DNA of 64,000 nt, taken from the NCBI RefSeq assembly GCF_006740045.1, contig NZ_AP019749.1, positions 2,995,001 through 3,059,000 of the forward strand, read 5' to 3'. The notes below the pieces were generated by a model. The model made no database searches. It worked only from the letters and a program-made list of their open reading frames with translations, and was not told the origin of the DNA. Shown one piece after another: positions 1 through 64,000 of the stretch. Position 1 is the stretch's first letter. The number at the start of each line of letters is the position of its first letter. Made by a program: the position numbers and the translations under genes. This stretch comes from Comamonas terrigena NBRC 13299. Its GTDB lineage: Bacteria > Pseudomonadota > Gammaproteobacteria > Burkholderiales > Burkholderiaceae_C.

Positions 1-1322
1 GCCCCGCTGACATAGGGCTTGGTGGCAATCAGGCCGCCATCGGCGCTCTGGCTCATGCCCAGGGTGTTGGGCAGTTCCACCCACTCGAAGGCATCGATGT
101 AGATGCCCAGGTACCAGCGGTGCAGCGCGACCGGATCCAGGCCGGCCAGCAGGGCGAAATTGCCAATCACCATCAGCCGCTGGATGTGGTGGGCATGCGC
201 GGTCTGCAGCGACTGGCGTATGGACAGCTGCAGGCAGCGCATCCCGGTATCGCCCGTCCAGAACCAGCGCGGCAGCGGCAGGTGGTGGCCCAGAGCGTTG
301 CGGTTCTCGTAGCCCGGCATGCATGACCAGTAGATGCCGCGCACGTACTCGCGCCAGCCCAGTATCTGGCGCACAAAGCCCTCCACCGCCGCCAGCGGGG
401 CCAGACCGCCGCGCCAGGCTGCTTCGGCGCGGCGGATCACTTCCAGCGGCTGCAGCATCTTCACATTCAGCGCAAACGAGAGCAGCGAATGGAAGAGGCG
501 TGGCGCCTGGCTGGCCATGGCGTCTTCATAGTCGCCGAAGTGCGGCAGCGCCTGGGCGATGAAGGCTTCCAGGCAAGCCAGCGCCTCGGCGCGGTTCAGC
601 GGCCAGCGCAGGGCTGCGGCCTGTGGCTGGCCCAAGCTGTCCACACCACAGCGCTGCAGCATTGCCCACAGCCCGCTGTGATCGTGTGTCGGGCGCCAGT
701 CGGGCGGCTGCGGCGGAGTCCCCGGCCAGGGCTTGCGGTTGTCGTGGTCAAAGTTCCACCGCCCGCCTTCGGGCTGGCCGTCGGCATCCAGCAGCAGCCG
801 GTGGCGGCGGCGCATGTGGCGGTAGAAATGCTCCATCAGCCACTGGCGGCGCCCCTGCATCAGTGCGGCCAGCTCGCCACGTGCCGTCAGAAAGTGTTCG
901 CTGTCCACTATGTCCCAGGCCAGCGGCTGGGTGGCAGCCCAGGCCTGCAGTTGGGCATCCAGCCGCCATTCGTCGGGCTGCTGCCATTGCACGCTGCGGG
1001 CACCGTAGTGCCTGGCCAGCGCCTGCAGGTTGCCGGGGATGGACTGGCGGTTGCTGGCACTCTCCAGCGCTACATAGCGCACGCGGTGGCCGGCGGCACG
1101 CAGCTGGCGCGCAAAATCGCGCATGGCCGCAAAAATCGCCAGTATTTTTTGGGCGTGGTGCAGCACGTAGTCGGTTTCCTGGCGCACCTCCATCAGCACA
1201 TAGACCACCTGCGCGTCCACCTGCTGGAACCAGCTGTGCCCGGGGTTGAGTTGGTCGCCCAGCACCAGCCGCAGGGTGCGGGCTGGCCAGGGGGCCGCGC
1301 GGGGGGATGTAGCGTGTGTCAT
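1..1322 (-). CDS. FeS-type photolyase/cryptochrome-related protein (DPRP), 3' end outside window
   Basis: About 440 codons are visible and the C-terminus is cut by the window edge. The protein opens with the DPRP hallmark LRLVLGDQL near residue 20 and keeps the late-family blocks HHIQRLMVIGNF and YIDAFEWVELPNT, followed by GMSQSADGG. These are typical of bacterial (6-4) photolyases and CryB/PhrB proteins, which carry FAD, a lumazine antenna and a 4Fe-4S cluster. One likely cluster cysteine is visible (GDTGMRC); the other three normally lie further C-terminal, beyond the window. Its likely role is repair of UV lesions, probably (6-4) photoproducts. The start codon overlaps the stop of the preceding cryptochrome gene by ATGA (1319-1322), so the two are probably translationally coupled. 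It is the last visible gene of the LitR operon. The family assignment is strong; the exact substrate is inferred. Confidence 0.9.
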   Translation of the reverse strand, partial: MTHATSPRAAPWPARTLRLVLGDQLNPGHSWFQQVDAQVVYVLMEVRQETDYVLHHAQKILAIFAAMRDFARQLRAAGHRVRYVALESASNRQSIPGNLQALARHYGARSVQWQQPDEWRLDAQLQAWAATQPLAWDIVDSEHFLTARGELAALMQGRRQWLMEHFYRHMRRRHRLLLDADGQPEGGRWNFDHDNRKPWPGTPPQPPDWRPTHDHSGLWAMLQRCGVDSLGQPQAAALRWPLNRAEALACLEAFIAQALPHFGDYEDAMASQAPRLFHSLLSFALNVKMLQPLEVIRRAEAAWRGGLAPLAAVEGFVRQILGWREYVRGIYWSCMPGYENRNALGHHLPLPRWFWTGDTGMRCLQLSIRQSLQTAHAHHIQRLMVIGNFALLAGLDPVALHRWYLGIYIDAFEWVELPNTLGMSQSADGGLIATKPYVSG

Positions 1323-2626
1323 GCTGTCCCCCACCGGCGCCGGTAGGTTCCCTGGGGATCCCAGGTGGCGGCCTGTCGCACAGGATCAAAGCGCCGGCCG
1401 CCGCGCGGGTCGGTGCCCCGGCCGGCGATGTAGAGCCAGTTGCCCTGGTTGCTGTAGACGTCATAGTCCAGTAGTTGCGCTTCGAACCATGCCGCCCCGG
1501 CACGCCAGTCGCAGCCCAGCTCATGTATGAGGTAGCTGGCTGCCACCTGGCGCAGGCGGTTGCCCAGGTAACCGGTGGCCGCCAGCTCGCGCATGGCCGC
1601 GTCCACCAGCGGCTGGCCCGTCTGTCCGGCGCACCATGCCGCAAAACGGCGGCCATCGTGCGGCGTGGCGCGCACGGGCCCCAGCCCGCGCGACCGGTAC
1701 AGTGCGCGGCCGTGCTGCAGGTGCAGCAGACGGAAATAGTCGCGCCACAGCAGCTCGAACCACAGCCAGTAGCTGCCATCGCTGGCGCCGTGCATGGCCT
1801 CGAACTGCCGCAGCTGCGCCCACGCCTGCCGGGGTGAGAGCGCTCCCGTGGCCAGCCAGGGCGACCATTTGCTGGAAAAGTCCAGCCCGAGCAGACCGTT
1901 GCGCGTGCGCTTGTAGCTGTGGGGCAGATGCCGGGCCAGGTACTGCGCCAGGTGGGCCAATGCCGCCGCTTCACCGCCGTGCAGCCCGTGCTGCAGATAG
2001 GGGAACGCGCTGCGTCCATCGGCGGCAGGCCCCGACCCGGCCAGCGCGGCCAGGGCCTGTGCCGGAGCATCGGTGCATTGCCCGGGCATGCCGGGTGGCC
2101 ATGGCGGCAGCGCGGTGGGCGACGGCAGGGGCGCGGCAGGCTGCAGCCCGGCGCTTTCAATCGCCTGGCGAAACGCAGTGAAGACGGCGGGCAGTTGCAG
2201 TGGCGGCCAGGGCAGGTGGTCGGGATCGAGCAGGCTGCTGTGCCATACGGTCTGGACCTGCAGGCCTGCCGCACGCAGGTCGGTAACCTGCGCCTGCTCC
2301 TCGGGTGCTGCAATCTCTTCGCACACCACAGTGCGGGTGCCCACGGTCCGTGCGAGTGCCGGCAAGGCGCTGGCAGCAGGTTCGTCCAGTATCCAGAGCG
2401 GGCAGCCCAGATGCTGCAACTGCTGGCGCAACTGCTCCACGGCGGAGGCCCACCAGGCACGCCGGTGCGGGCCGATGCGCGCAAAGCCCCAGCGGGTGGT
2501 GGCATGCACATCAGGCAGGCACACCACGGGCAGCAGGTGCTTCGCCCCCAGGGCACACGCGCGCTGCAGCGCGCGCTGGTCGTGCAGCCTCAGGTCGCTG
2601 CGGAACCAGAACAGCACTGTGCTCAT
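1319..2626 (-). CDS. DASH-family cryptochrome / photolyase
   Basis: 435 aa. The N-terminus MSTVLFWFRSDLRLHDQ is the photolyase alpha/beta antenna domain. The C-terminal half carries the FAD-binding core, with LLWRDYFRLLH, TGQPLVDAAMREL and NRLRQVAASYL. The end GNWLYIAGRGTDPRGGRRF followed by DPQGTYRRRW is characteristic of Cry-DASH proteins rather than class I CPD photolyases. It binds FAD and probably a folate antenna, and repairs CPDs in single-stranded or looped DNA. The open frame extends 78 codons further upstream, but homology begins at this ATG, which overlaps the stop of the DUF2256 gene by ATGA. It is followed by a second photolyase of a different clade in the same operon. Confidence 0.93.
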   Translation of the reverse strand: MSTVLFWFRSDLRLHDQRALQRACALGAKHLLPVVCLPDVHATTRWGFARIGPHRRAWWASAVEQLRQQLQHLGCPLWILDEPAASALPALARTVGTRTVVCEEIAAPEEQAQVTDLRAAGLQVQTVWHSSLLDPDHLPWPPLQLPAVFTAFRQAIESAGLQPAAPLPSPTALPPWPPGMPGQCTDAPAQALAALAGSGPAADGRSAFPYLQHGLHGGEAAALAHLAQYLARHLPHSYKRTRNGLLGLDFSSKWSPWLATGALSPRQAWAQLRQFEAMHGASDGSYWLWFELLWRDYFRLLHLQHGRALYRSRGLGPVRATPHDGRRFAAWCAGQTGQPLVDAAMRELAATGYLGNRLRQVAASYLIHELGCDWRAGAAWFEAQLLDYDVYSNQGNWLYIAGRGTDPRGGRRFDPVRQAATWDPQGTYRRRWGTA

Positions 2627-2784
2627 GGCGGCGCTCCCGGCGATGGCAGCCGGGAGCGCTGTCGACGGCAGCGTTCCGAGCAGTACAGGACCGCATCCCA
2701 GACGCGGGCCCACTTTTTGCGCCATGCAAAAGGGCGCCCGCAGCGCTGGCAGCACTTTTGCGGCAGATGGGGCTTGCGGTGCAT
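2623..2784 (-). CDS. DUF2256 small zinc-binding protein
   Basis: 53 aa, below the usual gene-calling limit. The pattern CxxCGRPFAWRKKW followed by YCSERCR gives two Cys pairs that look like a zinc ribbon or treble-clef site, and it is the signature of DUF2256. This family is repeatedly found beside photolyase and cryptochrome genes; its biochemical role is unknown. It starts 20 bp after the amine-oxidase-like gene and its stop overlaps the start of the DASH cryptochrome (ATGA), so it is almost certainly co-translated. An accessory role in DNA-damage or light response is inference from context. Confidence 0.85.
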   Translation of the reverse strand: MHRKPHLPQKCCQRCGRPFAWRKKWARVWDAVLYCSERCRRQRSRLPSPGAPP

Positions 2785-2804
2785 GGCGCCCTTTCGGTGG
2801 GAGC

Positions 2805-3875
2805 TCAGGCGGCGTGGCGCTGCCCTGCCGCATGGACGGCGCGTGCCAGGCTGCGGCCACTCAGCCAGGCTCCTTCCACGGTGCCGTTGTGCAGCCAGTC
2901 TCCGCACAGGCCCAGGCCAGCCGCAGGGCTCCACCAGCAATCCACATGCAGCGGCTGCGTGGCGTCGGCATAGCGCCAGCGGTGTGAGGTCGCCTGCACG
3001 CTGGCCGGGCTGGGGCCACCGAGCTGCGCGAAGGCCTGCAGCAGGGCTGCAGTGACCGTCTGGGCATCGTCTTCCAGGTGGGCTTCGCTCCAGCTGTGGG
3101 AGGCCTGCAGCAGCCAGGTTTCGGGGCCGCTGCGGCCGGGTTTGCTGCTGTCGCGCGCAATCCAGCGCAAGGGGCTGTGCTCGACGACGCAGCCGTCCAC
3201 CGCCATGGGAACCGGCCCGGCACAGCGCACCATGACCGACCAGCAGGGCCGCATGCGGGCGCTGCGGGCAAGCCGGGCCGCTTCGGGCGCCACGGCTTCC
3301 AGCAGAGCCCCCGCCTGCGGCGCGGGCACGGCCAGCAGCACGGTCCGATAGCGCTGTGGTGCGGCGCCATGCTCGGGGCTGTGCAGCGTCCAGCCAGCGC
3401 CCTCCCCGGCCGCAGTCTGCAGCGGTTCAACGGTGGTCTGCCATTGAAAGCGCACCGGATCGGGCATGTCCTGCATGCCGCGCACCATGTGCGCGGCGGG
3501 GGACGTCATGCGCGGGGTGCCGACAAAGCGCTGCGGCGCGTTGTCCTGCAGCCGAAGACGTTCACCATCGTGGAGCCCTATCCTGCCTGGCCATGGGGCC
3601 GTGGCGCCCGCTTCCTGCCAGCTCCGGACCTGGGCGCGGAAATCGGCGTCATGGGCCTGGAAAGAGGGTGCACCATGGTCGCACTGCCAGTGGGCGCCGG
3701 CGTCGGTGCCGCGCCGCGTGCTCATCCGGCCCGAAGCCCCCCGGCTTTTGTCGAAGACGTGCACGCTGTGCCCGGCCCGGGCCAGAAGCTGTGCACAGGC
3801 CAGGCCCGCCAGGCCGGCACCGATGATGGCGATGGGACCGGACGGGGCCGAGGGGGAAGGAATCGGGATGGACAT
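2805..3875 (-). CDS. FAD/NAD(P)-dependent amine-oxidase-like (renalase-type) oxidoreductase
   Basis: 356 aa. An N-terminal Rossmann dinucleotide-binding motif, GAGLAGLACAQLLARAG, is followed by the acidic end of strand 2 (VFDKSRGASGRMSTRR). The C-terminal FAD-contact segment is AAGLGLCGDWLHNGTVEGAW and the adjoining helix. This layout matches the renalase/NAD(P)-binding amine-oxidase-like proteins often encoded beside photolyase and LitR genes in proteobacteria. The substrate cannot be read from sequence; flavin reduction or redox housekeeping under light stress is plausible. It lies 6 bp after blc and 20 bp before the DUF2256 gene. It has no signal peptide and is probably cytosolic. Confidence 0.85.
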   Translation of the reverse strand: MSIPIPSPSAPSGPIAIIGAGLAGLACAQLLARAGHSVHVFDKSRGASGRMSTRRGTDAGAHWQCDHGAPSFQAHDADFRAQVRSWQEAGATAPWPGRIGLHDGERLRLQDNAPQRFVGTPRMTSPAAHMVRGMQDMPDPVRFQWQTTVEPLQTAAGEGAGWTLHSPEHGAAPQRYRTVLLAVPAPQAGALLEAVAPEAARLARSARMRPCWSVMVRCAGPVPMAVDGCVVEHSPLRWIARDSSKPGRSGPETWLLQASHSWSEAHLEDDAQTVTAALLQAFAQLGGPSPASVQATSHRWRYADATQPLHVDCWWSPAAGLGLCGDWLHNGTVEGAWLSGRSLARAVHAAGQRHAA

Positions 3876-3881
3876 GGAACC

Positions 3882-4496
3882 TCAGGGCCGCCCGGTGGGG
3901 TCTGCATGGGTGTGGGACACCCAGATGAACGCATGCGTGTCGATGCCCAGTGCCTTGGCGCGCTGGACAATGCCATCCAGGGTCTCGGGCGGCAGGCTGG
4001 TGTCGCGCGCCAGAATCCAGGCATAGCGGGTGTTCTCGCCCACGACCAGGGCCCAGCGGTAATCCGGGTCCAGCGCCACCACGTGGTAGCCACCGTAGAA
4101 CGGGCCGAAGAAAGACACTTTCAGCGAAGCCGTGCTGGCGGCCCCTGTGAACAGGGCTTTGCCCGTGGCCTCACGCCACACGCCGGTGGCAGCGATGCGG
4201 CCACGGTTGACCACCTGGACGCTGCCGTCCGGCTGGGGGGTGTAGCGTGCCGAGACATTGTCCATGCCGCGCTCGAACGCATGGTCCAGGCGCGCCAGCT
4301 CGTACCATCGCCCCTGGTAGCGTGCAAAATCGAATCCCTGGACGGGCTGCATCCCCTGCGGAGGATGGGTGTTGGCACAGCCCGTCAGCAGGGCCGTGCA
4401 GGCCAGACCGATTGCCAGCCAGCACAGCAGCCGTGCGTGCAGGGACCAGGCGGTCGGCCCCCAGGGCCGTGTGCGTCGCAGAAGAAGCATGGTCAT
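3882..4496 (-). CDS. blc: bacterial lipocalin Blc, outer-membrane lipoprotein
   Basis: 204 aa. The N-terminal hydrophobic segment ends in the lipobox LLTGC, so it is a lipoprotein. The lipocalin structurally conserved region is present as YQGRWYELARLDHAFERG, followed by VSARYTP and the later FFGPFYGGYHVVALDPDY block typical of Blc. Blc binds lysophospholipids or fatty acids and is linked to membrane repair under stress. Of the two ATGs, the one at 4496 is preferred because an AAGGA motif lies about 10 bases upstream. This ATG overlaps the stop of litR (ATGA). Membership of a light-induced operon fits repair of photo-oxidised lipids, which is inferred. Confidence 0.9.
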   Translation of the reverse strand: MTMLLLRRTRPWGPTAWSLHARLLCWLAIGLACTALLTGCANTHPPQGMQPVQGFDFARYQGRWYELARLDHAFERGMDNVSARYTPQPDGSVQVVNRGRIAATGVWREATGKALFTGAASTASLKVSFFGPFYGGYHVVALDPDYRWALVVGENTRYAWILARDTSLPPETLDGIVQRAKALGIDTHAFIWVSHTHADPTGRP

Positions 4497-5500
4497 GTTC
4501 TGGTGGTCCTTGTGTTGTGTGTTTCAGTCTCCCGGCGCCGCCAGCGCGCCACCGCACCGGGAATGTTGGTCAGCAACCCCACCGGCACGACACCGGCGAT
4601 GGGGTGCCGGTAGAGCGCGGGGCATGCGCCGCCGACCCACAGCCCGAGCGGCTGCGGCAGCTGGTTGCGCAAGGCCTGGAGGTTGTCCAGCACGAGGGAT
4701 TCGGGGTGCACGCTGCTGAAGCTCAGGGCGATGAGATCCACGTGGTGGGCGTGCGCTGCGTGCGCCAGATCCTCCAACGGTGTCTGCGTCCCCAGCGACA
4801 CGCAGCAACAGCCTTCCAGCGTCAGCAGGGCTTCCACCATGAGCAGGCCCAGGCCGTGCTGCTCCGGCGGCAAGGTGGTCAAAAGCACTTTGGGACGCCG
4901 GGCGCTGGCCAGGGGAGCGAGCGAGGCAATCGTCTCCCGCAGCAGGGAACCGATCACCTCGGTGTAGAAATGCTCCTCGAACACCTTGAAACGCCCTTGC
5001 ACCCAGGCTTCACCGACGGCCTGGTTCAACGGAGCGAGCAGCTCCGTGACAAACGGCGCCACGCCCATGCGCAACTGGGCATGTGCCAGGGCATGGCGCA
5101 ATGCCTGGGGTGAATGCCCGGCAATCAGGTCCAGGAAGTCGGATACGGACTGGGCGGGCGGTGCGACAGCATTTTTTGTCCTGGACAAATCAGACAGGTC
5201 GTTCACGGAGGTTTCGGCCAGCAAACGTGCCAGCGCCTCTGCGCCGAGGCCGACCACCTTGCCTGGACGCATGCCTGCATCCAGCAGCTGCCGAATCTGC
5301 CTGAGCCGGGCAACCTGGCTGGCGGCATACACCCTGTCTCCTTTGGTATCACGCAAAGGCTGCGGAAAACCATAGCGTTTTTCCCAGACGCGCAGCGTGT
5401 CCTTGGCAATGCCGGTTTCGCGTTCCACTGCAGCGATGTGCAGCATGGAAGCGCCATCCTGCACGGATGGACTGCAATCGGACGGGGCAGAGATAGACAT
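4493..5500 (-). CDS. litR: LitR/CarH-type MerR regulator with B12-binding photosensor domain
   Basis: 335 aa. A MerR winged HTH lies at about residues 15-90 (ETGIAKDTLRVWEKRYGFP), then a helical cap, then a cobalamin-binding Rossmann domain. Two diagnostic elements of AdoCbl photoreceptors are visible. One is W166-x9-E176-H177 in the four-helix bundle (the Wx9EH motif). The other is the ExHxxG loop with E213, H215 and G218, where the His would be the lower axial ligand. CarH/LitR proteins repress in the dark and release DNA when green or blue light breaks the Co-C bond. It heads the operon it presumably controls. Start ATG 5500 is used; an internal ATG would still keep the HTH. No strong Shine-Dalgarno is seen. 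Confidence 0.9.
   Translation of the reverse strand: MSISAPSDCSPSVQDGASMLHIAAVERETGIAKDTLRVWEKRYGFPQPLRDTKGDRVYAASQVARLRQIRQLLDAGMRPGKVVGLGAEALARLLAETSVNDLSDLSRTKNAVAPPAQSVSDFLDLIAGHSPQALRHALAHAQLRMGVAPFVTELLAPLNQAVGEAWVQGRFKVFEEHFYTEVIGSLLRETIASLAPLASARRPKVLLTTLPPEQHGLGLLMVEALLTLEGCCCVSLGTQTPLEDLAHAAHAHHVDLIALSFSSVHPESLVLDNLQALRNQLPQPLGLWVGGACPALYRHPIAGVVPVGLLTNIPGAVARWRRRETETHNTRTTRT
5175..5189. promoter_or_regulatory. perfect 7-1-7 palindrome inside litR, candidate operator
   Basis: TTTGTCC-T-GGACAAA is a perfect inverted repeat about 310-325 bases inside the litR coding region. It has the same TGTCC/GGACA core as the two boxes on the litR promoter. This may be an auxiliary LitR site allowing looping or a road-block. 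That role is inference. Confidence 0.4.
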
Positions 5501-5523
5501 GGTCAATTCAGGGAATAGGTCAA

Positions 5524-5557
5524 ATTGTCTAGGACAGAAATGAGTTTGTCCAGTACA
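5524..5557 (-). promoter_or_regulatory. litR operon promoter with two overlapping operator boxes
   Basis: On the minus strand TGGACA (5552-5547), 17 bp, then GACAAT (5529-5524) make a plausible sigma70 promoter giving a ~17-base leader. Two similar boxes, TTGTCTAGGACA (5525-5536) and TTGTCCAGTACA (5546-5557), lie exactly 21 bp apart, about two helical turns. They cover the -10 and -35 respectively, as expected for a repressor that blocks RNA polymerase. Assignment to LitR is inferred from position. Confidence 0.5.
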
Positions 5558-5783
5558 TTGATTGTTACAAAGTTGGGCGCCACCTCGGTACGCGGTGCCC
5601 GCCGACAGCAGCGGAGGCCCTGGCACAACGGGGAAAAACCGCTGCAAGCCTGGCCCGCCATGCCCTTCTTTCAGGGCGCAGCGGAAGGCAGGTTGTACCG
5701 GTGAAGCCGGGTCCGGCCGTGGATATAGCGCTTTTTCAACCGTTCTGATGAACTGATTTTTTTCTTGAAGACCAGGTTTTCCA

Positions 5784-7349
5784 ATGTCAATCAAAAACAA
5801 GTTGCTATTGTCTTTTGGTCTTTTGATGCTGATTCTGTTTGGACTTTCCGGGATGGCCATGCGCACCATCGCCTCCACCCAGGAAAGCTTCGAGCACTTT
5901 GTATCCAACGATTTCCGGCGGGCCGGTCTGGCGCGCGAGGTACAGGCTGCGGCCGATGCCCGTGCGGTGGCTGCCCGCAACCTGCTGCTGGTCTCGGAAG
6001 ACGCCGATATCGCGGTGGAAAAGCAGGCCGTGGCGCAAGCCCACGAGCGGGTGCAGGAGCGTCTGGGGCGGCTGCGCACCCTGGTGCAAGCACCGGAAGT
6101 CTCCAGCGAGGAGCGCGCGCTGTTTGCTGCCATGGAGCAGATCGAGGCGGGCTATGGCCCCGTGGCACTGGCGATTGTCGAGCTGACCCTGCAAGGCCAG
6201 CGCGAAGCGGCCATCCGCAAGCTGAGCGATGAATGCCGCCCGCTGCTGGCCGAATTGATGCGCAGGACCAGCGCATACGTGGCCTACATCCGCGTCCAGG
6301 GCGATGCCAACGTGGATGCGGCAGCACGTACCTATGTGTCCGAAAAGACGTTTCTGCTGTCAGCCTGCGGCCTGGCCCTGGTGGTGGCGGGGGTGCTTGC
6401 CTGGCGCATCACCCGCAGCCTGACGCGTGCGCTGGGCGCCGACCCCTCCGAGCTGCGGGCGGTGGCCCAGCGCGTGGCAGCAGGCGAGTTGAGCGAGGTC
6501 GCGCTGGATGTGGGAGTGCACCACAGCAGTGTGCTGGCCTCGCTGGCAGATATGCAGATAGCCCTGGCACAGATCGTCCGCGGGGTGCGCTCGTCGGCAG
6601 AAACCATTGCCGCCAGCTCGGCGCAGATTGATTCGGGCAACACCGATCTGGCACAGCGCACCGAACTGCAGGCTACGCGGCTGCAGCACAGCGCGGCGAC
6701 CATGGCACAGCTGCACGGCACCGTGGAGCAGAACGCAGAGCATGCCCACCAGGCCACGGCACTGGCGGCGACCGCCAGCCGGTCGGCAGAGCATGGCGGC
6801 CAGGTGGTTGGCGGCGTGGTGCAGACCATGGAGGACATTGCCGCGGGCTCGCGCCGCATCGGAAGCATCATCGGCGTGATCGACGGGATTGCCTTCCAGA
6901 CCAATCTGCTGGCCCTCAATGCTGCCGTGGAGGCCGCCCGCGCGGGCGAGCAAGGGCGCGGATTCGCCGTCGTTGCAGCCGAGGTGCGCATGCTGGCACA
7001 GCGCAGCGCAGAAGCGGCCAAGGAGGTCAAGCAACTGATTGATGCCAGCATGGGCAAGGTGGCACAGGGGGTGGAGCAAGTCCAGGACGCCGGGGCAACC
7101 ATGGGGCAACTGGTGCACGAGGTCAAGAGCGTGGCGTCCCTGATCCGCGAAATCAGCACGGCGTCGCGTGCGCAGACACAGGGGATTGGCGAAGTGACCG
7201 TCTCGGTCTCGGAACTCGATCTGGCGACCCAGCAAAACGCCTCGCTGGTGGAGGAAATGGCGGGAGCGTCGGGCAGCCTGCGTGATCAGGCGAACCGCCT
7301 GATGGATGCCGTTGCCCTGTTCCGTACCGCCCGCAATCCCATGGCATGA
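5784..7349 (+). CDS. methyl-accepting chemotaxis protein
   Basis: 521 aa, transmembrane chemoreceptor. TM1 is at residues ~7-26, followed by a ~165-residue periplasmic helical bundle (4HB/Tar-like, rich in Ala/Glu helices), TM2 at ~190-208 and a HAMP-like segment ([10 protein letters not shown] to ~260). The long cytoplasmic coiled coil has the highly conserved hairpin tip [20 protein letters not shown] near residues 365-390, which contacts CheA/CheW. There is no NWETF pentapeptide at the C-terminus, so methylation would depend on CheR/CheB acting without tethering. The ligand cannot be predicted. No other che genes are nearby, so it is an orphan receptor. It is divergent from litR across a 283-bp spacer. 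Confidence 0.93.
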
Positions 7350-7573
7350 GCCGGATCGCCGTGTCGCCCGGCCCGCCATGGCAGCATGGCGGCATGGCGG
7401 CGCACCGGCAGGCGAAAGCCGCCGTGGCTGCGCGGTGCGCCCGCAGCATATGCGGCAGTGGAGGCCGCAGCACCCGCCTTGGGTCCCGGCCGGCCAGAAC
7501 ATGCTGGCCGGAAGCCCCCTGCCGCGCGACAATATATGGATGGCGCGGGCCCCGCGCCCCGCCGAGCCGCACC

Positions 7574-8599
7574 ATGCCCACTTCCGCCCTCCTGCCCGCA
7601 GCCCTTGCCACGGATGACGACCATTACGAAGACCTGCTGGGTCTGTGGTCCGATCTGGAAGCCAGTCTGCACCTGGTACTGACCTCGCCCGCCCTGGTGC
7701 CCGCGCTGCCGGCCAAGATCCAGCAGCTGGAAACCTGGATGCGCGACCTGGTGGCCCACGACACCGATGCGGCGCTGTACCTGATGTTCCAGCTGGCGGG
7801 CACCTCCACCGTGGGCTACAGCGCCTCGCACGCCCTGGTCTGCGCCACGCTGTGCCAGATTCTGGCCACCTCCTTGCAGCTGCCGCCGCACGAACGCCAC
7901 AGCCTGGTGCGCGCCGCGCTGACCATGAACATCGGCATGACCACCTTGCAGGACCAGCTGTCCCTGCAGCGCGACCGCCCCAGCCCGGCCCAGCAGCAGG
8001 CGATCGACCAGCACCCGCAGGCCAGCCGCCGCCTGCTGGAGGAGCAGGGCGTGAACGATGCGCTGTGGCTGGACATCGTCGCCCTGCACCACGCGGTGCC
8101 GCCCACACAGCTGCCCCTGCTGCAGCAGCCCGTGGCCGAACGGCTGGCCCGGATTCTGGCCACCACCGACCGCTATGCGGCCATGATCAGCCCACGCAAG
8201 TCGCGCCCCGGGCGTTCGGTGGTGGATTCGACCCTGGCGGTGACCCAAGGGCCTTCGGGCGTGTTCGACGAAGCCGGTCAGGCGCTGGTGCAGTGCGCCG
8301 GCCATTACCCGCCCGGGGTGTTCGTGCGCCTGGACAACGACGAAACCGCCATCGTGCTGCGCCGCAGCCCCACGGCCCAGGCACCACTGGTCGCCCAGGT
8401 GCTGACGGCCCAGGGCTTTGCGCTGCGCCAGCCCCTGCTGGTGCATCTGCAAACCAGCGATGCGCGGATCAGCGGCGCACTGACCCACACCGAAGTCAGC
8501 CTGCGCGTGAACCACTTCGCCATGGTGCAGCTGGGCCTGTACGCCGCGCGCTACAGCGAAGGGCTGCAGCACCTGGTGCAGCTGCCGGGCACGCCCTGA
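7574..8599 (+). CDS. degenerate HD-GYP-like protein
   Basis: 341 aa. The central part resembles an HD-GYP fold: an early helix SASHALVCATLCQIL, then AALTMNIGMTTLQDQL where active enzymes have LLHDIGK, then VALHHAVPP where they have HHExxDGxGYP. The HD dyad is replaced by MN and the GYP motif is absent, so c-di-GMP hydrolysis is unlikely. A sensing or scaffold role is more probable. The C-terminal ~120 residues do not match a domain I recognise. Start 7574 is chosen because the upstream in-frame part is low-complexity and contains the end of the MCP gene. It lies 224 bp after the MCP gene and may be co-transcribed. Confidence 0.7.
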   Translation: MPTSALLPAALATDDDHYEDLLGLWSDLEASLHLVLTSPALVPALPAKIQQLETWMRDLVAHDTDAALYLMFQLAGTSTVGYSASHALVCATLCQILATSLQLPPHERHSLVRAALTMNIGMTTLQDQLSLQRDRPSPAQQQAIDQHPQASRRLLEEQGVNDALWLDIVALHHAVPPTQLPLLQQPVAERLARILATTDRYAAMISPRKSRPGRSVVDSTLAVTQGPSGVFDEAGQALVQCAGHYPPGVFVRLDNDETAIVLRRSPTAQAPLVAQVLTAQGFALRQPLLVHLQTSDARISGALTHTEVSLRVNHFAMVQLGLYAARYSEGLQHLVQLPGTP

Positions 8600-8732
8600 G
8601 CGGCCCAGGCTGCAGCTCCCGGTCTGCTTGCTTATAGAGTTACAGAGTTATTGAGATTGAGCCATAGGGCCCAAACACCGGGCTGCCGCGGCAAGTGCCC
8701 AGCGCTCCGGTGCGGCTGCTGGGGCCCCGGCC

Positions 8733-9272
8733 TCAATCGTCCTCGGCCGCGCTGATGTCCGGAAACAGCACTTCGGTGAACCCGAAGCGGGTGAAGTCGC
8801 GCACCCGCATGGGATAGAGCTTGCCCCACAGGTGGTCGCATTCGTGCTGCACCACCCGGGCGTGGAAACCGTCGACCGTGCGGTCGATCACCTGGCCCAG
8901 CGGATCCCAGCCGGTGTAGCGGATGCGCTGCCAGCGCGGCACCCAGCCGCGCATGCCCGGCACGGACAGGCAGCCTTCCCAGTCGCCCTCTTCGGCATCG
9001 CCCAGCGGCGTGATGGAGGGGTTGACCAGAACGGTGGGCGGCACCAGCGGGCGGTCGGGGTAGCGCGGATTGCGCTGGTCCGAGCCGAAGATCACCACCT
9101 GCAGCCCCACGCCGATCTGCGGCGCCGCAATGCCGGCGCCGTTGGCGGCGCGCATGGTGTCGCGCAGATCGGCGATCAGCGCATGCAGCTGCGGGGTGTC
9201 AAAAGTCTGTACGGGCTGCGCCTGCTCCAGCAGCCGCGCATCTCCCATCTTGAGGATGGTGCAAATCGCCAT
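8733..9272 (-). CDS. def: peptide deformylase
   Basis: 179 aa, the normal length for the enzyme. All three metal/active-site motifs are present: [10 protein letters not shown] (motif 1), EGCLSVP (motif 2, Cys ligand) and [12 protein letters not shown] (motif 3, HExxH). It removes the formyl group from nascent N-terminal Met using Fe2+ or Zn2+. The open frame extends upstream, but the family begins at this MAIC start, preceded by AAAGAA. The gene is monocistronic and convergent with the HD-GYP-like gene. It is not beside fmt, so this may be one of two deformylase paralogues. Confidence 0.95.
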
Positions 9273-9371
9273 GGCAAATTCTTTCAGTGGGGCCCGCCGC
9301 GTGCGCCTGCAGCGCGGAACCGCAGCGGGAATGGGGCAAAGCATAGCGCCAGGCCGTACAACCCATGCACA

Positions 9372-9818
9372 ATGCCAGCATCCCTGTTGACTGCTGTTTT
9401 CGTGCCCGATTCCGTCTCACCGCCTGCCACGCCGCCGCCCCACCAGCCTGTGGCCCACTGGCTGGTCCGCTTTCTTCTGCGTGCGCTGGCCGTCACCAGC
9501 CTGACCCTGGGCATTGCCGGGGTCTTCATCCCCGGTCTGCCCACCACGGTGTTCATTCTGATCGCCGGCTGGGCAGCAGCGCGCAGCTCCCCGCGCCTGC
9601 ACCGCTGGCTGTGGCAGCACCGCCTGTTCGGGCCCATGTTGGTCAACTGGAGCCAGGGAGGCAAGGTCAGCCGCCGGGCCAAATACAGCGCCAGCATCAT
9701 GATGACCCTGTGCGCCGCCGTGCTGTGGCTGGCGCCCACCCCGCTGTGGGTGCGCTGGCTGGCCTGCGGCTGCATGGCCTGCGTGCTGGCCTGGCTGTGG
9801 TGCCGCCCCGAGCCCTGA
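9372..9818 (+). CDS. YbaN-family (DUF454) inner-membrane protein
   Basis: 148 aa. After a Pro-rich N-terminal tail come the DUF454 features: a first TM segment with [22 protein letters not shown], then the [19 protein letters not shown] motif, and two further TM segments ending in WCRP. This is the YbaN family of small membrane proteins, of unknown function. ATG 9372 is used; a GTG at 9401 would trim the tail without touching the domain. It is divergent from def, with 99 bp between the starts, and just upstream of the tRNA-Asn array. Confidence 0.85.
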
Positions 9819-9885
9819 GAGGGTCGCCCCAGGCGGTCTTTTGATTTTTTGTAGCGCTTTGTCCGGAGCGTATTTTTTCTATGTA

Positions 9886-9891
9886 TATAAT
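9886..9891 (+). promoter_or_regulatory. -10 element of the tRNA-Asn array promoter
   Basis: A perfect TATAAT lies 12 bases before the first tRNA-Asn, in an AT-rich stretch that contrasts with its surroundings. No good -35 is found at 17 bp; TTGTCC is 21 bp away. Confidence 0.5.
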
Positions 9892-9902
9892 CTAGGTCTT
9901 GT

Positions 9903-9978
9903 TCCTCAATAGCTCAGTTGGTAGAGCGCCGGACTGTTAATCCGTAGGTCCCTGGTTCGAGCCCAGGTTGAGGAGCCA
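9903..9978 (+). tRNA. tRNA-Asn(GTT), copy 1 (type A)
   Basis: 76 nt with encoded CCA. The anticodon loop CTGTTAA gives GTT. Acceptor arms TCCTCAA/TTGAGGA pair perfectly; D-loop AGCTCAGTTGGTAGAGC and T-arm GGTTCGAGCC are canonical. It is identical to copy 3. Confidence 0.98.
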
Positions 9979-10024
9979 CCGAATTGATCTGGTTGCGCAA
10001 TCGCACGCAGCCATACCGAAATGT

Positions 10025-10100
10025 TCCCTGATAGCTCAGTCGGTAGAGCGACGGACTGTTAATCCGCAGGTCCCTGGTTCGAGCCCAGGTCGGGGAGCCA
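10025..10100 (+). tRNA. tRNA-Asn(GTT), copy 2 (type B)
   Basis: 76 nt with CCA and anticodon GTT. The acceptor is TCCCTGA/TCGGGGA, with one T-G wobble. It differs from type A in the acceptor stem and in a few other bases (CGGTAGAGCGA, CCGCAGG). Confidence 0.98.
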
Positions 10101-10141
10101 TTTTTTCTGGCTGCGCAATCGCACGCAACCATACACCTTTT

Positions 10142-10217
10142 TCCTCAATAGCTCAGTTGGTAGAGCGCCGGACTGTTAATCCGTAGGTCCCTGGTTCGAG
10201 CCCAGGTTGAGGAGCCA
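10142..10217 (+). tRNA. tRNA-Asn(GTT), copy 3 (type A)
   Basis: 76 nt, identical to copy 1 and offset from it by exactly 239 bp. Anticodon GTT, encoded CCA. Confidence 0.98.
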
Positions 10218-10260
10218 CAAACTTCGGGCTGCGCAATCGCACGCGGTCCTACCGAAATGT

Positions 10261-10336
10261 TCCCTGATAGCTCAGTCGGTAGAGCGACGGACTGTTAATC
10301 CGCAGGTCCCTGGTTCGAGCCCAGGTCGGGGAGCCA
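10261..10336 (+). tRNA. tRNA-Asn(GTT), copy 4 (type B)
   Basis: 76 nt, same as copy 2. Anticodon GTT, encoded CCA. A terminator starts 5 bases after it, so the four tRNAs are probably processed from one transcript. Confidence 0.98.
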
Positions 10337-10340
10337 CATG

Positions 10341-10370
10341 AAAAGGCTTGCAGCAATGCAAGCCTTTTTT
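10341..10370 (+). terminator. intrinsic terminator of the tRNA-Asn array
   Basis: Stem AGGCTTGCA/TGCAAGCCT closed by a GCAA tetraloop, flanked by A4 on the left and T6 on the right. Confidence 0.92.
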
Positions 10371-10427
10371 CTTTGGCGCATGCGCACGGCCCCACACGGC
10401 ACCCTATGCCGCCGCAGCGCCTGCAGC

Positions 10428-10772
10428 CTACGCCGCCCGCACAATGCCCACCGCTGCTGGCTGTGCAGGGGCCACCACCGGCGCCGCTTCCAGCTTGGGC
10501 GCTCCCATCTGCTTGGTTGCCGCCACACCCTCTTCACCATTGCGCTTGCTGCGGGCCGCATCGCGCTCTGCGTCCCGTTGCGCTTCCCAGTGTTCGAGTT
10601 CGGCTTCCAGCCGGCGGGCACGCTCGGCATACATGTCGGCCGAAGACTGGTAGTGCTCTGCCGCAATGGAGTGCTCCAGCATGGCCATGCGCGCCTCTTC
10701 CAGGTAGGCGCGGGTACGACGGATATAGCGCGGCTCCGTCAAGCTGCCACTGAAAATTTTGCGGAAGAACAT
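10428..10772 (-). CDS. hypothetical coiled-coil protein, 114 aa
   Basis: 114 aa, no recognised family. The middle is a long Ala/Glu/Arg-rich amphipathic helix (about residues 18-80, ending ELEHWEAQRDAERDAARSK), probably a coiled coil, followed by an Ala/Pro/Val-rich tail. The ATG at 10772 is chosen because AAGGAG lies 8 bases upstream; the longer open frame would add an unsupported hydrophobic segment. It is convergent with the tRNA array and divergent from aat. The strong ribosome binding site and helix regularity support a real gene of the kind often conserved only among Comamonadaceae. Confidence 0.65.
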   Translation of the reverse strand: MFFRKIFSGSLTEPRYIRRTRAYLEEARMAMLEHSIAAEHYQSSADMYAERARRLEAELEHWEAQRDAERDAARSKRNGEEGVAATKQMGAPKLEAAPVVAPAQPAAVGIVRAA

Positions 10773-10981
10773 ACGCTGGACTCCTTCACAATTTCCGAAC
10801 ACAAGCATACCGACAACTGCCAGAAGCGATAAGGTCCAGCATACGGTTCGCCGACCGACTGTCTTGTCCCTTGACCGCACCTGCATTTGTAGGAACAGCC
10901 CTTACCCCACTACTGCACACAGCGTACAAACCTGAGCACGTGTTCTGTGTGACGATTTGATTCAGCGAAATTGATTGAGCC

Positions 10982-11737
10982 ATGACCCACCAGCTGCCCT
11001 GGCTTTCGGAAAACGATGTCTTCCCCCCCGTGCAAAGCGCCTGGGGCCTGGATGACCCTCTGCCCGGCCTGCTGGCCGCCGGCGGTCGGCTGGATGCCGA
11101 CAACCTGCAGACCGCCTATGCGCAGGGGATCTTCCCCTGGTTCAGCGAGGGCCAGCCCGTGCTCTGGTGGTCCCCCAACCCGCGCATGGTGCTGCAGGTG
11201 GCAAATTTCCGCCTGCACCCTTCGCTGCGCAAGACGCTGAAGAAATTCCGCAAAACGCCGGGCTGCGAGGTGCGCATCGACACCGCGTTCGAGCAGGTCA
11301 TGCGCCACTGCGCCCAGACGGTGCGTCCCGGCCAGGACGGCACCTGGATCGTGGACCGCATCGTGGCGGCCTACACCGCGCTGCACCGCCAGGGCAAGGC
11401 CCACAGCGTGGAAACCTGGATCGACGGCCAACTGGTGGGCGGCCTGTACTGCGTGGCACTGGGCCGCGCGGTGTTTGGCGAATCCATGTTCGCCCATGCC
11501 AGCGACGCCTCCAAGATCGCGCTGGCGGCGCTGGTGGGCCTGTGCCGCCACCAGGGCGCCACGCAGATCGATTGCCAGCAGGCCACGCGCCACCTGGCGT
11601 CGCTGGGGGCGCATGAGATCCCCCGCAGCCTGTTCCTGATCGAGGTCGGGCGGCAGCGCAAGCTGCCGGATATGGATTGGCGGTTTCATTCCGTATACTG
11701 GGATGCCATCTTGTCGTCCTCTGTTGATTCCGCATGA
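10982..11737 (+). CDS. aat: leucyl/phenylalanyl-tRNA--protein transferase
   Basis: 251 aa. Family blocks are clear: [21 protein letters not shown] and [16 protein letters not shown] near the N-terminus, then [19 protein letters not shown] and [17 protein letters not shown]. It transfers Leu or Phe from aminoacyl-tRNA onto N-terminal Arg/Lys of proteins, making N-degrons for ClpS/ClpAP. The stop overlaps the start of bpt by ATGA (11734-11737), so the two N-end-rule transferases are coupled. Confidence 0.96.
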
Positions 11738-12492
11738 CGCATCCGAACGATCTTCCGCTGCACACCTTGCAGTTCTATGCCACGGCCCCGTACCCGTGCA
11801 GCTATATCGAGGGCAAAGAAGCCCGTTCGCAGGTGGCCACGCCCAGCCACCTGATCCAGACCGGCATCTATTCGGAGCTGGTGGCCCAGGGTTTCCGGCG
11901 CAGCGGCATGTTCACCTACCGGCCCTACTGCCGCGCCTGCGTGCCGCTGCGGGTGCTGACCAATGAATTCCAGCCCAACCGCAGCCAGAAGCGGGCCTGG
12001 AAGCAGCATGCCCAGCTGGAGGCCAGCATCCAGCGGCTGAGCTATTCGGCCGAGCACTACGACCTCTACCAGCGCTACCAGCACGCCCGCCACAGCGGCG
12101 GCGGCATGGACCACGACAGCGTGGACCAGTACACCCAGTTCCTGCTGCAAAGCCGGGTCAATTCCCGCCTGGTGGAGTTCCGGGAGCCCGCCGTGGGCGA
12201 TGCGCCCGGCGTGCTGCGCATGGTGTCCATTCTGGATGCGCTCGATGACGGCATCTCGGCCGTCTACACCTTCTACGAACCCGATCCCACCGCCAGCTAT
12301 GGCACCTACAACGTGCTGTGGCAGATTGCGCAGGCGCGCAGCATGGGCCTGCCGTATCTGTATCTGGGCTACTGGATCGCACAAAGCGCCAAGATGCGCT
12401 ACAAAGCACTCTTTCTGCCCCACGAGGTGCTGCACGACCAGCTGTGGGAGCGGGTCGAGACGTCGCCCGAGCGACCCCACACCGCGGATTGA
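11734..12492 (+). CDS. bpt: aspartate/glutamate leucyltransferase (Bpt)
   Basis: 252 aa. The ATE-type N-terminal region has the Cys-containing motif [18 protein letters not shown] and then [16 protein letters not shown]. The C-terminal half has a GNAT-like fold with [28 protein letters not shown]. Bpt attaches Leu to N-terminal Asp/Glu, feeding the same degradation route as Aat. The aat-bpt pairing with a 4-bp overlap is typical of beta- and gamma-proteobacteria. Confidence 0.95.
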
Positions 12493-12571
12493 GTGCCACG
12501 CACCGGCACAACTTTTGTGCGGTGCCGCAATCGCGGCATAGAATCCGCCCAACGCAGCATAACAAGAGCCC

Positions 12572-13369
12572 ATGACCAACAAAACCGATCACGATTCCCT
12601 TGCCAAGCCCAGCGTCCAGGTGCTGGAGCGCATGTTCATCCTGATCGATGTCCTGGCCTCGCGCGAAGAAGCCGTTTCCCTGAAGGAAATCAGCGAAAAG
12701 ACCGGACTGCACCCCTCCACCACCCACCGCATCCTCAACGACCTGGCCATCGGCCGCTTTGTGGACCGCCCCGAGTCGGGCAGCTACCGCCTGGGCATGC
12801 GCTTTCTGGAACTGGGCAATCTGGTCAAGGGCCGCCTGAGCGTGCGCGAAGCGGCGCTGGGCCCGATGCGTGCCCTGCACAAGCAGATCCACCAGCCGGT
12901 GAACCTGAGCGTGCGCCAGGGCGACGAGATTGTGTATGTGGAGCGCGCCTACAGCGAACGCTCGGGCATGCAGGTGGTGCGTGCCATCGGCGGCCATGCG
13001 CCGCTGCACCTGACTTCCAACGGCAAGCTGTTCCTGGCGGCCGACGACCCCCAGCGCGTGCGCGCCTACGCCATGCGCACCGGCCTGGCCGGCAACACCC
13101 ACAACAGCATCACCCAGCTGCATGCGCTGGAGCAGGAGCTGTCCAAGGCCCGCCAGTACGGCATTGCCCGCGACAACGAGGAACTGGAGCTGGGCGTGCG
13201 CTGCATGGCCGCCGGCATCTACGACGACCAGGGCAAGCTGGTGGCCGGCCTGTCGATTTCCGCCCCTGCCGACCGCCTGGACGAAGGCTGGCTGCCCAAG
13301 CTGCAGCAGGCAGCGCACGATATCTCGGCCTCGCTGGGTTTTTCGGGCGACCGCCGCCGCGATCTGTAA
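12572..13369 (+). CDS. IclR-family transcriptional regulator
   Basis: 265 aa. The N-terminal winged helix (about residues 15-75) contains VSLKEISEKTGLHPSTTHRI. It is followed by the IclR effector domain with YVERAYSERSGMQVV, GGHAPLHLTSNGKLFLA and the terminal GLSISAP. The ligand is unknown. It lies 79 bp after bpt on the same strand and convergent with gph; no obvious catabolic partner is adjacent, so its target is not clear from context. The insertion of a long N-terminal linker is normal for the family. Confidence 0.92.
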   Translation: MTNKTDHDSLAKPSVQVLERMFILIDVLASREEAVSLKEISEKTGLHPSTTHRILNDLAIGRFVDRPESGSYRLGMRFLELGNLVKGRLSVREAALGPMRALHKQIHQPVNLSVRQGDEIVYVERAYSERSGMQVVRAIGGHAPLHLTSNGKLFLAADDPQRVRAYAMRTGLAGNTHNSITQLHALEQELSKARQYGIARDNEELELGVRCMAAGIYDDQGKLVAGLSISAPADRLDEGWLPKLQQAAHDISASLGFSGDRRRDL

Positions 13370-13410
13370 ACCGCTCCCCCGCTGCGGCCCTGTTGCCGGG
13401 GCCCTGCCGC

Positions 13411-13433
13411 AACGCCCTGCCCTGCAGGGCGTT
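13411..13433. terminator. perfect hairpin between convergent iclR and gph
   Basis: AACGCCCTGC/GCAGGGCGTT, 10 bp with a CCT loop, sits in the convergent gap. There is no clear T-run on either side, so termination efficiency is uncertain. Confidence 0.45.
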
Positions 13434-13452
13434 GGACTTTGGGGCCTGTGCC

Positions 13453-14160
13453 TTACAGGGACAGCGCCGGCTGCTGTGCCCCCACCTGGTGCAGCAGCTC
13501 GCCGTAGCCGGCATAGCGCAGCACCTGGGGCAGAGCCTGCACCCGGGCATCGCCATAGCCCACGCTGTGCCAGGCAAAGCGCACACCGGCCGCCTGGGCG
13601 CAGGCCGCATCGGCATGGGTGTCGCCAAAGAACAGCGTCTCCTGCGGGGCCACGCCCAGTTGCGCCAGGGTGCGCAGCAGCGGTTCGGGCGAGGGCTTGC
13701 CCACGCCATAGGTGTCCGAGCCGGTGATGGCGCCAAAGCCTTCGGCAATGTCCAGCTGCTGCATGCCGTCGCGCGCCAGGCGCTCGAGCTTGTTGGTGCA
13801 GATGCCCAGTGCCACGCCCTGCTGGCGCGCCCAGTCCAGCCACTGCGGCACCCCTTCGTACAGGCGGGCCTGGCTGGGGTTCTGGGCGGCGTAATGGGCT
13901 TCGAACTCGGCGCGCAGCCGCACCAAGTCGGTGGGTGCCGGGTAGCCGCGTTCCACGAACACGTCGCGCACCAGCTCTCCGGCGGTGCCGAACAGATTGG
14001 GCAGCTGGTAGCCTGCCGGCAGCGGGGCATGGCCGTAGTCCACCAGCGTGTCGCTGGCGGCGGCCAGAATGTCGGGCCGGCTGTCGAGCAGCGTGCCATC
14101 CAGATCGAAGACCCAGGCCTTCACCTGGCGCCACTGCACGGGCGATTGCGGCATGGACAT
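13453..14160 (-). CDS. gph: phosphoglycolate phosphatase-type HAD hydrolase
   Basis: 235 aa. HAD motif I is WVFDLDGTLLDSRPDI, motif II is ICTNKLERLAR, motif III is GKPSPEPLL and motif IV is LFFGDTHADAACAQAAG, with a helical cap between I and II. This is the Gph/HAD-IA class that removes phosphate from 2-phosphoglycolate or related small phosphates. The start at 14160 is chosen because AGGAGG lies 10 bases upstream; two other in-frame ATGs (14181 and 14154) are less well placed. The gene is separate from rpe or ubiG, with which gph often clusters, so the substrate is less certain than the fold. Confidence 0.85.
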   Translation of the reverse strand: MSMPQSPVQWRQVKAWVFDLDGTLLDSRPDILAAASDTLVDYGHAPLPAGYQLPNLFGTAGELVRDVFVERGYPAPTDLVRLRAEFEAHYAAQNPSQARLYEGVPQWLDWARQQGVALGICTNKLERLARDGMQQLDIAEGFGAITGSDTYGVGKPSPEPLLRTLAQLGVAPQETLFFGDTHADAACAQAAGVRFAWHSVGYGDARVQALPQVLRYAGYGELLHQVGAQQPALSL

Positions 14161-14344
14161 GGGCAGCGCCCCTCCTGTCATGGGTTGAAAACACGGGCGG
14201 ACGCGGGCGCCGGCCGCCACAGTAGGCAGGCAGCGCGCCGCCACGCATCCATGGTCAATTTTGCACTGCAACATGACGACCGCGTGGCAGTGCCGCCCAT
14301 ACCCGCGTGCGCCACTGCGGTGCCGGCGCCCCTGGCGCGGTCGG

Positions 14345-14800
14345 TCAGACGTGGCGCTTGCTGGCGCCGGCCGCCGGGGGACGGGCTTCTTCCAGCGGCG
14401 CATCGGCCTGGGCGTGCAGCGCTTCGATGATGTGGCAGTGGGCGTCGCTGCCGTCGCAGCGCCCGCGCAGCGCCAGCAGCTCCTGCTCCAGGATCTGCAG
14501 CTCGTGCAGGCGCTCGCGCACATGCTGCAGGTGGCCATTGACCGTGGCATTCGCCGCCGCGCAGTCTTCCTTGCTGTTCAGGTCCAGCGCCAGCAGGGTG
14601 CGCACCTCGTCCAGCGACATGTCCAGCGCGCGGCACATGCGGATGAAGCGCAGCCGGTGCAGGTCGGCATCGGTGAAGAAGCGGTAGTCGTTTTCGGCAC
14701 GGCCGCTGGGGCGCACCAGGCCTTCGCGCTCGTAATAGCGGATGTTGGCGGCCGAGACGCCGGACAGCCGCGCAGCTTCACCAATACGATACTGGGACAT
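14345..14800 (-). CDS. cadR: Cd(II)/Pb(II)-responsive MerR regulator (CadR/PbrR type)
   Basis: 151 aa. The MerR HTH RIGEAARLSGVSAANIRYYE starts at residue 4, followed by the coupling region RLRFIRMCRALDMSLDEVR with its metal-binding Cys. The dimerisation helix is HLQHVRERLHELQILEQEL, and the C-terminal metal loop is LRGRCDGSDAHCHII. The Cys-x6-Cys spacing in that loop is typical of CadR/PbrR. It activates the divergent P-type ATPase through the 39-bp spacer between the two start codons. Confidence 0.9.
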   Translation of the reverse strand: MSQYRIGEAARLSGVSAANIRYYEREGLVRPSGRAENDYRFFTDADLHRLRFIRMCRALDMSLDEVRTLLALDLNSKEDCAAANATVNGHLQHVRERLHELQILEQELLALRGRCDGSDAHCHIIEALHAQADAPLEEARPPAAGASKRHV

Positions 14801-14802
14801 GC

Positions 14803-14833
14803 TTGACCTTGAAGTGGGTTTCAGGTTTCCAAT
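14803..14833 (+). promoter_or_regulatory. MerR-type promoter/operator of the P-type ATPase, 19-bp spacer
   Basis: TTGACC (14803-14808), 19 bp, then TCCAAT (14828-14833). The over-long spacer contains the dyad ACCTTGAA-gtggg-TTTCAGGT (14806-14826). This is the classical arrangement in which a metal-bound MerR protein untwists DNA. Counting 7 bases past the -10 puts transcription start at 14840, the A of the ATPase ATG. Confidence 0.7.
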
Positions 14834-14839
14834 CATCGC

Positions 14840-16942
14840 ATGAGCAAGAACCACCCGCGCCACGAAGAGGCCTATGTCCACAGCTGCGGCTGCGGAGGCG
14901 GCAGCTGCGCCCCCCAGCCCTCTCCCTCCATCCCCCCGCAGGGCGCAGCGCGCCCCGCCCGGCATGACCATGACCACGGCGAGCATGCAGGCCACGACCA
15001 CCGCCACGGCGAGGACCGCACGGACGCCGCTGCCGATGCCCATGCCGGCCACGACCACGGCGTGCTGCCGGGCTGGCCGCGCATTGCCGCGGCGCTGGTG
15101 CTGGCCGTGCTGGCCGAAGCCGCACACTGGGGCGCGTCGCTGCACCCCTGGCTGAGCTATGGCGGCATGGCCCTGGCCGTGGTGGCCATCGGCCTGTCGG
15201 GCCTGGGCGTGTACAAGGCCGGGCTGAAGGACCTGGCCCGCTTCAAGCTGGGCATACACGCGCTGATGGCCGTGGCCGTGACCGGCGCCTTTCTGATCGG
15301 CCAGTGGCCCGAAGCGGCCATGGTGATGGCCTTGTACGCCGCCGCCGAACGCATTGAAGACCAGGCCATGGACCGCGCCCGCCAGGCCATCCGCAACCTG
15401 CTGCAGCTGGCCCCGGAAACCGCCGATGTGCTGCAGCCCGACGGCAGCGTGGCCGCGACCCCCGTGGCCCGGGTGGCCCTGGGTGCGCGCCTGCGCATTG
15501 CCCCCGGCGCCCGCGTGCCGCTGGACGGCACCGTGGTGCAGGGTGAGAGCAGCGTCAACCAGGCCCCCATCACCGGCGAGAGCGCGCTGGCCGACAAGGC
15601 CCCGGGCGACGCCCTGTTTGCCGGCAGCGTGAACCAGCACGGGCAGCTGACCATGGAGGTGACGGCACCCGCCACCGACAGCCTGCTGGCGCGCATCGTC
15701 CACGCCGTGGAGCAGGCCCAGGCCACGCGCGCGCCCACGCAGCGCTTTGTCGACCGCTTTGCCCAGGTCTACACCCCCATCGTGCTGGTGCTGGCCGCGC
15801 TGCTGGCCGTGCTGGCGCCCTGGCTGCTGGGCTGGACCGGGCACGACGCCCTCTACCAGGCCCTGGCCCTGCTGGTGATTGCCTGCCCCTGCGCGCTGGT
15901 GCTGTCCACGCCCGTCACCGTGGTCAGCGCGCTGACCGCGGCGGCGCAGCGCGGCATTCTGATGAAAGGCGGCCGTTCGCTGGAAACCGCCCGCCTGCTG
16001 CGCGCCATTGCGCTGGACAAGACCGGCACGCTGACCAGCGGCAGCCCGGCCCTGGTGCACTGGCAGGCGGCAGATGCCGCCGCGTCGCAGCCCGGCGATC
16101 TGGCCCGCACCGCCTGGCAGCTGGCCAGCGGCTCGGACCACCCGGTCTCGCGGGCGATTGCCGCCGGCCTGCCTGCCGGCACGGGCGCCGGTGCGGTGCA
16201 GGAACTGCAGGCCCTGCCCGGCCGCGGCGTGCAGGCCCGGATCGACGGCCAGCGCTGGACCCTGGCCAATCTGCGCTGGGCGCGCGAGCAGTCCCTGTCC
16301 ACCCCGGCGCTGGAAGCTGTGCTGGAGGCGCAGGAGGCCCAGGGCCGCACCGTGACCCTGCTGGCCGACGACCAGGCCGTGCGCGCCCTGTTTGCCGTGG
16401 CCGATCCGCTGCGCCCCCAGGCGGCCGAAGCCGTGGCCCAGTTGCAGGCCCTGGGCGTGACGCCCGTGGTGCTGAGCGGCGACAACCAGGCCACGGTGCA
16501 GACCATTGCCGCCCAGGTCGGCATTGCCGATGCGCGCGGCAGCCTGCTGCCCCAGGACAAGCTGGACGCCATGGCCGTGCTGCAGCGTGTTGTGGGCCCC
16601 ACCGGCATGACCGGCGACGGCATCAACGACGCGCCGGCGCTGGCCCAGTCGGACCTGGGCTTTGCCATGGGCGGGCGCCACAGCACCGGCATGGCCATGG
16701 AGACGGCCGACGTGGTGCTGATGAACGATGACCTGCGCCGCATTCCGGAGACCATCCGCCTGTCGCGCAAGTCGCATACCGTGCTGTGGCAGAACATCGG
16801 TCTGGCCCTGGGCATCAAGGCCGCGTTCTTTGCCCTGGCCGTGGCGGGCATGGCCACCATGTGGATGGCCGTGGTCGCCGACATGGGCGTGAGCCTGCTG
16901 GTGGTGGCCAACGGTCTGCGGCTGCGCCGCTGGCGCGGTTGA
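14840..16942 (+). CDS. cadA: heavy-metal (Cd/Zn/Pb) P1B-type ATPase
   Basis: 700 aa. There is no GMTCxxC HMA domain. The first ~75 residues instead carry a Cys cluster (SCGCGGGSC) and a His-rich stretch (HDHDHGEHAGHDHRHGED), a soft-metal loading tail. Eight TM segments are expected. The ion-binding motif is CPC in IACPCALVLSTP (near residue 348), the phosphorylation motif DKTGTL lies near 392, the HP motif is GSDHPVSRA and the hinge is GDGINDAPAL. CPC plus the divergent CadR indicates Cd2+/Zn2+/Pb2+ export at the inner membrane. It has no Shine-Dalgarno; the promoter predicts a leaderless mRNA. Confidence 0.93.
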   Translation: MSKNHPRHEEAYVHSCGCGGGSCAPQPSPSIPPQGAARPARHDHDHGEHAGHDHRHGEDRTDAAADAHAGHDHGVLPGWPRIAAALVLAVLAEAAHWGASLHPWLSYGGMALAVVAIGLSGLGVYKAGLKDLARFKLGIHALMAVAVTGAFLIGQWPEAAMVMALYAAAERIEDQAMDRARQAIRNLLQLAPETADVLQPDGSVAATPVARVALGARLRIAPGARVPLDGTVVQGESSVNQAPITGESALADKAPGDALFAGSVNQHGQLTMEVTAPATDSLLARIVHAVEQAQATRAPTQRFVDRFAQVYTPIVLVLAALLAVLAPWLLGWTGHDALYQALALLVIACPCALVLSTPVTVVSALTAAAQRGILMKGGRSLETARLLRAIALDKTGTLTSGSPALVHWQAADAAASQPGDLARTAWQLASGSDHPVSRAIAAGLPAGTGAGAVQELQALPGRGVQARIDGQRWTLANLRWAREQSLSTPALEAVLEAQEAQGRTVTLLADDQAVRALFAVADPLRPQAAEAVAQLQALGVTPVVLSGDNQATVQTIAAQVGIADARGSLLPQDKLDAMAVLQRVVGPTGMTGDGINDAPALAQSDLGFAMGGRHSTGMAMETADVVLMNDDLRRIPETIRLSRKSHTVLWQNIGLALGIKAAFFALAVAGMATMWMAVVADMGVSLLVVANGLRLRRWRG

Positions 16943-17276
16943 GGGGCTGGAAGCCGGGTTGGCAGGCGGCGGCCCACGCTGTCGCCCCCACGCCACGGCC
17001 GCGGCGCCCCGGCTGCGTTTTGCATGAAAACTGCGCGGCACGCCAGCTAAACTTTTGCCAATCGCTATCAATAAAGTAGCAATCAATCCGACCCAGGCGG
17101 TGGCTGTGCCGTCGCTTTTTGGGTCGCTGTCCGCCCGCTCTCTCTGGCCCCCGCCCTGCTGCTGCAGTCCGGGGGCTTTGTGTGTTGCACGCCGCCGGGG
17201 CCCTCCGGCGGTGCGGTGCAGGGTCGGATCGCCCCGGCCGGGTTGGCTGCGCTTGCCGTTTCACACTGCCTCTGCC
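16943..17276. other. intergenic region between P-type ATPase and YitT gene
   Basis: 334 bp without a supported gene. An AT-rich island at about 17050-17095 contains GCTAT-caataaa-GTAGC, an imperfect inverted repeat of the kind of short GCTA-rich element scattered in Comamonadaceae. It could hold the promoter of the YitT gene. Nothing else is seen. Confidence 0.4.
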
Positions 17277-17933
17277 ATGACCGCGCCCCGCCCTGCCACG
17301 GCCTCCGTGACACCGACCATTCCCGCTCCACCCACCCCGGCCGTGCCCCATACGCTGGTGGAAGACGCTGCCGCCCTGTTCACCGGCTGCACGCTGATTT
17401 CCGTGGGCATTGCCCTGTGCTCGGGAGCCAAGCTGCTGACCGGCGGCATGGTGGGCCTGGCCTTTGTGCTGCACTACGCCACCGACCTGCCCATAGGCCA
17501 GCTGTTCTTTGCGCTGAACCTGCCCTTCTACTGGCTGGCGTGGAAGAAGATGGGCCGGGCCTTCACCGTCAAGACCTTTGCCGCCGTGCTGCTGCTGTCG
17601 CTGCTGACCGATCTGCAGCCCCATGTGATGCAGCTGGGCCCGCTGCACCCGCTGTACGCGGCCATTGCGGGCGGCCTGCTGCTGGGCGTGGGCATGCTGG
17701 TGCTGTTCCGCCACCGGGGCAGCCTGGGCGGCATCGGCATTGCCGCGCTATACCTGCAGGACCGCTACGGCTGGCGTGCCGGCAAGGTGCAGATGGCGCT
17801 GGACTGCCTGATCCTGCTGGCCGCCTGCGTGACGGTGGAGCCCTCGCGCGTGGGATGGTCCATCGTGGCAGCCATCACGCTGAACCTGGCACTGACCATG
17901 AACCACCGCCCGGGGCGCTACCAGGTGGTGTGA
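17277..17933 (+). CDS. YitT-family (DUF161) membrane protein
   Basis: 218 aa. After a Thr/Pro-rich N-terminal tail there are five hydrophobic segments, with the family's LISVGIALCSGAKLLTGGMVG, then FFALNLPFYWLAWKKMGRAF and the Gly-rich segment AGGLLLGVGMLVLFRHRGSL. This matches the membrane part of YitT/DUF161; the C-terminal DUF2179 found in Bacillus members is missing, as is usual in proteobacteria. Function is unknown. The gene stands alone between the Cd ATPase and hemP. Confidence 0.8.
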   Translation: MTAPRPATASVTPTIPAPPTPAVPHTLVEDAAALFTGCTLISVGIALCSGAKLLTGGMVGLAFVLHYATDLPIGQLFFALNLPFYWLAWKKMGRAFTVKTFAAVLLLSLLTDLQPHVMQLGPLHPLYAAIAGGLLLGVGMLVLFRHRGSLGGIGIAALYLQDRYGWRAGKVQMALDCLILLAACVTVEPSRVGWSIVAAITLNLALTMNHRPGRYQVV

Positions 17934-18037
17934 GCCGCAACGGTCGCATGAAGGGGGTTCTGGCCATGGTGTCAAAGGCGGCGGCGATGGAATACGCCGC
18001 CATAAAGCCCGATTGTCAGCAGGGTGGTTGCGTTATC

Positions 18038-18057
18038 AAATAAGAATTATTATCATT
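18038..18057 (+). promoter_or_regulatory. Fur box upstream of hemP
   Basis: AAATAAGAATTATTATCATT lies 30 bp before the hemP ATG and closely matches the Fur consensus (the reverse strand reads AATGATAATAATTCTTATTT). It sits in a sharp AT-rich island. Confidence 0.85.
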
Positions 18058-18087
18058 CGCACAACTCAACCGTTTCGGGATCCCACC

Positions 18088-18279
18088 ATGCTCACCCAGC
18101 CCGCTCTGCGCACCACCTCTTCCTCCACCTCCATCCTGCCCGTGGCCGCGTCCCCGGCCCATATGCAGCTGGACAGCGCCGAACTGCTGCAAGGCCAGAA
18201 GGCCGTCACCATTGTGCACAACGGCTCTACCTACCGCCTGCAGGCCACCAAGCTGGGCAAGCTGATCCTGACCAAGTAA
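18088..18279 (+). CDS. hemP: hemin uptake protein HemP
   Basis: 63 aa. A variable N-terminal half is followed by the HemP core LLQGQKAVTIVHNGSTYRL and QATKLGKLILTK. HemP is a small Fur-controlled protein linked to haem and iron acquisition; in Burkholderia relatives it acts as an activator of haem-uptake genes. The gene sits directly behind a Fur box. No hmu or haem receptor genes follow, so hemP is an orphan here, followed by a GC-rich hairpin and the copper cluster. Confidence 0.92.
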   Translation: MLTQPALRTTSSSTSILPVAASPAHMQLDSAELLQGQKAVTIVHNGSTYRLQATKLGKLILTK

Positions 18280-18285
18280 GCCGAC

Positions 18286-18308
18286 GGTCCGGCCCCCTTG
18301 GCCGGACC
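18286..18308 (+). terminator. GC-rich hairpin after hemP
   Basis: GGTCCGGCC/GGCCGGACC with a 5-base loop, a perfect 9-bp stem immediately after hemP. No T-run follows, so it may be an attenuating or stabilising hairpin rather than a full terminator. Confidence 0.45.
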
Positions 18309-18417
18309 CGGCATGCCGCACCGGGCGCCACGCCCCATTTTGGCCGTGCGGCCCCTGCCCACCGCCCCGATCACCCCGACCGTGGAACTTCCCGACGTGG
18401 GCGGTATCATTCCCTGC

Positions 18418-18945
18418 ATGCGCCGCATGCTGTCCTTTTTCCTGGTGGTTCTGCTGGCCCTGCGGGGTCTGGCGGGCGATGCCATGGCCATGGGCACCTT
18501 GCCGGCGATGGGTGCCAGCACGGCGGCCGTGCACCACAGCATGCCGGGCATGGACCACGGCAGCCCCTCCCCCTCTTCTTCCCTTGCCAGTACGGTGCAG
18601 GCGGATTCCCATGGCACCGCGCATGGGCCGCAGGGGCACCACACGGAGCATGCCGACCGCGATGCGGTGGCGCCGCACCATTCCGCCCCCTCTGACGGTA
18701 CGGATCTGCATGCCGCACTGACCGCGGCGGACCGGTGTGCGGCCCCGGGGGCGCAGTCCGCTTCCGGCTGCGAGCACAGCCACGGCGCGCCCTGCGCCGC
18801 CTGTGTGGTCTGCCACTCCGCCGTTTCTCCCATGTCGCTGCCCCTGGCCGCGAACGACACCCCGCCCCACGCCCAACCCGTGGGCGGCGCTGCGCGCTTT
18901 GCCAGCGCCCAGCCGCTGCAGGCATCCAAACCCCCCATCTTCTGA
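18418..18945 (+). CDS. His/Cys-rich periplasmic protein heading the copper cluster
   Basis: 175 aa. A signal peptide (MRRMLSFFLVVLLALRGLAG, cleavage near AMA) is followed by a His/Met/Asp-rich region (HHSMPGMDHG and many HH pairs), then CEHSHGAPCAACVVCHSAV and a terminal KPPIF. The Cys pattern and terminal motif resemble the DUF2946-type small proteins found with copper genes, but the match is partial. The composition suggests periplasmic Cu binding, which is inferred. The start is chosen at the signal peptide; the frame is open further upstream without support. 94 bp separate it from the next cluster gene. Confidence 0.65.
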   Translation: MRRMLSFFLVVLLALRGLAGDAMAMGTLPAMGASTAAVHHSMPGMDHGSPSPSSSLASTVQADSHGTAHGPQGHHTEHADRDAVAPHHSAPSDGTDLHAALTAADRCAAPGAQSASGCEHSHGAPCAACVVCHSAVSPMSLPLAANDTPPHAQPVGGAARFASAQPLQASKPPIF

Positions 18946-19039
18946 GACCTGACGCCCGAAGTGCGTCCGCAGCCGCGCGGTGGCCTGGTGCACACCGCCC
19001 GGCAGGACGCCGTGTTTGTCACGTTGCAGGAGACTTTGC

Positions 19040-19468
19040 ATGCGCTTTGCGCACTCTTTCACCCCGTGGTGTGTGGCGGCTGCCGCACTGACCACCTTGC
19101 CCTCCGGCGCCTGGGCCCAGACGGCCCCTCCCGCCCCCGCGGACCATACGGCCGCAGCCCCAGGCGCAGAGGCGGCCCCGCCGTCCCGGCTGCCGGACTG
19201 GCTGCAGCCCACAGCCCCCAGCCGGCCGCTGCAGCACCTGCCCCTGCCCGCCAGCGGCGGCGTGGAGCAGGCCAGCACGCCCTGGCAGGCGGCCAATGCC
19301 GCCGTCGCCCAGTTCCCGCGCGGCCATACCGATGTGCTGCAGCGGGAAAAAGCCCAGGCGGGCACCCCACCCGCAGGGTCCGCCCACCACCCGCCCGCCC
19401 CGGCTGCGCCCACGGCAGCACCTGCGGCAGGCGAGCATCAGGGCCACCACCACGGAGGCCAGCCATGA
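19040..19468 (+). CDS. hypothetical secreted Pro/Ala/His-rich protein of the copper cluster
   Basis: 142 aa. A signal peptide MRFAHSFTPWCVAAAALT is followed by SGAWA cleavage. The mature part is low-complexity Pro/Ala with a central segment WLQPTAPSRPLQHLPLPASG and WQAANAAVAQFPRGH, ending in GEHQGHHHGGQP, a possible metal-binding tail. AGGAG lies 7 bases before the ATG. The stop overlaps the start of the TolC-like lipoprotein by ATGA. Similar linker proteins precede TolC-type genes in heavy-metal clusters, but I recognise no named family. Confidence 0.6.
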   Translation: MRFAHSFTPWCVAAAALTTLPSGAWAQTAPPAPADHTAAAPGAEAAPPSRLPDWLQPTAPSRPLQHLPLPASGGVEQASTPWQAANAAVAQFPRGHTDVLQREKAQAGTPPAGSAHHPPAPAAPTAAPAAGEHQGHHHGGQP

Positions 19469-20901
19469 GCCCACGCCTGCTTCGCCTCACCCCCGTGGTC
19501 GCGGCCCTGGTGCTGGCCGGCTGCGCCAGCGTGGCGCCGGACGGCCAGCGCAGCGCCGTCACGGCCCATACGGCAGGCAGCCTGCCCGCCGGCAGCCAGT
19601 TGGCCGACCCCGCCCCCCAGGCCCGCGCTGCCGCCCGCGCGCAGGTGGCGGCCTGGCTGCAGCAACCGGTGGATGCCGACACTGCCGTGCGCATCGCCCT
19701 GCTCAACAGCCCGGCCCTGGAAGCCCAGGTGGCCGCGCTGGGTGTACAGGATGCCCAGCGCGTACAGGCGCTGACCCTGCCCAACCCCACACTCACGCTG
19801 GGGCGCTTTGTCAACGCCCAGGAACGCGAGATCGAGCGCCAGCTCAGCTTTGGTCTGGTCAGCCTGATCACCCTGCCCTGGCGTGCCCGCTGGCAGGGCT
19901 GGCAGCTGGAGCAGGCCACGCTGACCACCGCCCAGCAGGTGCTGCTGCATGCCGCCGACACGCGCCGCGCCTGGCTGCGCGCCGTGGCCGCGCAGCAGCA
20001 ATTGCAGACGGCGCAGACCCTGCACGAAGCCGCTGCCGCCGGTGGCGAGCTGGCCCGGCGCATGGCGCGCGTGGGCAACTTCAGCAAGCTGGAGCAGGCC
20101 CAGGAACTGCGCGTACAGCAGGAGGCCGCCGCCAACCTGGCCCGTTCCCGCCTGAATGCCGCGCTGGAGCGCGAGCAGCTGGCCCGGCTGATGGGCCTGT
20201 GGGGCGCGCAAGCGGACTTTGTGCTGCCGGCCACCCTGCCGCCGCTACCCGCCGCCGCCGCACTGCGCGCCGGCGACGATGCCGAAGCCACGGCCCTGCG
20301 CGAGCGCCTGGACCTGCGTGCCCTGCGCCGCGAGCTGGACACCACGGCCGAACGCAACGGCTTTGCCCGCGTAGGGGCGGTGTTCGGTGATGTCGGCGCC
20401 AGCTACAGCCGCAACACCAGCACCGAACGCGCCAGCGGCCATGACGACATCACGCGCGGCTGGGAGCTGGAGCTGCCGCTGCCGCTGTTCGACTGGGGCG
20501 GCGCTGCCAGCGCAGGCGCCCGCTCCGCCCTGCAGCGCAATGCCGCCCAGCTGCGCGAGACCGCGCTGCGCGCCCGCAGTGAGGCCCGCAGCCACTGGCT
20601 GCGCTACCGCACGGCCTATGACCTGGCCCAGCAGCAGCAGACCGAAGCCGTGCCGCTGGCGCGCTTTCTGCAGGACGAAGCGGTGTACCGCTACAACGGC
20701 ATGTTCATCAGCGTCTGGCAGCTGCTGGCCCAGGCCCGCAGCACCGCCCAGGCGGTGGCCACCGCCACCGAGGCCCAGCGCGACTTCTGGCTGGCCGACG
20801 TGGACCTGCAGCTGGCGCTGACGGGCACCTCGCCCGGCACACCGCCTTCCCCCGTCACCCCCAGCGCAGCGCCTGCTGCCACCACCGAGGCAGGCCACTG
20901 A
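19465..20901 (+). CDS. TolC/CusC-type outer-membrane efflux lipoprotein
   Basis: 478 aa. Signal peptide with lipobox VLAGC. The repeated outer-membrane efflux (OEP) helical hairpins follow: AVRIALLNSPALEAQVAALG and later AQELRVQQEAAANLARSRLN, and ELPLPLFDWGGAASAGA with SALQRNAAQLRETALRARSE. A GG-type Shine-Dalgarno (GGAGG) precedes the ATG. It should form the trimeric exit duct of an export system, but no CusB/CusA homologue follows in this window. It either pairs with proteins elsewhere or has a distinct role in the copper cluster. The next gene starts 1 bp after its stop. Confidence 0.88.
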   Translation: MSPRLLRLTPVVAALVLAGCASVAPDGQRSAVTAHTAGSLPAGSQLADPAPQARAAARAQVAAWLQQPVDADTAVRIALLNSPALEAQVAALGVQDAQRVQALTLPNPTLTLGRFVNAQEREIERQLSFGLVSLITLPWRARWQGWQLEQATLTTAQQVLLHAADTRRAWLRAVAAQQQLQTAQTLHEAAAAGGELARRMARVGNFSKLEQAQELRVQQEAAANLARSRLNAALEREQLARLMGLWGAQADFVLPATLPPLPAAAALRAGDDAEATALRERLDLRALRRELDTTAERNGFARVGAVFGDVGASYSRNTSTERASGHDDITRGWELELPLPLFDWGGAASAGARSALQRNAAQLRETALRARSEARSHWLRYRTAYDLAQQQQTEAVPLARFLQDEAVYRYNGMFISVWQLLAQARSTAQAVATATEAQRDFWLADVDLQLALTGTSPGTPPSPVTPSAAPAATTEAGH

Positions 20902-20902
20902 T

Positions 20903-22294
20903 ATGCAACGCCGATCCTTTTTCACCGGCGCCGCCACGGCCGTGGCCGCCGCTTCCGTCAGCCGCGTGGCCATGGCCGCGCTGCCCGAGCCCGTGATCCA
21001 GGCCAGCGCCGACACCGCTGAGCCGCTCACGCCCCCCAACGGCCGCCCCTACCACCCGGTGGTCACGCTCAACGGCTGGACCTGTCCCTGGCGCATGAAC
21101 GCCGGGGTCAAGGAATTCCACCTGGTGGCGGAGCCCGTGGTGCGCGAGGTAGCGCCTGGCTTTTTCGTCAACATGTGGGGCTACAACGGCCAGTCGCCGG
21201 GGCCGACCATCGAGGTGGTGGAAGGCGACCGGGTGCGCATCTTCGTCACCAACCGCCTGCCCGAGCACACCACCGTCCACTGGCACGGCCAGCGCCTGCC
21301 CAACGGCATGGACGGTGTGGCCGGCCTGAACCAGCCGGCCATTCCACCCGGCAAGACGTTTGTCTACGAGTTCGAGGCGCGCCGCCCCGGCACCTTCATG
21401 TACCACCCGCATGCGGATGAAATGGTGCAGATGGCCATGGGCATGATGGGCCTGTGGATCACCCACCCCAAGGCCCGGCATCCGCTGATTGCCGAGGTGC
21501 AGCGCGACTACGCCTTTTTGCTGGCCGCCTACGCGGTGGAGCCCGGCGCCGCCACGCCCCGGGTCAACGAGATGACGGATTTCAATATCTGGACCTTCAA
21601 CAGCCGTGCCTTCCCGGCGATCAGCCCGCTGGTGGCCAAACAGGGGGACCGGGTGCGCATCCGCGTGGGCAATCTGACCATGACCAACCACCCCATCCAC
21701 CTGCACGGCCACGAGTTCGAGGTGACCGGCACCGATGGCGGTCCTGTGCCGCTGACGGCGCGCTGGCCGGAGGTGACCACCGATGTGGCCGTGGGCCAGA
21801 TGCGCCAGCTGGAGCTGGTGGCCGATGCGCCGGGCGACTGGTCGCTGCACTGCCACAAGAGCCACCACACCATGGGCGCGATGGGGCATGGCGTGCCCAC
21901 CATGATCGGCGTCGACCACCAGGGTCTGGTGGGCAAGATCCAGAAGATCGTGCCCGACTACATGCTGATGGGCGAGCGCGGCATGGGCGACATGGGGTCC
22001 ATGCAGATGCCGCTGCCCGACAACACCTTCCCGATGATGACGGGCCAGGGGCCGTTCGGGAACATCGAGATGGGCGGCATGTTCACCACCTTCAAGGTGC
22101 GCAGCCAGCTGGGGGCCAACGACTACCGCGACCCGGGTTGGTACCGCCACCCCAAGGGCACGGTGGCCTATGAATGGCAGGGCGCACCACTGGATGCCCA
22201 GGCCCCGCGCCAGACCGCACCAGGCACGGCCCCGGGCGCTGCCAGCGTGCACAAACCCGAATCCCTGCCCCCGGCGGCAGGCCATGCGCATTGA
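20903..22294 (+). CDS. multicopper oxidase (copper detoxification type)
   Basis: 463 aa. A Tat-like signal (QRRSFFTGAATAVAAAS) directs the folded enzyme to the periplasm. Copper-ligand motifs are in order: TVHWHGQRLPNGMDGV, FMYHPHADEMVQMAMGMMG, HPIHLHGHEFEV and LHCHKSHHTMGAMGHG. The type 1 Cys is in the LHCHK block. A Met-rich region (MGERGMGDMGSMQMPLP) follows the last motif, like the Cu(I)-binding Met loops of CueO/CopA oxidases. Probable role: oxidising Cu(I) to less toxic Cu(II). It sits between the TolC-like and cupredoxin genes. Confidence 0.92.
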   Translation: MQRRSFFTGAATAVAAASVSRVAMAALPEPVIQASADTAEPLTPPNGRPYHPVVTLNGWTCPWRMNAGVKEFHLVAEPVVREVAPGFFVNMWGYNGQSPGPTIEVVEGDRVRIFVTNRLPEHTTVHWHGQRLPNGMDGVAGLNQPAIPPGKTFVYEFEARRPGTFMYHPHADEMVQMAMGMMGLWITHPKARHPLIAEVQRDYAFLLAAYAVEPGAATPRVNEMTDFNIWTFNSRAFPAISPLVAKQGDRVRIRVGNLTMTNHPIHLHGHEFEVTGTDGGPVPLTARWPEVTTDVAVGQMRQLELVADAPGDWSLHCHKSHHTMGAMGHGVPTMIGVDHQGLVGKIQKIVPDYMLMGERGMGDMGSMQMPLPDNTFPMMTGQGPFGNIEMGGMFTTFKVRSQLGANDYRDPGWYRHPKGTVAYEWQGAPLDAQAPRQTAPGTAPGAASVHKPESLPPAAGHAH

Positions 22295-22308
22295 AAGGAA
22301 GACCTCCC

Positions 22309-22818
22309 ATGAAGACATTTCCCTGCATGGCGGCCCTGGTGCTGGCGGCCAGCGCGGCCGCCGGCGCCTTCCCGGCCTGGGCCCACGGCACGGACGCCCA
22401 TGCGGCGCCCGATGCCAGCCGCCCCACCCTCAGCCCGGAGCAAAAAGACTGGGGCCTGGCCGGCGATGGCCAACATGCCCGGCGCACCATCACCCTGACC
22501 ATGACCGATGACATGCGCTTCACCCCCGACCACTTCCAGGTGAAGCGGGGCGAAACCGTGCGCCTGCGCGTGGTCAACCAGGGCCAGGTGATGCACGAAG
22601 CGGTGCTGGGCACCCGGGACTCGCTGGACGCGCATGCCCAGATGATGCTGAAGTACCCCGGCATGGAACACGCCGAGCCCTATATGGCCCATGTGGCCCC
22701 GGGCCAGACCGAAGAGCTGGTCTGGAACTTCAACCGTGCAGGCAGCTTCGACTTTGCCTGCCTGATTGCCGGCCACTACCAGGCCGGCATGCAAGGCCGT
22801 TTCACGGTCACCGAATAA
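22309..22818 (+). CDS. periplasmic cupredoxin
   Basis: 169 aa. A signal peptide ending AGAFPAWA is followed by a His-rich start and a cupredoxin beta-sandwich: ITLTMTDDMRFTPDHFQVKR, GETVRLRVVNQGQVMHEAVL, and the C-terminal copper loop SFDFACLIAGHYQAGM with Cys, His and Met ligands. The family is commonly encoded immediately downstream of copper oxidases and probably shuttles or buffers Cu. AAAGGAAG lies just before the ATG. It is 14 bp after the oxidase stop. Confidence 0.9.
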   Translation: MKTFPCMAALVLAASAAAGAFPAWAHGTDAHAAPDASRPTLSPEQKDWGLAGDGQHARRTITLTMTDDMRFTPDHFQVKRGETVRLRVVNQGQVMHEAVLGTRDSLDAHAQMMLKYPGMEHAEPYMAHVAPGQTEELVWNFNRAGSFDFACLIAGHYQAGMQGRFTVTE

Positions 22819-22840
22819 CCCCCTCAACAAAGGACACACC

Positions 22841-23353
22841 ATGCATACCACCAACACACGCACGAGCCGCCGCCACGCCCTGGGCCTGCTGGCCGCCAGC
22901 GGTCTGGCCAGCCTGGCCGGCCTGGGCGCTTTGCCCGCGCTGGCCGCCGCACCCGCCAAAACGCCGATGGAAGTCTGGAAAGACCCGAACTGCGGCTGCT
23001 GCAAGGACTGGATCGTGCTGATGGAAAAAGCCGGCTTTGCCGTGACCGTGCACGACAGCGGCAACAGCGCCGTGCGCGCCAAGCTGGGCCTGCCGCAGAA
23101 CCTGGGCTCCTGCCACACGGCCCTGGTGGGCGGCTACCTGGTCGAAGGCCATGTGCCTGCGGCCGATGTGTTCAAGCTGCTCAAGGACAAGCCCAAGGCG
23201 CTGGGCATCACCGTCCCCGGCATGCCGGTGGGCAGCCCCGGTATGGACGGCCCCGAATACGGCGGCCGCAAGGACCCGTTCGATGTGCTGCTGGTCACCC
23301 AGAATCTGATGGGCAGCGGTGTCGGCACCCGCGTCTTCTCCAGCTACCGTTGA
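22841..23353 (+). CDS. DUF411 metal-binding protein
   Basis: 170 aa. Tat-like signal SRRHALGLLAASGLA, then the DUF411 domain with its hallmark WKDPNCGCCKDWI (CxCC) and GSCHTALVGGYLVEGHVPA. The family has a thioredoxin-like fold and is repeatedly linked with copper and other metal resistance; its precise reaction is unknown. AAAGGA precedes the ATG by 8 bases. Cys and Met positions suggest Cu(I) handling in the periplasm, which is inferred from context. Confidence 0.88.
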   Translation: MHTTNTRTSRRHALGLLAASGLASLAGLGALPALAAAPAKTPMEVWKDPNCGCCKDWIVLMEKAGFAVTVHDSGNSAVRAKLGLPQNLGSCHTALVGGYLVEGHVPAADVFKLLKDKPKALGITVPGMPVGSPGMDGPEYGGRKDPFDVLLVTQNLMGSGVGTRVFSSYR

Positions 23354-23370
23354 TGCACCCAGGACCTGCC

Positions 23371-23796
23371 ATGTTTGCTTCTTCCCCCTCCACACTGTCC
23401 CTGCGCACCCCGGCCCTGGGCGCCACCGTGCTGGCCCTGGGCCTGGCCTGGGGCAGCGCCCAGGCCCAGGGTGCCGCCGCGCCCATGGATCACAGCCAGC
23501 ATGGTGCCCACAGCGCTGCGGCGGCAGATAGCCCTGCAGCCCCGCAGGCAGCGGCTGCGGCCGACCCTGCTGCGGTGCTGACCCCCGGTGAAATCACCCG
23601 GGTCGACGCCCGCGGCGCCAAGCTCACCATCCGCCACGGCGAGATCACCAACCTGGGCATGCCGGCCATGACCATGGTGTTCGGACTGAAGGACAGTACC
23701 CAGCTGGCGCAGTTCAAGCCGGGCGACCAGGTGCGCTTTCATGTGGAGGACGCCCAGGGCCAGCTGCTGATCACCCACATCGAAGCCGCGCACTGA
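23371..23796 (+). CDS. CusF-like periplasmic copper-binding protein
   Basis: 141 aa. Signal peptide ending GSAQA, a His/Met linker (MDHSQHGAHSAAA), then the CusF OB-fold domain: LTPGEITRVDARGAKLTIRH and LGMPAMTMVFGLKD, with Met pairs that bind Cu(I)/Ag(I), and VRFHVEDAQGQLLITHIE. ATG 23371 is chosen because AGGA lies 7 bases upstream. An alternative ATG at 23353 overlaps the DUF411 stop (TGATG) and would also work. It is the last gene of the copper cluster. Confidence 0.88.
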   Translation: MFASSPSTLSLRTPALGATVLALGLAWGSAQAQGAAAPMDHSQHGAHSAAAADSPAAPQAAAAADPAAVLTPGEITRVDARGAKLTIRHGEITNLGMPAMTMVFGLKDSTQLAQFKPGDQVRFHVEDAQGQLLITHIEAAH

Positions 23797-23923
23797 ACCC
23801 GGGCCGCAGCCGCGGCCCCGGGCTGCGGTACATCAAGGCCGGCCCATACCGAGAAAAAAATCTGCGTGGGCCCGCCCATCTTGCCGGGAAGGTGACAGGC
23901 GGGCGCCTACACTTGGCGCCCGC

Positions 23924-25123
23924 ATGCATACCCTGGATCAATTAGAAAGTGGCGCGCTGGCCGGAGCGCGCGAGGTGAGACTCTGCAACCAGGGTCTGAC
24001 GGCCATCCCGCCGGCCCTGTTCGCCCTGGCCGATACCCTGGAGCTGCTGGACCTGTCCGGCAACCAGCTCAGTTCCCTGCCCGCCGAATTCGCGCGCTTT
24101 GCACGGTTGCGCGTGCTGTTTGCCTCCCACAACCCCTTCACCGAGCTGCCGTCCGTGCTGGGCCAGCTGCCGGAGCTGGAGATGGTGGGCTTCCGTGCCT
24201 GCCGGATTGCCGAGGTGCCGCCGCACAGCCTGCCTGCGCGCCTGCGCTGGCTGATCCTGACCGACAACTGCCTGACCAGCGTGCCCGACGCGCTGGGCGA
24301 ACGCCCGCGCCTGCAGAAGCTGATGCTGTCCTGCAACCAGCTGACCGCCCTGCCCGCCAGCCTGGTGCGCTGCAACCGGCTGGAGCTGCTGCGCATGGCA
24401 AGCAACCGCTTCACCGCCGTGCCCGAGGTGCTGCTGCAGCTGCCCCAGCTGGCCTGGCCGGCGCTGGCCGGCAACCCGCTGACCCAGGCCAGCGAGCAGC
24501 AGCTGCATGCCGCAGCCGCCGCCAAGGCCCTGCCCTTTGCGGATCTGGAGGTGGGTGCGCTGCTGGGCGAGGGCGCCAGCGGCCATATCTACCGCGCCCG
24601 CAACACGCGCAGCGGAACGGAGCTGGCGCTCAAGATCTTCAAGGCAGCCCACACCAGCGACGGCACGCCCCAGTCCGAGCTGGCGGCGGGCATGGCGGTG
24701 ACGCACCATCCCCAGTTGCTGACCCCGCTGGCGGCCGTCAGCGGCCTCCCGCAGGGCCAGCTGGCCATGGCCTTGCCGCTGCTGCCCGAGGGCATGCAGC
24801 CGCTGGCCGGCCCGCCCAGCCTGCGCAGCTGCACGCGCGATGTCTATGCGCCCGGCGTGTCGCTGTCGTCCTGTGCGGCCCAGCACATCCTGGCGCAGAT
24901 CAGCGGCGCCGTGCGCCACCTGCACTACAGCGGGGTGCTGCATGGCGATCTGTATGCGCACAACATTCTCTGGAACCCGCAGACCGGGGCCGCCATGCTC
25001 AGCGACCTGGGCGCTGCGCTGCTGACGCGGGGGCTGCCGACCGCCCAGGTGCGGGCGCTGCAGCAGATCGAGCTGCGCGCGCTGCATATCCTGCGCGACG
25101 AGCTGTACGCCGTAGCGCGCTGA
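23924..25123 (+). CDS. leucine-rich-repeat protein kinase
   Basis: 399 aa. Residues ~18-190 contain about seven LRRs of the bacterial type (LELLDLSGNQLSSLPAEFA, LQKLMLSCNQLTALPASLV and similar). From ~205 a Hanks-type kinase fold follows: Gly loop LGEGASGHIYRARN, catalytic Lys in LALKIFK, catalytic loop HGDLYAHNILWN (HGD instead of HRD), and DLG in place of DFG in LSDLGAAL. The kinase C-lobe is short, ending soon after the DLG. Such LRR-kinase fusions are rare in bacteria, and the substrate is unknown. It has no TM segment or signal, so it is likely cytosolic, and it stands alone. Confidence 0.85.
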   Translation: MHTLDQLESGALAGAREVRLCNQGLTAIPPALFALADTLELLDLSGNQLSSLPAEFARFARLRVLFASHNPFTELPSVLGQLPELEMVGFRACRIAEVPPHSLPARLRWLILTDNCLTSVPDALGERPRLQKLMLSCNQLTALPASLVRCNRLELLRMASNRFTAVPEVLLQLPQLAWPALAGNPLTQASEQQLHAAAAAKALPFADLEVGALLGEGASGHIYRARNTRSGTELALKIFKAAHTSDGTPQSELAAGMAVTHHPQLLTPLAAVSGLPQGQLAMALPLLPEGMQPLAGPPSLRSCTRDVYAPGVSLSSCAAQHILAQISGAVRHLHYSGVLHGDLYAHNILWNPQTGAAMLSDLGAALLTRGLPTAQVRALQQIELRALHILRDELYAVAR

Positions 25124-25218
25124 CAGCAGCGAGCACGGCTTTCCGGCCCCGGCCCGGCGACCCGCTCGGTGCGGTTGCGGTGCACCGGTGGCAGCACGAA
25201 CGCACCACGCAAGCAAAA

Positions 25219-25245
25219 AGGGACCGCATCGCGGTCCCTGGTGTA
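25219..25245 (-). terminator. terminator of the first MetQ-like gene
   Basis: Perfect 9-bp stem AGGGACCGC/GCGGTCCCT with a 3-base loop. On the minus strand it is followed by TTTTTGC. Confidence 0.85.
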
Positions 25246-25271
25246 CTTTGGCAGGCGCCTTGCGGCAGGGC

Positions 25272-26102
25272 TTACTGCAGGAAGCCTGGCTTGGCGTAGC
25301 CGGCGAACTTGCTGTCGACCACGGCCTTGAAGTCGGCCGAGCGGTAGGCTTCGGCCAGGTCCTTGGCCCACTGGGCGTCCTTGTCCTTGGTCTTCACGGC
25401 CACGATGTTCAGGTAGTGGTCCGGCACTTTTTCCAGCAGCACGGCTTCGGTCAGCTTCAGGCCGGAAGAGATGGCGAAGTTGCCGTTGATGATGGCGAAC
25501 TGCGTGTCATCCAGGGCGCGCGGCAGGTGGGCGGCGTCCAGCGGCACCAGCTTGATCTTCTTGGGGTTGGACGCCAGGTCCAGCTCCGACACGCGCAGCG
25601 GGTTCACGCCTTCCTTGATCTTGACCAGGCCGGCCTGCTGCAGCAGCAGAATGCCGCGGGCCAGGTTGCTGGGGTCGTTGGGCAGGGCCACGCGGTCGCC
25701 TTCCTTCAGGTCGGCCAGGCTCTTGCGCTGCTTGCTGTACACGCCCATGGGGGCGATGGGGCCCTGGGTCAGTGCCACCAGGTCCAGCTTGCGGTCACCC
25801 TTGAACTGGTTGAAGTAGACCTCGTGCTGGAAGAAGTTGGCGTCCAGCGAACCATCGGCCAGGGCCAGGTTGGGCTGCACGTAGTCGTTGAACTCCACCA
25901 GCTTGACCTTGTAGCCCTTCTTCTGCAGCTGGGGCACGATGCCGTACTGCAGCTGGTCGATGTTGGAGCCGGCCGTGCCGCCGATCACCAGCTGCTTCTT
26001 GCTGGCGTCCTGGGCCAGCGCCGGGGCCGACAGGCCGACCGAGGCGGCAGCCAGCACGGCAGCGGCCAGGATGGAACGGCGGGTGGTGAACAAACGGGAC
26101 AT
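25272..26102 (-). CDS. NlpA/MetQ-family ABC substrate-binding protein (paralogue 1)
   Basis: 276 aa. Cleavable, Tat-like N-terminus (TTRRSILAAAVLAAASVGLS, then APALAQ) without a lipobox. The MetQ fold is seen in LVIGGTAGSNIDQL, VEFNDYVQPNLALADGSLDANFFQH and RVALPNDPSNLARGILLLQ, ending AGYAKPGFLQ. These proteins bind D/L-methionine or related small amino acids for ABC import. No metN or metI is in the window. It is ~60% similar by eye to the second copy at 27900-28727, with a porin between. Confidence 0.9.
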   Translation of the reverse strand: MSRLFTTRRSILAAAVLAAASVGLSAPALAQDASKKQLVIGGTAGSNIDQLQYGIVPQLQKKGYKVKLVEFNDYVQPNLALADGSLDANFFQHEVYFNQFKGDRKLDLVALTQGPIAPMGVYSKQRKSLADLKEGDRVALPNDPSNLARGILLLQQAGLVKIKEGVNPLRVSELDLASNPKKIKLVPLDAAHLPRALDDTQFAIINGNFAISSGLKLTEAVLLEKVPDHYLNIVAVKTKDKDAQWAKDLAEAYRSADFKAVVDSKFAGYAKPGFLQ

Positions 26103-26402
26103 GGTGGCTTCTCCTGGGATCTCTCTGGCCGTCTTGCGGCGCGGGTCTTGAAAAACGGTCTGTCTGTGCAGGCGGTGCGGGTGTCGGGGGCTGGTTCAGC
26201 CCTCGCTTCTGTCACGAAGGAAACCGGTGGTGCCGGCCTGCTGCAAACGTCTGGCGGCAGTATCTCCAGAGTCGCTTCAATCTCCAACCAATAAAAATTC
26301 CAATCCTTATTCAATATTTCATATGAAGAATGCGCCATGGCCACAGGCATGGCGGCAGGCATTCCGCAGGGGCCTGGAGGGCGTGCCTGCGGCGCGCAGA
26401 CA

Positions 26403-26427
26403 TAAAAAAACCCGGCCGAGGCCGGGT
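26403..26427 (-). terminator. porin terminator
   Basis: Stem ACCCGGC/GCCGGGT with loop CGAG, followed on the minus strand by seven Ts. Confidence 0.9.
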
Positions 26428-26462
26428 AGGTCCAGCAGGGCAGACGCAAGGTCTGCAACTGC

Positions 26463-27494
26463 TTAGAAGCGGTGGCGGATGCCCACAGCCAGGCTGGTGC
26501 CGGACTTCAGACCGGTGAAGCGGTCGTTCATGACCACGCCGTACACATCGGTACGCTTGGACAGGTTGTGGTCGTAGCCCACGGTGGTGGTGGTGTGCTT
26601 GCCGTCCCAGGCGCCGGTGTCCATCTTGGTGTGTGCCACGGCGGCCTTGATGGTGCCAGCCTTGGAGACGGGGATGTCCAGACCCAGCGAAGCGGTCTTG
26701 CCTTCGTAGTTGTCGTTGTCCTTGGTCTTGGACTGGCCGTAGGTGCCGTAGAGCTTGACCACGCCGAAGTCGTAGGAGCTGCCCAGCATCCAGTTTTGCT
26801 TGGTGCCGTCAGCCAGCAGGCCTGCGCCGGGGTTGTTGACCTGAGCGCGCTCGTAGAAGCCGGTCAGCATCAGGCCGCCGGTGCGGTAGGTGGCATTCAC
26901 GCCCACGTTCTTCTTGCTGTTGGCAGTGGCCACTTCACCGAACTGGTAGGCCACGTTGATCGTCAGGCCGCCAATGTCGGGCGTGGTGTAGCGGATCTGG
27001 TTGCTCCAGCCGGTGTCCGACGGGGTGGTGCTGTAGTTCACGCCGCCGTTGTAGAAGGACACGTTCTCGTGCAGGATCAGCGGCGAGACTTCGAACGAGT
27101 CGCCAAACGGGTTGGCAAACACGGAAGGCAGGAAGTTGGGGGCCGAAGTACGACCCAGCAGCAGCTGACCGAAGCCGCCCGACAGGGTGACGTTCGCATC
27201 GCGGGCAAAGTAGGTATCGCCGGGGAAGCGGCCCTTGGAGCCGTCATCGCCCTGGAAGAAAGCGCCCAGCATGAAGCCGGCCTTCAGGCCGCCGCCCAGG
27301 TCTTCCGTGCCCTGCACGCCCCACCAGGAGGTGGACATGCCGCCGGAATCGACCACGCTCTTGCGTTCCGAACCCGCCATCTTCATGGAGCCGACATACA
27401 TGTCGACCAAGCCGGTCAGTTGGACATTGCTTTGTGCGTGGGCAGCGCCCAGGCATGCGAGCGCAGCACCGCAGGCGATGAGAGTTTTTTTCAT
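26463..27494 (-). CDS. Omp32-like trimeric porin
   Basis: 343 aa. Signal peptide MKKTLIACGAALACLGAAHA, then a 16-stranded beta-barrel pattern beginning QSNVQLTGLVDMYVGSMK and ending TSLAVGIRHRF with the terminal Phe recognised by BAM. Gly/Asn/Asp-rich turns and alternating aromatic residues run throughout. This is the neisserial/comamonad general porin family (gram-negative porin, anion-selective Omp32 type). The ATG is preceded by AAGGAAA. It lies between two MetQ-like genes on the same strand but has its own terminator. Confidence 0.92.
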   Translation of the reverse strand: MKKTLIACGAALACLGAAHAQSNVQLTGLVDMYVGSMKMAGSERKSVVDSGGMSTSWWGVQGTEDLGGGLKAGFMLGAFFQGDDGSKGRFPGDTYFARDANVTLSGGFGQLLLGRTSAPNFLPSVFANPFGDSFEVSPLILHENVSFYNGGVNYSTTPSDTGWSNQIRYTTPDIGGLTINVAYQFGEVATANSKKNVGVNATYRTGGLMLTGFYERAQVNNPGAGLLADGTKQNWMLGSSYDFGVVKLYGTYGQSKTKDNDNYEGKTASLGLDIPVSKAGTIKAAVAHTKMDTGAWDGKHTTTTVGYDHNLSKRTDVYGVVMNDRFTGLKSGTSLAVGIRHRF

Positions 27495-27899
27495 GTTGTT
27501 TCCTTGTGACAATGCGGCGATTCTCTGCTGTGTGCACAGAGTGCGTCACCATGCAAGAGGCTGGAGCCCGCTTTTTTTGCCTTGAACGGAAAAATTGAAG
27601 CAAAAAAGCAACAAATCGCGGTCAAAGCGCCGACAAAGCCGCTGCTTGCGCACCAGCTTGGTGCAAACCACCGACCGACGACGTTGCGGATATTTCCCCT
27701 TGCAACGCCCTTTTCGCTGCTTATCTGCGCTCTTTCCGCACTCTTGAAGCACCGGCAGCGCCACACCGGCTGCGCGTCCTGCCCCGCGGCACAGCACCGC
27801 CCAAAACAAAGGGACTGCCCTGCAGTCCCTTGTTGGTGCCTGGTGCCTGGTGTCAGGCAGTCAGACCGGCAGGCCGCGGCTCGCGGCCCGTGCAGCGGC
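27495..27899 (-). other. porin leader/promoter region and convergent spacer
   Basis: 405 bp without a gene. The porin-proximal 170 bp are AT-rich for this genome (GAAAAATTGAAGC, AAAAAAGCAAC), consistent with a strong promoter and long leader. The terminator of the second MetQ-like gene lies at 27806-27832. No conserved RNA was recognised. Confidence 0.5.
27806..27832 (-). terminator. terminator of the second MetQ-like gene
   Basis: Stem AAGGGACTGC/GCAGTCCCTT with a CCT loop, followed on the minus strand by TTGTTTTGG. Confidence 0.75.
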
Positions 27900-28727
27900 T
27901 TACTGCAGGAAGGCCGGCTTGGCGTAGCCGGCAAACTGGCTGTCCACCACGGCCTTGAACTCGGCCGAGCGGTAGGCGGCCGCCAGGTCCTTGGCCCACT
28001 GGCTGTTTTCGTTGCCGGTCTTCACAGCCACCACGTTCAGGTACTGGTCGGGGGTCTTTTCCAGCACCACGGCGTCGTTCAGCTTCAGGCCGGACGAGAT
28101 GGCGAAGTTGCCGTTGACCACCACGTAGTCGGCGTCTTCCAGCACGCGCGGCAGCTGGGCGGCTTCCAGCGGCAGGAACTTGAGCTTGTGCGGGTTGGCC
28201 GCCAGGTCCAGCTCCGAGATGCGGGCGGGGTTCACGCCCGGCTTGACCTGCACCAGACCGGCCTGCTGCAGCACCAGCAGCGCGCGCGCCAGGTTGCTGG
28301 GGTCGTTGGGCAGGGCCACCTTGGCGCCGTTCTGGATGCCTTGCAGCGACTTGTGTTTCTTGCTGTAGACGCCCATGGGGGCCACGGGGCCCTGGACGAT
28401 GGCGCTCAGCGCCAGCTTGCGGTCGGCGGTGAACTGGTCAAAGTAGGCGCGGTGCTGGAAGAAGTTGGCATCCAGCGAGCCGTCGCTCAGCGCCAGATTG
28501 GGCTGCACATAGTCGTTGAACTCCACCAGCTTGATCTGGTAGCCCTTCTTCTGCAGCTGGGGCAGGATGCCTTTTTGCAGCAGGTCGTAGTTGGAGCCGG
28601 CGGTGGCGCCGATCAGCAGCTTCTTCTTGGCGGCGTCCTGCGCCAGCGCGGGCGTGCCCAGGGCGGCCACCAGGGCCAGGGTGGAAGCGGCCAGCACGGC
28701 GCGGCGGGAAACAAAGCGGGAGGTCAT
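27900..28727 (-). CDS. NlpA/MetQ-family ABC substrate-binding protein (paralogue 2)
   Basis: 275 aa. Twin-arginine-like signal without lipobox (FVSRRAVLAASTLALVAALG). Close paralogue of the protein at 25272-26102: LLIGATAGSNYDLL, VEFNDYVQPNLALSDGSLDANFFQH, and the same ending AGYAKPAFLQ. Differences are spread along the length, so the duplication is not recent. No ABC permease or ATPase is adjacent. Its promoter region (28728-28893) is shared with the divergent P1 peptidase and contains an AT-rich segment. Confidence 0.9.
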   Translation of the reverse strand: MTSRFVSRRAVLAASTLALVAALGTPALAQDAAKKKLLIGATAGSNYDLLQKGILPQLQKKGYQIKLVEFNDYVQPNLALSDGSLDANFFQHRAYFDQFTADRKLALSAIVQGPVAPMGVYSKKHKSLQGIQNGAKVALPNDPSNLARALLVLQQAGLVQVKPGVNPARISELDLAANPHKLKFLPLEAAQLPRVLEDADYVVVNGNFAISSGLKLNDAVVLEKTPDQYLNVVAVKTGNENSQWAKDLAAAYRSAEFKAVVDSQFAGYAKPAFLQ

Positions 28728-28893
28728 GGGAAAACTCGCAAAAGGGAGAATGGGGGGAGAGAATCCGGGCCACCGGACGGTGGCGGTCGCCCTTCAGTAT
28801 CGCGCCGCCATGGGTAAACCCTAGAGATAAAAAAACTATTTGTTTATCACCCATCCCATATAAACCCGGCCATCGCCCTGACGGAACCTGCCT

Positions 28894-29946
28894 GTGACCG
28901 CTTTCTTCCCCGCCGCTTCTGCGCCTTCCGCCGCCGTTCTCGACCTGTTGCAGCATCCCGGGCACATCGCCCGGGTGCAGGGCATCAGCGTGGGACACCA
29001 CACCGACTCCCGCCGCCCCACCGGCTGCTCCGTGGTGCTGTGCCCGCAGGGCGCAGTGGGCGGGGTGGATGTGCGCGGGGCTGCCCCCGGCACCCGCGAG
29101 ACGGATCTGCTGGCCCCCTCCAACCTGGTGCAGCAGGTGCACGGCATCACCCTGGCGGGCGGCAGCGCCTGGGGGCTGGATGCCGCCAGCGGCACGGTGC
29201 GCTGGCTGGAAGCCCAGGGCGCCGGACTGGACATTGGCGTGGGTCGCATTCCACTGGTGCCTGCTGCCGTGCTGTTCGATGTGATGCTGGGCGACATGAC
29301 CATCCGCCCCGATGCCGCGGCCGGCTACGCGGCCTGCCAGGCCGCCACCCGCGAACGCCCGGCAGAAGGCAGCGTGGGCGCTGGCGCCGGCGCCGTGGTG
29401 GGCAAGATCTTCGGCTTTGCACGGGCCATGAAAGGCGGCATCGGCACAGCCAGCTTCACCGTCGACGGCGTTACCGTGGGCGCCCTGGTGGCGTGCAATG
29501 CACTGGGTGATGTCTACCACCCGACCACCGGCGAGCTGCTGGCCGGTGCACGCACGGCCGATGGCGCCGCTCTGCTGTGCGCCCGCGATGCCCTGCTGCG
29601 CGGCGACAGCCCACAGACCATTCTGGCCGGCAGCAACACCACCATCGGCGTGGTGGCCACCGATGCCCAGATCACCAAGCCCCAGGCCCAGCGCCTGGCC
29701 ACCGTGGCCCACGACGGTCTGGCCCGCGCCATCAACCCGGTGCACACCATGAGCGACGGCGACACCCTGTTTGCCCTGGGCACGGGCCAGTCCGGCCGGA
29801 CCCTGGGTCTGATGACGCTGTTCACCCTGGCCGCCGAAGCCGTGGCCGTGGCCACGGCCCGTGCCATCCTGCTGGCCGGCGCGGTGGAGGTGCCCGGTCA
29901 GGCCAGGCTGCCGTGCTGGAGCGACGGGCTGCGCCCTGCACGCTAG
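28894..29946 (+). CDS. P1-family (DmpA/BapA-type) aminopeptidase
   Basis: 350 aa, GTG start. Members are self-cleaving N-terminal nucleophile hydrolases. The autocleavage/active-site region is AGSNTTIGVVATDAQITK with Ser as nucleophile. Other family blocks are ITLAGGSAWGLDAASGTVRW, GDMTIRPDAAAGYAACQAA and VACNALGDVYHPTTGELLAG. They act as D-aminopeptidase, beta-peptidyl aminopeptidase or amidase; the substrate is not decidable here. It is divergent from the second MetQ-like gene, which may link peptide cleavage and amino-acid uptake, but that is only a context guess. Confidence 0.9.
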   Translation: MTAFFPAASAPSAAVLDLLQHPGHIARVQGISVGHHTDSRRPTGCSVVLCPQGAVGGVDVRGAAPGTRETDLLAPSNLVQQVHGITLAGGSAWGLDAASGTVRWLEAQGAGLDIGVGRIPLVPAAVLFDVMLGDMTIRPDAAAGYAACQAATRERPAEGSVGAGAGAVVGKIFGFARAMKGGIGTASFTVDGVTVGALVACNALGDVYHPTTGELLAGARTADGAALLCARDALLRGDSPQTILAGSNTTIGVVATDAQITKPQAQRLATVAHDGLARAINPVHTMSDGDTLFALGTGQSGRTLGLMTLFTLAAEAVAVATARAILLAGAVEVPGQARLPCWSDGLRPAR

Positions 29947-30067
29947 CCCTGCAACCCTGTACCTCACAGCGGGCAGGGTGCAAGGCACACGCCGGCACCA
30001 CGCATCCACCGCCTCCCCGGACGGACCGGGTGGGCTGTGGGGGTGGATTGGGGCTGGGAGGTGTGCC

Positions 30068-31063
30068 TCAGTCCACCTTGGCGCCCGAGGCCTTGACCAC
30101 CGGCGCCCAGTTGCTGACTTCCGAGCGGATGAAGCTGCTGAACTGGGCCGGTGTGTTGTGCTCGGCCACGGCGCCCAGCTTGGCGTAGGCTTCCTTGACC
30201 TCGGGCTTGTCAAAGGCGGCGTTCATGGCCTTGTTCAGCTTGTCCACGATGTCCTTGGGCGTGCCCTTGGGGGCAATCAGGCCGAACCAGCTGCTCACAT
30301 CGAACGGTGCCACGCCGCTTTCCTCCATGGTGGGCAGGTCCGGCGCCGAGGGCGAGCGGGTCTTGGTGGTCACCGCCAGCGCGCGCAGCTTGCCGCCCTG
30401 CACCTGGGGCCAGGAAGACGGCATGTTGTCGAACATGAACTGCACCTGGCCGCCCATCAGGTCGGTGAGCGCCGGCGCGCTGCCCTTGTAGGGTACGTGC
30501 TGGGTCTGCAGGCCGGTGCGCACCTTGAACAGCTCGCCCGCCATGTGGATGGAGGTGCCGCTGCCCGATGAGGCGTAGGACACCTTGTCGTTGTTGGCCT
30601 TGGCCCAGGCGATCAGCTCCTTCACATTCTTGGCCGGCACATTGGGCGTGACCACCAGCACATTGGGCACCTTGGCACCCAGGGCCACGGCCTCGAAGTC
30701 GCGGTTCAGGTCGAACTTCACATTGGGGTACAGGGTCTGGTTGATGGCGCTGGTCACGGCCACAAACAGCAGGGTGTAGCCATCGGCCGGGGCGGCGGCC
30801 ACCAGGTCGGTGGCGATATTGCTGCCGCCGCCGGGCTTGTTGTCCACCATGAAGGTCTGGCCCAGGGCCTGTGTCAGCTCCTTGGCCATGATGCGCGCCA
30901 CCACGTCGGTGGTGCCGCCGGCCGAAAAGCCCACCACCACGCGCACGGGCTTGTTCGGGTAGGCGGTCTGCGCGCCGGCGCCCAGCGCGCAGGTGGCCAG
31001 CAAGGCGGCTGCGGCGCGGGCAATGCCGCGGCGGGACAGGGGCAGTGAAGAAGAAACGGGCAT
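30068..31063 (-). CDS. tripartite tricarboxylate (TctC/Bug) periplasmic binding protein
   Basis: 331 aa. Signal peptide with SRRGIARAAAALLATCALG, then Bug-family motifs: YPNKPVRVVVGFSAGGTTDV, IMAKELTQALGQTFMVDNKP and GGGSNIATDLVAAAPADGYT, ending SSFIRSEVSNWAPVVKASG. These bind carboxylates for TTT transport or sensing and are massively expanded in beta-proteobacteria. No TctA/TctB partner is nearby, which is normal for Bug proteins. Confidence 0.93.
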   Translation of the reverse strand: MPVSSSLPLSRRGIARAAAALLATCALGAGAQTAYPNKPVRVVVGFSAGGTTDVVARIMAKELTQALGQTFMVDNKPGGGSNIATDLVAAAPADGYTLLFVAVTSAINQTLYPNVKFDLNRDFEAVALGAKVPNVLVVTPNVPAKNVKELIAWAKANNDKVSYASSGSGTSIHMAGELFKVRTGLQTQHVPYKGSAPALTDLMGGQVQFMFDNMPSSWPQVQGGKLRALAVTTKTRSPSAPDLPTMEESGVAPFDVSSWFGLIAPKGTPKDIVDKLNKAMNAAFDKPEVKEAYAKLGAVAEHNTPAQFSSFIRSEVSNWAPVVKASGAKVD

Positions 31064-31296
31064 GGGGAGAGTCTCCGGAAGATGCTAGGACGGTGCGGCG
31101 TGGCTGGGTGTTGCCCCCGCCTGAGGCCGCGGTACCCCGCGAATCTAGGCGGCCTGCGCCTTCTGCGGCACTGGGATTTGCCCCTGCGCCGGCAGCGCCC
31201 GGTCGCACCAGCGACAGGGGCCGCCACGCCGTACACTGGCGGCACCCGGGGCATGCCCACGGGCCCGCCGGTCCTTGCTGCACCCCATCTCCCATG

Positions 31297-31323
31297 AAAA
31301 AAGGCTCCCGAAGGAGCCTTTTT
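31297..31323. terminator. bidirectional terminator after ettA
   Basis: AGGCTCC/GGAGCCT with a CGAA loop, A6 on the left and T5 on the right. Confidence 0.9.
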
Positions 31324-31338
31324 GCGGAACCACAAGAA

Positions 31339-33000
<1,662 letters not shown>

Positions 33001-33263
33001 GGATGCTTACGAAAAAAAACTGGGTTTTGGTGAGAAATCTGGGCAACCGGAGGCTGCCGACCAACCATGATTATCGACGCATGCGACAATATGCATAGCC
33101 AAGAGCTCCAGTTGCCCTTGGCATCAGCATTTCAGCTGGGGACGACGGACGCTGCTCCAGGCTCCCATTCCTTGAAATCATCTGCCTAAGACTGGCCCGG
33201 CAACCAACGCAGGTTGCCCCGACAGGCTGATACCCAGCGCCCCGGACGGGCGCATCGACAAGA

Positions 33264-35156
33264 ATGACATTTGAAGAACTGAACCTGGCACCTGCCATTG
33301 TCAAGGCCGTGCTCGAACAGGGTTACGAGAACCCGACACCCATCCAGGCACAGGCGATCCCCGCTGTGCTGACCGGCCAGGATCTGCTGGCCGGCGCCCA
33401 GACCGGCACCGGCAAGACGGCTGCCTTCTCGCTGCCCATGCTGCACCGCCTCACGCAAGGCGGCACCCAGGCTCCGGCCGGCGGCATCCGCGCTCTGGTG
33501 CTCTCGCCCACCCGCGAGCTGGCTGCCCAGATCAACGAAAACCTCGTCAGCTACGCCAAGTACCTGGACGTGACCTCCACCGTCATCTTCGGCGGCGTGG
33601 GCATGAAGCCCCAGGTGGACCGCATCCGCAAGGGCGTGGACATCCTGGTGGCCACCCCCGGCCGTCTGCTGGACCTGCAGCAGCAAGGTCTGGTGGATCT
33701 GTCCCAGGTCGAAATCCTGGTGCTGGACGAAGCCGACCGTATGCTCGACATGGGCTTTATCCATGACGTGAAAAAGGTCTTGAACCTGGTGCCCAAGGAC
33801 AAGCAAAGCCTGCTGTTCTCCGCCACCTTCAGCGACGACATCCGCGAGCTGGCCAACAGCCTGCTGAAGAACCCGCAGTCCATCCAGGTCACGCCGCGCA
33901 ACACCACGGTGCAGCGCATCACCCAGGTGATCCACCCCGTGGGCCGCGGCAAGAAGAAGGAAGTGCTGCTGCACATCATCAAGGAACACAACTGGAGCCA
34001 GGTGCTGGTGTTCACCCGCACCAAGTTCGGTGCCAACAATGTGGCCGACTACCTGACCAAGCACGGCATCAGCGCCATGGCGCTGCACGGCAACAAGAGC
34101 CAGAGCGCCCGTACCCAGGCACTGGCCGGCTTCAAGACCGGTGAGCTGCGCGCCCTGGTGGCCACCGACATCGCGGCCCGCGGCATCGACATCGACGAGC
34201 TGCCGCACGTCGTGAACTACGAAATCCCCAACGTCCCTGAAGACTACGTGCACCGTATCGGCCGTACCGGCCGCGCCGGCCGCGAAGGCCATGCCGTCAG
34301 CCTGGTGTGCATGGACGAAGAAGGCTTCATGATGGAGATCGAGCGCTTCACCAAGCAGGAGATCCCGGTGCAGGTGCTCGAAGGCTTCGGCCCCGAAGCC
34401 GATGAGAAGGCCGAACCCATCGCCATGGGCCGCCAGACCATCTGGGGCGGTGCCGGCAAGCCGCCCAGCCGCGACGTGATGCAGGCCGCTGCAAAGGCTG
34501 CGCGCCAGGAAATGATGGACCGCATCCGCACCAACAAGGTGGCCCAGGGTGGCGACCGTGCCGCCGGCAAGGGCAAGGGCCCCCGTCCCGCCGCAGGTGG
34601 CCAGGGTGCCGCGGCATCCGAAGACGGCCAGCGCCGCCAGGGTCACAGCAACGGCAGCAACCGCCGTGGCAACGACCAGGCCCGTGCACCGCGCCCCGAA
34701 TTCGCCGGTGAGGGCGACGCCCAGCAACGCCGCAGCGGCCAGGGCTTCAATCGCTCGCGCCAACGCCCCTCGCGTGACAACCCGCGTGCCGATGCACCGC
34801 GCAGCGACTTCCCCCGTGACGAGCAACGCGCACCGCGCAGCCAACCCCAGCGCCAGATCCGCGACGGCTACGAAGGCCCGAGCCGTTTTGACGACCAACC
34901 CCCTCGCGCCAACGCCCACCTGGGCACCCATGTGGGCGTGATCCGCAATGCCGCTCCGCGCAGCAATGGCGGCGGCGGCAATGGCGGCCAGCCTGACCCG
35001 ATGCGCACCAGCGTGGACAGCATGGCCGATCGCGGTCGCCGTGGCGGTTTCGGCGGTGGCAACCGCCGCGGTGGCAATGGCGGCGGTGGCGGCAACGGCG
35101 GCGGCGGCTTTGGCGGCGGCAACCGCCGTGGTGGTGGCGGCGGCTTCAACCGCTGA
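33264..35156 (+). CDS. rhlE: DEAD-box ATP-dependent RNA helicase RhlE
   Basis: 630 aa. The N-terminal ~375 residues hold the helicase core: Q motif [14 protein letters not shown], motif [13 protein letters not shown] in [17 protein letters not shown], motif [10 protein letters not shown] and motif [12 protein letters not shown]. The C-terminal ~250 residues are a disordered Arg/Gly/Asn/Ala-rich tail ending in [11 protein letters not shown], typical of RhlE and probably RNA-binding. The role is rRNA/mRNA remodelling, cold- and decay-related. The 263-bp upstream region is moderately AT-rich and may be an autoregulated leader, which is common for DEAD-box genes but not shown here. Confidence 0.95.
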
Positions 35157-35164
35157 TCCCGCCC

Positions 35165-35192
35165 ACCTGCAGGCCCTGCGCCTGCAGGTTTT
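35165..35192 (+). terminator. rhlE terminator
   Basis: ACCTGCAGG/CCTGCAGGT with a 7-base loop followed by TTTTC directly after the rhlE stop. Confidence 0.6.
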
Positions 35193-35322
35193 CGAACTGC
35201 AGCAGCGCGCCCTGCGCTGACACACGGACTCCCCACGCTGCAGCTAGCATTGCCCCTGCGCCACCCGCACGCCCCTTGCGGCTGCGGAATGGCCTGACCG
35301 TGACCCGAGGTACCCGCACACC

Positions 35323-37065
35323 ATGACCACGCCCTCCACTTTCGCCCCCTCCTCCTTTCAGGATCGTTCGGAAGCCCGTTCTGCCCTCTTGCGGTGGCTG
35401 AGCGTCCTGGGCGCCGCCACGGTGCTGGCCGGCTGTGCCAGTACCCCGCTGCCCGTCTGGCAACCCAGCCGGCCCGCTCCGGCCCCGGCGCGCACACCCG
35501 CACCCGAGGCCGCCGGCGGCTCGCCATCCTCCATTCTGTCGACTGCGCAAACCACGCCGATTGCCCCGGCCCCTGCGCTGGAAGCCCTGCCTTACGCCGG
35601 AGAAGTGGCGCTGCGCTTTCCCGATCCCGCCGTGCGCTACCAGACGCCCGGTCTGGAAAACGGCCGCCGCAGCTTCACCACCAATGAAGAGCTGAGCACG
35701 CTGCTGCAGACCCTGTCCACCAAGACACTGGGCCAGCCTGTGCGCCTGGGCCTGATCACCATCGGCACCAGCCAGCAAGGCCGCCCCATCCATGCGCTGG
35801 TGGCCGCCAAGGCCAGCGCCATCAACCCCGAAGCCCTGGACGAGACCCGCCGCCCCACGGTACTGATCGTGGCCGGCCAGCAAGGCACGGACTTTGCCCC
35901 CACCGAGGCGCTGCTTGCCATGAGCCAGGAGCTGGACGCCGGTGGCCGGCTGCACCCCCTGCTGGGCCAGGTCAATGTGGTGCTGGTGCCCCGCGCCAAC
36001 CCCGACGGCTTTGAAGCCGGCAGCGCCGCCACTGCGGACGGCACGTTGCTGACGCAGGACCACCTGCTGCTGCAGACCCCCGAAGCCCGCGCACTGGCCA
36101 AGCTGGTGCGGGACTACCGCCCCACCGTGGTGGTGAATGCCGAGGAATTTGCCGCCATCCACCCCACGCTGGAACAGTTCGACGCCCTGCGCGCCGACGA
36201 TGCCGGCCTGCAGTACGGTCTGAGCCCCAATGTGCACGAGTTCGTGGCCAAGGCCGAACGCGAGTGGCTGCACCGCCCCATCACCGACAGCCTGACCCAG
36301 GCCGGCCAGCGCGTGGACTGGGCCTATACGGCCAGCCCCACCGACAAGGTGCTGAGCACGGGCAGCCCGGCCCCCACCAGCCTGTTCAACATGGCGGCGC
36401 TGAAGAACCTGCCCAGCCTGACGGTGCAAAGCCGCGGCGCCGACCTGCAGCGCCTGCACATCCAGCGCCGGGTCCACACCCAGGTGACGGCACTGACGGC
36501 CGCGCTGAACGACACCATTGCCCGGGCTGACGACCTGAGCAAGGTGCAGTCCTTTGTGACCCGCGATGTGGCCTCCCAGGCCTGCAAGGGCCAGCTCACC
36601 GTGGCCGCACAGGCACAGCAGACGCAGCGCGATGTGGTCATGCTGGACCCGCTGACCGGCGCCGACAAGACGGTGCGCGCCGCCTGGCGCTCCAGCCAGG
36701 AACTGCGCCCCACCTTGCAGCGTCCCCGCCCCTGCGGCTACTGGCTGTCGCCGCAAAGCGACCGCGCGGTGGAACGCCTGCGCCTGCTGGGCGTGCAGGT
36801 GCAGCGCGTGGCCGAACAGGCCCCGGTGCTCAGCGACGGCTATGCCGCCGCCGGCGCCGATGCCAAGATCAGCGTGGTGCGCAACGCCATCGACGCCGTG
36901 CCCGGCAGCTACTTCATCAGCATGAACCAGCCCCTGGCCAATGTGGCCGCCGCCGCGCTGGAGCCCGATACACCCTACAGCTATGTGAAGCAGGGCATCA
37001 TCCCCACACTGGGCGATCTGGCCCGCGTGATGGCGCCCACCACCCTGGTGTTCGAAGAGGACTGA
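35323..37065 (+). CDS. M14 carboxypeptidase-like lipoprotein, zinc ligands apparently lost
   Basis: 580 aa. Lipoprotein: a long N-terminal region, then VLAGC at about residue 37, and a Pro-rich linker. From ~120 on the sequence follows the M14-like proteins of Comamonadaceae (TIGTSQQGRPIHALV, LVPRANPDGFEAG, SYFISMNQPLANVAAAALEP). But the first zinc motif, usually GQQHGNEPAG, reads AGQQGTDFAPTE, and the His-containing DLHE-type block reads VVNAEEF. It may therefore be a catalytically dead cell-surface protein or use other ligands. The gene stands alone with its own terminator. Confidence 0.75.
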   Translation: MTTPSTFAPSSFQDRSEARSALLRWLSVLGAATVLAGCASTPLPVWQPSRPAPAPARTPAPEAAGGSPSSILSTAQTTPIAPAPALEALPYAGEVALRFPDPAVRYQTPGLENGRRSFTTNEELSTLLQTLSTKTLGQPVRLGLITIGTSQQGRPIHALVAAKASAINPEALDETRRPTVLIVAGQQGTDFAPTEALLAMSQELDAGGRLHPLLGQVNVVLVPRANPDGFEAGSAATADGTLLTQDHLLLQTPEARALAKLVRDYRPTVVVNAEEFAAIHPTLEQFDALRADDAGLQYGLSPNVHEFVAKAEREWLHRPITDSLTQAGQRVDWAYTASPTDKVLSTGSPAPTSLFNMAALKNLPSLTVQSRGADLQRLHIQRRVHTQVTALTAALNDTIARADDLSKVQSFVTRDVASQACKGQLTVAAQAQQTQRDVVMLDPLTGADKTVRAAWRSSQELRPTLQRPRPCGYWLSPQSDRAVERLRLLGVQVQRVAEQAPVLSDGYAAAGADAKISVVRNAIDAVPGSYFISMNQPLANVAAAALEPDTPYSYVKQGIIPTLGDLARVMAPTTLVFEED

Positions 37066-37160
37066 ATAGGACTGAAGCGACCCCAGGCGCAATGATGCGC
37101 AGCGGTGCGCAGGCGCTGCGGCGCGGCGCATCGGCAGCCCCTGGCAATTTCGCCCCAGCA

Positions 37161-37194
37161 AAAAGCCCCGGCGCTCAGGCTCCGGGGCTTTTTT
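37161..37194 (+). terminator. terminator after the M14-like gene
   Basis: AAGCCCCGG/CCGGGGCTT with a 10-base loop, followed by T6. Confidence 0.9.
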
Positions 37195-37321
37195 GATCGC
37201 TGGTGGGGCTGCGGGGCGACCGGCCTATACCGATCTACTCCGACCTATACCACCCCATTCAGCCTGACAGCCGACCTTCCGAGCAGCCGCGCATGGTGGT
37301 GCGCCGCGGCCCGGGCTGGCA

Positions 37322-38356
<1,035 letters not shown>

Positions 38357-38926
38357 TCAGACGGCGGACAGGTGCTCGTACAGAATCAGCGAACCAATGG
38401 CGATCAGCACCAGGCCGCCCACCGCTTCTGCCCACCGGCCCGTGACATGGCCCAGCAGGCGCCCCACCATGACGCCCAGCGTCACCATGGCGAAGGTGGC
38501 AAAGCCGATGCTCAGCGCCACCACCGTGATGTTCACATCCAGGAACGCCAGACCCACCCCCACCGCCATGGCATCGATGCTGGTGGCAAAACCGGTGGCC
38601 ACCAGCAGCCAGAACCCGTGCCGTGCCGGCTTGCTGATCTCCGGCGCATCCGTATGCTGGAACGCGCCCCGCACCATGCGCAGGCCCAGCACCAGCAGCA
38701 GGACAAAGGCAATCCAGTGGTCCCAGGATTCGACATAGTCGGCGGCGGCATAGCCCAGCGCCCAGCCGACCAGGGGGGTGATGGCCTCGATGACGCCAAA
38801 GATCAGACCGGTGCGCACCGCCTCTGACCAACGGGGTTTCATAAGGGCGGATCCTTTGCCAATGGCAGCAGCAAAGGCGTCGGTGGACATGGCGAGCGCC
38901 AACAGGGTGATGGAAGCAGCGTTCAT
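38357..38926 (-). CDS. mntP: manganese efflux pump MntP
   Basis: 189 aa, matching the ~188 aa of E. coli MntP. Six TM segments in two repeats with the family motifs [17 protein letters not shown] and, in the second repeat, [19 protein letters not shown]; the Asp residues line the Mn path. It exports Mn2+. The start at 38926 gives the canonical N-terminus. It is preceded by a yybP-ykoY-type RNA leader, so Mn2+ controls its own exporter. Confidence 0.94.
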
Positions 38927-38939
38927 CTGGGGTTCTGGG

Positions 38940-39108
38940 AATACGGTCGGGCCTGAGCACAACGGCATGCCACCACTGCCCGACCTGCGTCGCAGTGACA
39001 TGCCGATGGTCTCGCCAACCGAAGAACGGATGCCTGCGCCACAGCATGAAGATGCCGAGTGTGTTGACGCAGACGCTTCCAGGGCGGAAGCAGGCTACTC
39101 CCCAAGGG
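38940..39108 (-). ncRNA. yybP-ykoY manganese riboswitch upstream of mntP
   Basis: On the minus strand the class-defining 5' element GGGGAGTAGCC (39103-39093) is followed by a helix, then the second Mn-site segment GCGAGACCATCGGCA (about 39016-39002). The 3' part contains GGTCGGGC and GCCCGACC, a perfect 8-bp stem (38984 to 38945 region) with GGCATGCC nested between, shortly before the mntP ATG. This stem is the likely expression platform. No strong Shine-Dalgarno is exposed before the start codon, consistent with translational or anti-termination control. The motif is established for mntP genes in proteobacteria. Confidence 0.85.
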
Positions 39109-39525
39109 AACCGAAAGTTTAAGCGCGCTGCGCCCATCTTTGGGAGGTAGCGCCAAAGGCCCTATTTCACGTTCGAAATGGATCGCATTGCACCTGCGAA
39201 AGCCGGTGCGAACGGTGAATGGCACGTGCAACTCTGCAGCACCTTTGCGACCCCAGCGCTGCGAAAGCTGCTGCCCGCCATGGCAGAAGCGCTGCATGGA
39301 TACAGACCAGCCTCCCACCGGGCCCCGGCGCATTGCCCCGGCGCATTGCCCCAGCCCTGCCAGGCATGCCACCAGACACCGGCTTTGCATTCCGCAGCCA
39401 CCCTGTAGGTGGGCGCTGCTGCGTGAGCAACCGCTGACCGACGCTGTCTTTACACAATTCTGTTTCAGTTTGATACAAACTAGCCGATAAACGGTAGACA
39501 GCAGATCACGTTCAAGGAGTCATCA
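39109..39525. other. intergenic region upstream of the mntP riboswitch
   Basis: 417 bp. It should contain the mntP promoter on the minus strand and, on the plus strand, TTTACA (39449-39454), 17 bp, GATACA (39472-39477), a plausible promoter for the 52-aa ORF. No coding region is supported between them. Confidence 0.5.
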
Positions 39526-39684
39526 ATGAGGCGGTGCATTATCAAAGTCGAAGGGGCGTACTACACCGCCCTGTTCCCCAGCACCTGCGCGGCCCTTGAA
39601 GATGCCATGCGGCGCTTTCCCAGGGCATCTGCCATCAGCGTGCGGACCGTGCAGCGCCTGTACCGCTGCATGGCGGTGCACTGA
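39526..39684 (+). CDS. small hypothetical protein, 52 aa
   Basis: 52 aa, basic, with a strong AAGGAG 7 bases before the ATG and a candidate promoter ~50 bases upstream. Sequence features: MRRCIIKVEGAYYTALFPST, then a helix CAALEDAMRRFP and SAISVRTVQRLYRCMAVH, with three Cys. The pattern of a beta-hairpin followed by a helix ('IKVEGAYYTALFPS') looks like a compact globular domain. No family recognised. The codon bias and ribosome binding site argue for a real gene. Confidence 0.6.
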   Translation: MRRCIIKVEGAYYTALFPSTCAALEDAMRRFPRASAISVRTVQRLYRCMAVH

Positions 39685-40021
39685 TTCCAGTCCAGGACCT
39701 ACCGTTCACAGGCTTTACCTTTTTGCCGGGCCTGGGAGCGTCTCCTCCCTCCCTCTCTTCAGTTCCCACGCACGCCGCAAGGCACCGGCTTTTTTCTTCG
39801 GCATCAGCTGCCAGATGGGGGCAGCCACCAACCACAGGGAGCACGACACGCGATCGCACCCGACGGTCGCCGCGCGCATGGAAGCGATGCACCTGCGCCA
39901 TCGCATGAGAACAGATACCCTGTTGAGCTAAACGCACGCCACACACCGCACCGGCATTCGGATACCGGCCCTGCGGCTCCTGGCGCAGAGCCGCAGGGCC
40001 GGAGGTGGCGTGGTTCGGGCC

Positions 40022-40577
40022 TCAGCGTGCCGGCACGGCAGTGCGCGCGGCCTGGGCTGGCACCGGGAAACTCCAGGCATCTGCAGGCACGACCGAGCAG
40101 AACAGCCAACGTCGCGTTGTGGTGTGCCACGATCTGCTCGGCACGCAGCTGAGGGGTGTCCGCGCAGGTATGGCCATCGGCAATGAGCACGGCCTCCAGG
40201 CCCATATCGCGCGCAGCCCGGCAACTGGTGTCCACGCAGTACTGGGTTTTCATACCGGTGATGACCACGCCGCTCACACCGACAGCGCGGAACTTGTCCA
40301 GCAGCCCGGTCCCTGCAAAAGCGCTGGGACGGTGCTTTTCAAACACCACTTCACTGCCATCCAGCTGCAGCTCCGGCGCCAGTTCGGCCAATGGGCTGCC
40401 GGGGCCGATGGGCGTGCCCACGGGACCGATGTGGCGTGCCAGAAAAATGGGGGCTCCGGCGCGCCGGGCCTGGGCCATCAGCGTGTTGATGGTCTCCAGC
40501 ATCTCGGTGCAGCGCCACATGGATTCGGGACCGTGGACCAGCCCGACTTGGACATCGAGGACTAACAGGGCAAACAT
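40022..40577 (-). pseudogene. isochorismatase-family cysteine hydrolase with probable 3' frameshift
   Basis: The first ~165 codons are a good isochorismatase-like hydrolase: ALLVLDVQVGLVHGPESM (catalytic Asp), FEKHRPSAFAGTGL (catalytic Lys), GVVITGMKTQYCVDTSCRA (nucleophile Cys) and HHNATLAVL. Shortly after, near 40070, the frame passes into a low-quality extension that stays open to 39804 (257 codons in total, too long for the family). In the +1 frame the reading would be SFPVPAQAARTAVPAR and stop at 40022, giving ~185 aa, the normal length. A one-base insertion near 40065-40075 is therefore likely. Activity may survive because all catalytic residues precede it. Confidence 0.7.
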
Positions 40578-41175
40578 GTATGCATTTCCTTGCGTGGTGC
40601 CAGCGGCGCAAGGGCATAAAAAAAGCCCTGTCCATTGCTGGCGGGCCTGGGAAGTGGATCGACTGATCGCTCACGGCACTTCACACGGTCCGCAATTAGC
40701 GGTCGTGGAGGTAGTGGTGGTGAGTGTGCAGCGAACCATGGAGCCCCACTGTAGCAAGTTTTTGCACTGCAGCATCTACAGCGACGCTGCCATGGCCGCT
40801 GTCGCAGTTGTGGCAGCTCACACAAGCCCCCCGCCGCCCCCAGCGCAGTCCACTCGCCAGCCACCACAGCAGGCCTTCCCTGCTGGCTGGCCTGAGCACG
40901 GGCCTGCCCTGCACGGCGCCAGCCCCCAGGGACACCGGAAGCCGGGCGCTGCCGATCGCCGGAGGCATGAGCGCCTTCCCGGGTGCCGGCAAGGCTGACA
41001 GCTGCTGGCAGGCGGCTGATGGCAGGCGGGCGCACTGCGAACCGTGCGGGCGAACGAGCACAACGATGTTCCTGCGCAACCTGAATGGGAGCCTGTCGGG
41101 AAAGTCTTGCCAAGGTGTAGGCAATGGTGGACATTCTGAAAAGAGAGTCTCGACACCCGTGACCAGGGAGATCTT
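40578..41175. other. 598-bp region without recognised gene
   Basis: Open frames exist on both strands, but none has a credible ribosome binding site or recognisable domain. The right end must hold the promoter of the signalling operon at 41176. It has the base composition of decayed coding sequence; no specific remnant could be named. Confidence 0.4.
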
Positions 41176-42348
41176 ATGCTTGCAGGAACCACAGAGAAGC
41201 CGCTTCGTCCGCAGATTCTGGCGGTGGACGATTCACCGGACAACCTGTGGCTTCTGTCTGGCCTGCTCAAAGCCAAATACCAGTTGAAGCTTGCCAGCTC
41301 CGGCGAGAAGGCCCTGGAGATCATTGCCCAGGACACACTTCCCGACCTGGTGCTGCTGGACGTGATGATGTCCGGGATGTCGGGCTACGAGGTCTGCCGC
41401 AGGCTCAAGGAGTCGCCCAGAACCCGGCACATCCCCATCATCTTTCTGACGGCCATGACCGGCACGGCCGATGAAACCACCGGGCTGGAGGTGGGCGCGG
41501 CCGACTTCATCAGTAAGCCCATCAATCCCCCCATTCTGCTGGCACGCGTGGCATCGCAGCTGCAGGCCAAGATCGGGGCGGACATCCTGCGAAACCAGAA
41601 CGAGTTTCTCGACTTCGAGGTGCACAGGCGCACCCGTGAGCTGGCAGCCATCCAGGATGTCACCATCCTGGCAATGGCCTCGCTGGCCGAAACCCGTGAC
41701 AATGAAACCGGCAACCACATCCGCCGGACCCAGCACTATGTGAAGGTGCTGGCCACGGCGCTGAAAGACCACCCGCGCTTCCGCCTGCACCTGGACGGCA
41801 ATGTGATCGACATGCTGTTCAAGTCCGCGCCCTTGCATGACATTGGCAAGATCGGCATTCCCGACCGGATCCTGCTGAAGCCGGGCCGCTTCGAGCCGCA
41901 GGAGTTCGAGGTCATGAAGACCCACACCACCTTAGGCCGGGATTCGATACAGCATGCCGAGGACCAGCTGGGCATGGCGGTGGACTTCCTGAAATACGCC
42001 AAGGAAATAGCCTACGGCCACCACGAGAAGTGGGACGGCAGCGGCTACCCGCAAGGCCTCGTCGGCGATGCCATTCCCGTCTCGGCCCGGATCATGGCGG
42101 TGGCGGACGTCTACGACGCACTGATCAGCCGCCGTGTGTACAAGGAAGGCATGCCGCACGGAAAGGCGGTGGACATCATGCGCGAAGGGCGCGGCACGCA
42201 TTTCGACCCGGATGTGTTCGACGCCTTCCTGGGCGTGCTGGACCGGTTTCAGGAGATTTCGCGGACCTATGCCGACAGCCATGCCGACATGCTGGAAAAG
42301 CAACGCAGCGTGGAGCTTGCCAAAGGCGACATCGGCTCCATTGCCTAG
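41176..42348 (+). CDS. response regulator with HD-GYP c-di-GMP phosphodiesterase output
   Basis: 390 aa. The REC domain at residues ~13-130 has VDDSPDN and phospho-acceptor D62 in LLDVMMSGMSGYEVCR, with K in SKPINPP. The HD-GYP domain at ~165-365 has H221-D222 in PLHDIGKIGIPDRI, HTTLGRD, HHEKWDGSGYPQGL and VADVYDALISRRVY. All catalytic residues are intact, so it should hydrolyse c-di-GMP when phosphorylated. It lies 112 bp upstream of the hybrid kinase and is probably its cognate output. Confidence 0.95.
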   Translation: MLAGTTEKPLRPQILAVDDSPDNLWLLSGLLKAKYQLKLASSGEKALEIIAQDTLPDLVLLDVMMSGMSGYEVCRRLKESPRTRHIPIIFLTAMTGTADETTGLEVGAADFISKPINPPILLARVASQLQAKIGADILRNQNEFLDFEVHRRTRELAAIQDVTILAMASLAETRDNETGNHIRRTQHYVKVLATALKDHPRFRLHLDGNVIDMLFKSAPLHDIGKIGIPDRILLKPGRFEPQEFEVMKTHTTLGRDSIQHAEDQLGMAVDFLKYAKEIAYGHHEKWDGSGYPQGLVGDAIPVSARIMAVADVYDALISRRVYKEGMPHGKAVDIMREGRGTHFDPDVFDAFLGVLDRFQEISRTYADSHADMLEKQRSVELAKGDIGSIA

Positions 42349-42460
42349 CCTGCGGGCGCCTTTACCTCGTTGCCCCATCATTGCCCCCTTGCCCGGCCCC
42401 TGCGGGCAGCCCCCCCGATAGCGGCCCCCTGCACTGCTCTTGAGAAGAGGCGCTTACTCC

Positions 42461-45400
42461 ATGACTGGTCTGGTTCAGCACTACCACCGCTCTTCGTTGA
42501 CGGCCAAGCTGGCCACCGCTTTTGCGGTGGTGCTCCTGATGGCGTCCCTGATCAGCATGCTCGGGCTGTACACGGTGGGAAAGGTGAGCCACCAGATCGA
42601 GGACATGTACGAGAACGAGCTGCAAGGCATCTCCGATGCGCGGGCCGTGCAGTTCTTCTATGCCGACATGGAGCGTTCCCTGCGCGATGCGCTGCTGACC
42701 AACGATGAAGCGGACCATGCCAATGCCATGCGGCAGCTGGACAAGGCGCATGCGGACATCAGCCGTGAAGTGGCGGAGCTGCGCAAACGCATCGTCCAGG
42801 AGGACAACCGGCGCAGGCTGGCGGCATTCGACCAGAACTATGCCGCGTACCGCCTGGCCCTGGAGCACATGCTGGAGCTGGCCCGCCAGGGCCGCCTGAA
42901 CGAGGCCCGGCTGCGCATTTCCAGCCGGGAATTCAGGACGATGGGCGACACCGTGGGCCAGGCCATGGAGGCCATTGCCACCTCCAAGGAGCAGAGTGCC
43001 CGCGCCACCCTCAAGGCGGTGCAGGTGCTGGCCGATGAAACCCGGCTGCGCGGCATGGTGCTGCTGGCACTGGGCGGCTTGTCCAGCGTGCTTCTGGCCT
43101 GGCTCATCGTCCGCTCCATCCGCGTTTCTGCGGCGGAGCTGCGCACGGCCGTGGAACGTATCGCCGCAGGCGACCTGGAGCAGCAGGTGCCCCACACCGC
43201 CTACCAGAACGACGTGGGCGCCCTGGCGCGCGCCGTGACAGTGCTGCAGGGTTTTGCGCGCGAGCTGGAAGTACAGCGGTGGGTGAAGGCGCACACCGCC
43301 TCGATTTCGGCGGAGCTGCAGGCCACCCGCACCTTTGCCGAACTGGCGCAGCGCTTCTTCACCTTGACTGCGCCCTTGCTGGGCGTAGGGCATGGGGTGC
43401 TGTATCTGCACGAAAAGGCGCAGCGCCGGTTGCGCCTGCTGGGGGGCTTTGCGCAGTGCGCGGGCCAGTCCCAGGAGCCGTACATTCCGCTGGGCCAAGG
43501 GCTGGTGGGGCAATGCGCCGTGGAGCGCAGCCCCATTGTGCTGACCAATCCCCCGGCAGACTATGTGCGCGTGGGCTCTGCACTGGGGGAGGCGGCGCCG
43601 CGCTCCATCAACGTGCTGCCCGTCATGCGGGGGGATGAACTGCTGGGCGTTCTGGAGATCGCCAGCCTGGAGCCCAGCGCCCCCGGCCGCCAGGCGCTGC
43701 TGGATGCCCTGATGCCGTCGCTTGCGGCCAATCTGGAGATCATGGAGCGCAATCTGGCCACCCACCAGTTGCTGCAGGAAACCCAGGCCCAGGCCCGGAC
43801 GCTGGAGCGGCAGGCCGACGAGCTGGCACGGCAGAAGGACGCGATCAAGGCCACCGAGACCTGGTACCACAGCATCATCGAATCCTCGCCCGACGGCATG
43901 CTGGTCCTGGATCCGGAAGGCTGCATCTCTTTGGCCAACCCCCTGGTGGGAACGATGTTCGGTTATGGGGAGGAAGAGCTGATCGGCATGCCCATTGCAA
44001 CGCTGATCCCCTTCTATGCGCGGGATGGGTATGCCGCACAGCGGGATAGCTTTGCCCAGGAAGGCGGCTCCCACCTGATGGGCGCTGACGGTATCCGTGT
44101 GTACGGCCTGCGCAAGGATGGGACGGAAATCCCCATCGAGCTAGGGATCTCCCGCCTGCCCGATGTGGGCGGCCGGGGCGAATGCGTGTGCGCCTCGGTG
44201 CGCGATGTGACGCAGCGCCACCGCGCCGAGGACGAGGTGCGCCGCGCCCGCGAACTGGCCGAGGAAGCCACCCGCGCCAAAAGCGAGTTCCTGGCCAATA
44301 TGAGCCATGAGATCCGCACGCCCATGAATGCCATCATCGGCATGTCGCACCTGACCTTGCAGACCACGCTGAACGCCAAGCAGCGCAATTACATCGAGAA
44401 GGTCAACCACTCGGCGGAAAACCTGCTGGGCATCATCAACGACATCCTGGATTTCTCCAAGATCGAGGCCGGCAAGCTGTCCATGGAGAAGGTCGACTTC
44501 AAGCTGGCGGACGTGCTGGACCATGTGGCCGACCTCATCGGCATCAAGGCCGAGGATCAGGGTCTGGAGCTGCTGTTCAATACGGCGTCCGGCTTGCCCG
44601 CCACCCTGGTGGGCGACCCGCTGCGGCTGGGGCAGGTGCTGGTCAATCTGTGCAGCAATGCGGTCAAATTTTCTGAGCGCGGCGAAGTCATCCTGGGAAC
44701 GGAAATGGTGGCCCAGACGCCCGACGAAGTGGAGCTGCACTTCTGGGTGCAGGACTCGGGCATCGGCATGACGCAAGAGCAGTGCACACGGCTGTTCCAG
44801 TCCTTCAGCCAGGCCGACAGCTCCACCACCCGCCGCTATGGCGGGACCGGTCTGGGGCTGGCGATCTCGCGCACCCTGGTGGAGCTCATGCAGGGCCGCA
44901 TCTGGGTGGAGAGTGCGCTGGGGCATGGCTCCACCTTCCACTTCCACGCCCGTTTCGGCCTGCAGCCCGACCCCACACCCCAGCGAATGTTCGACTCGCA
45001 GGAGCTGCTGGGACTGCGCATCCTCGTGGTGGACGACAACGCTGCCGCGCGCGAGATCCTCTCGACCATGGCTCGGAACTTCGGCCTGGAGGTGGATGTG
45101 GCCCGGGACGGCGATGAATGCCTGTCCCTGGTCCGGCAGGCCAACGAGCGGCAGCTTGCCTACGACCTGGTGCTGATGGATTGGCGCATGCCCCGGATGG
45201 ACGGCGCCGAAGCCGTGGCGCGGATGCAGTCCTCCCACGGAGGGGACGCACCGGCCGTCATCATGGTCACGGCCTTCGGGCGTGAAGAGGCCATGACGGC
45301 CCTGCAGACCCGGGGAGCACATGTCAATGCTGTGCTCACCAAGCCCGTCACACCATCCACCCTGCTGGAAGCCGTGGGAGAGGCGCTGGGCAAGGGCCAG

Positions 45401-46567
45401 CTGGTGCAGTCCCGTGCCGCAACCAGGGAACAGGGGCAGAAAGAGCATTTGCAGCAGTTGCAAGGGACACGGGTGCTGCTGGTGGAGGACAACGAGCTGA
45501 ACCAGGAACTAGCGCAGGAGCTGCTGCGCAATGCAGGCATCGACGTGGTGGTGGCCTGCAATGGCCAGGAGGCCTTGGACTGCCTGGCACAGGATCCACG
45601 CTTCGATGCGGTGCTGATGGACTGCCAGATGCCCGTGATGGACGGCTTTGTCGCCACACAGAAGATCCGCGCCCAGCCACGGTTGGATGCCCTGCCCATC
45701 ATTGCCATGACGGCCAACGCCATGGCGGGGGACCGGGAAAAGGTGATCGAGGCCGGCATGGTGGACCACATCCCCAAGCCCCTGCGGGTGGGCGAGATGT
45801 TTGCCTGCCTGGCCCGCTGGATCGGCCGCCCGCTTACCGGCCCGGAGGCTGGTGCAGGCCCGCCACCGGGGACCCCAGGCGGGGCGCCCCCTCCGCCCCT
45901 GGCTGGAGCGCCGTCATTGCCGGCTGTGCCGAAACGCTCGGAACTGTCGGAGCTGCCCAAACTTCCCGGGGTGGATCTGGCAGCAGGTCTGCACATCGTG
46001 CAGCAGGACGCCCGCCTCTACCGCCGCCTGCTGGGCCTCTACGCCCATGAGCAGGCAGGTTTTGCGGCCGCCTTCACGGCAGCCGTGCAGGCAGGCGATG
46101 CCCCGCTGGCGACGCGCCTGGCCCATACGCTCAAAGGGGCGTCTGGAACCATTGGCGCCCAGGCCCTGGCCACTGCGGCTGCGGGGCTAGAAGCGGCATG
46201 CCAGACCACTCCTTCCAGGACCGGTGTGCTGCCTCTGCTGGGCCAGGTGGAGGCGCTGCTGCAGCCCCTGATTGCGGCCCTGGAGCAGTTGCCACGCCCG
46301 CAGGGTATTGCACAGGCAACGGTGTCCGCCGTGCAGCCCCCGCATACACGCTCCGCCGCCACGGCGACGATGCTGCAGGGCTTGCGTCAACTTCTGCAGG
46401 ACAGCGATGCCGAAGCCGTCGACCTGCTGCAGGCGCTGACGCAGCGCCTGGCCGCGGAAGCCGATCCGCTGGCGGCGCAACTGACCCCGGTGGCGCGCGC
46501 GATCGACCGGATCGACTTCACGGCGGCCCTGGCAGCCCTGGACCAGGCCCAGGCCCAAACCTTGTAG
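42461..46567 (+). CDS. hybrid sensor histidine kinase (HAMP-GAF-PAS-HisKA-HATPase-REC-REC-Hpt)
   Basis: 1368 aa. TM1 at ~15-40, a helical periplasmic domain, TM2 at ~195-215, HAMP to ~270, then GAF (~280-430), PAS (~460-590), HisKA with H616 in [17 protein letters not shown], and HATPase ([14 protein letters not shown]). REC1 has D907 in [16 protein letters not shown]2 has D1054 in [12 protein letters not shown], and a C-terminal Hpt has H1222 in [12 protein letters not shown] complete phosphorelay is thus present in one protein. ATG 42461 is used; a TTG at 42440 would add seven residues. The next gene starts 9 bp after the stop. Confidence 0.95.
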
Positions 46568-46576
46568 GCGCACACC

Positions 46577-48115
46577 ATGCACACGCTCCTACGCACTCTT
46601 CTGCCCGTGATGGCCGCTGCGGCCCTGGCGGGAGCGGGGTCCGCCCATGGCCGGACGCTGGCAGAGATTCGCAACACGGGGGAGCTGCGCGTGTGCGTGG
46701 CCGGATCCAGCGCGGACTTCTACCGCACCAACGCCCAGGAATTTGCCCGCTACCTGGGGGTGCCCGCCAGGGTGGAAAACCTGCCCTCCTGGGATGCGCA
46801 GTTCGTCAACGCCCAAGGCGTGGTCCAGCGCGATGCGCGTTACGAAGCCGCGCCGCTGGCCTCGGGCCGCTGCGACCTGTACCCCAACGATCTGCACATC
46901 ACCCCGTGGCGCGAACAGAAGATGGTGCTGGTGCCGTATTTCTCGACCCGCAACGTGGTGGTGGCGCGGCCAGACGCGCGCACCATCCTGCGCAGCCCGG
47001 ACGACCTTGCCGGGCGCACAGCGGCCGTGCAGGCCGGCACGGCGTATGAGGGATGGCTGCGCAGCTACAACGCCACCAACAAAAATACGCCCATCACCAT
47101 CCACCCCCTACCGACCGCACAGGCCATGCAGGCGGTGGCACAGCGCCGTGCCGACTTCACCGTGATCGCCGCCGAGTCGGCCTTCAAATGGGTCCGTGAC
47201 GATCTGGACAACCTCGATCTGCTGTTTCCGGTGGGGGAACTCACACAGGTTGGCTGGGGCATTTCCCCGAATACCCCGGATCTGGAGCAGACACTGAGCG
47301 CCTTCTTCAGCCAGAGCCGCCGCGTCGGGTCGGGCCTGGATATCTCCTGGCGCAACAAGTACGGTGTGTCGCTGATGGAGTACCAGATGTACTCAGCCTC
47401 CTTCGACACCGACCACCAGTGGCGCGATCTGCTCGTGACCTGGGGGATTCCTGCAGGTTCGGCACTGGCGGGGCTGCTGCTGGCCATGGCCTTCTGGGCC
47501 CGACGGCTTCACCGCGAGGTGGCCCGCCACCGCCTGACCGTACAGGCGCTGCGCGAGAGCCAGCAGCAGATGCACGACGAAGCCGCGCGCGGCCAGGCAG
47601 TTTCCGATCTGCTGCGGGGACTGCAACTGGTGGATTCGCTGGAAGCCTTCGGCCAGGTCACCCTCAGGGAACTGGCACGCCATCTGCCGCTGGGCCAGAG
47701 CCTGATTGCCGTGGTGGATGGAAGCGATCAGCGCCTGCAGGCCCTGGCGCACTATGCCGGCACGGCCGCCACGCCCTCCCAGGCGCTGGCCGATTTTCCG
47801 ATGACCACCGGGCTGATGGCCCGCTGCGCCAGCACCGCCGAACCCGTGCTGGTGGAGGCCCCGGGTCCGCAGTACCTGCGCATCCGCTCCGGCCTTGGCC
47901 ACTGCACACCAGCGTCTCTTCTGCTGGTGCCGATACGGCATGCCGGCCAGGTGGTTGCCGTCATCGAAATGGCCAGCACCCAGCCTTTGACCCCTGCACA
48001 CCGGGAGCTGCTGGCGGCACTGGAGCCGATTGTGGCCACCGGCATCCACCGGCTGCAGAAAGAGACTGCCTCCGCACCACCGCACACCGACTCGCACCGT
48101 GAAGCATGCTGCTGA
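46577..48115 (+). CDS. SBP3-TM-GAF-like sensor protein without output domain
   Basis: 512 aa. Signal peptide ending GSAHG, then a bacterial SBP_3 (amino-acid-binding-like) periplasmic domain to ~residue 270: LAEIRNTGELRVCVAGSS, DLAGRTAAVQAGTAYEGWLR, ADFTVIAAESAFKWV. One TM segment is at ~288-310 (GIPAGSALAGLLLAMAFWAR). A cytoplasmic GAF-like domain at ~345-495 follows, with LLVPIRHAGQVVAVIEMAS, resembling the GAF of the adjacent kinase. No HisKA, GGDEF or EAL follows. It may be a ligand-sensing partner of the hybrid kinase. The SBP3 domain suggests an amino acid or similar small ligand. Confidence 0.88.
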   Translation: MHTLLRTLLPVMAAAALAGAGSAHGRTLAEIRNTGELRVCVAGSSADFYRTNAQEFARYLGVPARVENLPSWDAQFVNAQGVVQRDARYEAAPLASGRCDLYPNDLHITPWREQKMVLVPYFSTRNVVVARPDARTILRSPDDLAGRTAAVQAGTAYEGWLRSYNATNKNTPITIHPLPTAQAMQAVAQRRADFTVIAAESAFKWVRDDLDNLDLLFPVGELTQVGWGISPNTPDLEQTLSAFFSQSRRVGSGLDISWRNKYGVSLMEYQMYSASFDTDHQWRDLLVTWGIPAGSALAGLLLAMAFWARRLHREVARHRLTVQALRESQQQMHDEAARGQAVSDLLRGLQLVDSLEAFGQVTLRELARHLPLGQSLIAVVDGSDQRLQALAHYAGTAATPSQALADFPMTTGLMARCASTAEPVLVEAPGPQYLRIRSGLGHCTPASLLLVPIRHAGQVVAVIEMASTQPLTPAHRELLAALEPIVATGIHRLQKETASAPPHTDSHREACC

Positions 48116-48223
48116 GCCAGCGCCCTGCCAGGGGGCGCAGCAAAAGCTGCAAGCCAACATTCCCCGTCGAATGCCTGCGGGCTGTACAAGATGGCGCGAT
48201 CTGGCGCGGGCCAGCGAACACCC

Positions 48224-48736
48224 TCAGGCCAGCTGGTGCAGCTTCTTCCACTTGCGGATGCGGACCCGCGCATTGGCGTTGGGGGATGATGTGTTGAACT
48301 GGATCATGCGCCCCAGTGTGTATTTGCCATACCAGGGCGCGCCGTACAGCTGTGCATCGCTGCAGGCTTCCACCAGCGCCACGATGCGCGCGTGCACCTG
48401 GGCCAACTGCTGCTGCAGCGCCGGGTAGTCCTGGTGCGCGTGGTCGGCGTAGAACTTCTGCGCCAGCAGCCCCAGTTCATTCCACTGGTAGCCCGTCTCC
48501 GGGAAATCGACAGACTCCCCTTGGGCCTTGCGGTCACACCACTTGAGCACCAGCAGGTTCCAGCCGACCAGGTAGGCCACCAGATCCGCCGGGCTCATGC
48601 ACGTGCCTTGGGCATGGCCTTCCATCGTGGCTTCATGGGCGCGCGCATCGGGGATGGTGCACAGGTCCGCCCACAGCCTGGCATGCGTGGTCCGGATGGC
48701 CTCCAGCAACTCCTGTTTGTTTTGTGGAACGCCCAC
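48224..48736 (-). CDS. ClbS/DfsB-family four-helix-bundle protein
   Basis: 170 aa, GTG start at 48736 with an AGAAGGGGG-type site upstream. The family signature is clear: ADLVAYLVGWNLLVLKW, GYQWNELGLLAQKFYADH and WYGKYTLGRMIQFNTSSPNANARVRIRKW (this last block is split by the usual loop). ClbS hydrolyses colibactin in E. coli; most family members have other, unknown roles. No colibactin-type cluster is present, so only the family is assigned. It lies 16 bp after the upstream membrane-protein gene and is probably co-transcribed. Confidence 0.88.
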   Translation of the reverse strand: MGVPQNKQELLEAIRTTHARLWADLCTIPDARAHEATMEGHAQGTCMSPADLVAYLVGWNLLVLKWCDRKAQGESVDFPETGYQWNELGLLAQKFYADHAHQDYPALQQQLAQVHARIVALVEACSDAQLYGAPWYGKYTLGRMIQFNTSSPNANARVRIRKWKKLHQLA

Positions 48737-48752
48737 CCATGCCCCCCTTCTC

Positions 48753-49112
48753 TCAGCCGCTGAAGGGAATGCGGTTCAGGCGGCTGGCATGCACAGCCAT
48801 ACCCATGGTCAGCACGGCGGTGGCCACCACGGCCGCCTTGGCGCCGCGCTGCCACACCAATGGCCCGGCATACTGGCCGGCGGACTTCCATGTGGCCCGC
48901 CACCACCCAAAGGCATAGAGCAAGCCGAATTGCCAGGCCGTTGCCTGCATATAGGGCAAATGGGTGGCCAAAGCGTACATGGCCAGCATGCACGCGCCGC
49001 CTCCGCCCAGGCCAAAGCCCCAGAACACGGTGCGCAGCGGGTAGTTGCCGGCAAGGTAGCCTGTCAGCCCCGTGGCGTTCTGGCGGGACTTTGGAAGTGC
49101 TTTGCTCCTCAT
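48753..49112 (-). CDS. small membrane protein, 119 aa
   Basis: 119 aa. Start MRSKALPKSRQN, then GYLAGNYPLRTVFWGFGLGG and two or three hydrophobic segments (LGGGGACMLAMYALATHL; ALVVATAVLTMG-like near the C-terminus). The pattern 'Y(L)xGxYPLxxxFWxFG' recurs in short proteobacterial membrane proteins of unknown function. No convincing Shine-Dalgarno is seen, so the start is uncertain. It probably forms an operon with the ClbS-like gene 16 bp downstream. Confidence 0.6.
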   Translation of the reverse strand: MRSKALPKSRQNATGLTGYLAGNYPLRTVFWGFGLGGGGACMLAMYALATHLPYMQATAWQFGLLYAFGWWRATWKSAGQYAGPLVWQRGAKAAVVATAVLTMGMAVHASRLNRIPFSG

Positions 49113-49434
49113 GCGGGCAATGTAACAGGCGCTCACAAACAGCCGGGAAATCCAATGCACACAGCGACCACCGCTGCAGGCACCGTACAGCCTGGGGCCC
49201 CATCTCAGTCGAGGCATGCCGCAGGATCGACCGGCGTGATGGCCAACATTCCGGCAGGATGGGAAGGCCGTGGAGATAACGAAAGAGCGCATGGCGCTGC
49301 AAAGTCCCGCGTGCCCAATCGCTGGCATAATCAGCGGCTACCCTGAAAGCACGGGAGGGGGAATACGGCGCGCTGCGCTCCACCCACCGTGATGGCCATC
49401 CCCTAGAGGGCATTTCAGACAGTTAACCAAGCGT
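49113..49434. other. intergenic region upstream of tRNA-Arg
   Basis: 322 bp without a gene. A CATAAT at about 49326-49331 may be the -10 of the tRNA promoter, about 100 bases upstream. Nothing else is recognised. Confidence 0.4.
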
Positions 49435-49511
49435 GTGGCGTTAGCTCAGTTGGATAGAGCAACAGCCTTCTAAGCTGTGGGTCACTGGTTCGATTCCAGT
49501 ACGCCGCACCA
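49435..49511 (+). tRNA. tRNA-Arg(TCT)
   Basis: 77 nt with encoded CCA. Acceptor GTGGCGT/ACGCCGC (one T-G pair), anticodon loop CTTCTAA giving TCT, T-loop GGTTCGATTCC. It reads AGA codons, rare in this GC-rich genome. Confidence 0.96.
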
Positions 49512-49519
49512 CCGCTGCC

Positions 49520-49551
49520 AAGCCGTACCGGTTCGCCGGTGCGGCTTTTTT
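49520..49551 (+). terminator. tRNA-Arg terminator
   Basis: AAGCCGTACCGG/CCGGTGCGGCTT with a TTCG tetraloop (one A-G mismatch opposite T), followed by T6. Confidence 0.92.
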
Positions 49552-49642
49552 CATGCCCCGGTCCTGCGTACGGCGCACGGACCCGCACCCGGGATGCGGC
49601 ATGCCCTGGCTGCAGGCGCTGCCGGCGGGCCCTGACAGCGCC

Positions 49643-49918
49643 TTATGCGGCGGGCGCGTGCTCCACCAGGGGGTGCAGGCTGCCATCGGCCGCCACCAGC
49701 GCATTCACCGCAGCACCGCCTTGCACCGGCACGCCCAGGAACACGGCTTCCCAGCCGGGGCGCAGCACGTAGTTCATGGTGTCGTTGACCAGTTTGCGGG
49801 TGTCGTTGAGTTCGCGCAGCGCGGCGTCGGTCAGCTCAAAGCGCTGGGGATATTGTTGGCTGTGGGCGGTCCAGTGCTCCCGGAGCGCGGCGACCATGTG
49901 GTTGTAGAGGGCTGACAT
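49643..49918 (-). CDS. hypothetical protein, 91 aa
   Basis: 91 aa. MSALYNHMVAALREHWTAHS, then QRFELTDAALRELNDTRKLV and NDTMNYVLRPGWEAVFLGVP, ending in an Ala/Val-rich tail. Helical N-terminus and a short beta-rich C-terminus. No family recognised. Codon bias and the lack of alternative frames support coding. No clear Shine-Dalgarno. Confidence 0.5.
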   Translation of the reverse strand: MSALYNHMVAALREHWTAHSQQYPQRFELTDAALRELNDTRKLVNDTMNYVLRPGWEAVFLGVPVQGGAAVNALVAADGSLHPLVEHAPAA

Positions 49919-50070
49919 GGAGGCAAGTCTAAACGCAGACGCGGCGCCCCCTGGGAAACGCAGCACACGGGGAGGCAGCGCCCCAGGCGACGGGCTGCAC
50001 CACCGCACCGGGATGCCCCAGGTCGCAAAACAGGTCGCAGAACGGGGCGATTCGACGGTACTCCGCGCCG

Positions 50071-50538
50071 TCAGTTCTGAGCCACAGCAACGGGCGGCTT
50101 GAGCATCTCGATGTGGGGGATGCCGTCCTCGTCGTAGATCTCACCCACCGGCAGGAACCCCAGCGAACCATAGAACTTGTGGAGATGGGCCTGGGCCCCG
50201 ATGCGGATGCCTGTTCCAGGGAACTTGGCTTCGGCAAACGCAATGGCTTCTGTGACCAGCGCACGGCCAATCTGCAGCTTGCGGTACTGCGCCACCGCCA
50301 TGACACGGCCGATGGACGGCTCGCAGTACTTGACGCCGGGATCGACGACACGCGCATAGGCGGCCAGCTCGCCGTCCAACAGGACGGACAGATGCCAGGA
50401 CTGGGTGTCTGCGCCATCCGCTTCCTGGTACGCACAGGCCTGCTCCACCACGAACACGGCTTCGCGTGCCTGGATGATGTTGTACATCTCCAGCGCGGAG
50501 AACGACTCCATGCGGTTCCATTTGAACTTCAGATCCAT
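50071..50538 (-). CDS. ElaA-like GNAT N-acetyltransferase
   Basis: 155 aa. ElaA-type GNAT: WHLSVLLDGELAAYARVVDP, IGRVMAVAQYRKLQIGRAL (acetyl-CoA pyrophosphate loop Q/RxxGxA form), AQAHLHKFYGSLGFLPVGE and YDEDGIPHIEML. Start 50538 has GAAGAGAG just upstream and gives the usual MDLKFKWNRMESF N-terminus; a longer start at 50562 would read through the ribosome site. The substrate is unknown. Confidence 0.9.
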   Translation of the reverse strand: MDLKFKWNRMESFSALEMYNIIQAREAVFVVEQACAYQEADGADTQSWHLSVLLDGELAAYARVVDPGVKYCEPSIGRVMAVAQYRKLQIGRALVTEAIAFAEAKFPGTGIRIGAQAHLHKFYGSLGFLPVGEIYDEDGIPHIEMLKPPVAVAQN

Positions 50539-50586
50539 CTCTCTTCTTTCCTCTTTCCTCATTTTTTGGGAGGGTAGCTGTGCCCA

Positions 50587-51156
50587 TCACCGGTAGTGGC
50601 TCTTGATCACCAGGTAGCGTGCGGTCGCATCCGCCGGGTTTTCAAACGTTTGTTCCTGGGTGGTGGACACCCTGGCGCAATCACCGGGCTGCAGCTCGTA
50701 GAGCACTTCTGCACAGCGCAGATTCAACCGGCCCGCAAGCAGCAACACCTGGTCGTCTGAATGCAGGCTTTCGGTGGCCGCGAAGGTCACGGTCTTGTGC
50801 GCGGGCAGCTCCACGGCCACGACTTCCGTGGCGCTGTCATCCCCTGGCGGCGATACCAGCCGACGGATATAGCCCGTCTCCGGATCCACCCAGTGCGGCT
50901 GCTCCTGCATCCTGCGCACGGCGGTGGTGGGGGTGCGCGGCTCGCTCATCAGAGCCGACAGGCTCAGCCCCATGGCATCGGCAATTTTGGACAGCAGCAC
51001 GGCCGTGGGGGTGCTCTGCCCCCGCTCGATCTTGGAAATCATGGCGCGGCTGACGTCCGCCATCCCGGCCAGCTGGTCGAGCGTCAGCCCCCGTCGGTTG
51101 CGCTCTTCGCGGACACGGCGGGGTATCAGGTGTTCAGGGGAGGAGTGGGTTGCCAT
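50587..51156 (-). CDS. XRE-family regulator with C-terminal cupin
   Basis: 189 aa. HTH_3 at ~12-68: LTLDQLAGMADVSRAMISKI followed by ERGQSTPTAVLLSKIADA. A cupin domain lies at ~110-185 (LPAHKTVTFAATESLHSDD, VLLLAGRLNLRCAEVLYEL, QPGDCARVS). This is the SutR/PuuR-like class that senses a small metabolite through the cupin and represses the divergent gene, here an EamA transporter. Two palindromes sit exactly in the spacer between the starts. Confidence 0.92.
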   Translation of the reverse strand: MATHSSPEHLIPRRVREERNRRGLTLDQLAGMADVSRAMISKIERGQSTPTAVLLSKIADAMGLSLSALMSEPRTPTTAVRRMQEQPHWVDPETGYIRRLVSPPGDDSATEVVAVELPAHKTVTFAATESLHSDDQVLLLAGRLNLRCAEVLYELQPGDCARVSTTQEQTFENPADATARYLVIKSHYR

Positions 51157-51161
51157 GCCAT

Positions 51162-51190
51162 CTACTATAGTAGAAAATCTACTTTAGTGG
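51162..51190. promoter_or_regulatory. tandem operator between XRE-cupin regulator and EamA gene
   Basis: A perfect CTACTATAGTAG (51162-51173) and a near-identical CTACTTTAGTGG (51179-51190), 17 bp apart, lie in the 49-bp divergent spacer. They also form AGTAGA-AAA-TCTACT across their junction. This is a likely binding array for the XRE protein. Confidence 0.75.
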
Positions 51191-51205
51191 AATTTTCTGA
51201 TTGTC

Positions 51206-52111
51206 ATGTTTTCAAATTCAACCGTCGCTCCAGTGCTGGCCCTGCTCCTGAACTGTGTAGTCTGGGGGGTCTCATGGTGGCCGCTGAAGCAGCTGCAGGG
51301 CATGGGGATGCACCCGCTGTGGGCCACTGCGGTCATCTACCTGGTCGTGGCGGTCGTGGTCGCTGTCTGGCGCCCCAGCGCGGTGCGCTTGCTGGCCCGA
51401 ACGCCCGCACTGTGGTGGATATTGATGGCCTCGGGCTTCACGAACGCGGCATTCAACTGGGCGGTCGGAATAGGCGATGTGGTGCGGGTTGTCCTTCTTT
51501 TCTATCTCATGCCGCTGTGGTCACTGCCTCTGGCCAGACTGCTGCTTCAGGAACGCATGACGGCGCCAGCAGTGCTGCGTGCGGTGCTGACGGTGATCGG
51601 TGCGGCCTTTGTTCTGATGCAGCCCGGTGCCAGCACGGACACCAGCCCAGGCAGCCCTGCCCAGCCGGTGCTTGCGGATGTGCTGGCGACGCTTTCCGGA
51701 TTTGCATTCGCGCTGAACACGGTGATGCTGAGGCGCGGTGCCGCGTTGCCCAGCGAAGGCCGCGCCATTGCGATGTTCCTTGGCGGGGCAATGGTTGCGG
51801 GCACTGCGGCCATCGCCTTCTCTTGCGGAGCGGCTGCGGCAACGATGGAAGTGAGTTTTCCGTCGGCATCCGGCCCCTGGCTGGTGCTGGTGGCGGGCCT
51901 CGCGGTGGCTTTTCTCGCCTCCAACCTGTGCCTTCAATACGGGGCGGCACGGCTTACGGCCAGAGTGACCGCCGTGGTCATGCCGTGTGAAGTGGTGTTT
52001 GCGGCGGTCACCGCCGTATGGTGGGGCGGTGCCGCAGTGCATGCAGGGCTGATGGTCGGCGGGGCGCTGATCCTGTCGGCGGCGTTTGCCAGCGTTCTAG
52101 GACGGCGGTAA
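51206..52111 (+). CDS. EamA/DMT-family transporter
   Basis: 301 aa. Ten predicted TM segments in two EamA repeats (LNCVVWGVSWWPLKQLQGMG ... LAFGLNTVM-type region LSGFAFALNTVMLRRG). N-terminal WGVSW and C-terminal ASNLCLQYGAARLTARVTAV are typical. Drug/metabolite exporter of unknown substrate, controlled by the divergent XRE-cupin regulator. Confidence 0.9.
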   Translation: MFSNSTVAPVLALLLNCVVWGVSWWPLKQLQGMGMHPLWATAVIYLVVAVVVAVWRPSAVRLLARTPALWWILMASGFTNAAFNWAVGIGDVVRVVLLFYLMPLWSLPLARLLLQERMTAPAVLRAVLTVIGAAFVLMQPGASTDTSPGSPAQPVLADVLATLSGFAFALNTVMLRRGAALPSEGRAIAMFLGGAMVAGTAAIAFSCGAAAATMEVSFPSASGPWLVLVAGLAVAFLASNLCLQYGAARLTARVTAVVMPCEVVFAAVTAVWWGGAAVHAGLMVGGALILSAAFASVLGRR

Positions 52112-52283
52112 GCACGGCTGGCTGCGGAGCCTGTGCCCAGACACCCCGACGCAGTGCACTCAGGGCCCGCGATGCCGGGTGGTGCTGCGTCACCCGATGC
52201 CCAAGGGGCGGTCTGACCGAACTCCGGGCCAGACCAGGCCCCACCCACGCCGCTACCTCCAGCGGTTGTTTTGGCAGCGGGCT

Positions 52284-52318
52284 TTGCTTCATTTCAATAA
52301 TTCAACTATTATTGAAAT
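52284..52318 (+). promoter_or_regulatory. arsR promoter and ArsR operator abutting the start codon
   Basis: The perfect dyad ATTTCAATAAT/ATTATTGAAAT (52291-52301 and 52308-52318) ends one base before the arsR ATG. TTGCTT (52284-52289), 17 bp, TATTAT (52307-52312) is a plausible promoter lying inside it. The predicted transcription start is 52319, the A of the ATG. Confidence 0.8.
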
Positions 52319-52672
52319 ATGAATGAAGACCAAGTCATCCAATCCCTGGCCGCACTGGCCCATGCGGTCCGGCTGCGCGTGTTCCGTGCGCTGGTGGTGG
52401 CCGGTGCAGGCGGGCTGACGCCTTCCGTGCTGGCCGAGCAGCTGGACGTGGCCGGCACCGCCCTGTCCTTTCACCTGAAGGAACTGGTGCGCGCCGGTCT
52501 GGTGACGCAGGAGCGCTGCAGCCGCAACCTGATCTACCGCGCGGCCTACGCGCAGATGGATGCCGTGCTGGGCTACCTGACCGAAAACTGCTGCGCCGGC
52601 GCCGACTGCGGCCAGTCCGTGGGCAGTTGCTGCCCCGGCGACGACGCCGCCACCTCCAACCCCTCCGCTTGA
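52319..52672 (+). CDS. arsR: arsenic-responsive ArsR repressor
   Basis: 117 aa. ArsR winged HTH: LAALAHAVRLRVFRALVVAG, then LTPSVLAEQLDVAGTALSFH and LKELVRAGLVTQER. The metal site is not the classic ELCVCDL in the recognition helix. Cys residues cluster in the C-terminal tail (ENCCAGADCGQSVGSCC), an As(III) site arrangement seen in other ArsR branches. It heads the arsR-arsC-acr3-arsH operon. The start has no Shine-Dalgarno; the operator directly abuts it. Confidence 0.93.
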   Translation: MNEDQVIQSLAALAHAVRLRVFRALVVAGAGGLTPSVLAEQLDVAGTALSFHLKELVRAGLVTQERCSRNLIYRAAYAQMDAVLGYLTENCCAGADCGQSVGSCCPGDDAATSNPSA

Positions 52673-52682
52673 GGCTGACCCC

Positions 52683-53171
52683 ATGACCACCCACATCCTG
52701 GTGCTGTGCACCCACAATTCCGCCCGCAGCGTGCTGGCCGAGGCCATGTTCAACCACTGGGCCCGGCAGTTGGGCATAGACGCCCAGGCCCACAGCGCCG
52801 GTGCCGCGCCCAGCGGCCGGGTGCACCCGCAGGCCCTGGCGGCGCTGCGCGCGGCCGGGGTCGATGTGTCCACCCTGTCCAGCAAGCACATGGATGCGTT
52901 TGCCCAGCCCGGTGCGCCGCAGATGCGCGTGGTCATCACGGTGTGCGACAGCGCGGCGGCCCAGCCCTGCCCGATCTGGCCCGGCGCCCCCGTGCGTGCG
53001 CATTGGAGCTACCCCGACCCTTCCGCCGCCCCGCCCGAGCAGCAGGCCCAGCGGTTTGAGCTGACACGCCAGGCCCTGGCCTACCGCATGCTGCAGCTGG
53101 TGCAGCTGCCGTTTGCCCAACTGGATTCCGCCGCACTGCAGCCGCTGGTGGCGCGCATCGGAGCGAACTGA
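52683..53171 (+). CDS. arsC: arsenate reductase (LMW-phosphatase type)
   Basis: 162 aa. P-loop CTHNSARS (Cx5R) at the N-terminus, then VCDSAAAQPCPIWPG and AHWSYPDPSAAP, the general-acid DP loop. This is the LMW tyrosine-phosphatase-like ArsC family that reduces As(V) to As(III), using thioredoxin or glutathione/glutaredoxin. It is 10 bp after arsR and 1 bp before acr3. Confidence 0.92.
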   Translation: MTTHILVLCTHNSARSVLAEAMFNHWARQLGIDAQAHSAGAAPSGRVHPQALAALRAAGVDVSTLSSKHMDAFAQPGAPQMRVVITVCDSAAAQPCPIWPGAPVRAHWSYPDPSAAPPEQQAQRFELTRQALAYRMLQLVQLPFAQLDSAALQPLVARIGAN

Positions 53172-53172
53172 G

Positions 53173-54273
53173 ATGACCGCCCCGATGCCTGCCACCGAGA
53201 CCTCCACCACAGCCGCCCCGGCCCCACGTGCAGCGGCCCGCCCGGCCCTGGGGGTGTTCGAGCGCTATCTGACTTTGTGGGTGCTGCTGTGCATTGCCGC
53301 TGGCGTGGCACTGGGCCATGCGCTGCCGGGGCTGACCGCCGCGGTGGCCCGCATGGAAGTGGCCCAGGTCAACCTGCCCGTGGGGGCGCTGATCTGGGTG
53401 ATGGTCATCCCCATGCTGGTCAAGATTGACTTTGCCGCGCTGGCGCAGGTGAAGGCGCATGCCCGCGGCATGGGGGTGACGCTGTTCATCAACTGGGCGG
53501 TCAAACCGTTTTCCATGGCGCTGCTGGCGTGGCTGTTTGTGCGCCAGCTGTTTGCACCCTGGCTGGATGCAGCGCAGATCGACAGCTATGTGGCCGGCCT
53601 GATTCTGCTGGCCGCCGCGCCCTGCACGGCCATGGTCTTTGTCTGGAGCCAGCTGTGCAAGGGCGACCCGTATTTCACGCTGTCGCAGGTGGCGCTGAAC
53701 GACGCCATCATGCTGGTGGCCTTTGCGCCCATTGTGGCGCTGCTGCTGGGCATGTCGTCCATCACCGTGCCGTGGGACACGCTGCTGGCCTCGGTGGTGC
53801 TCTACATCCTGGTGCCGGTGGCCCTGGCGCAGGCGCTGCGCCGCCACCTGCTCAAGCAGGGTGAGGCCGCCTTCCAGCGTGCCACGGCAGTCATGGGCCC
53901 GCTGTCCATGGCTGCGCTGCTGCTGACGCTGGTGCTGCTGTTTGCCTTTCAGGGCCAGTCCATCCTGGCCCAGCCCGTGGTGATTGCGCTGCTGGCCGTG
54001 CCCATTCTGATCCAGGTGGTCTTTACCGCCGCTTTGGCCTACGGGCTGAACCAGCGGCTGGGGGTGGCGCACTGCGTGGCCGGGCCTTCGGCACTGATTG
54101 GCGCCAGCAATTTCTTTGAACTGGCGGTCGCCACGGCGATTGCCCTGTTCGGCCTGCACTCGGGCGCCGCACTGGCCACCGTGGTCGGCGTGCTGATTGA
54201 AGTGCCCGCCATGCTGGCCGTGGTGGCGGTGGTGAACCGCAGCCGCCGCTGGTACGAAGGCGGAGCCGCCTGA
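53173..54273 (+). CDS. acr3: ACR3-family arsenite efflux transporter
   Basis: 366 aa, ten TM segments. ACR3 hallmarks: [20 protein letters not shown], the essential Cys in [28 protein letters not shown] and [20 protein letters not shown]. It extrudes As(III) using the proton-motive force. Its position after arsC gives the reduce-then-export order. Confidence 0.95.
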
Positions 54274-54374
54274 GCCAGTACCAGCGCTGGCGTCTTTCGC
54301 CCGGCTACTGGCTCCCGCACAGCCCCTGCCCCGCCTGTCTGTCTATCTGTCACCGGATCCTTGAGCACTACCGC

Positions 54375-55145
54375 ATGTCCACCATCGCCATTCCCGATAC
54401 GCCTTTCGACATCACCTCCGACACTGCGTCATCTGCCGCAGTCCTCTGCCCCCAGCTCGACCCGGGTAGTTTCCGCGTTCCCACACAGCAGGCGCTGCAC
54501 GCGGTGCAGCCGTCCACGCACGCACCGCGCATCCTGATGCTGTATGGCTCGCTGCGCGAGCGCTCGTACAGCAAGCTGCTGACGCTGGAAGCGGCGCGCC
54601 TGCTGCAGGGCATGGGCGCCGAGGTGCGCATCTTCGACCCCGCAGGCCTGCCCCAGCCCGACGCCGCGCCGGCCGACCACCCCAAGGTGCAGGCCCTGCG
54701 CGAGCTGGTGCTGTGGAGCGAAGGCATGGTCTGGACATCGCCCGAGCGCCACGGCGCGATGACCGGCATCATGAAGTCGCAGATCGACTGGATTCCGCTG
54801 TCCGAAGGGGCGGTACGCCCCACGCAGGGCAAGACCCTGGCGGTGATGCAGGTCAGCGGCGGCTCCCAGTCTTTCAACGCAGTCAACCAGCTGCGCGTGC
54901 TGGGTCGCTGGATGCGCCTGCTGACCATTCCCAACCAGAGCTCGGTCGCCAAGGCCTATGACGAATTCACCGAGGCAGGCCGCATGAAGCCATCGCCCTA
55001 CTACGACCGCGTGGTGGACGTGATGGAAGAGCTGGTCAAGTTCACCTTGCTGACACGCGATGCCGCCCCGTATCTGGTGGACCGCTACAGCGAACGCAAG
55101 GAGGCGCTGGCCCGCCAGCACGCCCAGACGCTGGCCAGCATGTGA
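54375..55145 (+). CDS. arsH: ArsH NADPH-dependent FMN reductase / organoarsenical oxidase
   Basis: 256 aa. Flavodoxin-like NADPH:FMN reductase with [20 protein letters not shown] and [20 protein letters not shown], the ArsH signature, and [20 protein letters not shown]. ArsH oxidises trivalent organoarsenicals and reduces quinones or chromate. It lies 101 bp after acr3, still in the operon direction. The N-terminal ~50 residues are a longer-than-usual extension. Confidence 0.94.
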
Positions 55146-55248
55146 GGAATGCCATGTGCCGTGTGCCTGCCGTGGTCCCCGGCCAGGACCCCGGTGGCTG
55201 CGGCTGCTGCAAGTTTTGTGCGGCAGCCGTCGCGGCGTACCAGGCCCG

Positions 55249-56547
55249 TCAGGCAGCGGCCGCTGCCGTGCGCGCCGGCAGGCGGGCTTCGCGGATCGGC
55301 AGGTTCACCAGCGCTGCCAGCAGGGCCAGCACCGCATCGGCCCACCACATCCATTCGTAGCTGCCGGTGGTGGTGATGGCGATGCCGCCCAGCCACGCCC
55401 CCAGAAAACCGCCCACCTGGTGGCTCAGCAAGGTCAGGCCAAACAGCGTGGCCAGGTAGCGGGTGCCGAACAGCTTGGCCGTCAGCCCCGCCGTGGGCGG
55501 CACGGTGGCCAGCCAGGTGGCCCCCAGCGCCAGCGCAAAGATGTAGAAGGTGGCCGGCTCCTTGGGCGCTGCCAGGTACAGCAGGATGGCCACCACGCGC
55601 GAGAGGTACATCCAGAACAGGATCATCTTCATGCGCACACGCTCGCCCAGCGCGCCGACGACCAGGCTGCCCGCCACGTTCGCCAGGCCGATGATGGCCA
55701 GCGAGGTGGACGCCACGTTGGCGCTGAGCCCGCACAGATCGACCTCGCCCGGCATGTGCGTCACCAGAAAGGCGATGTGGAAGCCGCAGGTGAAGAACCC
55801 GGCGTGCAGGCACCAGTAGCTCTTGTTGCGCAGCGCCTGGCGCAGCTGCTCACGCAGCGTGGTGCCGGCAGGCGCTGCCGCACCGGCTGGAGCTGCTGTG
55901 GCGGAAGGGGCTTGCGGGGTTGCTGCAGCGGCCGCACGCGGCGTGCCGCGCAGCCACCAGGCCATGGGCGCGGTGGACAGCGCCAGCACGGCCATCATCC
56001 ACATGGCAGACACCCAGCCGAATGCCGTCATCACCGCCTGGTTCAGCGGTGCAAAAATGAACTGGCCCATGCTGCCGCCGGCGTTGATCACCCCGCCCGC
56101 CACCGAACGGCGGTTGGCTGGAATGCGCTGCGCCGTCGCACCGATCAGGATGGAGAAACTGCCCGCCCCGGCGCCGGCCGCGCTCAGCAGGCCCACGGCC
56201 ACGATCAGCCCCCATTCGCTGGTGACCTGGGTGGTCAGCGCGCAGCCGGCCGCCAACAGCGCGGCACCGATCACGATCACCCGGCCCGGGCCCCAGCGGT
56301 CGGCCACGGCCCCAAACACCGGCTGCACCGCCCCCCACACCAGCTGACCGATGGCCATGGCCAGGCTGATCTTGGCAATGCCCAGGCCGGTGGCTGAGTT
56401 GAGCGGCGACATGAACAGCCCCAGCGACTGCCGTGCGCCCATGGTCACCATCAGGATGGCGGCGGCGACCAGCACCAGGCCCCAAGCGCCCCGGGCCTTC
56501 ATGCGTGCCCCCGTTGCAGGCGGCGCGCCATCACGCGTCCTCTCCAT
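55249..56547 (-). CDS. MFS transporter
   Basis: 432 aa with 12 TM segments. MFS signature GQLVWGAVQPVFGAVADRWG in the 2-3 loop; a Pro/Ala-rich central loop separates the two halves. Similar to the oxalate/formate or monocarboxylate MFS group by general layout. ATG 56547 is used; 56502 would remove 15 residues only. Convergent with arsH, so probably not part of the ars operon. It is divergent from a LysR gene, its likely regulator. Confidence 0.88.
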   Translation of the reverse strand: MERTRDGAPPATGARMKARGAWGLVLVAAAILMVTMGARQSLGLFMSPLNSATGLGIAKISLAMAIGQLVWGAVQPVFGAVADRWGPGRVIVIGAALLAAGCALTTQVTSEWGLIVAVGLLSAAGAGAGSFSILIGATAQRIPANRRSVAGGVINAGGSMGQFIFAPLNQAVMTAFGWVSAMWMMAVLALSTAPMAWWLRGTPRAAAAATPQAPSATAAPAGAAAPAGTTLREQLRQALRNKSYWCLHAGFFTCGFHIAFLVTHMPGEVDLCGLSANVASTSLAIIGLANVAGSLVVGALGERVRMKMILFWMYLSRVVAILLYLAAPKEPATFYIFALALGATWLATVPPTAGLTAKLFGTRYLATLFGLTLLSHQVGGFLGAWLGGIAITTTGSYEWMWWADAVLALLAALVNLPIREARLPARTAAAAA

Positions 56548-56694
56548 CGGCCCATCACTTGACCCACCATTTGCTCGCACTCCGACATACCAACTCCTCA
56601 CGCCCACAGGCGATCCACGATGGCGAAATTGTCAAATCTCCGCGCCTGCGCGACAAACGATTTAAAAACTGCCATGGAATAGAATTTCTTCATC

Positions 56695-57633
56695 ATGCCC
56701 ACTCCTCTCCCTCTCAAGTCTCTGGCGGTTTTCGATGCGGTGATGAAACACCACAGCTTCACCATGGCGGCGGCGGAACTGCATGTCACGCCCGGCGCCG
56801 TGGGCCAGCAGATCCAGAAGCTGGAGGAATGGCTGGGACAGCCGCTGTTTGTGCGCAGCATCCGCCAGATCCAGCCCACGCCCGAGGCCCAGACCTACTG
56901 GGCCGCCGTGCAGCCGGCGCTGGCGCGCATCCAGCAGGCCAGCGACCAGCTGCGGCAGCTGGATGCGCACCAGGTGTGGCTGTCCATGCCGCCCACGCTG
57001 GCCGCCAAATGGTTCGCGCCGCGCATGGCGGCGTTCCTGCAGCGGCGCCCGGACATTTCGCTGCACCTGAGCGCCACCACCGACATGGTGGATTTCGAGC
57101 GCGACCGCGTGGACCTGGCGGTGCGCCACTTCGGCGGCCAGGCCCCGGGCCTGCAGACCGAGCTGCTGTACGCCGACAGCGCCCACCTGTACTGCGCGCC
57201 CGGCTACGCCCAGCGCCTGGGCCTGCACCAGCCGGACGACCTGTCCCGCGCCACCTTGCTGCACACCACGCTGCTGCCCTACTGGCGCGACTGGCTGCGG
57301 CGCTTCAGCAGCCTGGGCGATGCGCAGATTGCCCAACTGCCCAGCCTGCACTTTGACCAGTCGATGCTGGCCATCGAGGCCGCACGCCACCACCAGGGCG
57401 TGGTGCTGAGCAGCCCGCTGCTGGTCCAGCAGGAACTGCGCGACGGCGTGCTGTGCGAGCCGCTGGGCCTGCGCATGGCCGTGGACAAGGGCTATTACCT
57501 GGTGTCCCCGCGCCACACGCCGCTGCGCCCGGCCGCCGCCGCCCTGCGCGAGTGGCTGCTGGAGACGGCAGAGCTGGAGCGGGAGGCAGGGGCGGACATG
57601 CGGCTGCGGCCGGAAACCAGGCCAGGGGTCTAA
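56695..57633 (+). CDS. LysR-family regulator of the GcvA type
   Basis: 312 aa. HTH LKSLAVFDAVMKHHSFTMAA, with ELHVTPGAVGQQIQKLEEWL and a LysR effector domain (VWLSMPPTLAAKWFAPRMAA, LAIEAARHHQGVVLSSPLLV). Belongs to the GcvA/AmpR-like branch. The spacer to the divergent MFS gene has TTGTC-N18-GACAA (56629-56656), a possible site. Confidence 0.92.
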   Translation: MPTPLPLKSLAVFDAVMKHHSFTMAAAELHVTPGAVGQQIQKLEEWLGQPLFVRSIRQIQPTPEAQTYWAAVQPALARIQQASDQLRQLDAHQVWLSMPPTLAAKWFAPRMAAFLQRRPDISLHLSATTDMVDFERDRVDLAVRHFGGQAPGLQTELLYADSAHLYCAPGYAQRLGLHQPDDLSRATLLHTTLLPYWRDWLRRFSSLGDAQIAQLPSLHFDQSMLAIEAARHHQGVVLSSPLLVQQELRDGVLCEPLGLRMAVDKGYYLVSPRHTPLRPAAAALREWLLETAELEREAGADMRLRPETRPGV

Positions 57634-57646
57634 CCCCGGCGCCGGT

Positions 57647-58027
57647 TCAGGCGTACTGCGCCTCGCCATGGCCCAGCGACCAGTTGGCCCGGTCCACCTC
57701 GACGAGGCTGATGAACACATCCTCCGGGCGAACACCGGGGCTGCGGCCCAGGCGCTCCACGATCTGGCGGTACAGCGCTTTCTTCTGCGCCTCGCTGCGG
57801 GTGTTGTTGGCGGTGATCTGGATGATCACCAGATCATCGCTGCGCGCCACGCCCAGGTAGGAGGCGTTGTAGCGGAAGTGGGAAGCCTCGCATTCCGCCA
57901 TGGTGGCGAAGTGGTTGTCCTCGGGCACATTGAATGTGGCGTGCATGGCCTGGTGCAGGCTGTCGAAGATGGCCTGGCGGTAGGCCTCGGGCTTGCCGGC
58001 ACGCAGGGTGATGTGGGTCAGGGGCAT
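57647..58027 (-). CDS. tautomerase-superfamily protein
   Basis: 126 aa. Begins MPLTHITL, so Pro-1 would be the catalytic base after Met removal; NTRSEAQKKALYRQIVERL and EDVFISLVEVDRANWSLGHG are typical of the longer cis-CaaD/MIF-like tautomerases. GGAGG lies 6 bases upstream, fixing the start at 58027. Its gene is divergent from a LysR gene through a 47-bp double palindrome, so it is presumably controlled by that regulator. Natural substrate unknown. Confidence 0.9.
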   Translation of the reverse strand: MPLTHITLRAGKPEAYRQAIFDSLHQAMHATFNVPEDNHFATMAECEASHFRYNASYLGVARSDDLVIIQITANNTRSEAQKKALYRQIVERLGRSPGVRPEDVFISLVEVDRANWSLGHGEAQYA

Positions 58028-58073
58028 GGAACACCTCCGCAAGTGAAGAATGAAAGATGTCTGCATGCTAGGC

Positions 58074-58120
58074 ATTTCAAATATTTATCAAAAGGAATTT
58101 CATTGATAAACTTTTGAAAT
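58074..58120. promoter_or_regulatory. 47-bp two-tier palindrome between tautomerase and LysR genes
   Basis: Two nested inverted repeats share one centre at 58097: outer ATTTCAAA (58074-58081)/TTTGAAAT (58113-58120) and inner TTTATCA (58084-58090)/TGATAAA (58104-58110). The right arm includes the first two bases of the LysR start codon. A likely LysR tetramer site. There is no Shine-Dalgarno before that LysR gene. Confidence 0.7.
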
Positions 58121-58988
58121 GACAAAACAGCCTGTGCAACGCCCTCTGGACCTGGATGCCGTGGCCACCTTTCTGCAGGTGGCGGAGCTGGGCAGTTTCA
58201 CCCGCGCCGCCGAAACCCTGCAGACCACGCAGGCCGCCGTGAGTCTGAAGCTCAAGCGCCTGGAAGACCGGCTGGGCTGCCGCCTGCTGGAGCGCACGCC
58301 CCGCTATGTGGAGCTGTCTCCCCAGGGCACGGCTTTTGTGGCGCATGCGCGTGCGCTGCTGGAGGCCCACCACCATGCCCTGAGCGCCTTCACCGGCGCG
58401 CGCCAGCGCCTGGTCATCGGCATCAGCGACCATGTGGCCGGGCCCGAGCTACCGGCGCTGGCCGCCCGCCTGAACGCCCGGCATCCCGATCTGCTGATCG
58501 TGCTGCGCATAGGCTCATCCGGCGAGCTGCTGCAACGTTATGACCGGCGCGAACTGGATGCCGCCCTGGTGCGCCTGCACAGCGGGCGCACCGACGGCGA
58601 AGTGCTGACCGAAGAACCGTTTGGCTGGCTGGCGGCCCCGCACTGGCAGCCGCGTGCGGGCGAGCCCCTGCCCATCGTGACCCTGGCCGAGCCCTGCGGC
58701 GTACGCCAGATGGCCAGCAAGCTGCTGGATGCCGCCACCCTGCCTTGGGCCGAAGTGTTTGTGGGTGGCGGGGTGGGCACCGTCAGCCAGGCCGTGATGG
58801 CCGGCCTGGGCATTGCCGCCCTGGCGCCTCGCATGCTGCCCCTGGGGGCCGTGGACGTGGGGGCCCGGCTGGGCCTGCCAGCCCTGCCCCGCCTGCCGGT
58901 CCTGCTGCACAGCCACACCCGCGATGCACGGGCCTGCGCCGCACTGGACGAATTGGCGGCGGCCTACCGCAGCGCGATCCGCCCGTAA
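58119..58988 (+). CDS. LysR-family regulator
   Basis: 289 aa. HTH LDAVATFLQVAELGSFTRAA with TLQTTQAAVSLKLKRLEDRL; effector domain with LVIGISDHVAGPELPALAAR and GGGVGTVSQAVMAGLGIAAL. It is divergent from the tautomerase gene and starts inside the double palindrome, suggesting tight autoregulation. Confidence 0.92.
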   Translation: MTKQPVQRPLDLDAVATFLQVAELGSFTRAAETLQTTQAAVSLKLKRLEDRLGCRLLERTPRYVELSPQGTAFVAHARALLEAHHHALSAFTGARQRLVIGISDHVAGPELPALAARLNARHPDLLIVLRIGSSGELLQRYDRRELDAALVRLHSGRTDGEVLTEEPFGWLAAPHWQPRAGEPLPIVTLAEPCGVRQMASKLLDAATLPWAEVFVGGGVGTVSQAVMAGLGIAALAPRMLPLGAVDVGARLGLPALPRLPVLLHSHTRDARACAALDELAAAYRSAIRP

Positions 58989-59115
58989 GCCAGGGCCACC
59001 ACGCAACCCGGGGGCGCTGGTGGACAGCAGGGGTGGGGCCGCACCACGGCGGCCCAGGAGCCGGGAGGAAAAGACTGCAGTGCACCCGGGCTGCGCATAC
59101 CACCGCCCGGAATCA

Positions 59116-59751
59116 TCACCCCTGCGGCCACAGCCCTTGCAGCGACCAGGCGGCCGCCACCAGTGCCATGGCCAGCAGCGCCAGCAGGGACCACAACGTC
59201 AGCACCCGCTGGTGGCGCTGCACGCGCGGGTGCTGGGCAGCGGCGATGTAGCCCGCCAGGATCAGCAGGTCCAGCCCCACCCAGATGGCGGCCAGCAGGC
59301 CCAGCCGCGCCAGCGGGTTGGTGGCGGCGTGCAGAAACTGCGGGAACAGCGCGGCAAAGAACAGAATGTCCTTGGGGTTGGCCACGGCCACGCCAAAGCC
59401 GCGCCGCCAGCCGCCCTGGCGCCCGGGAGGAGTCCCTGCGGCCGACGTGCTGTGCCGCCCTGCAGCGCCCCAGGCGCGCAGGCCGCTAACAGCCAGCACG
59501 ATCAGAAAACCGCTGCCCGCCAGCCCCAGCCAGGCCAGGGCCTGCGGGTGCAGCACCAGCACCCCGCCCACCACCAGCGCTGCCAGCGCCATCAGCACCA
59601 GTGCGCCGCTGCTGGTGCCCAGCGCCGTGCGCCATGCCATGCCCCGGCCCTGCTGCAGCGCCACCTGGGTGATGTAGGCCACGACCGGGCCGGGGGTGGC
59701 GATCAGCAGCACGATGGACAGCACATAGGACAGCAACAGGGCAGCAGGCAT
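59116..59751 (-). CDS. LysE-family amino-acid exporter
   Basis: 211 aa, six TM segments. LysE/RhtB motif LIATPGPVVAYITQVALQQG near residue 15-35 and FGVAVANPKDILFFAALFPQF. Exports amino acids or derivatives. The ATG at 59751 fits the family N-terminus; the frame is open further upstream across a 3x10-bp repeat. It is divergent from a LysR gene, presumably its regulator. Confidence 0.9.
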   Translation of the reverse strand: MPAALLLSYVLSIVLLIATPGPVVAYITQVALQQGRGMAWRTALGTSSGALVLMALAALVVGGVLVLHPQALAWLGLAGSGFLIVLAVSGLRAWGAAGRHSTSAAGTPPGRQGGWRRGFGVAVANPKDILFFAALFPQFLHAATNPLARLGLLAAIWVGLDLLILAGYIAAAQHPRVQRHQRVLTLWSLLALLAMALVAAAWSLQGLWPQG

Positions 59752-59780
59752 GGGAGCGGACAGAGGCAGTGGCAGGAGAA

Positions 59781-59810
59781 AGGACCCAAAGGGACCCAAA
59801 TGGACCCAAA
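59781..59810. repeat. three exact 10-bp repeats NGGACCCAAA before lysE
   Basis: AGGACCCAAA, GGGACCCAAA, TGGACCCAAA in direct succession, one per helical turn, 30 bp upstream of the exporter ATG, in its leader or promoter. A regulator array is possible. Confidence 0.6.
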
Positions 59811-59930
59811 CGGGGCCGGATTCTGGCGGGCGCTGGCTTGCGCGCAAAACGCAAATAACGCATCTACACTGTGAGTTTTACGCACAATGTCCGCCCGGCA
59901 GACCGCTTGCGGTGGGGCGGGTCCCGCACC

Positions 59931-60968
59931 ATGTCCCTGCCCCCGCTGTATGCCCTGCGCGCCTTTGAGGCCGCCGCACGCACCGCATCCTTCACCCGCG
60001 CGGGGGAGGAGCTGCACCTCACGCCCAGCGCCATCAGCCGCCATATCCGCACGCTGGAAGCGCAGCTGCAGCGCCCGCTGTTCACCCGCCACGGCCCGCG
60101 CGTGGCCCTGACGGCCGAAGGCCAGCTGCTGGCGCAGGAGCTGAGTGCGGGCTTTCGCACCATCGAGCGTGCTTGCGCCCGCATGCAGCAGCGCAGCGAC
60201 GGCCTGCGGCTGAAGGCCCCGACCTCGCTCACCACCCGCTGGCTGCTGGCCGCACTGCAGGCCCACCGCCCCGCGCTGCCGCAGGAACGGGTGCTGCTGC
60301 ACAGCCAGTGGATGGATGTGGACCATGTGGACTTTGCCAGCGAGCCGTACGACTGCGCAGTGCTGCTGGGCCACTTTCGCCCACACCCGCAGTGGCACAG
60401 CCTGAAGCTGGTGGATGAATGGCTGCTGCCGGTGTGCAGCCCGGCCGTGGCGGCACAACTGGGTCTGCAGCCCATTCCCCATGCACCGGGAGCGCCGGGG
60501 GCACCGGATGGGCCCGATGTTCCCGATCCCGCCGCATCGGCTGCGCAGGCGGAGCAGGTCACACCGGCCGCACGGCTGCTGCAGCAACTGCCGCACACCG
60601 TGGTCATCCACCCTTCCCCCGACCGGCGCGACTGGCGCCGCTGGTGTGCCGGCCTGGGTCTGGCCCGGGAGCCGGACAGCCCCACGGCCCTGGTGTTTGA
60701 CACGCTGGAACAAGGCATGGCCGCCGCCATCCAGGGCCACGGCGTCAGCATGGCCGACCTGGCCCTGGCCGCAGACGCCCTGCGCAGCGGACAGCTGGTG
60801 GCCGCCGTGCCCACGGCCGTGCCCACCGGCGACGGCTACCACCTGGTCTGGCCGCGGGGCAGCGCCCACGACAGCGCCATCCGGGCGCTGGGGCGCTGGC
60901 TGAAAGCACGCGTGCCGCGCCTGGGGGATCTGGGCGTGGAGCGGCGCACGCTGCGTGAAGCGGAATAA
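59931..60968 (+). CDS. LysR-family regulator with unusual effector-domain insertion
   Basis: 345 aa. HTH LYALRAFEAAARTASFTRAG, then ELHLTPSAISRHIRTLEAQL; GcvA-like effector domain. A ~25-residue low-complexity insertion rich in Gly/Ala/Pro/Asp (HAPGAPGAPDGPDVPDPAAS) sits between QLGLQPIP and VTPAARLLQQLPH, where homologues have a short turn. ATG 59931 is used; a GTG at 59871 would add 20 residues without homology. Divergent from lysE. Confidence 0.88.
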   Translation: MSLPPLYALRAFEAAARTASFTRAGEELHLTPSAISRHIRTLEAQLQRPLFTRHGPRVALTAEGQLLAQELSAGFRTIERACARMQQRSDGLRLKAPTSLTTRWLLAALQAHRPALPQERVLLHSQWMDVDHVDFASEPYDCAVLLGHFRPHPQWHSLKLVDEWLLPVCSPAVAAQLGLQPIPHAPGAPGAPDGPDVPDPAASAAQAEQVTPAARLLQQLPHTVVIHPSPDRRDWRRWCAGLGLAREPDSPTALVFDTLEQGMAAAIQGHGVSMADLALAADALRSGQLVAAVPTAVPTGDGYHLVWPRGSAHDSAIRALGRWLKARVPRLGDLGVERRTLREAE

Positions 60969-61102
60969 GCCGGAACAAGGGGAGACAACGCGGCGCGATG
61001 GCAAGTGGAAGCGCCATGGGTCGCTGGTGGGCGGTCTATCGACGGCGCAGTGCCAGCAGCCCAGTGGCCGGTTCGCCACGGGATACCGCAAGGGCTTCTT
61101 GC

Positions 61103-61121
61103 AAATGAGAATTGATCTCAT
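61103..61121 (+). promoter_or_regulatory. Fur box upstream of the FecI-type sigma gene
   Basis: AAATGAGAATTGATCTCAT: the arms ATGAGA/TCTCAT are perfect. It lies 43 bases before the chosen sigma-factor start. Confidence 0.8.
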
Positions 61122-61164
61122 AATGACGCCCTTTGCCGACACCCCTCCTGCCTGCACTTGCGCC

Positions 61165-61689
61165 ATGTCTGCCACGCCCACCGCCGCCCACCCCGAAGTC
61201 ACCGCCCTGTACACCGCGCACCAGGTTTGGCTGCAGGGCTGGCTGCGCCGGCGCCTGGGCAATGCCTGGGAAGCGGCCGATCTGGCACAGGACACCTTTG
61301 TGCGCCTGCTGGCCACGCCTGCGGGCCAGGCCGACCTGCAGACCGCGCCGCTGCGTGAGCCGCGCGCCTACCTGGCCACGGTAGCGCGGCGGCTGCTGAT
61401 CAACCACCTGCGCCGCCAGTCGCTGGAGCAGGCCTATCTGGAGGCCCTGGCCGCCCTGCCCGAGGCCCAGGCGCCGTCGCCCGAGCAGCAGCTGGTCATT
61501 CTGCAAAGCCTGCAGGAGCTGGATGCCATGCTGGACAGCCTGCCGCCCAAGGTGCGTTCCGTGTTTGTGCTGTCCCAGGTGGAGGGGCTGACCTATGCCG
61601 CCATTGCCGAGGAGCTGGGCATCGGCCTGCGCTCCGTCAAGCGCTATATGGCCCAGGCCATGGCCGAATGCATTTTGCTGGCGCCATGA
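61165..61689 (+). CDS. FecI-type ECF sigma factor
   Basis: 174 aa. Region 2: VTALYTAHQVWLQGWLRRRL and WEAADLAQDTFVRLLATPAG. Region 4: LDSLPPKVRSVFVLSQVEGL with YAAIAEELGIGLRSVKRYMA. FecI class, activating a TonB-dependent siderophore receptor gene. Start 61165 is preferred because the earlier ATG at 61123 overlaps the Fur box. Its stop overlaps the fecR start (ATGA). Confidence 0.93.
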   Translation: MSATPTAAHPEVTALYTAHQVWLQGWLRRRLGNAWEAADLAQDTFVRLLATPAGQADLQTAPLREPRAYLATVARRLLINHLRRQSLEQAYLEALAALPEAQAPSPEQQLVILQSLQELDAMLDSLPPKVRSVFVLSQVEGLTYAAIAEELGIGLRSVKRYMAQAMAECILLAP

Positions 61690-62705
61690 ACCGCAGCACC
61701 GCATCCGCTTCGGTTTCCACTGCCGCTGCTTCAGCTTCTGTTTCCGCTGCCGCACCGCTCCCGCTGTCGCGCGAGGTCGCCCTGCAGGCCGCCGAATGGT
61801 TTGTGCAGCTGCAAGACGGTGATGCCACGGCCGCCGACCACCAGGCCTGCGCCGCCTGGCGTGCCCAGGCCCCCGCCCACGAACAGGCCTGGCAACGCGC
61901 CCTGGCCGTGAGCCAGCGCGCCGCTGGCGTGCCGTCCGCACTGGGCAGCAGCCTGCGCCGGCCCCAGCGCGTGGCGCGCCGCGATGCGGCCCGCGCCCTG
62001 GCCGTGCTGATGGTGGTCGCGCCTGCGGGCTGGCTGGCCTGGCGCACCGAGCCCTGGCAGCGCTGGACGGCCAGCCACGCCACGGCCACCGGCGAATGGC
62101 GCAGCTGGACGCTGGCCGATGGCAGCCGCATGACGCTGGACACGGCCACGGTGGTGCAGATCGAATTTGACGGCCACCAACGCAGCATCCACCTGCGCTC
62201 CGGGGCGGTGTTTCTGGAAACCGCCCCCGACCCGAATCCCCTGCCCCGCCCCCTGGTGGTGTTAACGCCCCAGGGCCGGGTGCGCGCCATCGGCACGCGC
62301 TTCAGTGTGAGCACCGAGGGCGACCACAGCCAGGTGGCCGTGCTGCAAGGGGCGGTGGAAGTACAGCCGCGGAATGCCGCCACGGCGCTGCGCCTGCAGG
62401 CGGGCGAGCAGACCGCGTTCGACCGCCACCAGGTGGCGGCCGCGCAGCCGGCCGACAGTGGCGCCGGCCAGTGGGCCCAGGGCGTGCTGGCCGTGGACGA
62501 TGTGCGGCTGGGCGACTTTGTGGCGGAACTGGGCCGCTACCGCCATGGCCTGCTGCGCTGCGACCCGGCCGTGGCCGGCCTGCGGCTGACCGGCGCTTTC
62601 CAGCTGGCCGACACCGATGCCGTGCTGCAGAACCTGGTGCACCTGCTGCCGGTACAGGTGATCTACCGCACCCGCTACTGGGTCACCGTGCTGCCTGCCG
62701 GTTGA
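61686..62705 (+). CDS. FecR-type transmembrane anti-sigma regulator
   Basis: 339 aa. N-terminal DUF4880 domain (VALQAAEWFVQLQDGDATAA, AWRAQAPAHEQAWQRAL), a TM segment (ALAVLMVVAPAGWLAW at ~110-125), then the periplasmic FecR domain: WRSWTLADGSRMTLDTAT, LRSGAVFLET, TPQGRVRAIGTRFSV and VAVLQGAVEV. It relays the receptor's ligand-bound state to the sigma factor. Coupled to fecI by ATGA. Confidence 0.93.
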   Translation: MNRSTASASVSTAAASASVSAAAPLPLSREVALQAAEWFVQLQDGDATAADHQACAAWRAQAPAHEQAWQRALAVSQRAAGVPSALGSSLRRPQRVARRDAARALAVLMVVAPAGWLAWRTEPWQRWTASHATATGEWRSWTLADGSRMTLDTATVVQIEFDGHQRSIHLRSGAVFLETAPDPNPLPRPLVVLTPQGRVRAIGTRFSVSTEGDHSQVAVLQGAVEVQPRNAATALRLQAGEQTAFDRHQVAAAQPADSGAGQWAQGVLAVDDVRLGDFVAELGRYRHGLLRCDPAVAGLRLTGAFQLADTDAVLQNLVHLLPVQVIYRTRYWVTVLPAG

Positions 62706-62851
62706 TTTTTGGAGGCCATGGGGCGTGGTGTGCCCCCGGCCTGGCCCCGGTTCGGTCCCTGTTTGGCCCCTTTTGCAAGACCGGTGTGTCCTGTTCGATG
62801 GAGCGCTTTTTTGCACTGCACTTTTCCATCGCACTTTCCCCAAGGAACACC

Positions 62852-64000
62852 ATGGTCTCCCTGCCCCCATCCTGCGTGGCCCATACGCCCCACACGGCCC
62901 GCACTGCCCGCCTTCATGCGCACGCACCACGCCACACCGCCACCGCCCATGCCGTGCTCATCACCCTGGCGCTGGCAGCGGGCGCCATGGCACCGCTAGG
63001 CGTTCTGGCCCAGCCGACCACGCAGGCTGCCGACACGGCCCGGAATTTCCAGGGCCCGGCGGGTCCGCTGGGCGCGGCCCTGACGGTGTTTGCCGCCGAT
63101 GCCGGCATCAGCATCAGTGCGCCCCCGGCCCTGGTGCAGAACCGGAACACGCCCGGCCTGAACGGCCGCTACGCCGTGGACGAGGCGCTGGTGCGCCTGC
63201 TGGCCGGCTCCAACCTGCAGGCCCAGGCGGCTGGCCCGGGCAGCTATGTGCTGCGTGCGCTGCCGGTGGTGGCACCGGGTGCCGCCGCCGGCCAGGGCGC
63301 GCCCCTGGGCGAGGTGCGGGTGACGGCGCAGGCCGAGCGCGAAACCGCCTGGGGCCCAGCCGGCGGCTATGTGGCACGGCGCGCTTCGACCGGCACCAAG
63401 ACGGATGCGCTGCTGGTGGAAACGCCGCAGTCGATCTCGGTGGTCACGCGCGAGCGGATGGATGACCAGGGCGTGCAGCATCTGGGTGAAAGCATGCGGT
63501 ATCTGGCCAATGTGCGGCCCGACAGCGGCGGTGCGCAGAATGCGGCGACCAATGTCTACATCCGGGGGTTCCAGTCGGCCGATTTCTACGTGGACGGCCT
63601 GCGCTACCGGCCGCTGGGCTTCTTCGGCATGATGGCCGAGGAGCCCTATGGCGTGGAACGGGTGGAGGTGTTCAAGGGGCCGACGTCCGGGCTGTACGGC
63701 CAGTCCAACCCCGGGGGCATTGTGAACCTGGTGTCCAAGCAGCCCACCGAGTACCAGCGCGGGCAAATCGAGCTGTCGCCCGGCACGCATCGCCGCATGC
63801 AGCTGGCCGCCGATGTCAGCGGCCCTGTGAACGAAGACAAGACCCTGCTCTACCGCATGGTGGCGCTGGGCCGCAAGGCGGATGCGGTCATCGACCACCA
63901 GAAGGACGACCGCGTGTACCTGGCGCCCACCATCCGCTGGCAGCCCGATGCACGCACCAGTCTGGATGTGCGCACCGTGTACCAGAAGAACTGGGCACTG
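62852..64000 (+). CDS. TonB-dependent siderophore receptor, 3' end outside window
   Basis: About 383 codons are visible. A long signal peptide, then an STN (secretin/TonB short N-terminal) domain at ~65-118 (NFQGPAGPLGAALTVFAADA, LVRLLAGSNLQAQAAG), which contacts FecR. The plug domain follows with TPQSISVVTRERMDDQGVQH, NVYIRGFQSADFYVDGLRY, VERVEVFKGPTSGLYGQSNP and GGIVNLVSKQP, then the first barrel strands. AAGGA precedes the ATG. The presence of STN plus the upstream FecI/FecR pair makes a complete cell-surface signalling uptake system; the siderophore is unknown. Confidence 0.94.
   Translation, partial: MVSLPPSCVAHTPHTARTARLHAHAPRHTATAHAVLITLALAAGAMAPLGVLAQPTTQAADTARNFQGPAGPLGAALTVFAADAGISISAPPALVQNRNTPGLNGRYAVDEALVRLLAGSNLQAQAAGPGSYVLRALPVVAPGAAAGQGAPLGEVRVTAQAERETAWGPAGGYVARRASTGTKTDALLVETPQSISVVTRERMDDQGVQHLGESMRYLANVRPDSGGAQNAATNVYIRGFQSADFYVDGLRYRPLGFFGMMAEEPYGVERVEVFKGPTSGLYGQSNPGGIVNLVSKQPTEYQRGQIELSPGTHRRMQLAADVSGPVNEDKTLLYRMVALGRKADAVIDHQKDDRVYLAPTIRWQPDARTSLDVRTVYQKNWAL

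Follow-up and report, generated by a model that had tools for sequence, protein, structure and literature searches.

In Comamonas terrigena NBRC 13299 the predicted B12-binding regulator LitR, in its AdoCbl form, probably represses the eight-gene operon headed by its own gene, using boxes in the promoter together with an auxiliary operator located within litR, and is released by light. The locus opens the window, by which we mean the whole stretch of 64,000 nucleotides analysed, and its genes, the residues of the regulator, the boxes and the conservation of the boxes at the DNA level are seen directly. In the dark, AdoCbl-LitR would occupy the two boxes from which the -35 and -10 hexamers are built, at a distance of 21 bp from each other, and also a third one, about 350 bp downstream inside litR. 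This third box would strengthen dark repression, whether it forms a bridge to the promoter boxes or acts as an obstacle to the elongating polymerase. Under green or blue light the Co-C bond would break and LitR would leave the DNA, upon which LitR, a cry-DASH, an FeS (6-4) photolyase, a renalase-type flavoprotein, a lipocalin, a DUF2256 protein and two oxidoreductases would be made. An auxiliary operator lodged in the linker codons of a clade, a light release dispensing with the histidine cap, and a chemoreceptor that may also be light-controlled form, taken together, a proposal that we find plausible rather than probable.

The litR operon

A first-pass annotation had proposed a single transcript of six genes, all of which do lie on the minus strand where it had placed them (Table 1); the ATGA overlaps that it had noticed at 4493, 2623 and 1319 were found in the sequence, and the two other junctions measure 6 and 20 bp, as it had said. 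The minus-strand unit headed by litR stands, with its gene count raised to eight because two more genes, for an SDR and a TIGR01777 oxidoreductase, continue on the same strand after the sixth, with intervening gaps of 20 and 32 bp. Judged from gene spacing, the eight genes would share one transcript, presumably under the control of light.

Table 1. Genes and boxes at the litR locus (positions in the window; negative positions precede its first letter)
Feature	Position	Strand	Basis or remark
litR, 335 aa	4493..5500	-	MerR domain, four-helix B12-binding_2 and B12-binding Rossmann domain
Blc-like lipocalin	3882..4496	-	Pfam Lipocalin_2; ATGA overlap with litR
Bacterial renalase-type flavoprotein	2805..3875	-	NAD_binding_8/Amino_oxidase; matches 4zcc, E 1.8e-56
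DUF2256 small protein, 53 aa	2623..2784	-	DUF2256 family match
cry-DASH (gene 5)	1319..2626	-	DNA_photolyase/FAD_binding_7; TIGR02765
FeS-type (6-4) photolyase (FeS-BCP/CryPro/PhrB; gene 6), 522 aa	1..1322, on to -246	-	DPRP
SDR (gene 7)	-965..-267, outside the window	-	gap of 20 bp to gene 6
TIGR01777 oxidoreductase (gene 8)	-1900..-998, outside the window	-	TIGR01777
Methyl-accepting chemotaxis protein, divergent neighbour of litR	5784..7349	+	Pfam 4HB_MCP_1 and MCPsignal
Promoter box 1, TGTACTGGACAA	5546..5557	-	contains the -35-like hexamer TGGACA (5547-5552)
Promoter box 2, TGTCCTAGACAA, 21 bp from box 1	5525..5536	-	GACAA with the next T gives the -10-like GACAAT (5524-5529)
Intragenic box	5176..5188	+	TTGTCCTGGACAA on the plus strand, TTGTCCAGGACAA on the coding strand

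The pair of photolyases of different clades proposed at first holds as two proteins and can be refined: gene 5 passes the cry-DASH family TIGR02765 (414.9 bits, cut-off 317), while gene 6, which extends 247 bases beyond the window edge, has the DPRP domain and four cysteines aligned with cysteines of 4dja, which we take to be those that bind the FeS cluster. Gene 8 passes TIGR01777 (322.2 against a cut-off of 207.35). The third gene, announced as a flavoprotein, does have flavoprotein domains, and its identity is sharpened by the match to bacterial renalase; as for the role in lipid read into the same gene order, its sole basis is the Blc-like lipocalin, which scores below the curated cut-off of the Blc-like model. 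In C. denitrificans (L051) a block with seven of these eight genes is found again.

The general idea of a LitR/CarH-family regulator placed beside photolyase genes is already published, for Pseudomonas (PMC9758184) and for the Vibrio MerR-phr operon (PMC5241685). In the excerpts available of the former, the Class II LitR proteins PplR and PmlR go with light-induced clusters comprising phrB, cryB, an FAD oxidoreductase, an SDR and UfaM, which the content of the litR operon resembles; these regulators, unlike the present one, are described there as having the four-helix B12 domain only and being switched by a short LOV protein, and their binding site, TGTACA-N12-TGTACA, is unlike the Comamonas boxes (PMC9758184). 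In Vibrio cholerae, the available part of the account likewise associates a MerR-type regulator (VCA0056) with a photolyase (phr, VCA0057) in a light-induced predicted operon that includes VCA0058, but the photolyase is of the CPD type, and B12 is not among the things that this part speaks of (PMC5241685). If our reading is right, B12 light control extends beyond carotenoids, to an operon for DNA repair in bacteria of the Comamonas type.

LitR and its predicted cobalamin pocket

The residues in which the first reading had recognized an AdoCbl light sensor, W166-x9-E176-H177 and E213-x-H215, do fall opposite the WHRGEIGVAEEH and GERHEIG stretches in an alignment with Thermus CarH, where their counterparts (W131/E141/H142/H177, counted from the chain numbering) are named in papers as AdoCbl contacts. 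LitR, for which the genome has no second match of this type, scores above the Pfam cut-offs for MerR_1 (50.6/21.6), B12-binding (33.9/32.1) and B12-binding_2 (23.7/23), and all 111 distinct related LitRs carry both Wx9EH and ExHxxG. The D/ExHx2G motif with the lower axial His and the distal GG reads E213, H215, G218, G290 and G291, motif positions having been placed with the help of an alignment of 14 LitRs; in the published light signature, GxxxP is found as G237..P241, and GxxH reads PxxH, its first G being P. A corrinoid adenosyltransferase is encoded in the genome.

The protein has the layout of the CarH of Thermus and Bacillus (class I LitR), with a MerR domain, two B12 domains and the same two motifs. 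Since it obtains 114.4 bits with the NCBIfam CarH equivalog, the cut-off of which is 400, we file it as a CarH-like LitR, not as CarH; Class II is set apart by a missing functional B12-binding Rossmann domain, and PF02310 is here over its cut-off. CarH, as the excerpts seen of PMC9304148 and PMC8156234 have it, is a dark repressor whose operator overlaps the promoter. The litR operon differs from the CarH systems in having photolyases and no carotenoid genes, and an extra box within litR; the conserved box is the palindrome TTGTC-N3-GACAA where CarH has tandem 11-bp direct repeats.

A further difference from CarH is the lack of a His after the W. The residue corresponding to His132 of Thermus CarH, which caps cobalt in the illuminated state and is not universal in the CarH family, is V167, and none of the 111 distinct LitRs, all of them close to the Comamonas protein, has His there. 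It follows that release either differs from the Thermus CarH model or does not depend on light. LitR might then sense AdoCbl or some other effector, with no DNA release upon illumination, which would fit with the H132A variant of Thermus CarH remaining mostly tetrameric under light according to the part available of PMC10442372, itself mentioning an earlier report of disassembly; a hydroxo-type spectrum (352 nm) is given there for this variant. Against this stands CtMerR, a B12 photoreceptor with Arg at the upper-His position, which shares 25% identity with Thermus CarH in the DNA-binding domain and whose tetramer still dissociates into monomers on illumination in the excerpt seen of PMC11796333; the pocket motifs of LitR are also conserved, and the operon contains light-using repair enzymes. 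We consider a regulator blind to light unlikely, and infer that LitR responds to light. Were this true, these proteins would be a natural family lacking His132, in which one could examine whether light release requires the bis-His state.

Boxes in the promoter

Upstream of litR in its relatives, TTGTC-N3-GACAA is found exactly in 53 of 77 regions (shuffle mean 0.025; never more than one exact occurrence among the 77 in 200 shuffles), and in 70 of 77 when up to one mismatch is allowed, against 0.9 in shuffles. These 77 are what remains of 81 regions after removal of L063, L113 and L125, which had no anchor, and of L121, which was too short. The C. terrigena promoter departs from the palindrome by one base in box 2 and by two in box 1. 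A scan of 5100-5800 found a single promoter-like site (0.3 in shuffles), TGGACA-17-GACAAT, lying on both boxes, and the pair T[AG]GACA-N17-GACAA[TA] recurs at 27 of 32 clade loci (some genomes being counted twice); of the 77 upstream regions, 14 contain it. The conserved box overlaps a predicted sigma-70-like promoter ahead of litR. All three boxes contain TnnACA, the inner one on the opposite strand, and this is the core of the CarH operator repeats in the text available from PMC9304148.

Two known arrangements were tried by eye and rejected. For the Pseudomonas-type LitR site, given as T(G/A)TACA-N12-TGTA(C/T)A in the accessible part of PMC9758184, the promoter offers TGTACT and TGTCCT, 21 bp apart, which is the wrong spacing; for the tandem 11-bp repeats of CarH, TnnACA is in both promoter boxes, again 21 bp apart, with no good repeat in the middle.

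Extended to TGTMCTRGACAA, the box has exactly three matches in the genome, all within 381 bp at litR: the two that form the promoter hexamers, and one, inverted, inside the gene. With up to one mismatch, the genome-wide count is 42 against 55 for the control; seeing no excess, we abandoned a wider regulon and claim no further targets. For the bare palindrome TTGTCNNNGACAA the genome shows no enrichment either (4 places against 5 for the control), one place being at litR and three elsewhere.

The box inside litR

The third box lies 349 bp from promoter box 2, in the orientation opposite to that of the promoter boxes, and encodes L-S-R-T in the linker that joins the MerR domain to the B12 domain. 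We read it as a candidate auxiliary operator for LitR. A parallel is lac O2, an auxiliary operator that lies some 400 bp downstream within the first gene of its operon; that gene is structural, whereas the Comamonas box belongs to the gene of the regulator itself, and any looping here is putative. Between promoter box 2 and the inner box, the spacing in the clade loci that have one ranges over 347-393 bp and falls on all phases of 10.5, with no fixed helical phase, which weakens the case for a phase-locked loop; we infer some looping or a roadblock.

The inner box might instead be the operator of an internal promoter serving the downstream genes without litR, and the overlap of the clade's upstream box with a promoter-like pair of hexamers lends this some appeal. 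It is rather improbable, as the scan of 5100-5800 found no promoter-like site besides the litR promoter, and across 24 sequences neither a second box nor a -10-like hexamer is conserved in the roughly 40 bases around the inner box.

A need of the protein could also have kept the motif: LS(K/R)T, which sits between the two LitR domains, would be a hinge or an interaction site, its rare codons slowing down interdomain translation, and its likeness to the promoter boxes would be a coincidence. LSxT is in frame in 24 of 24 tested sequences, a weak argument since they were chosen for LSxT. We deem this explanation improbable, and codon usage speaks against it. A limit on the operator reading is that the inner box is confined to one clade: LSxT is found in the linker of 25 of the 111 distinct litRs, and 18 have an exact palindrome within their coding sequence. 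The 25, which served for codon analysis, were chosen from the 111 by LSxT or the palindrome in the linker, and all have LSxT, codons being no selection criterion even if the palindrome was an alternative entry route. The Leu codon is TTG in 24 of the 25 (16% elsewhere in the same genes) and the Thr codon ACA in 23 (12% elsewhere), with the proviso that binomial values overstate significance, because the species counted are related. Among 24 sequences (L056, close to L055, was omitted from the entropy, flank and wobble analyses), the column of this Leu ranks lowest in codon entropy out of 108 conserved ones; 22 have a T as last base of the codon before it, and 8 of the 10 amino acids found there are represented among them (T 14% elsewhere). 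Around the box, none of the bases at -34 to -2 and +14 to +42 is equally conserved. That linker codons spell the promoter palindrome is not what rare codons alone would produce, the T ahead of the motif is retained over many amino acids, and the three exact genome matches of the extended box are all at litR. Going by these alignments, the inner site is maintained in relatives through codon choice.

A decayed litR argues in the same direction. In genome G203 the other seven genes of the operon are kept at 72-82% identity, and litR is reduced to a remnant that still has a 246-codon open frame; it is attributed to litR from where it lies, from its promoter and start, and from a weak alignment that owes part of its score to the promoter. 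Promoter box 2 and the inner box are nevertheless exact, box 1 being off by one base, and the inner box survives outside the former LSxT reading frame; its window is one of 31, out of 1008 windows, in which 12 or more of the 13 bases are retained in the alignment. Should the auxiliary operator be real, the linker residues of a photoreceptor would be dictated by an overlapping operator, as codon choice and the decayed gene that retains the site suggest, and silent changes could be used to probe dark repression by B12 photoreceptors.

Boxes across the genus

All 16 genomes of the genus that have litR contain the sequence TTGTCYWRGACAA, always with a site at litR; of the 37 genomes without litR, 3 contain it, with one box each. 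That the box is bound by some regulator other than LitR, as these three genomes and certain boxes inside unrelated ORFs could suggest, is very unlikely given its constant presence at litR and a TnnACA core matching that of CarH operators; binding by LitR, our preferred reading, is what we retain. The boxes within ORFs at L183, L184, L185, L187, L188, L191, L192 and L194 are presumed to be due to chance, and that of L190 sits between ORFs.

The divergent chemoreceptor

Upstream of litR a gene for a methyl-accepting chemotaxis protein (MCP) is transcribed divergently. A first clustering of neighbouring ORFs was blurred by antisense ORFs in this GC-rich DNA, and was used only to select proteins for Pfam. 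Among the 68 other named loci, many of them on short contigs, there is one MCP, downstream at L118. Of the 12 named loci with the inner box one has too little upstream DNA, and a divergent upstream MCP was found (tblastn, E 1e-8) at 8 of the remaining 11, the exceptions being L055, L056 and L057; the MCP gene is, from this arrangement, a possible second output of the boxes.

A candidate operator at litR

The most enriched words in 77 regions upstream of litR relatives, GACAAA, TTGTCC and their complements, form a palindrome, TTGTC-N3-GACAA. It is found exactly in 53 of these regions, against 0.025 in shuffles, and with at most one mismatch in 70, against 0.9. A second site, in the clade of the host genome, lies 21 bp upstream of the first, the pair reading T[AG]GACA-N17-GACAA[TA] at 27 of 32 clade loci (among which some genomes are listed under two handles) and in 14 of the 77 upstream regions. 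The same hexamers make the only promoter-like site in a scan of 5100-5800, with 0.3 expected from shuffles. Within the genus, the box is present in all 16 genomes that have litR, always at litR; it appears in 3 of the 37 that have none.

A box within the coding sequence

Yet another copy sits in litR itself. Exactly three genome matches to TGTMCTRGACAA exist: both promoter boxes and the inner box, on the opposite strand. The looser palindrome occurs at four places, the inner box among them, where the control gives five. Read along the coding strand, the inner box encodes L-S-R-T, in a linker that is otherwise poorly conserved. LSxT stands there in 25 of 111 distinct litRs, and 18 of the 111 have the exact palindrome in their coding sequence. 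Its Leu is encoded by TTG in 24 of the 25 (16% elsewhere in these genes), its Thr by ACA in 23 (12% elsewhere). Codon entropy across the 108 conserved columns, those with the residue kept in at least 22 of 24 sequences, is lowest at this Leu; TTG or ACA is the majority codon at no other conserved position for Leu or Thr. The preceding base is T in 22 of 24, at a codon position where ten different amino acids are seen, against a background of 14%. The conserved core is TTTGTCCA-N-GACAAA, and no base of the nearest flanks is equally conserved.

In the genome of a relative, G203, litR has decayed within the orthologous operon, whose seven other genes are 72-82% identical; the divergent chemoreceptor (MCP) gene is 85% identical. 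Box 1 of the promoter differs by one base, box 2 and the inner box by none; read from the leading ATG, the inner box falls in a frame other than that of LSxT. A second litR, on another contig, presumably runs this operon. Codon choice, the preceding T and the inner box that persists out of frame in G203 we take as signs of selection on DNA.

Beyond these sequence facts, LitR binding, a light response and a role for the inner box are inferred. In the dark, AdoCbl-LitR would cover the -35 and -10 hexamers, and the inner box would tighten repression by bridging or as a roadblock; light would break the cofactor and free the operon. Spacing between promoter and inner box is variable, which favours neither. 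The literature searched, with few subscription papers in it, yielded neither an intragenic operator for CarH or LitR nor work on a LitR from Comamonas, which leaves absence unproven.

A sensor clade lacking the upper histidine

LitR residues W166, E176, H177 and H215 align with the AdoCbl contacts of Thermus CarH, and these motifs are kept in all 111 distinct LitRs. In Thermus CarH the W is directly followed by His132, the upper cobalt ligand after light (PMC10442372). Here that residue is V, and His is absent from all 111 (A 46, M 35, L 11, V 7, I 6, S 5, T 1). Its absence is already known elsewhere, since CtMerR has Arg there, yet disassembles (PMC11796333), and myxobacterial CarHs have the upper His in many cases, not all (PMC9304148); what is new is an entire clade without it. 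The Thermus H132A variant mostly remains a tetramer, according to a paper that also cites an earlier report of disassembly (PMC10442372). Light control by LitR is likely, through an end state that would differ from that of Thermus CarH.

The operon and its distribution

The six genes of the first-pass annotation, their overlaps and the AdoCbl-contact residues were all correct; the unit it drew was too short, two further genes following on the same strand before an ORF on the opposite one. Its two photolyases are a cry-DASH and an FeS-type (6-4) enzyme. The host genome (one contig, 4.67 Mb) has a single LitR, a corrinoid adenosyltransferase and one more FAD_binding_7 gene elsewhere. Comamonas terrae has the closest named LitR among the matches listed (71%).

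Features of the litR region and of relatives' loci (negative positions lie beyond the window's left edge)
Feature	Position	Strand	Remark
Promoter box 1	5546-5557		upstream of litR
Promoter box 2	5525-5536		upstream of litR
Inner box	5176-5188		exact match 5177-5188
MCP gene	5784-7349	+	near litR
Gene 3		-	bacterial renalase
Gene 5		-	cry-DASH
Gene 6	ends at -246	-	FeS-type (6-4) photolyase, resembles PhrB/CryB structures
SDR	-965..-267	-	after gene 6
TIGR01777 oxidoreductase	-1900..-998	-	after SDR
Decayed litR, L198	about 11.9-12.7 kb		G203:C51
Box pair, L181	5325-5558		G231:C48
Further box, L179	7839		
Further box, L180	11763		

LitR relatives (E 1e-20, own included) occur in 83 of 200 genomes from the family and 16 of 53 from the genus. 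In the named collection at least 587 stretches encode such a protein; the best 80 were retained, and among these the operon occurs patchily. In C. denitrificans the lipocalin alone is missing, leaving seven of the eight genes; six are present in C. granuli, Brachymonas chironomi and an Alicycliphilus MAG, the cry-DASH position being taken by a photolyase-family gene only 28-30% like it. A few others pair litR with DUF2256, the FeS photolyase or both, and the majority have none of the seven other genes in the stretch compared, at the BLAST cut-off used. Because such a 28-30% gene replaces the cry-DASH before DUF2256 at loci L052, L055 and L056, DUF2256 and the FeS photolyase look like the more stable unit. 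In quite a few relatives, FAD oxidoreductase, DUF1365 and cyclopropane-synthase (CMAS) genes lie divergent to litR, an arrangement that recalls the Pseudomonas pmlR1 cluster as described in PMC9758184.

Chemoreceptor genes near litR

MCP genes lie near litR in the window and at loci L050, L051, L052, L058, L059, L061, L064, L065 and L198, either divergent from litR with nothing in between or beyond other genes, some 3.6 kb upstream. Such a gene is present at 8 of the 11 named loci that combine an inner box with sufficient upstream sequence. A chemoreceptor under light control is possible. At L181 two litR-type boxes, 221 bp apart and away from litR, lie between a CHASE3-HAMP MCP and an ORF of 322 aa that matches no Pfam family. 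About 3.6 kb from the litR promoter, L179 and L180 carry one more box, in front of a photolyase-like gene; an MCP gene lies in between, as does, at L179, an EAL-domain gene (Pfam).
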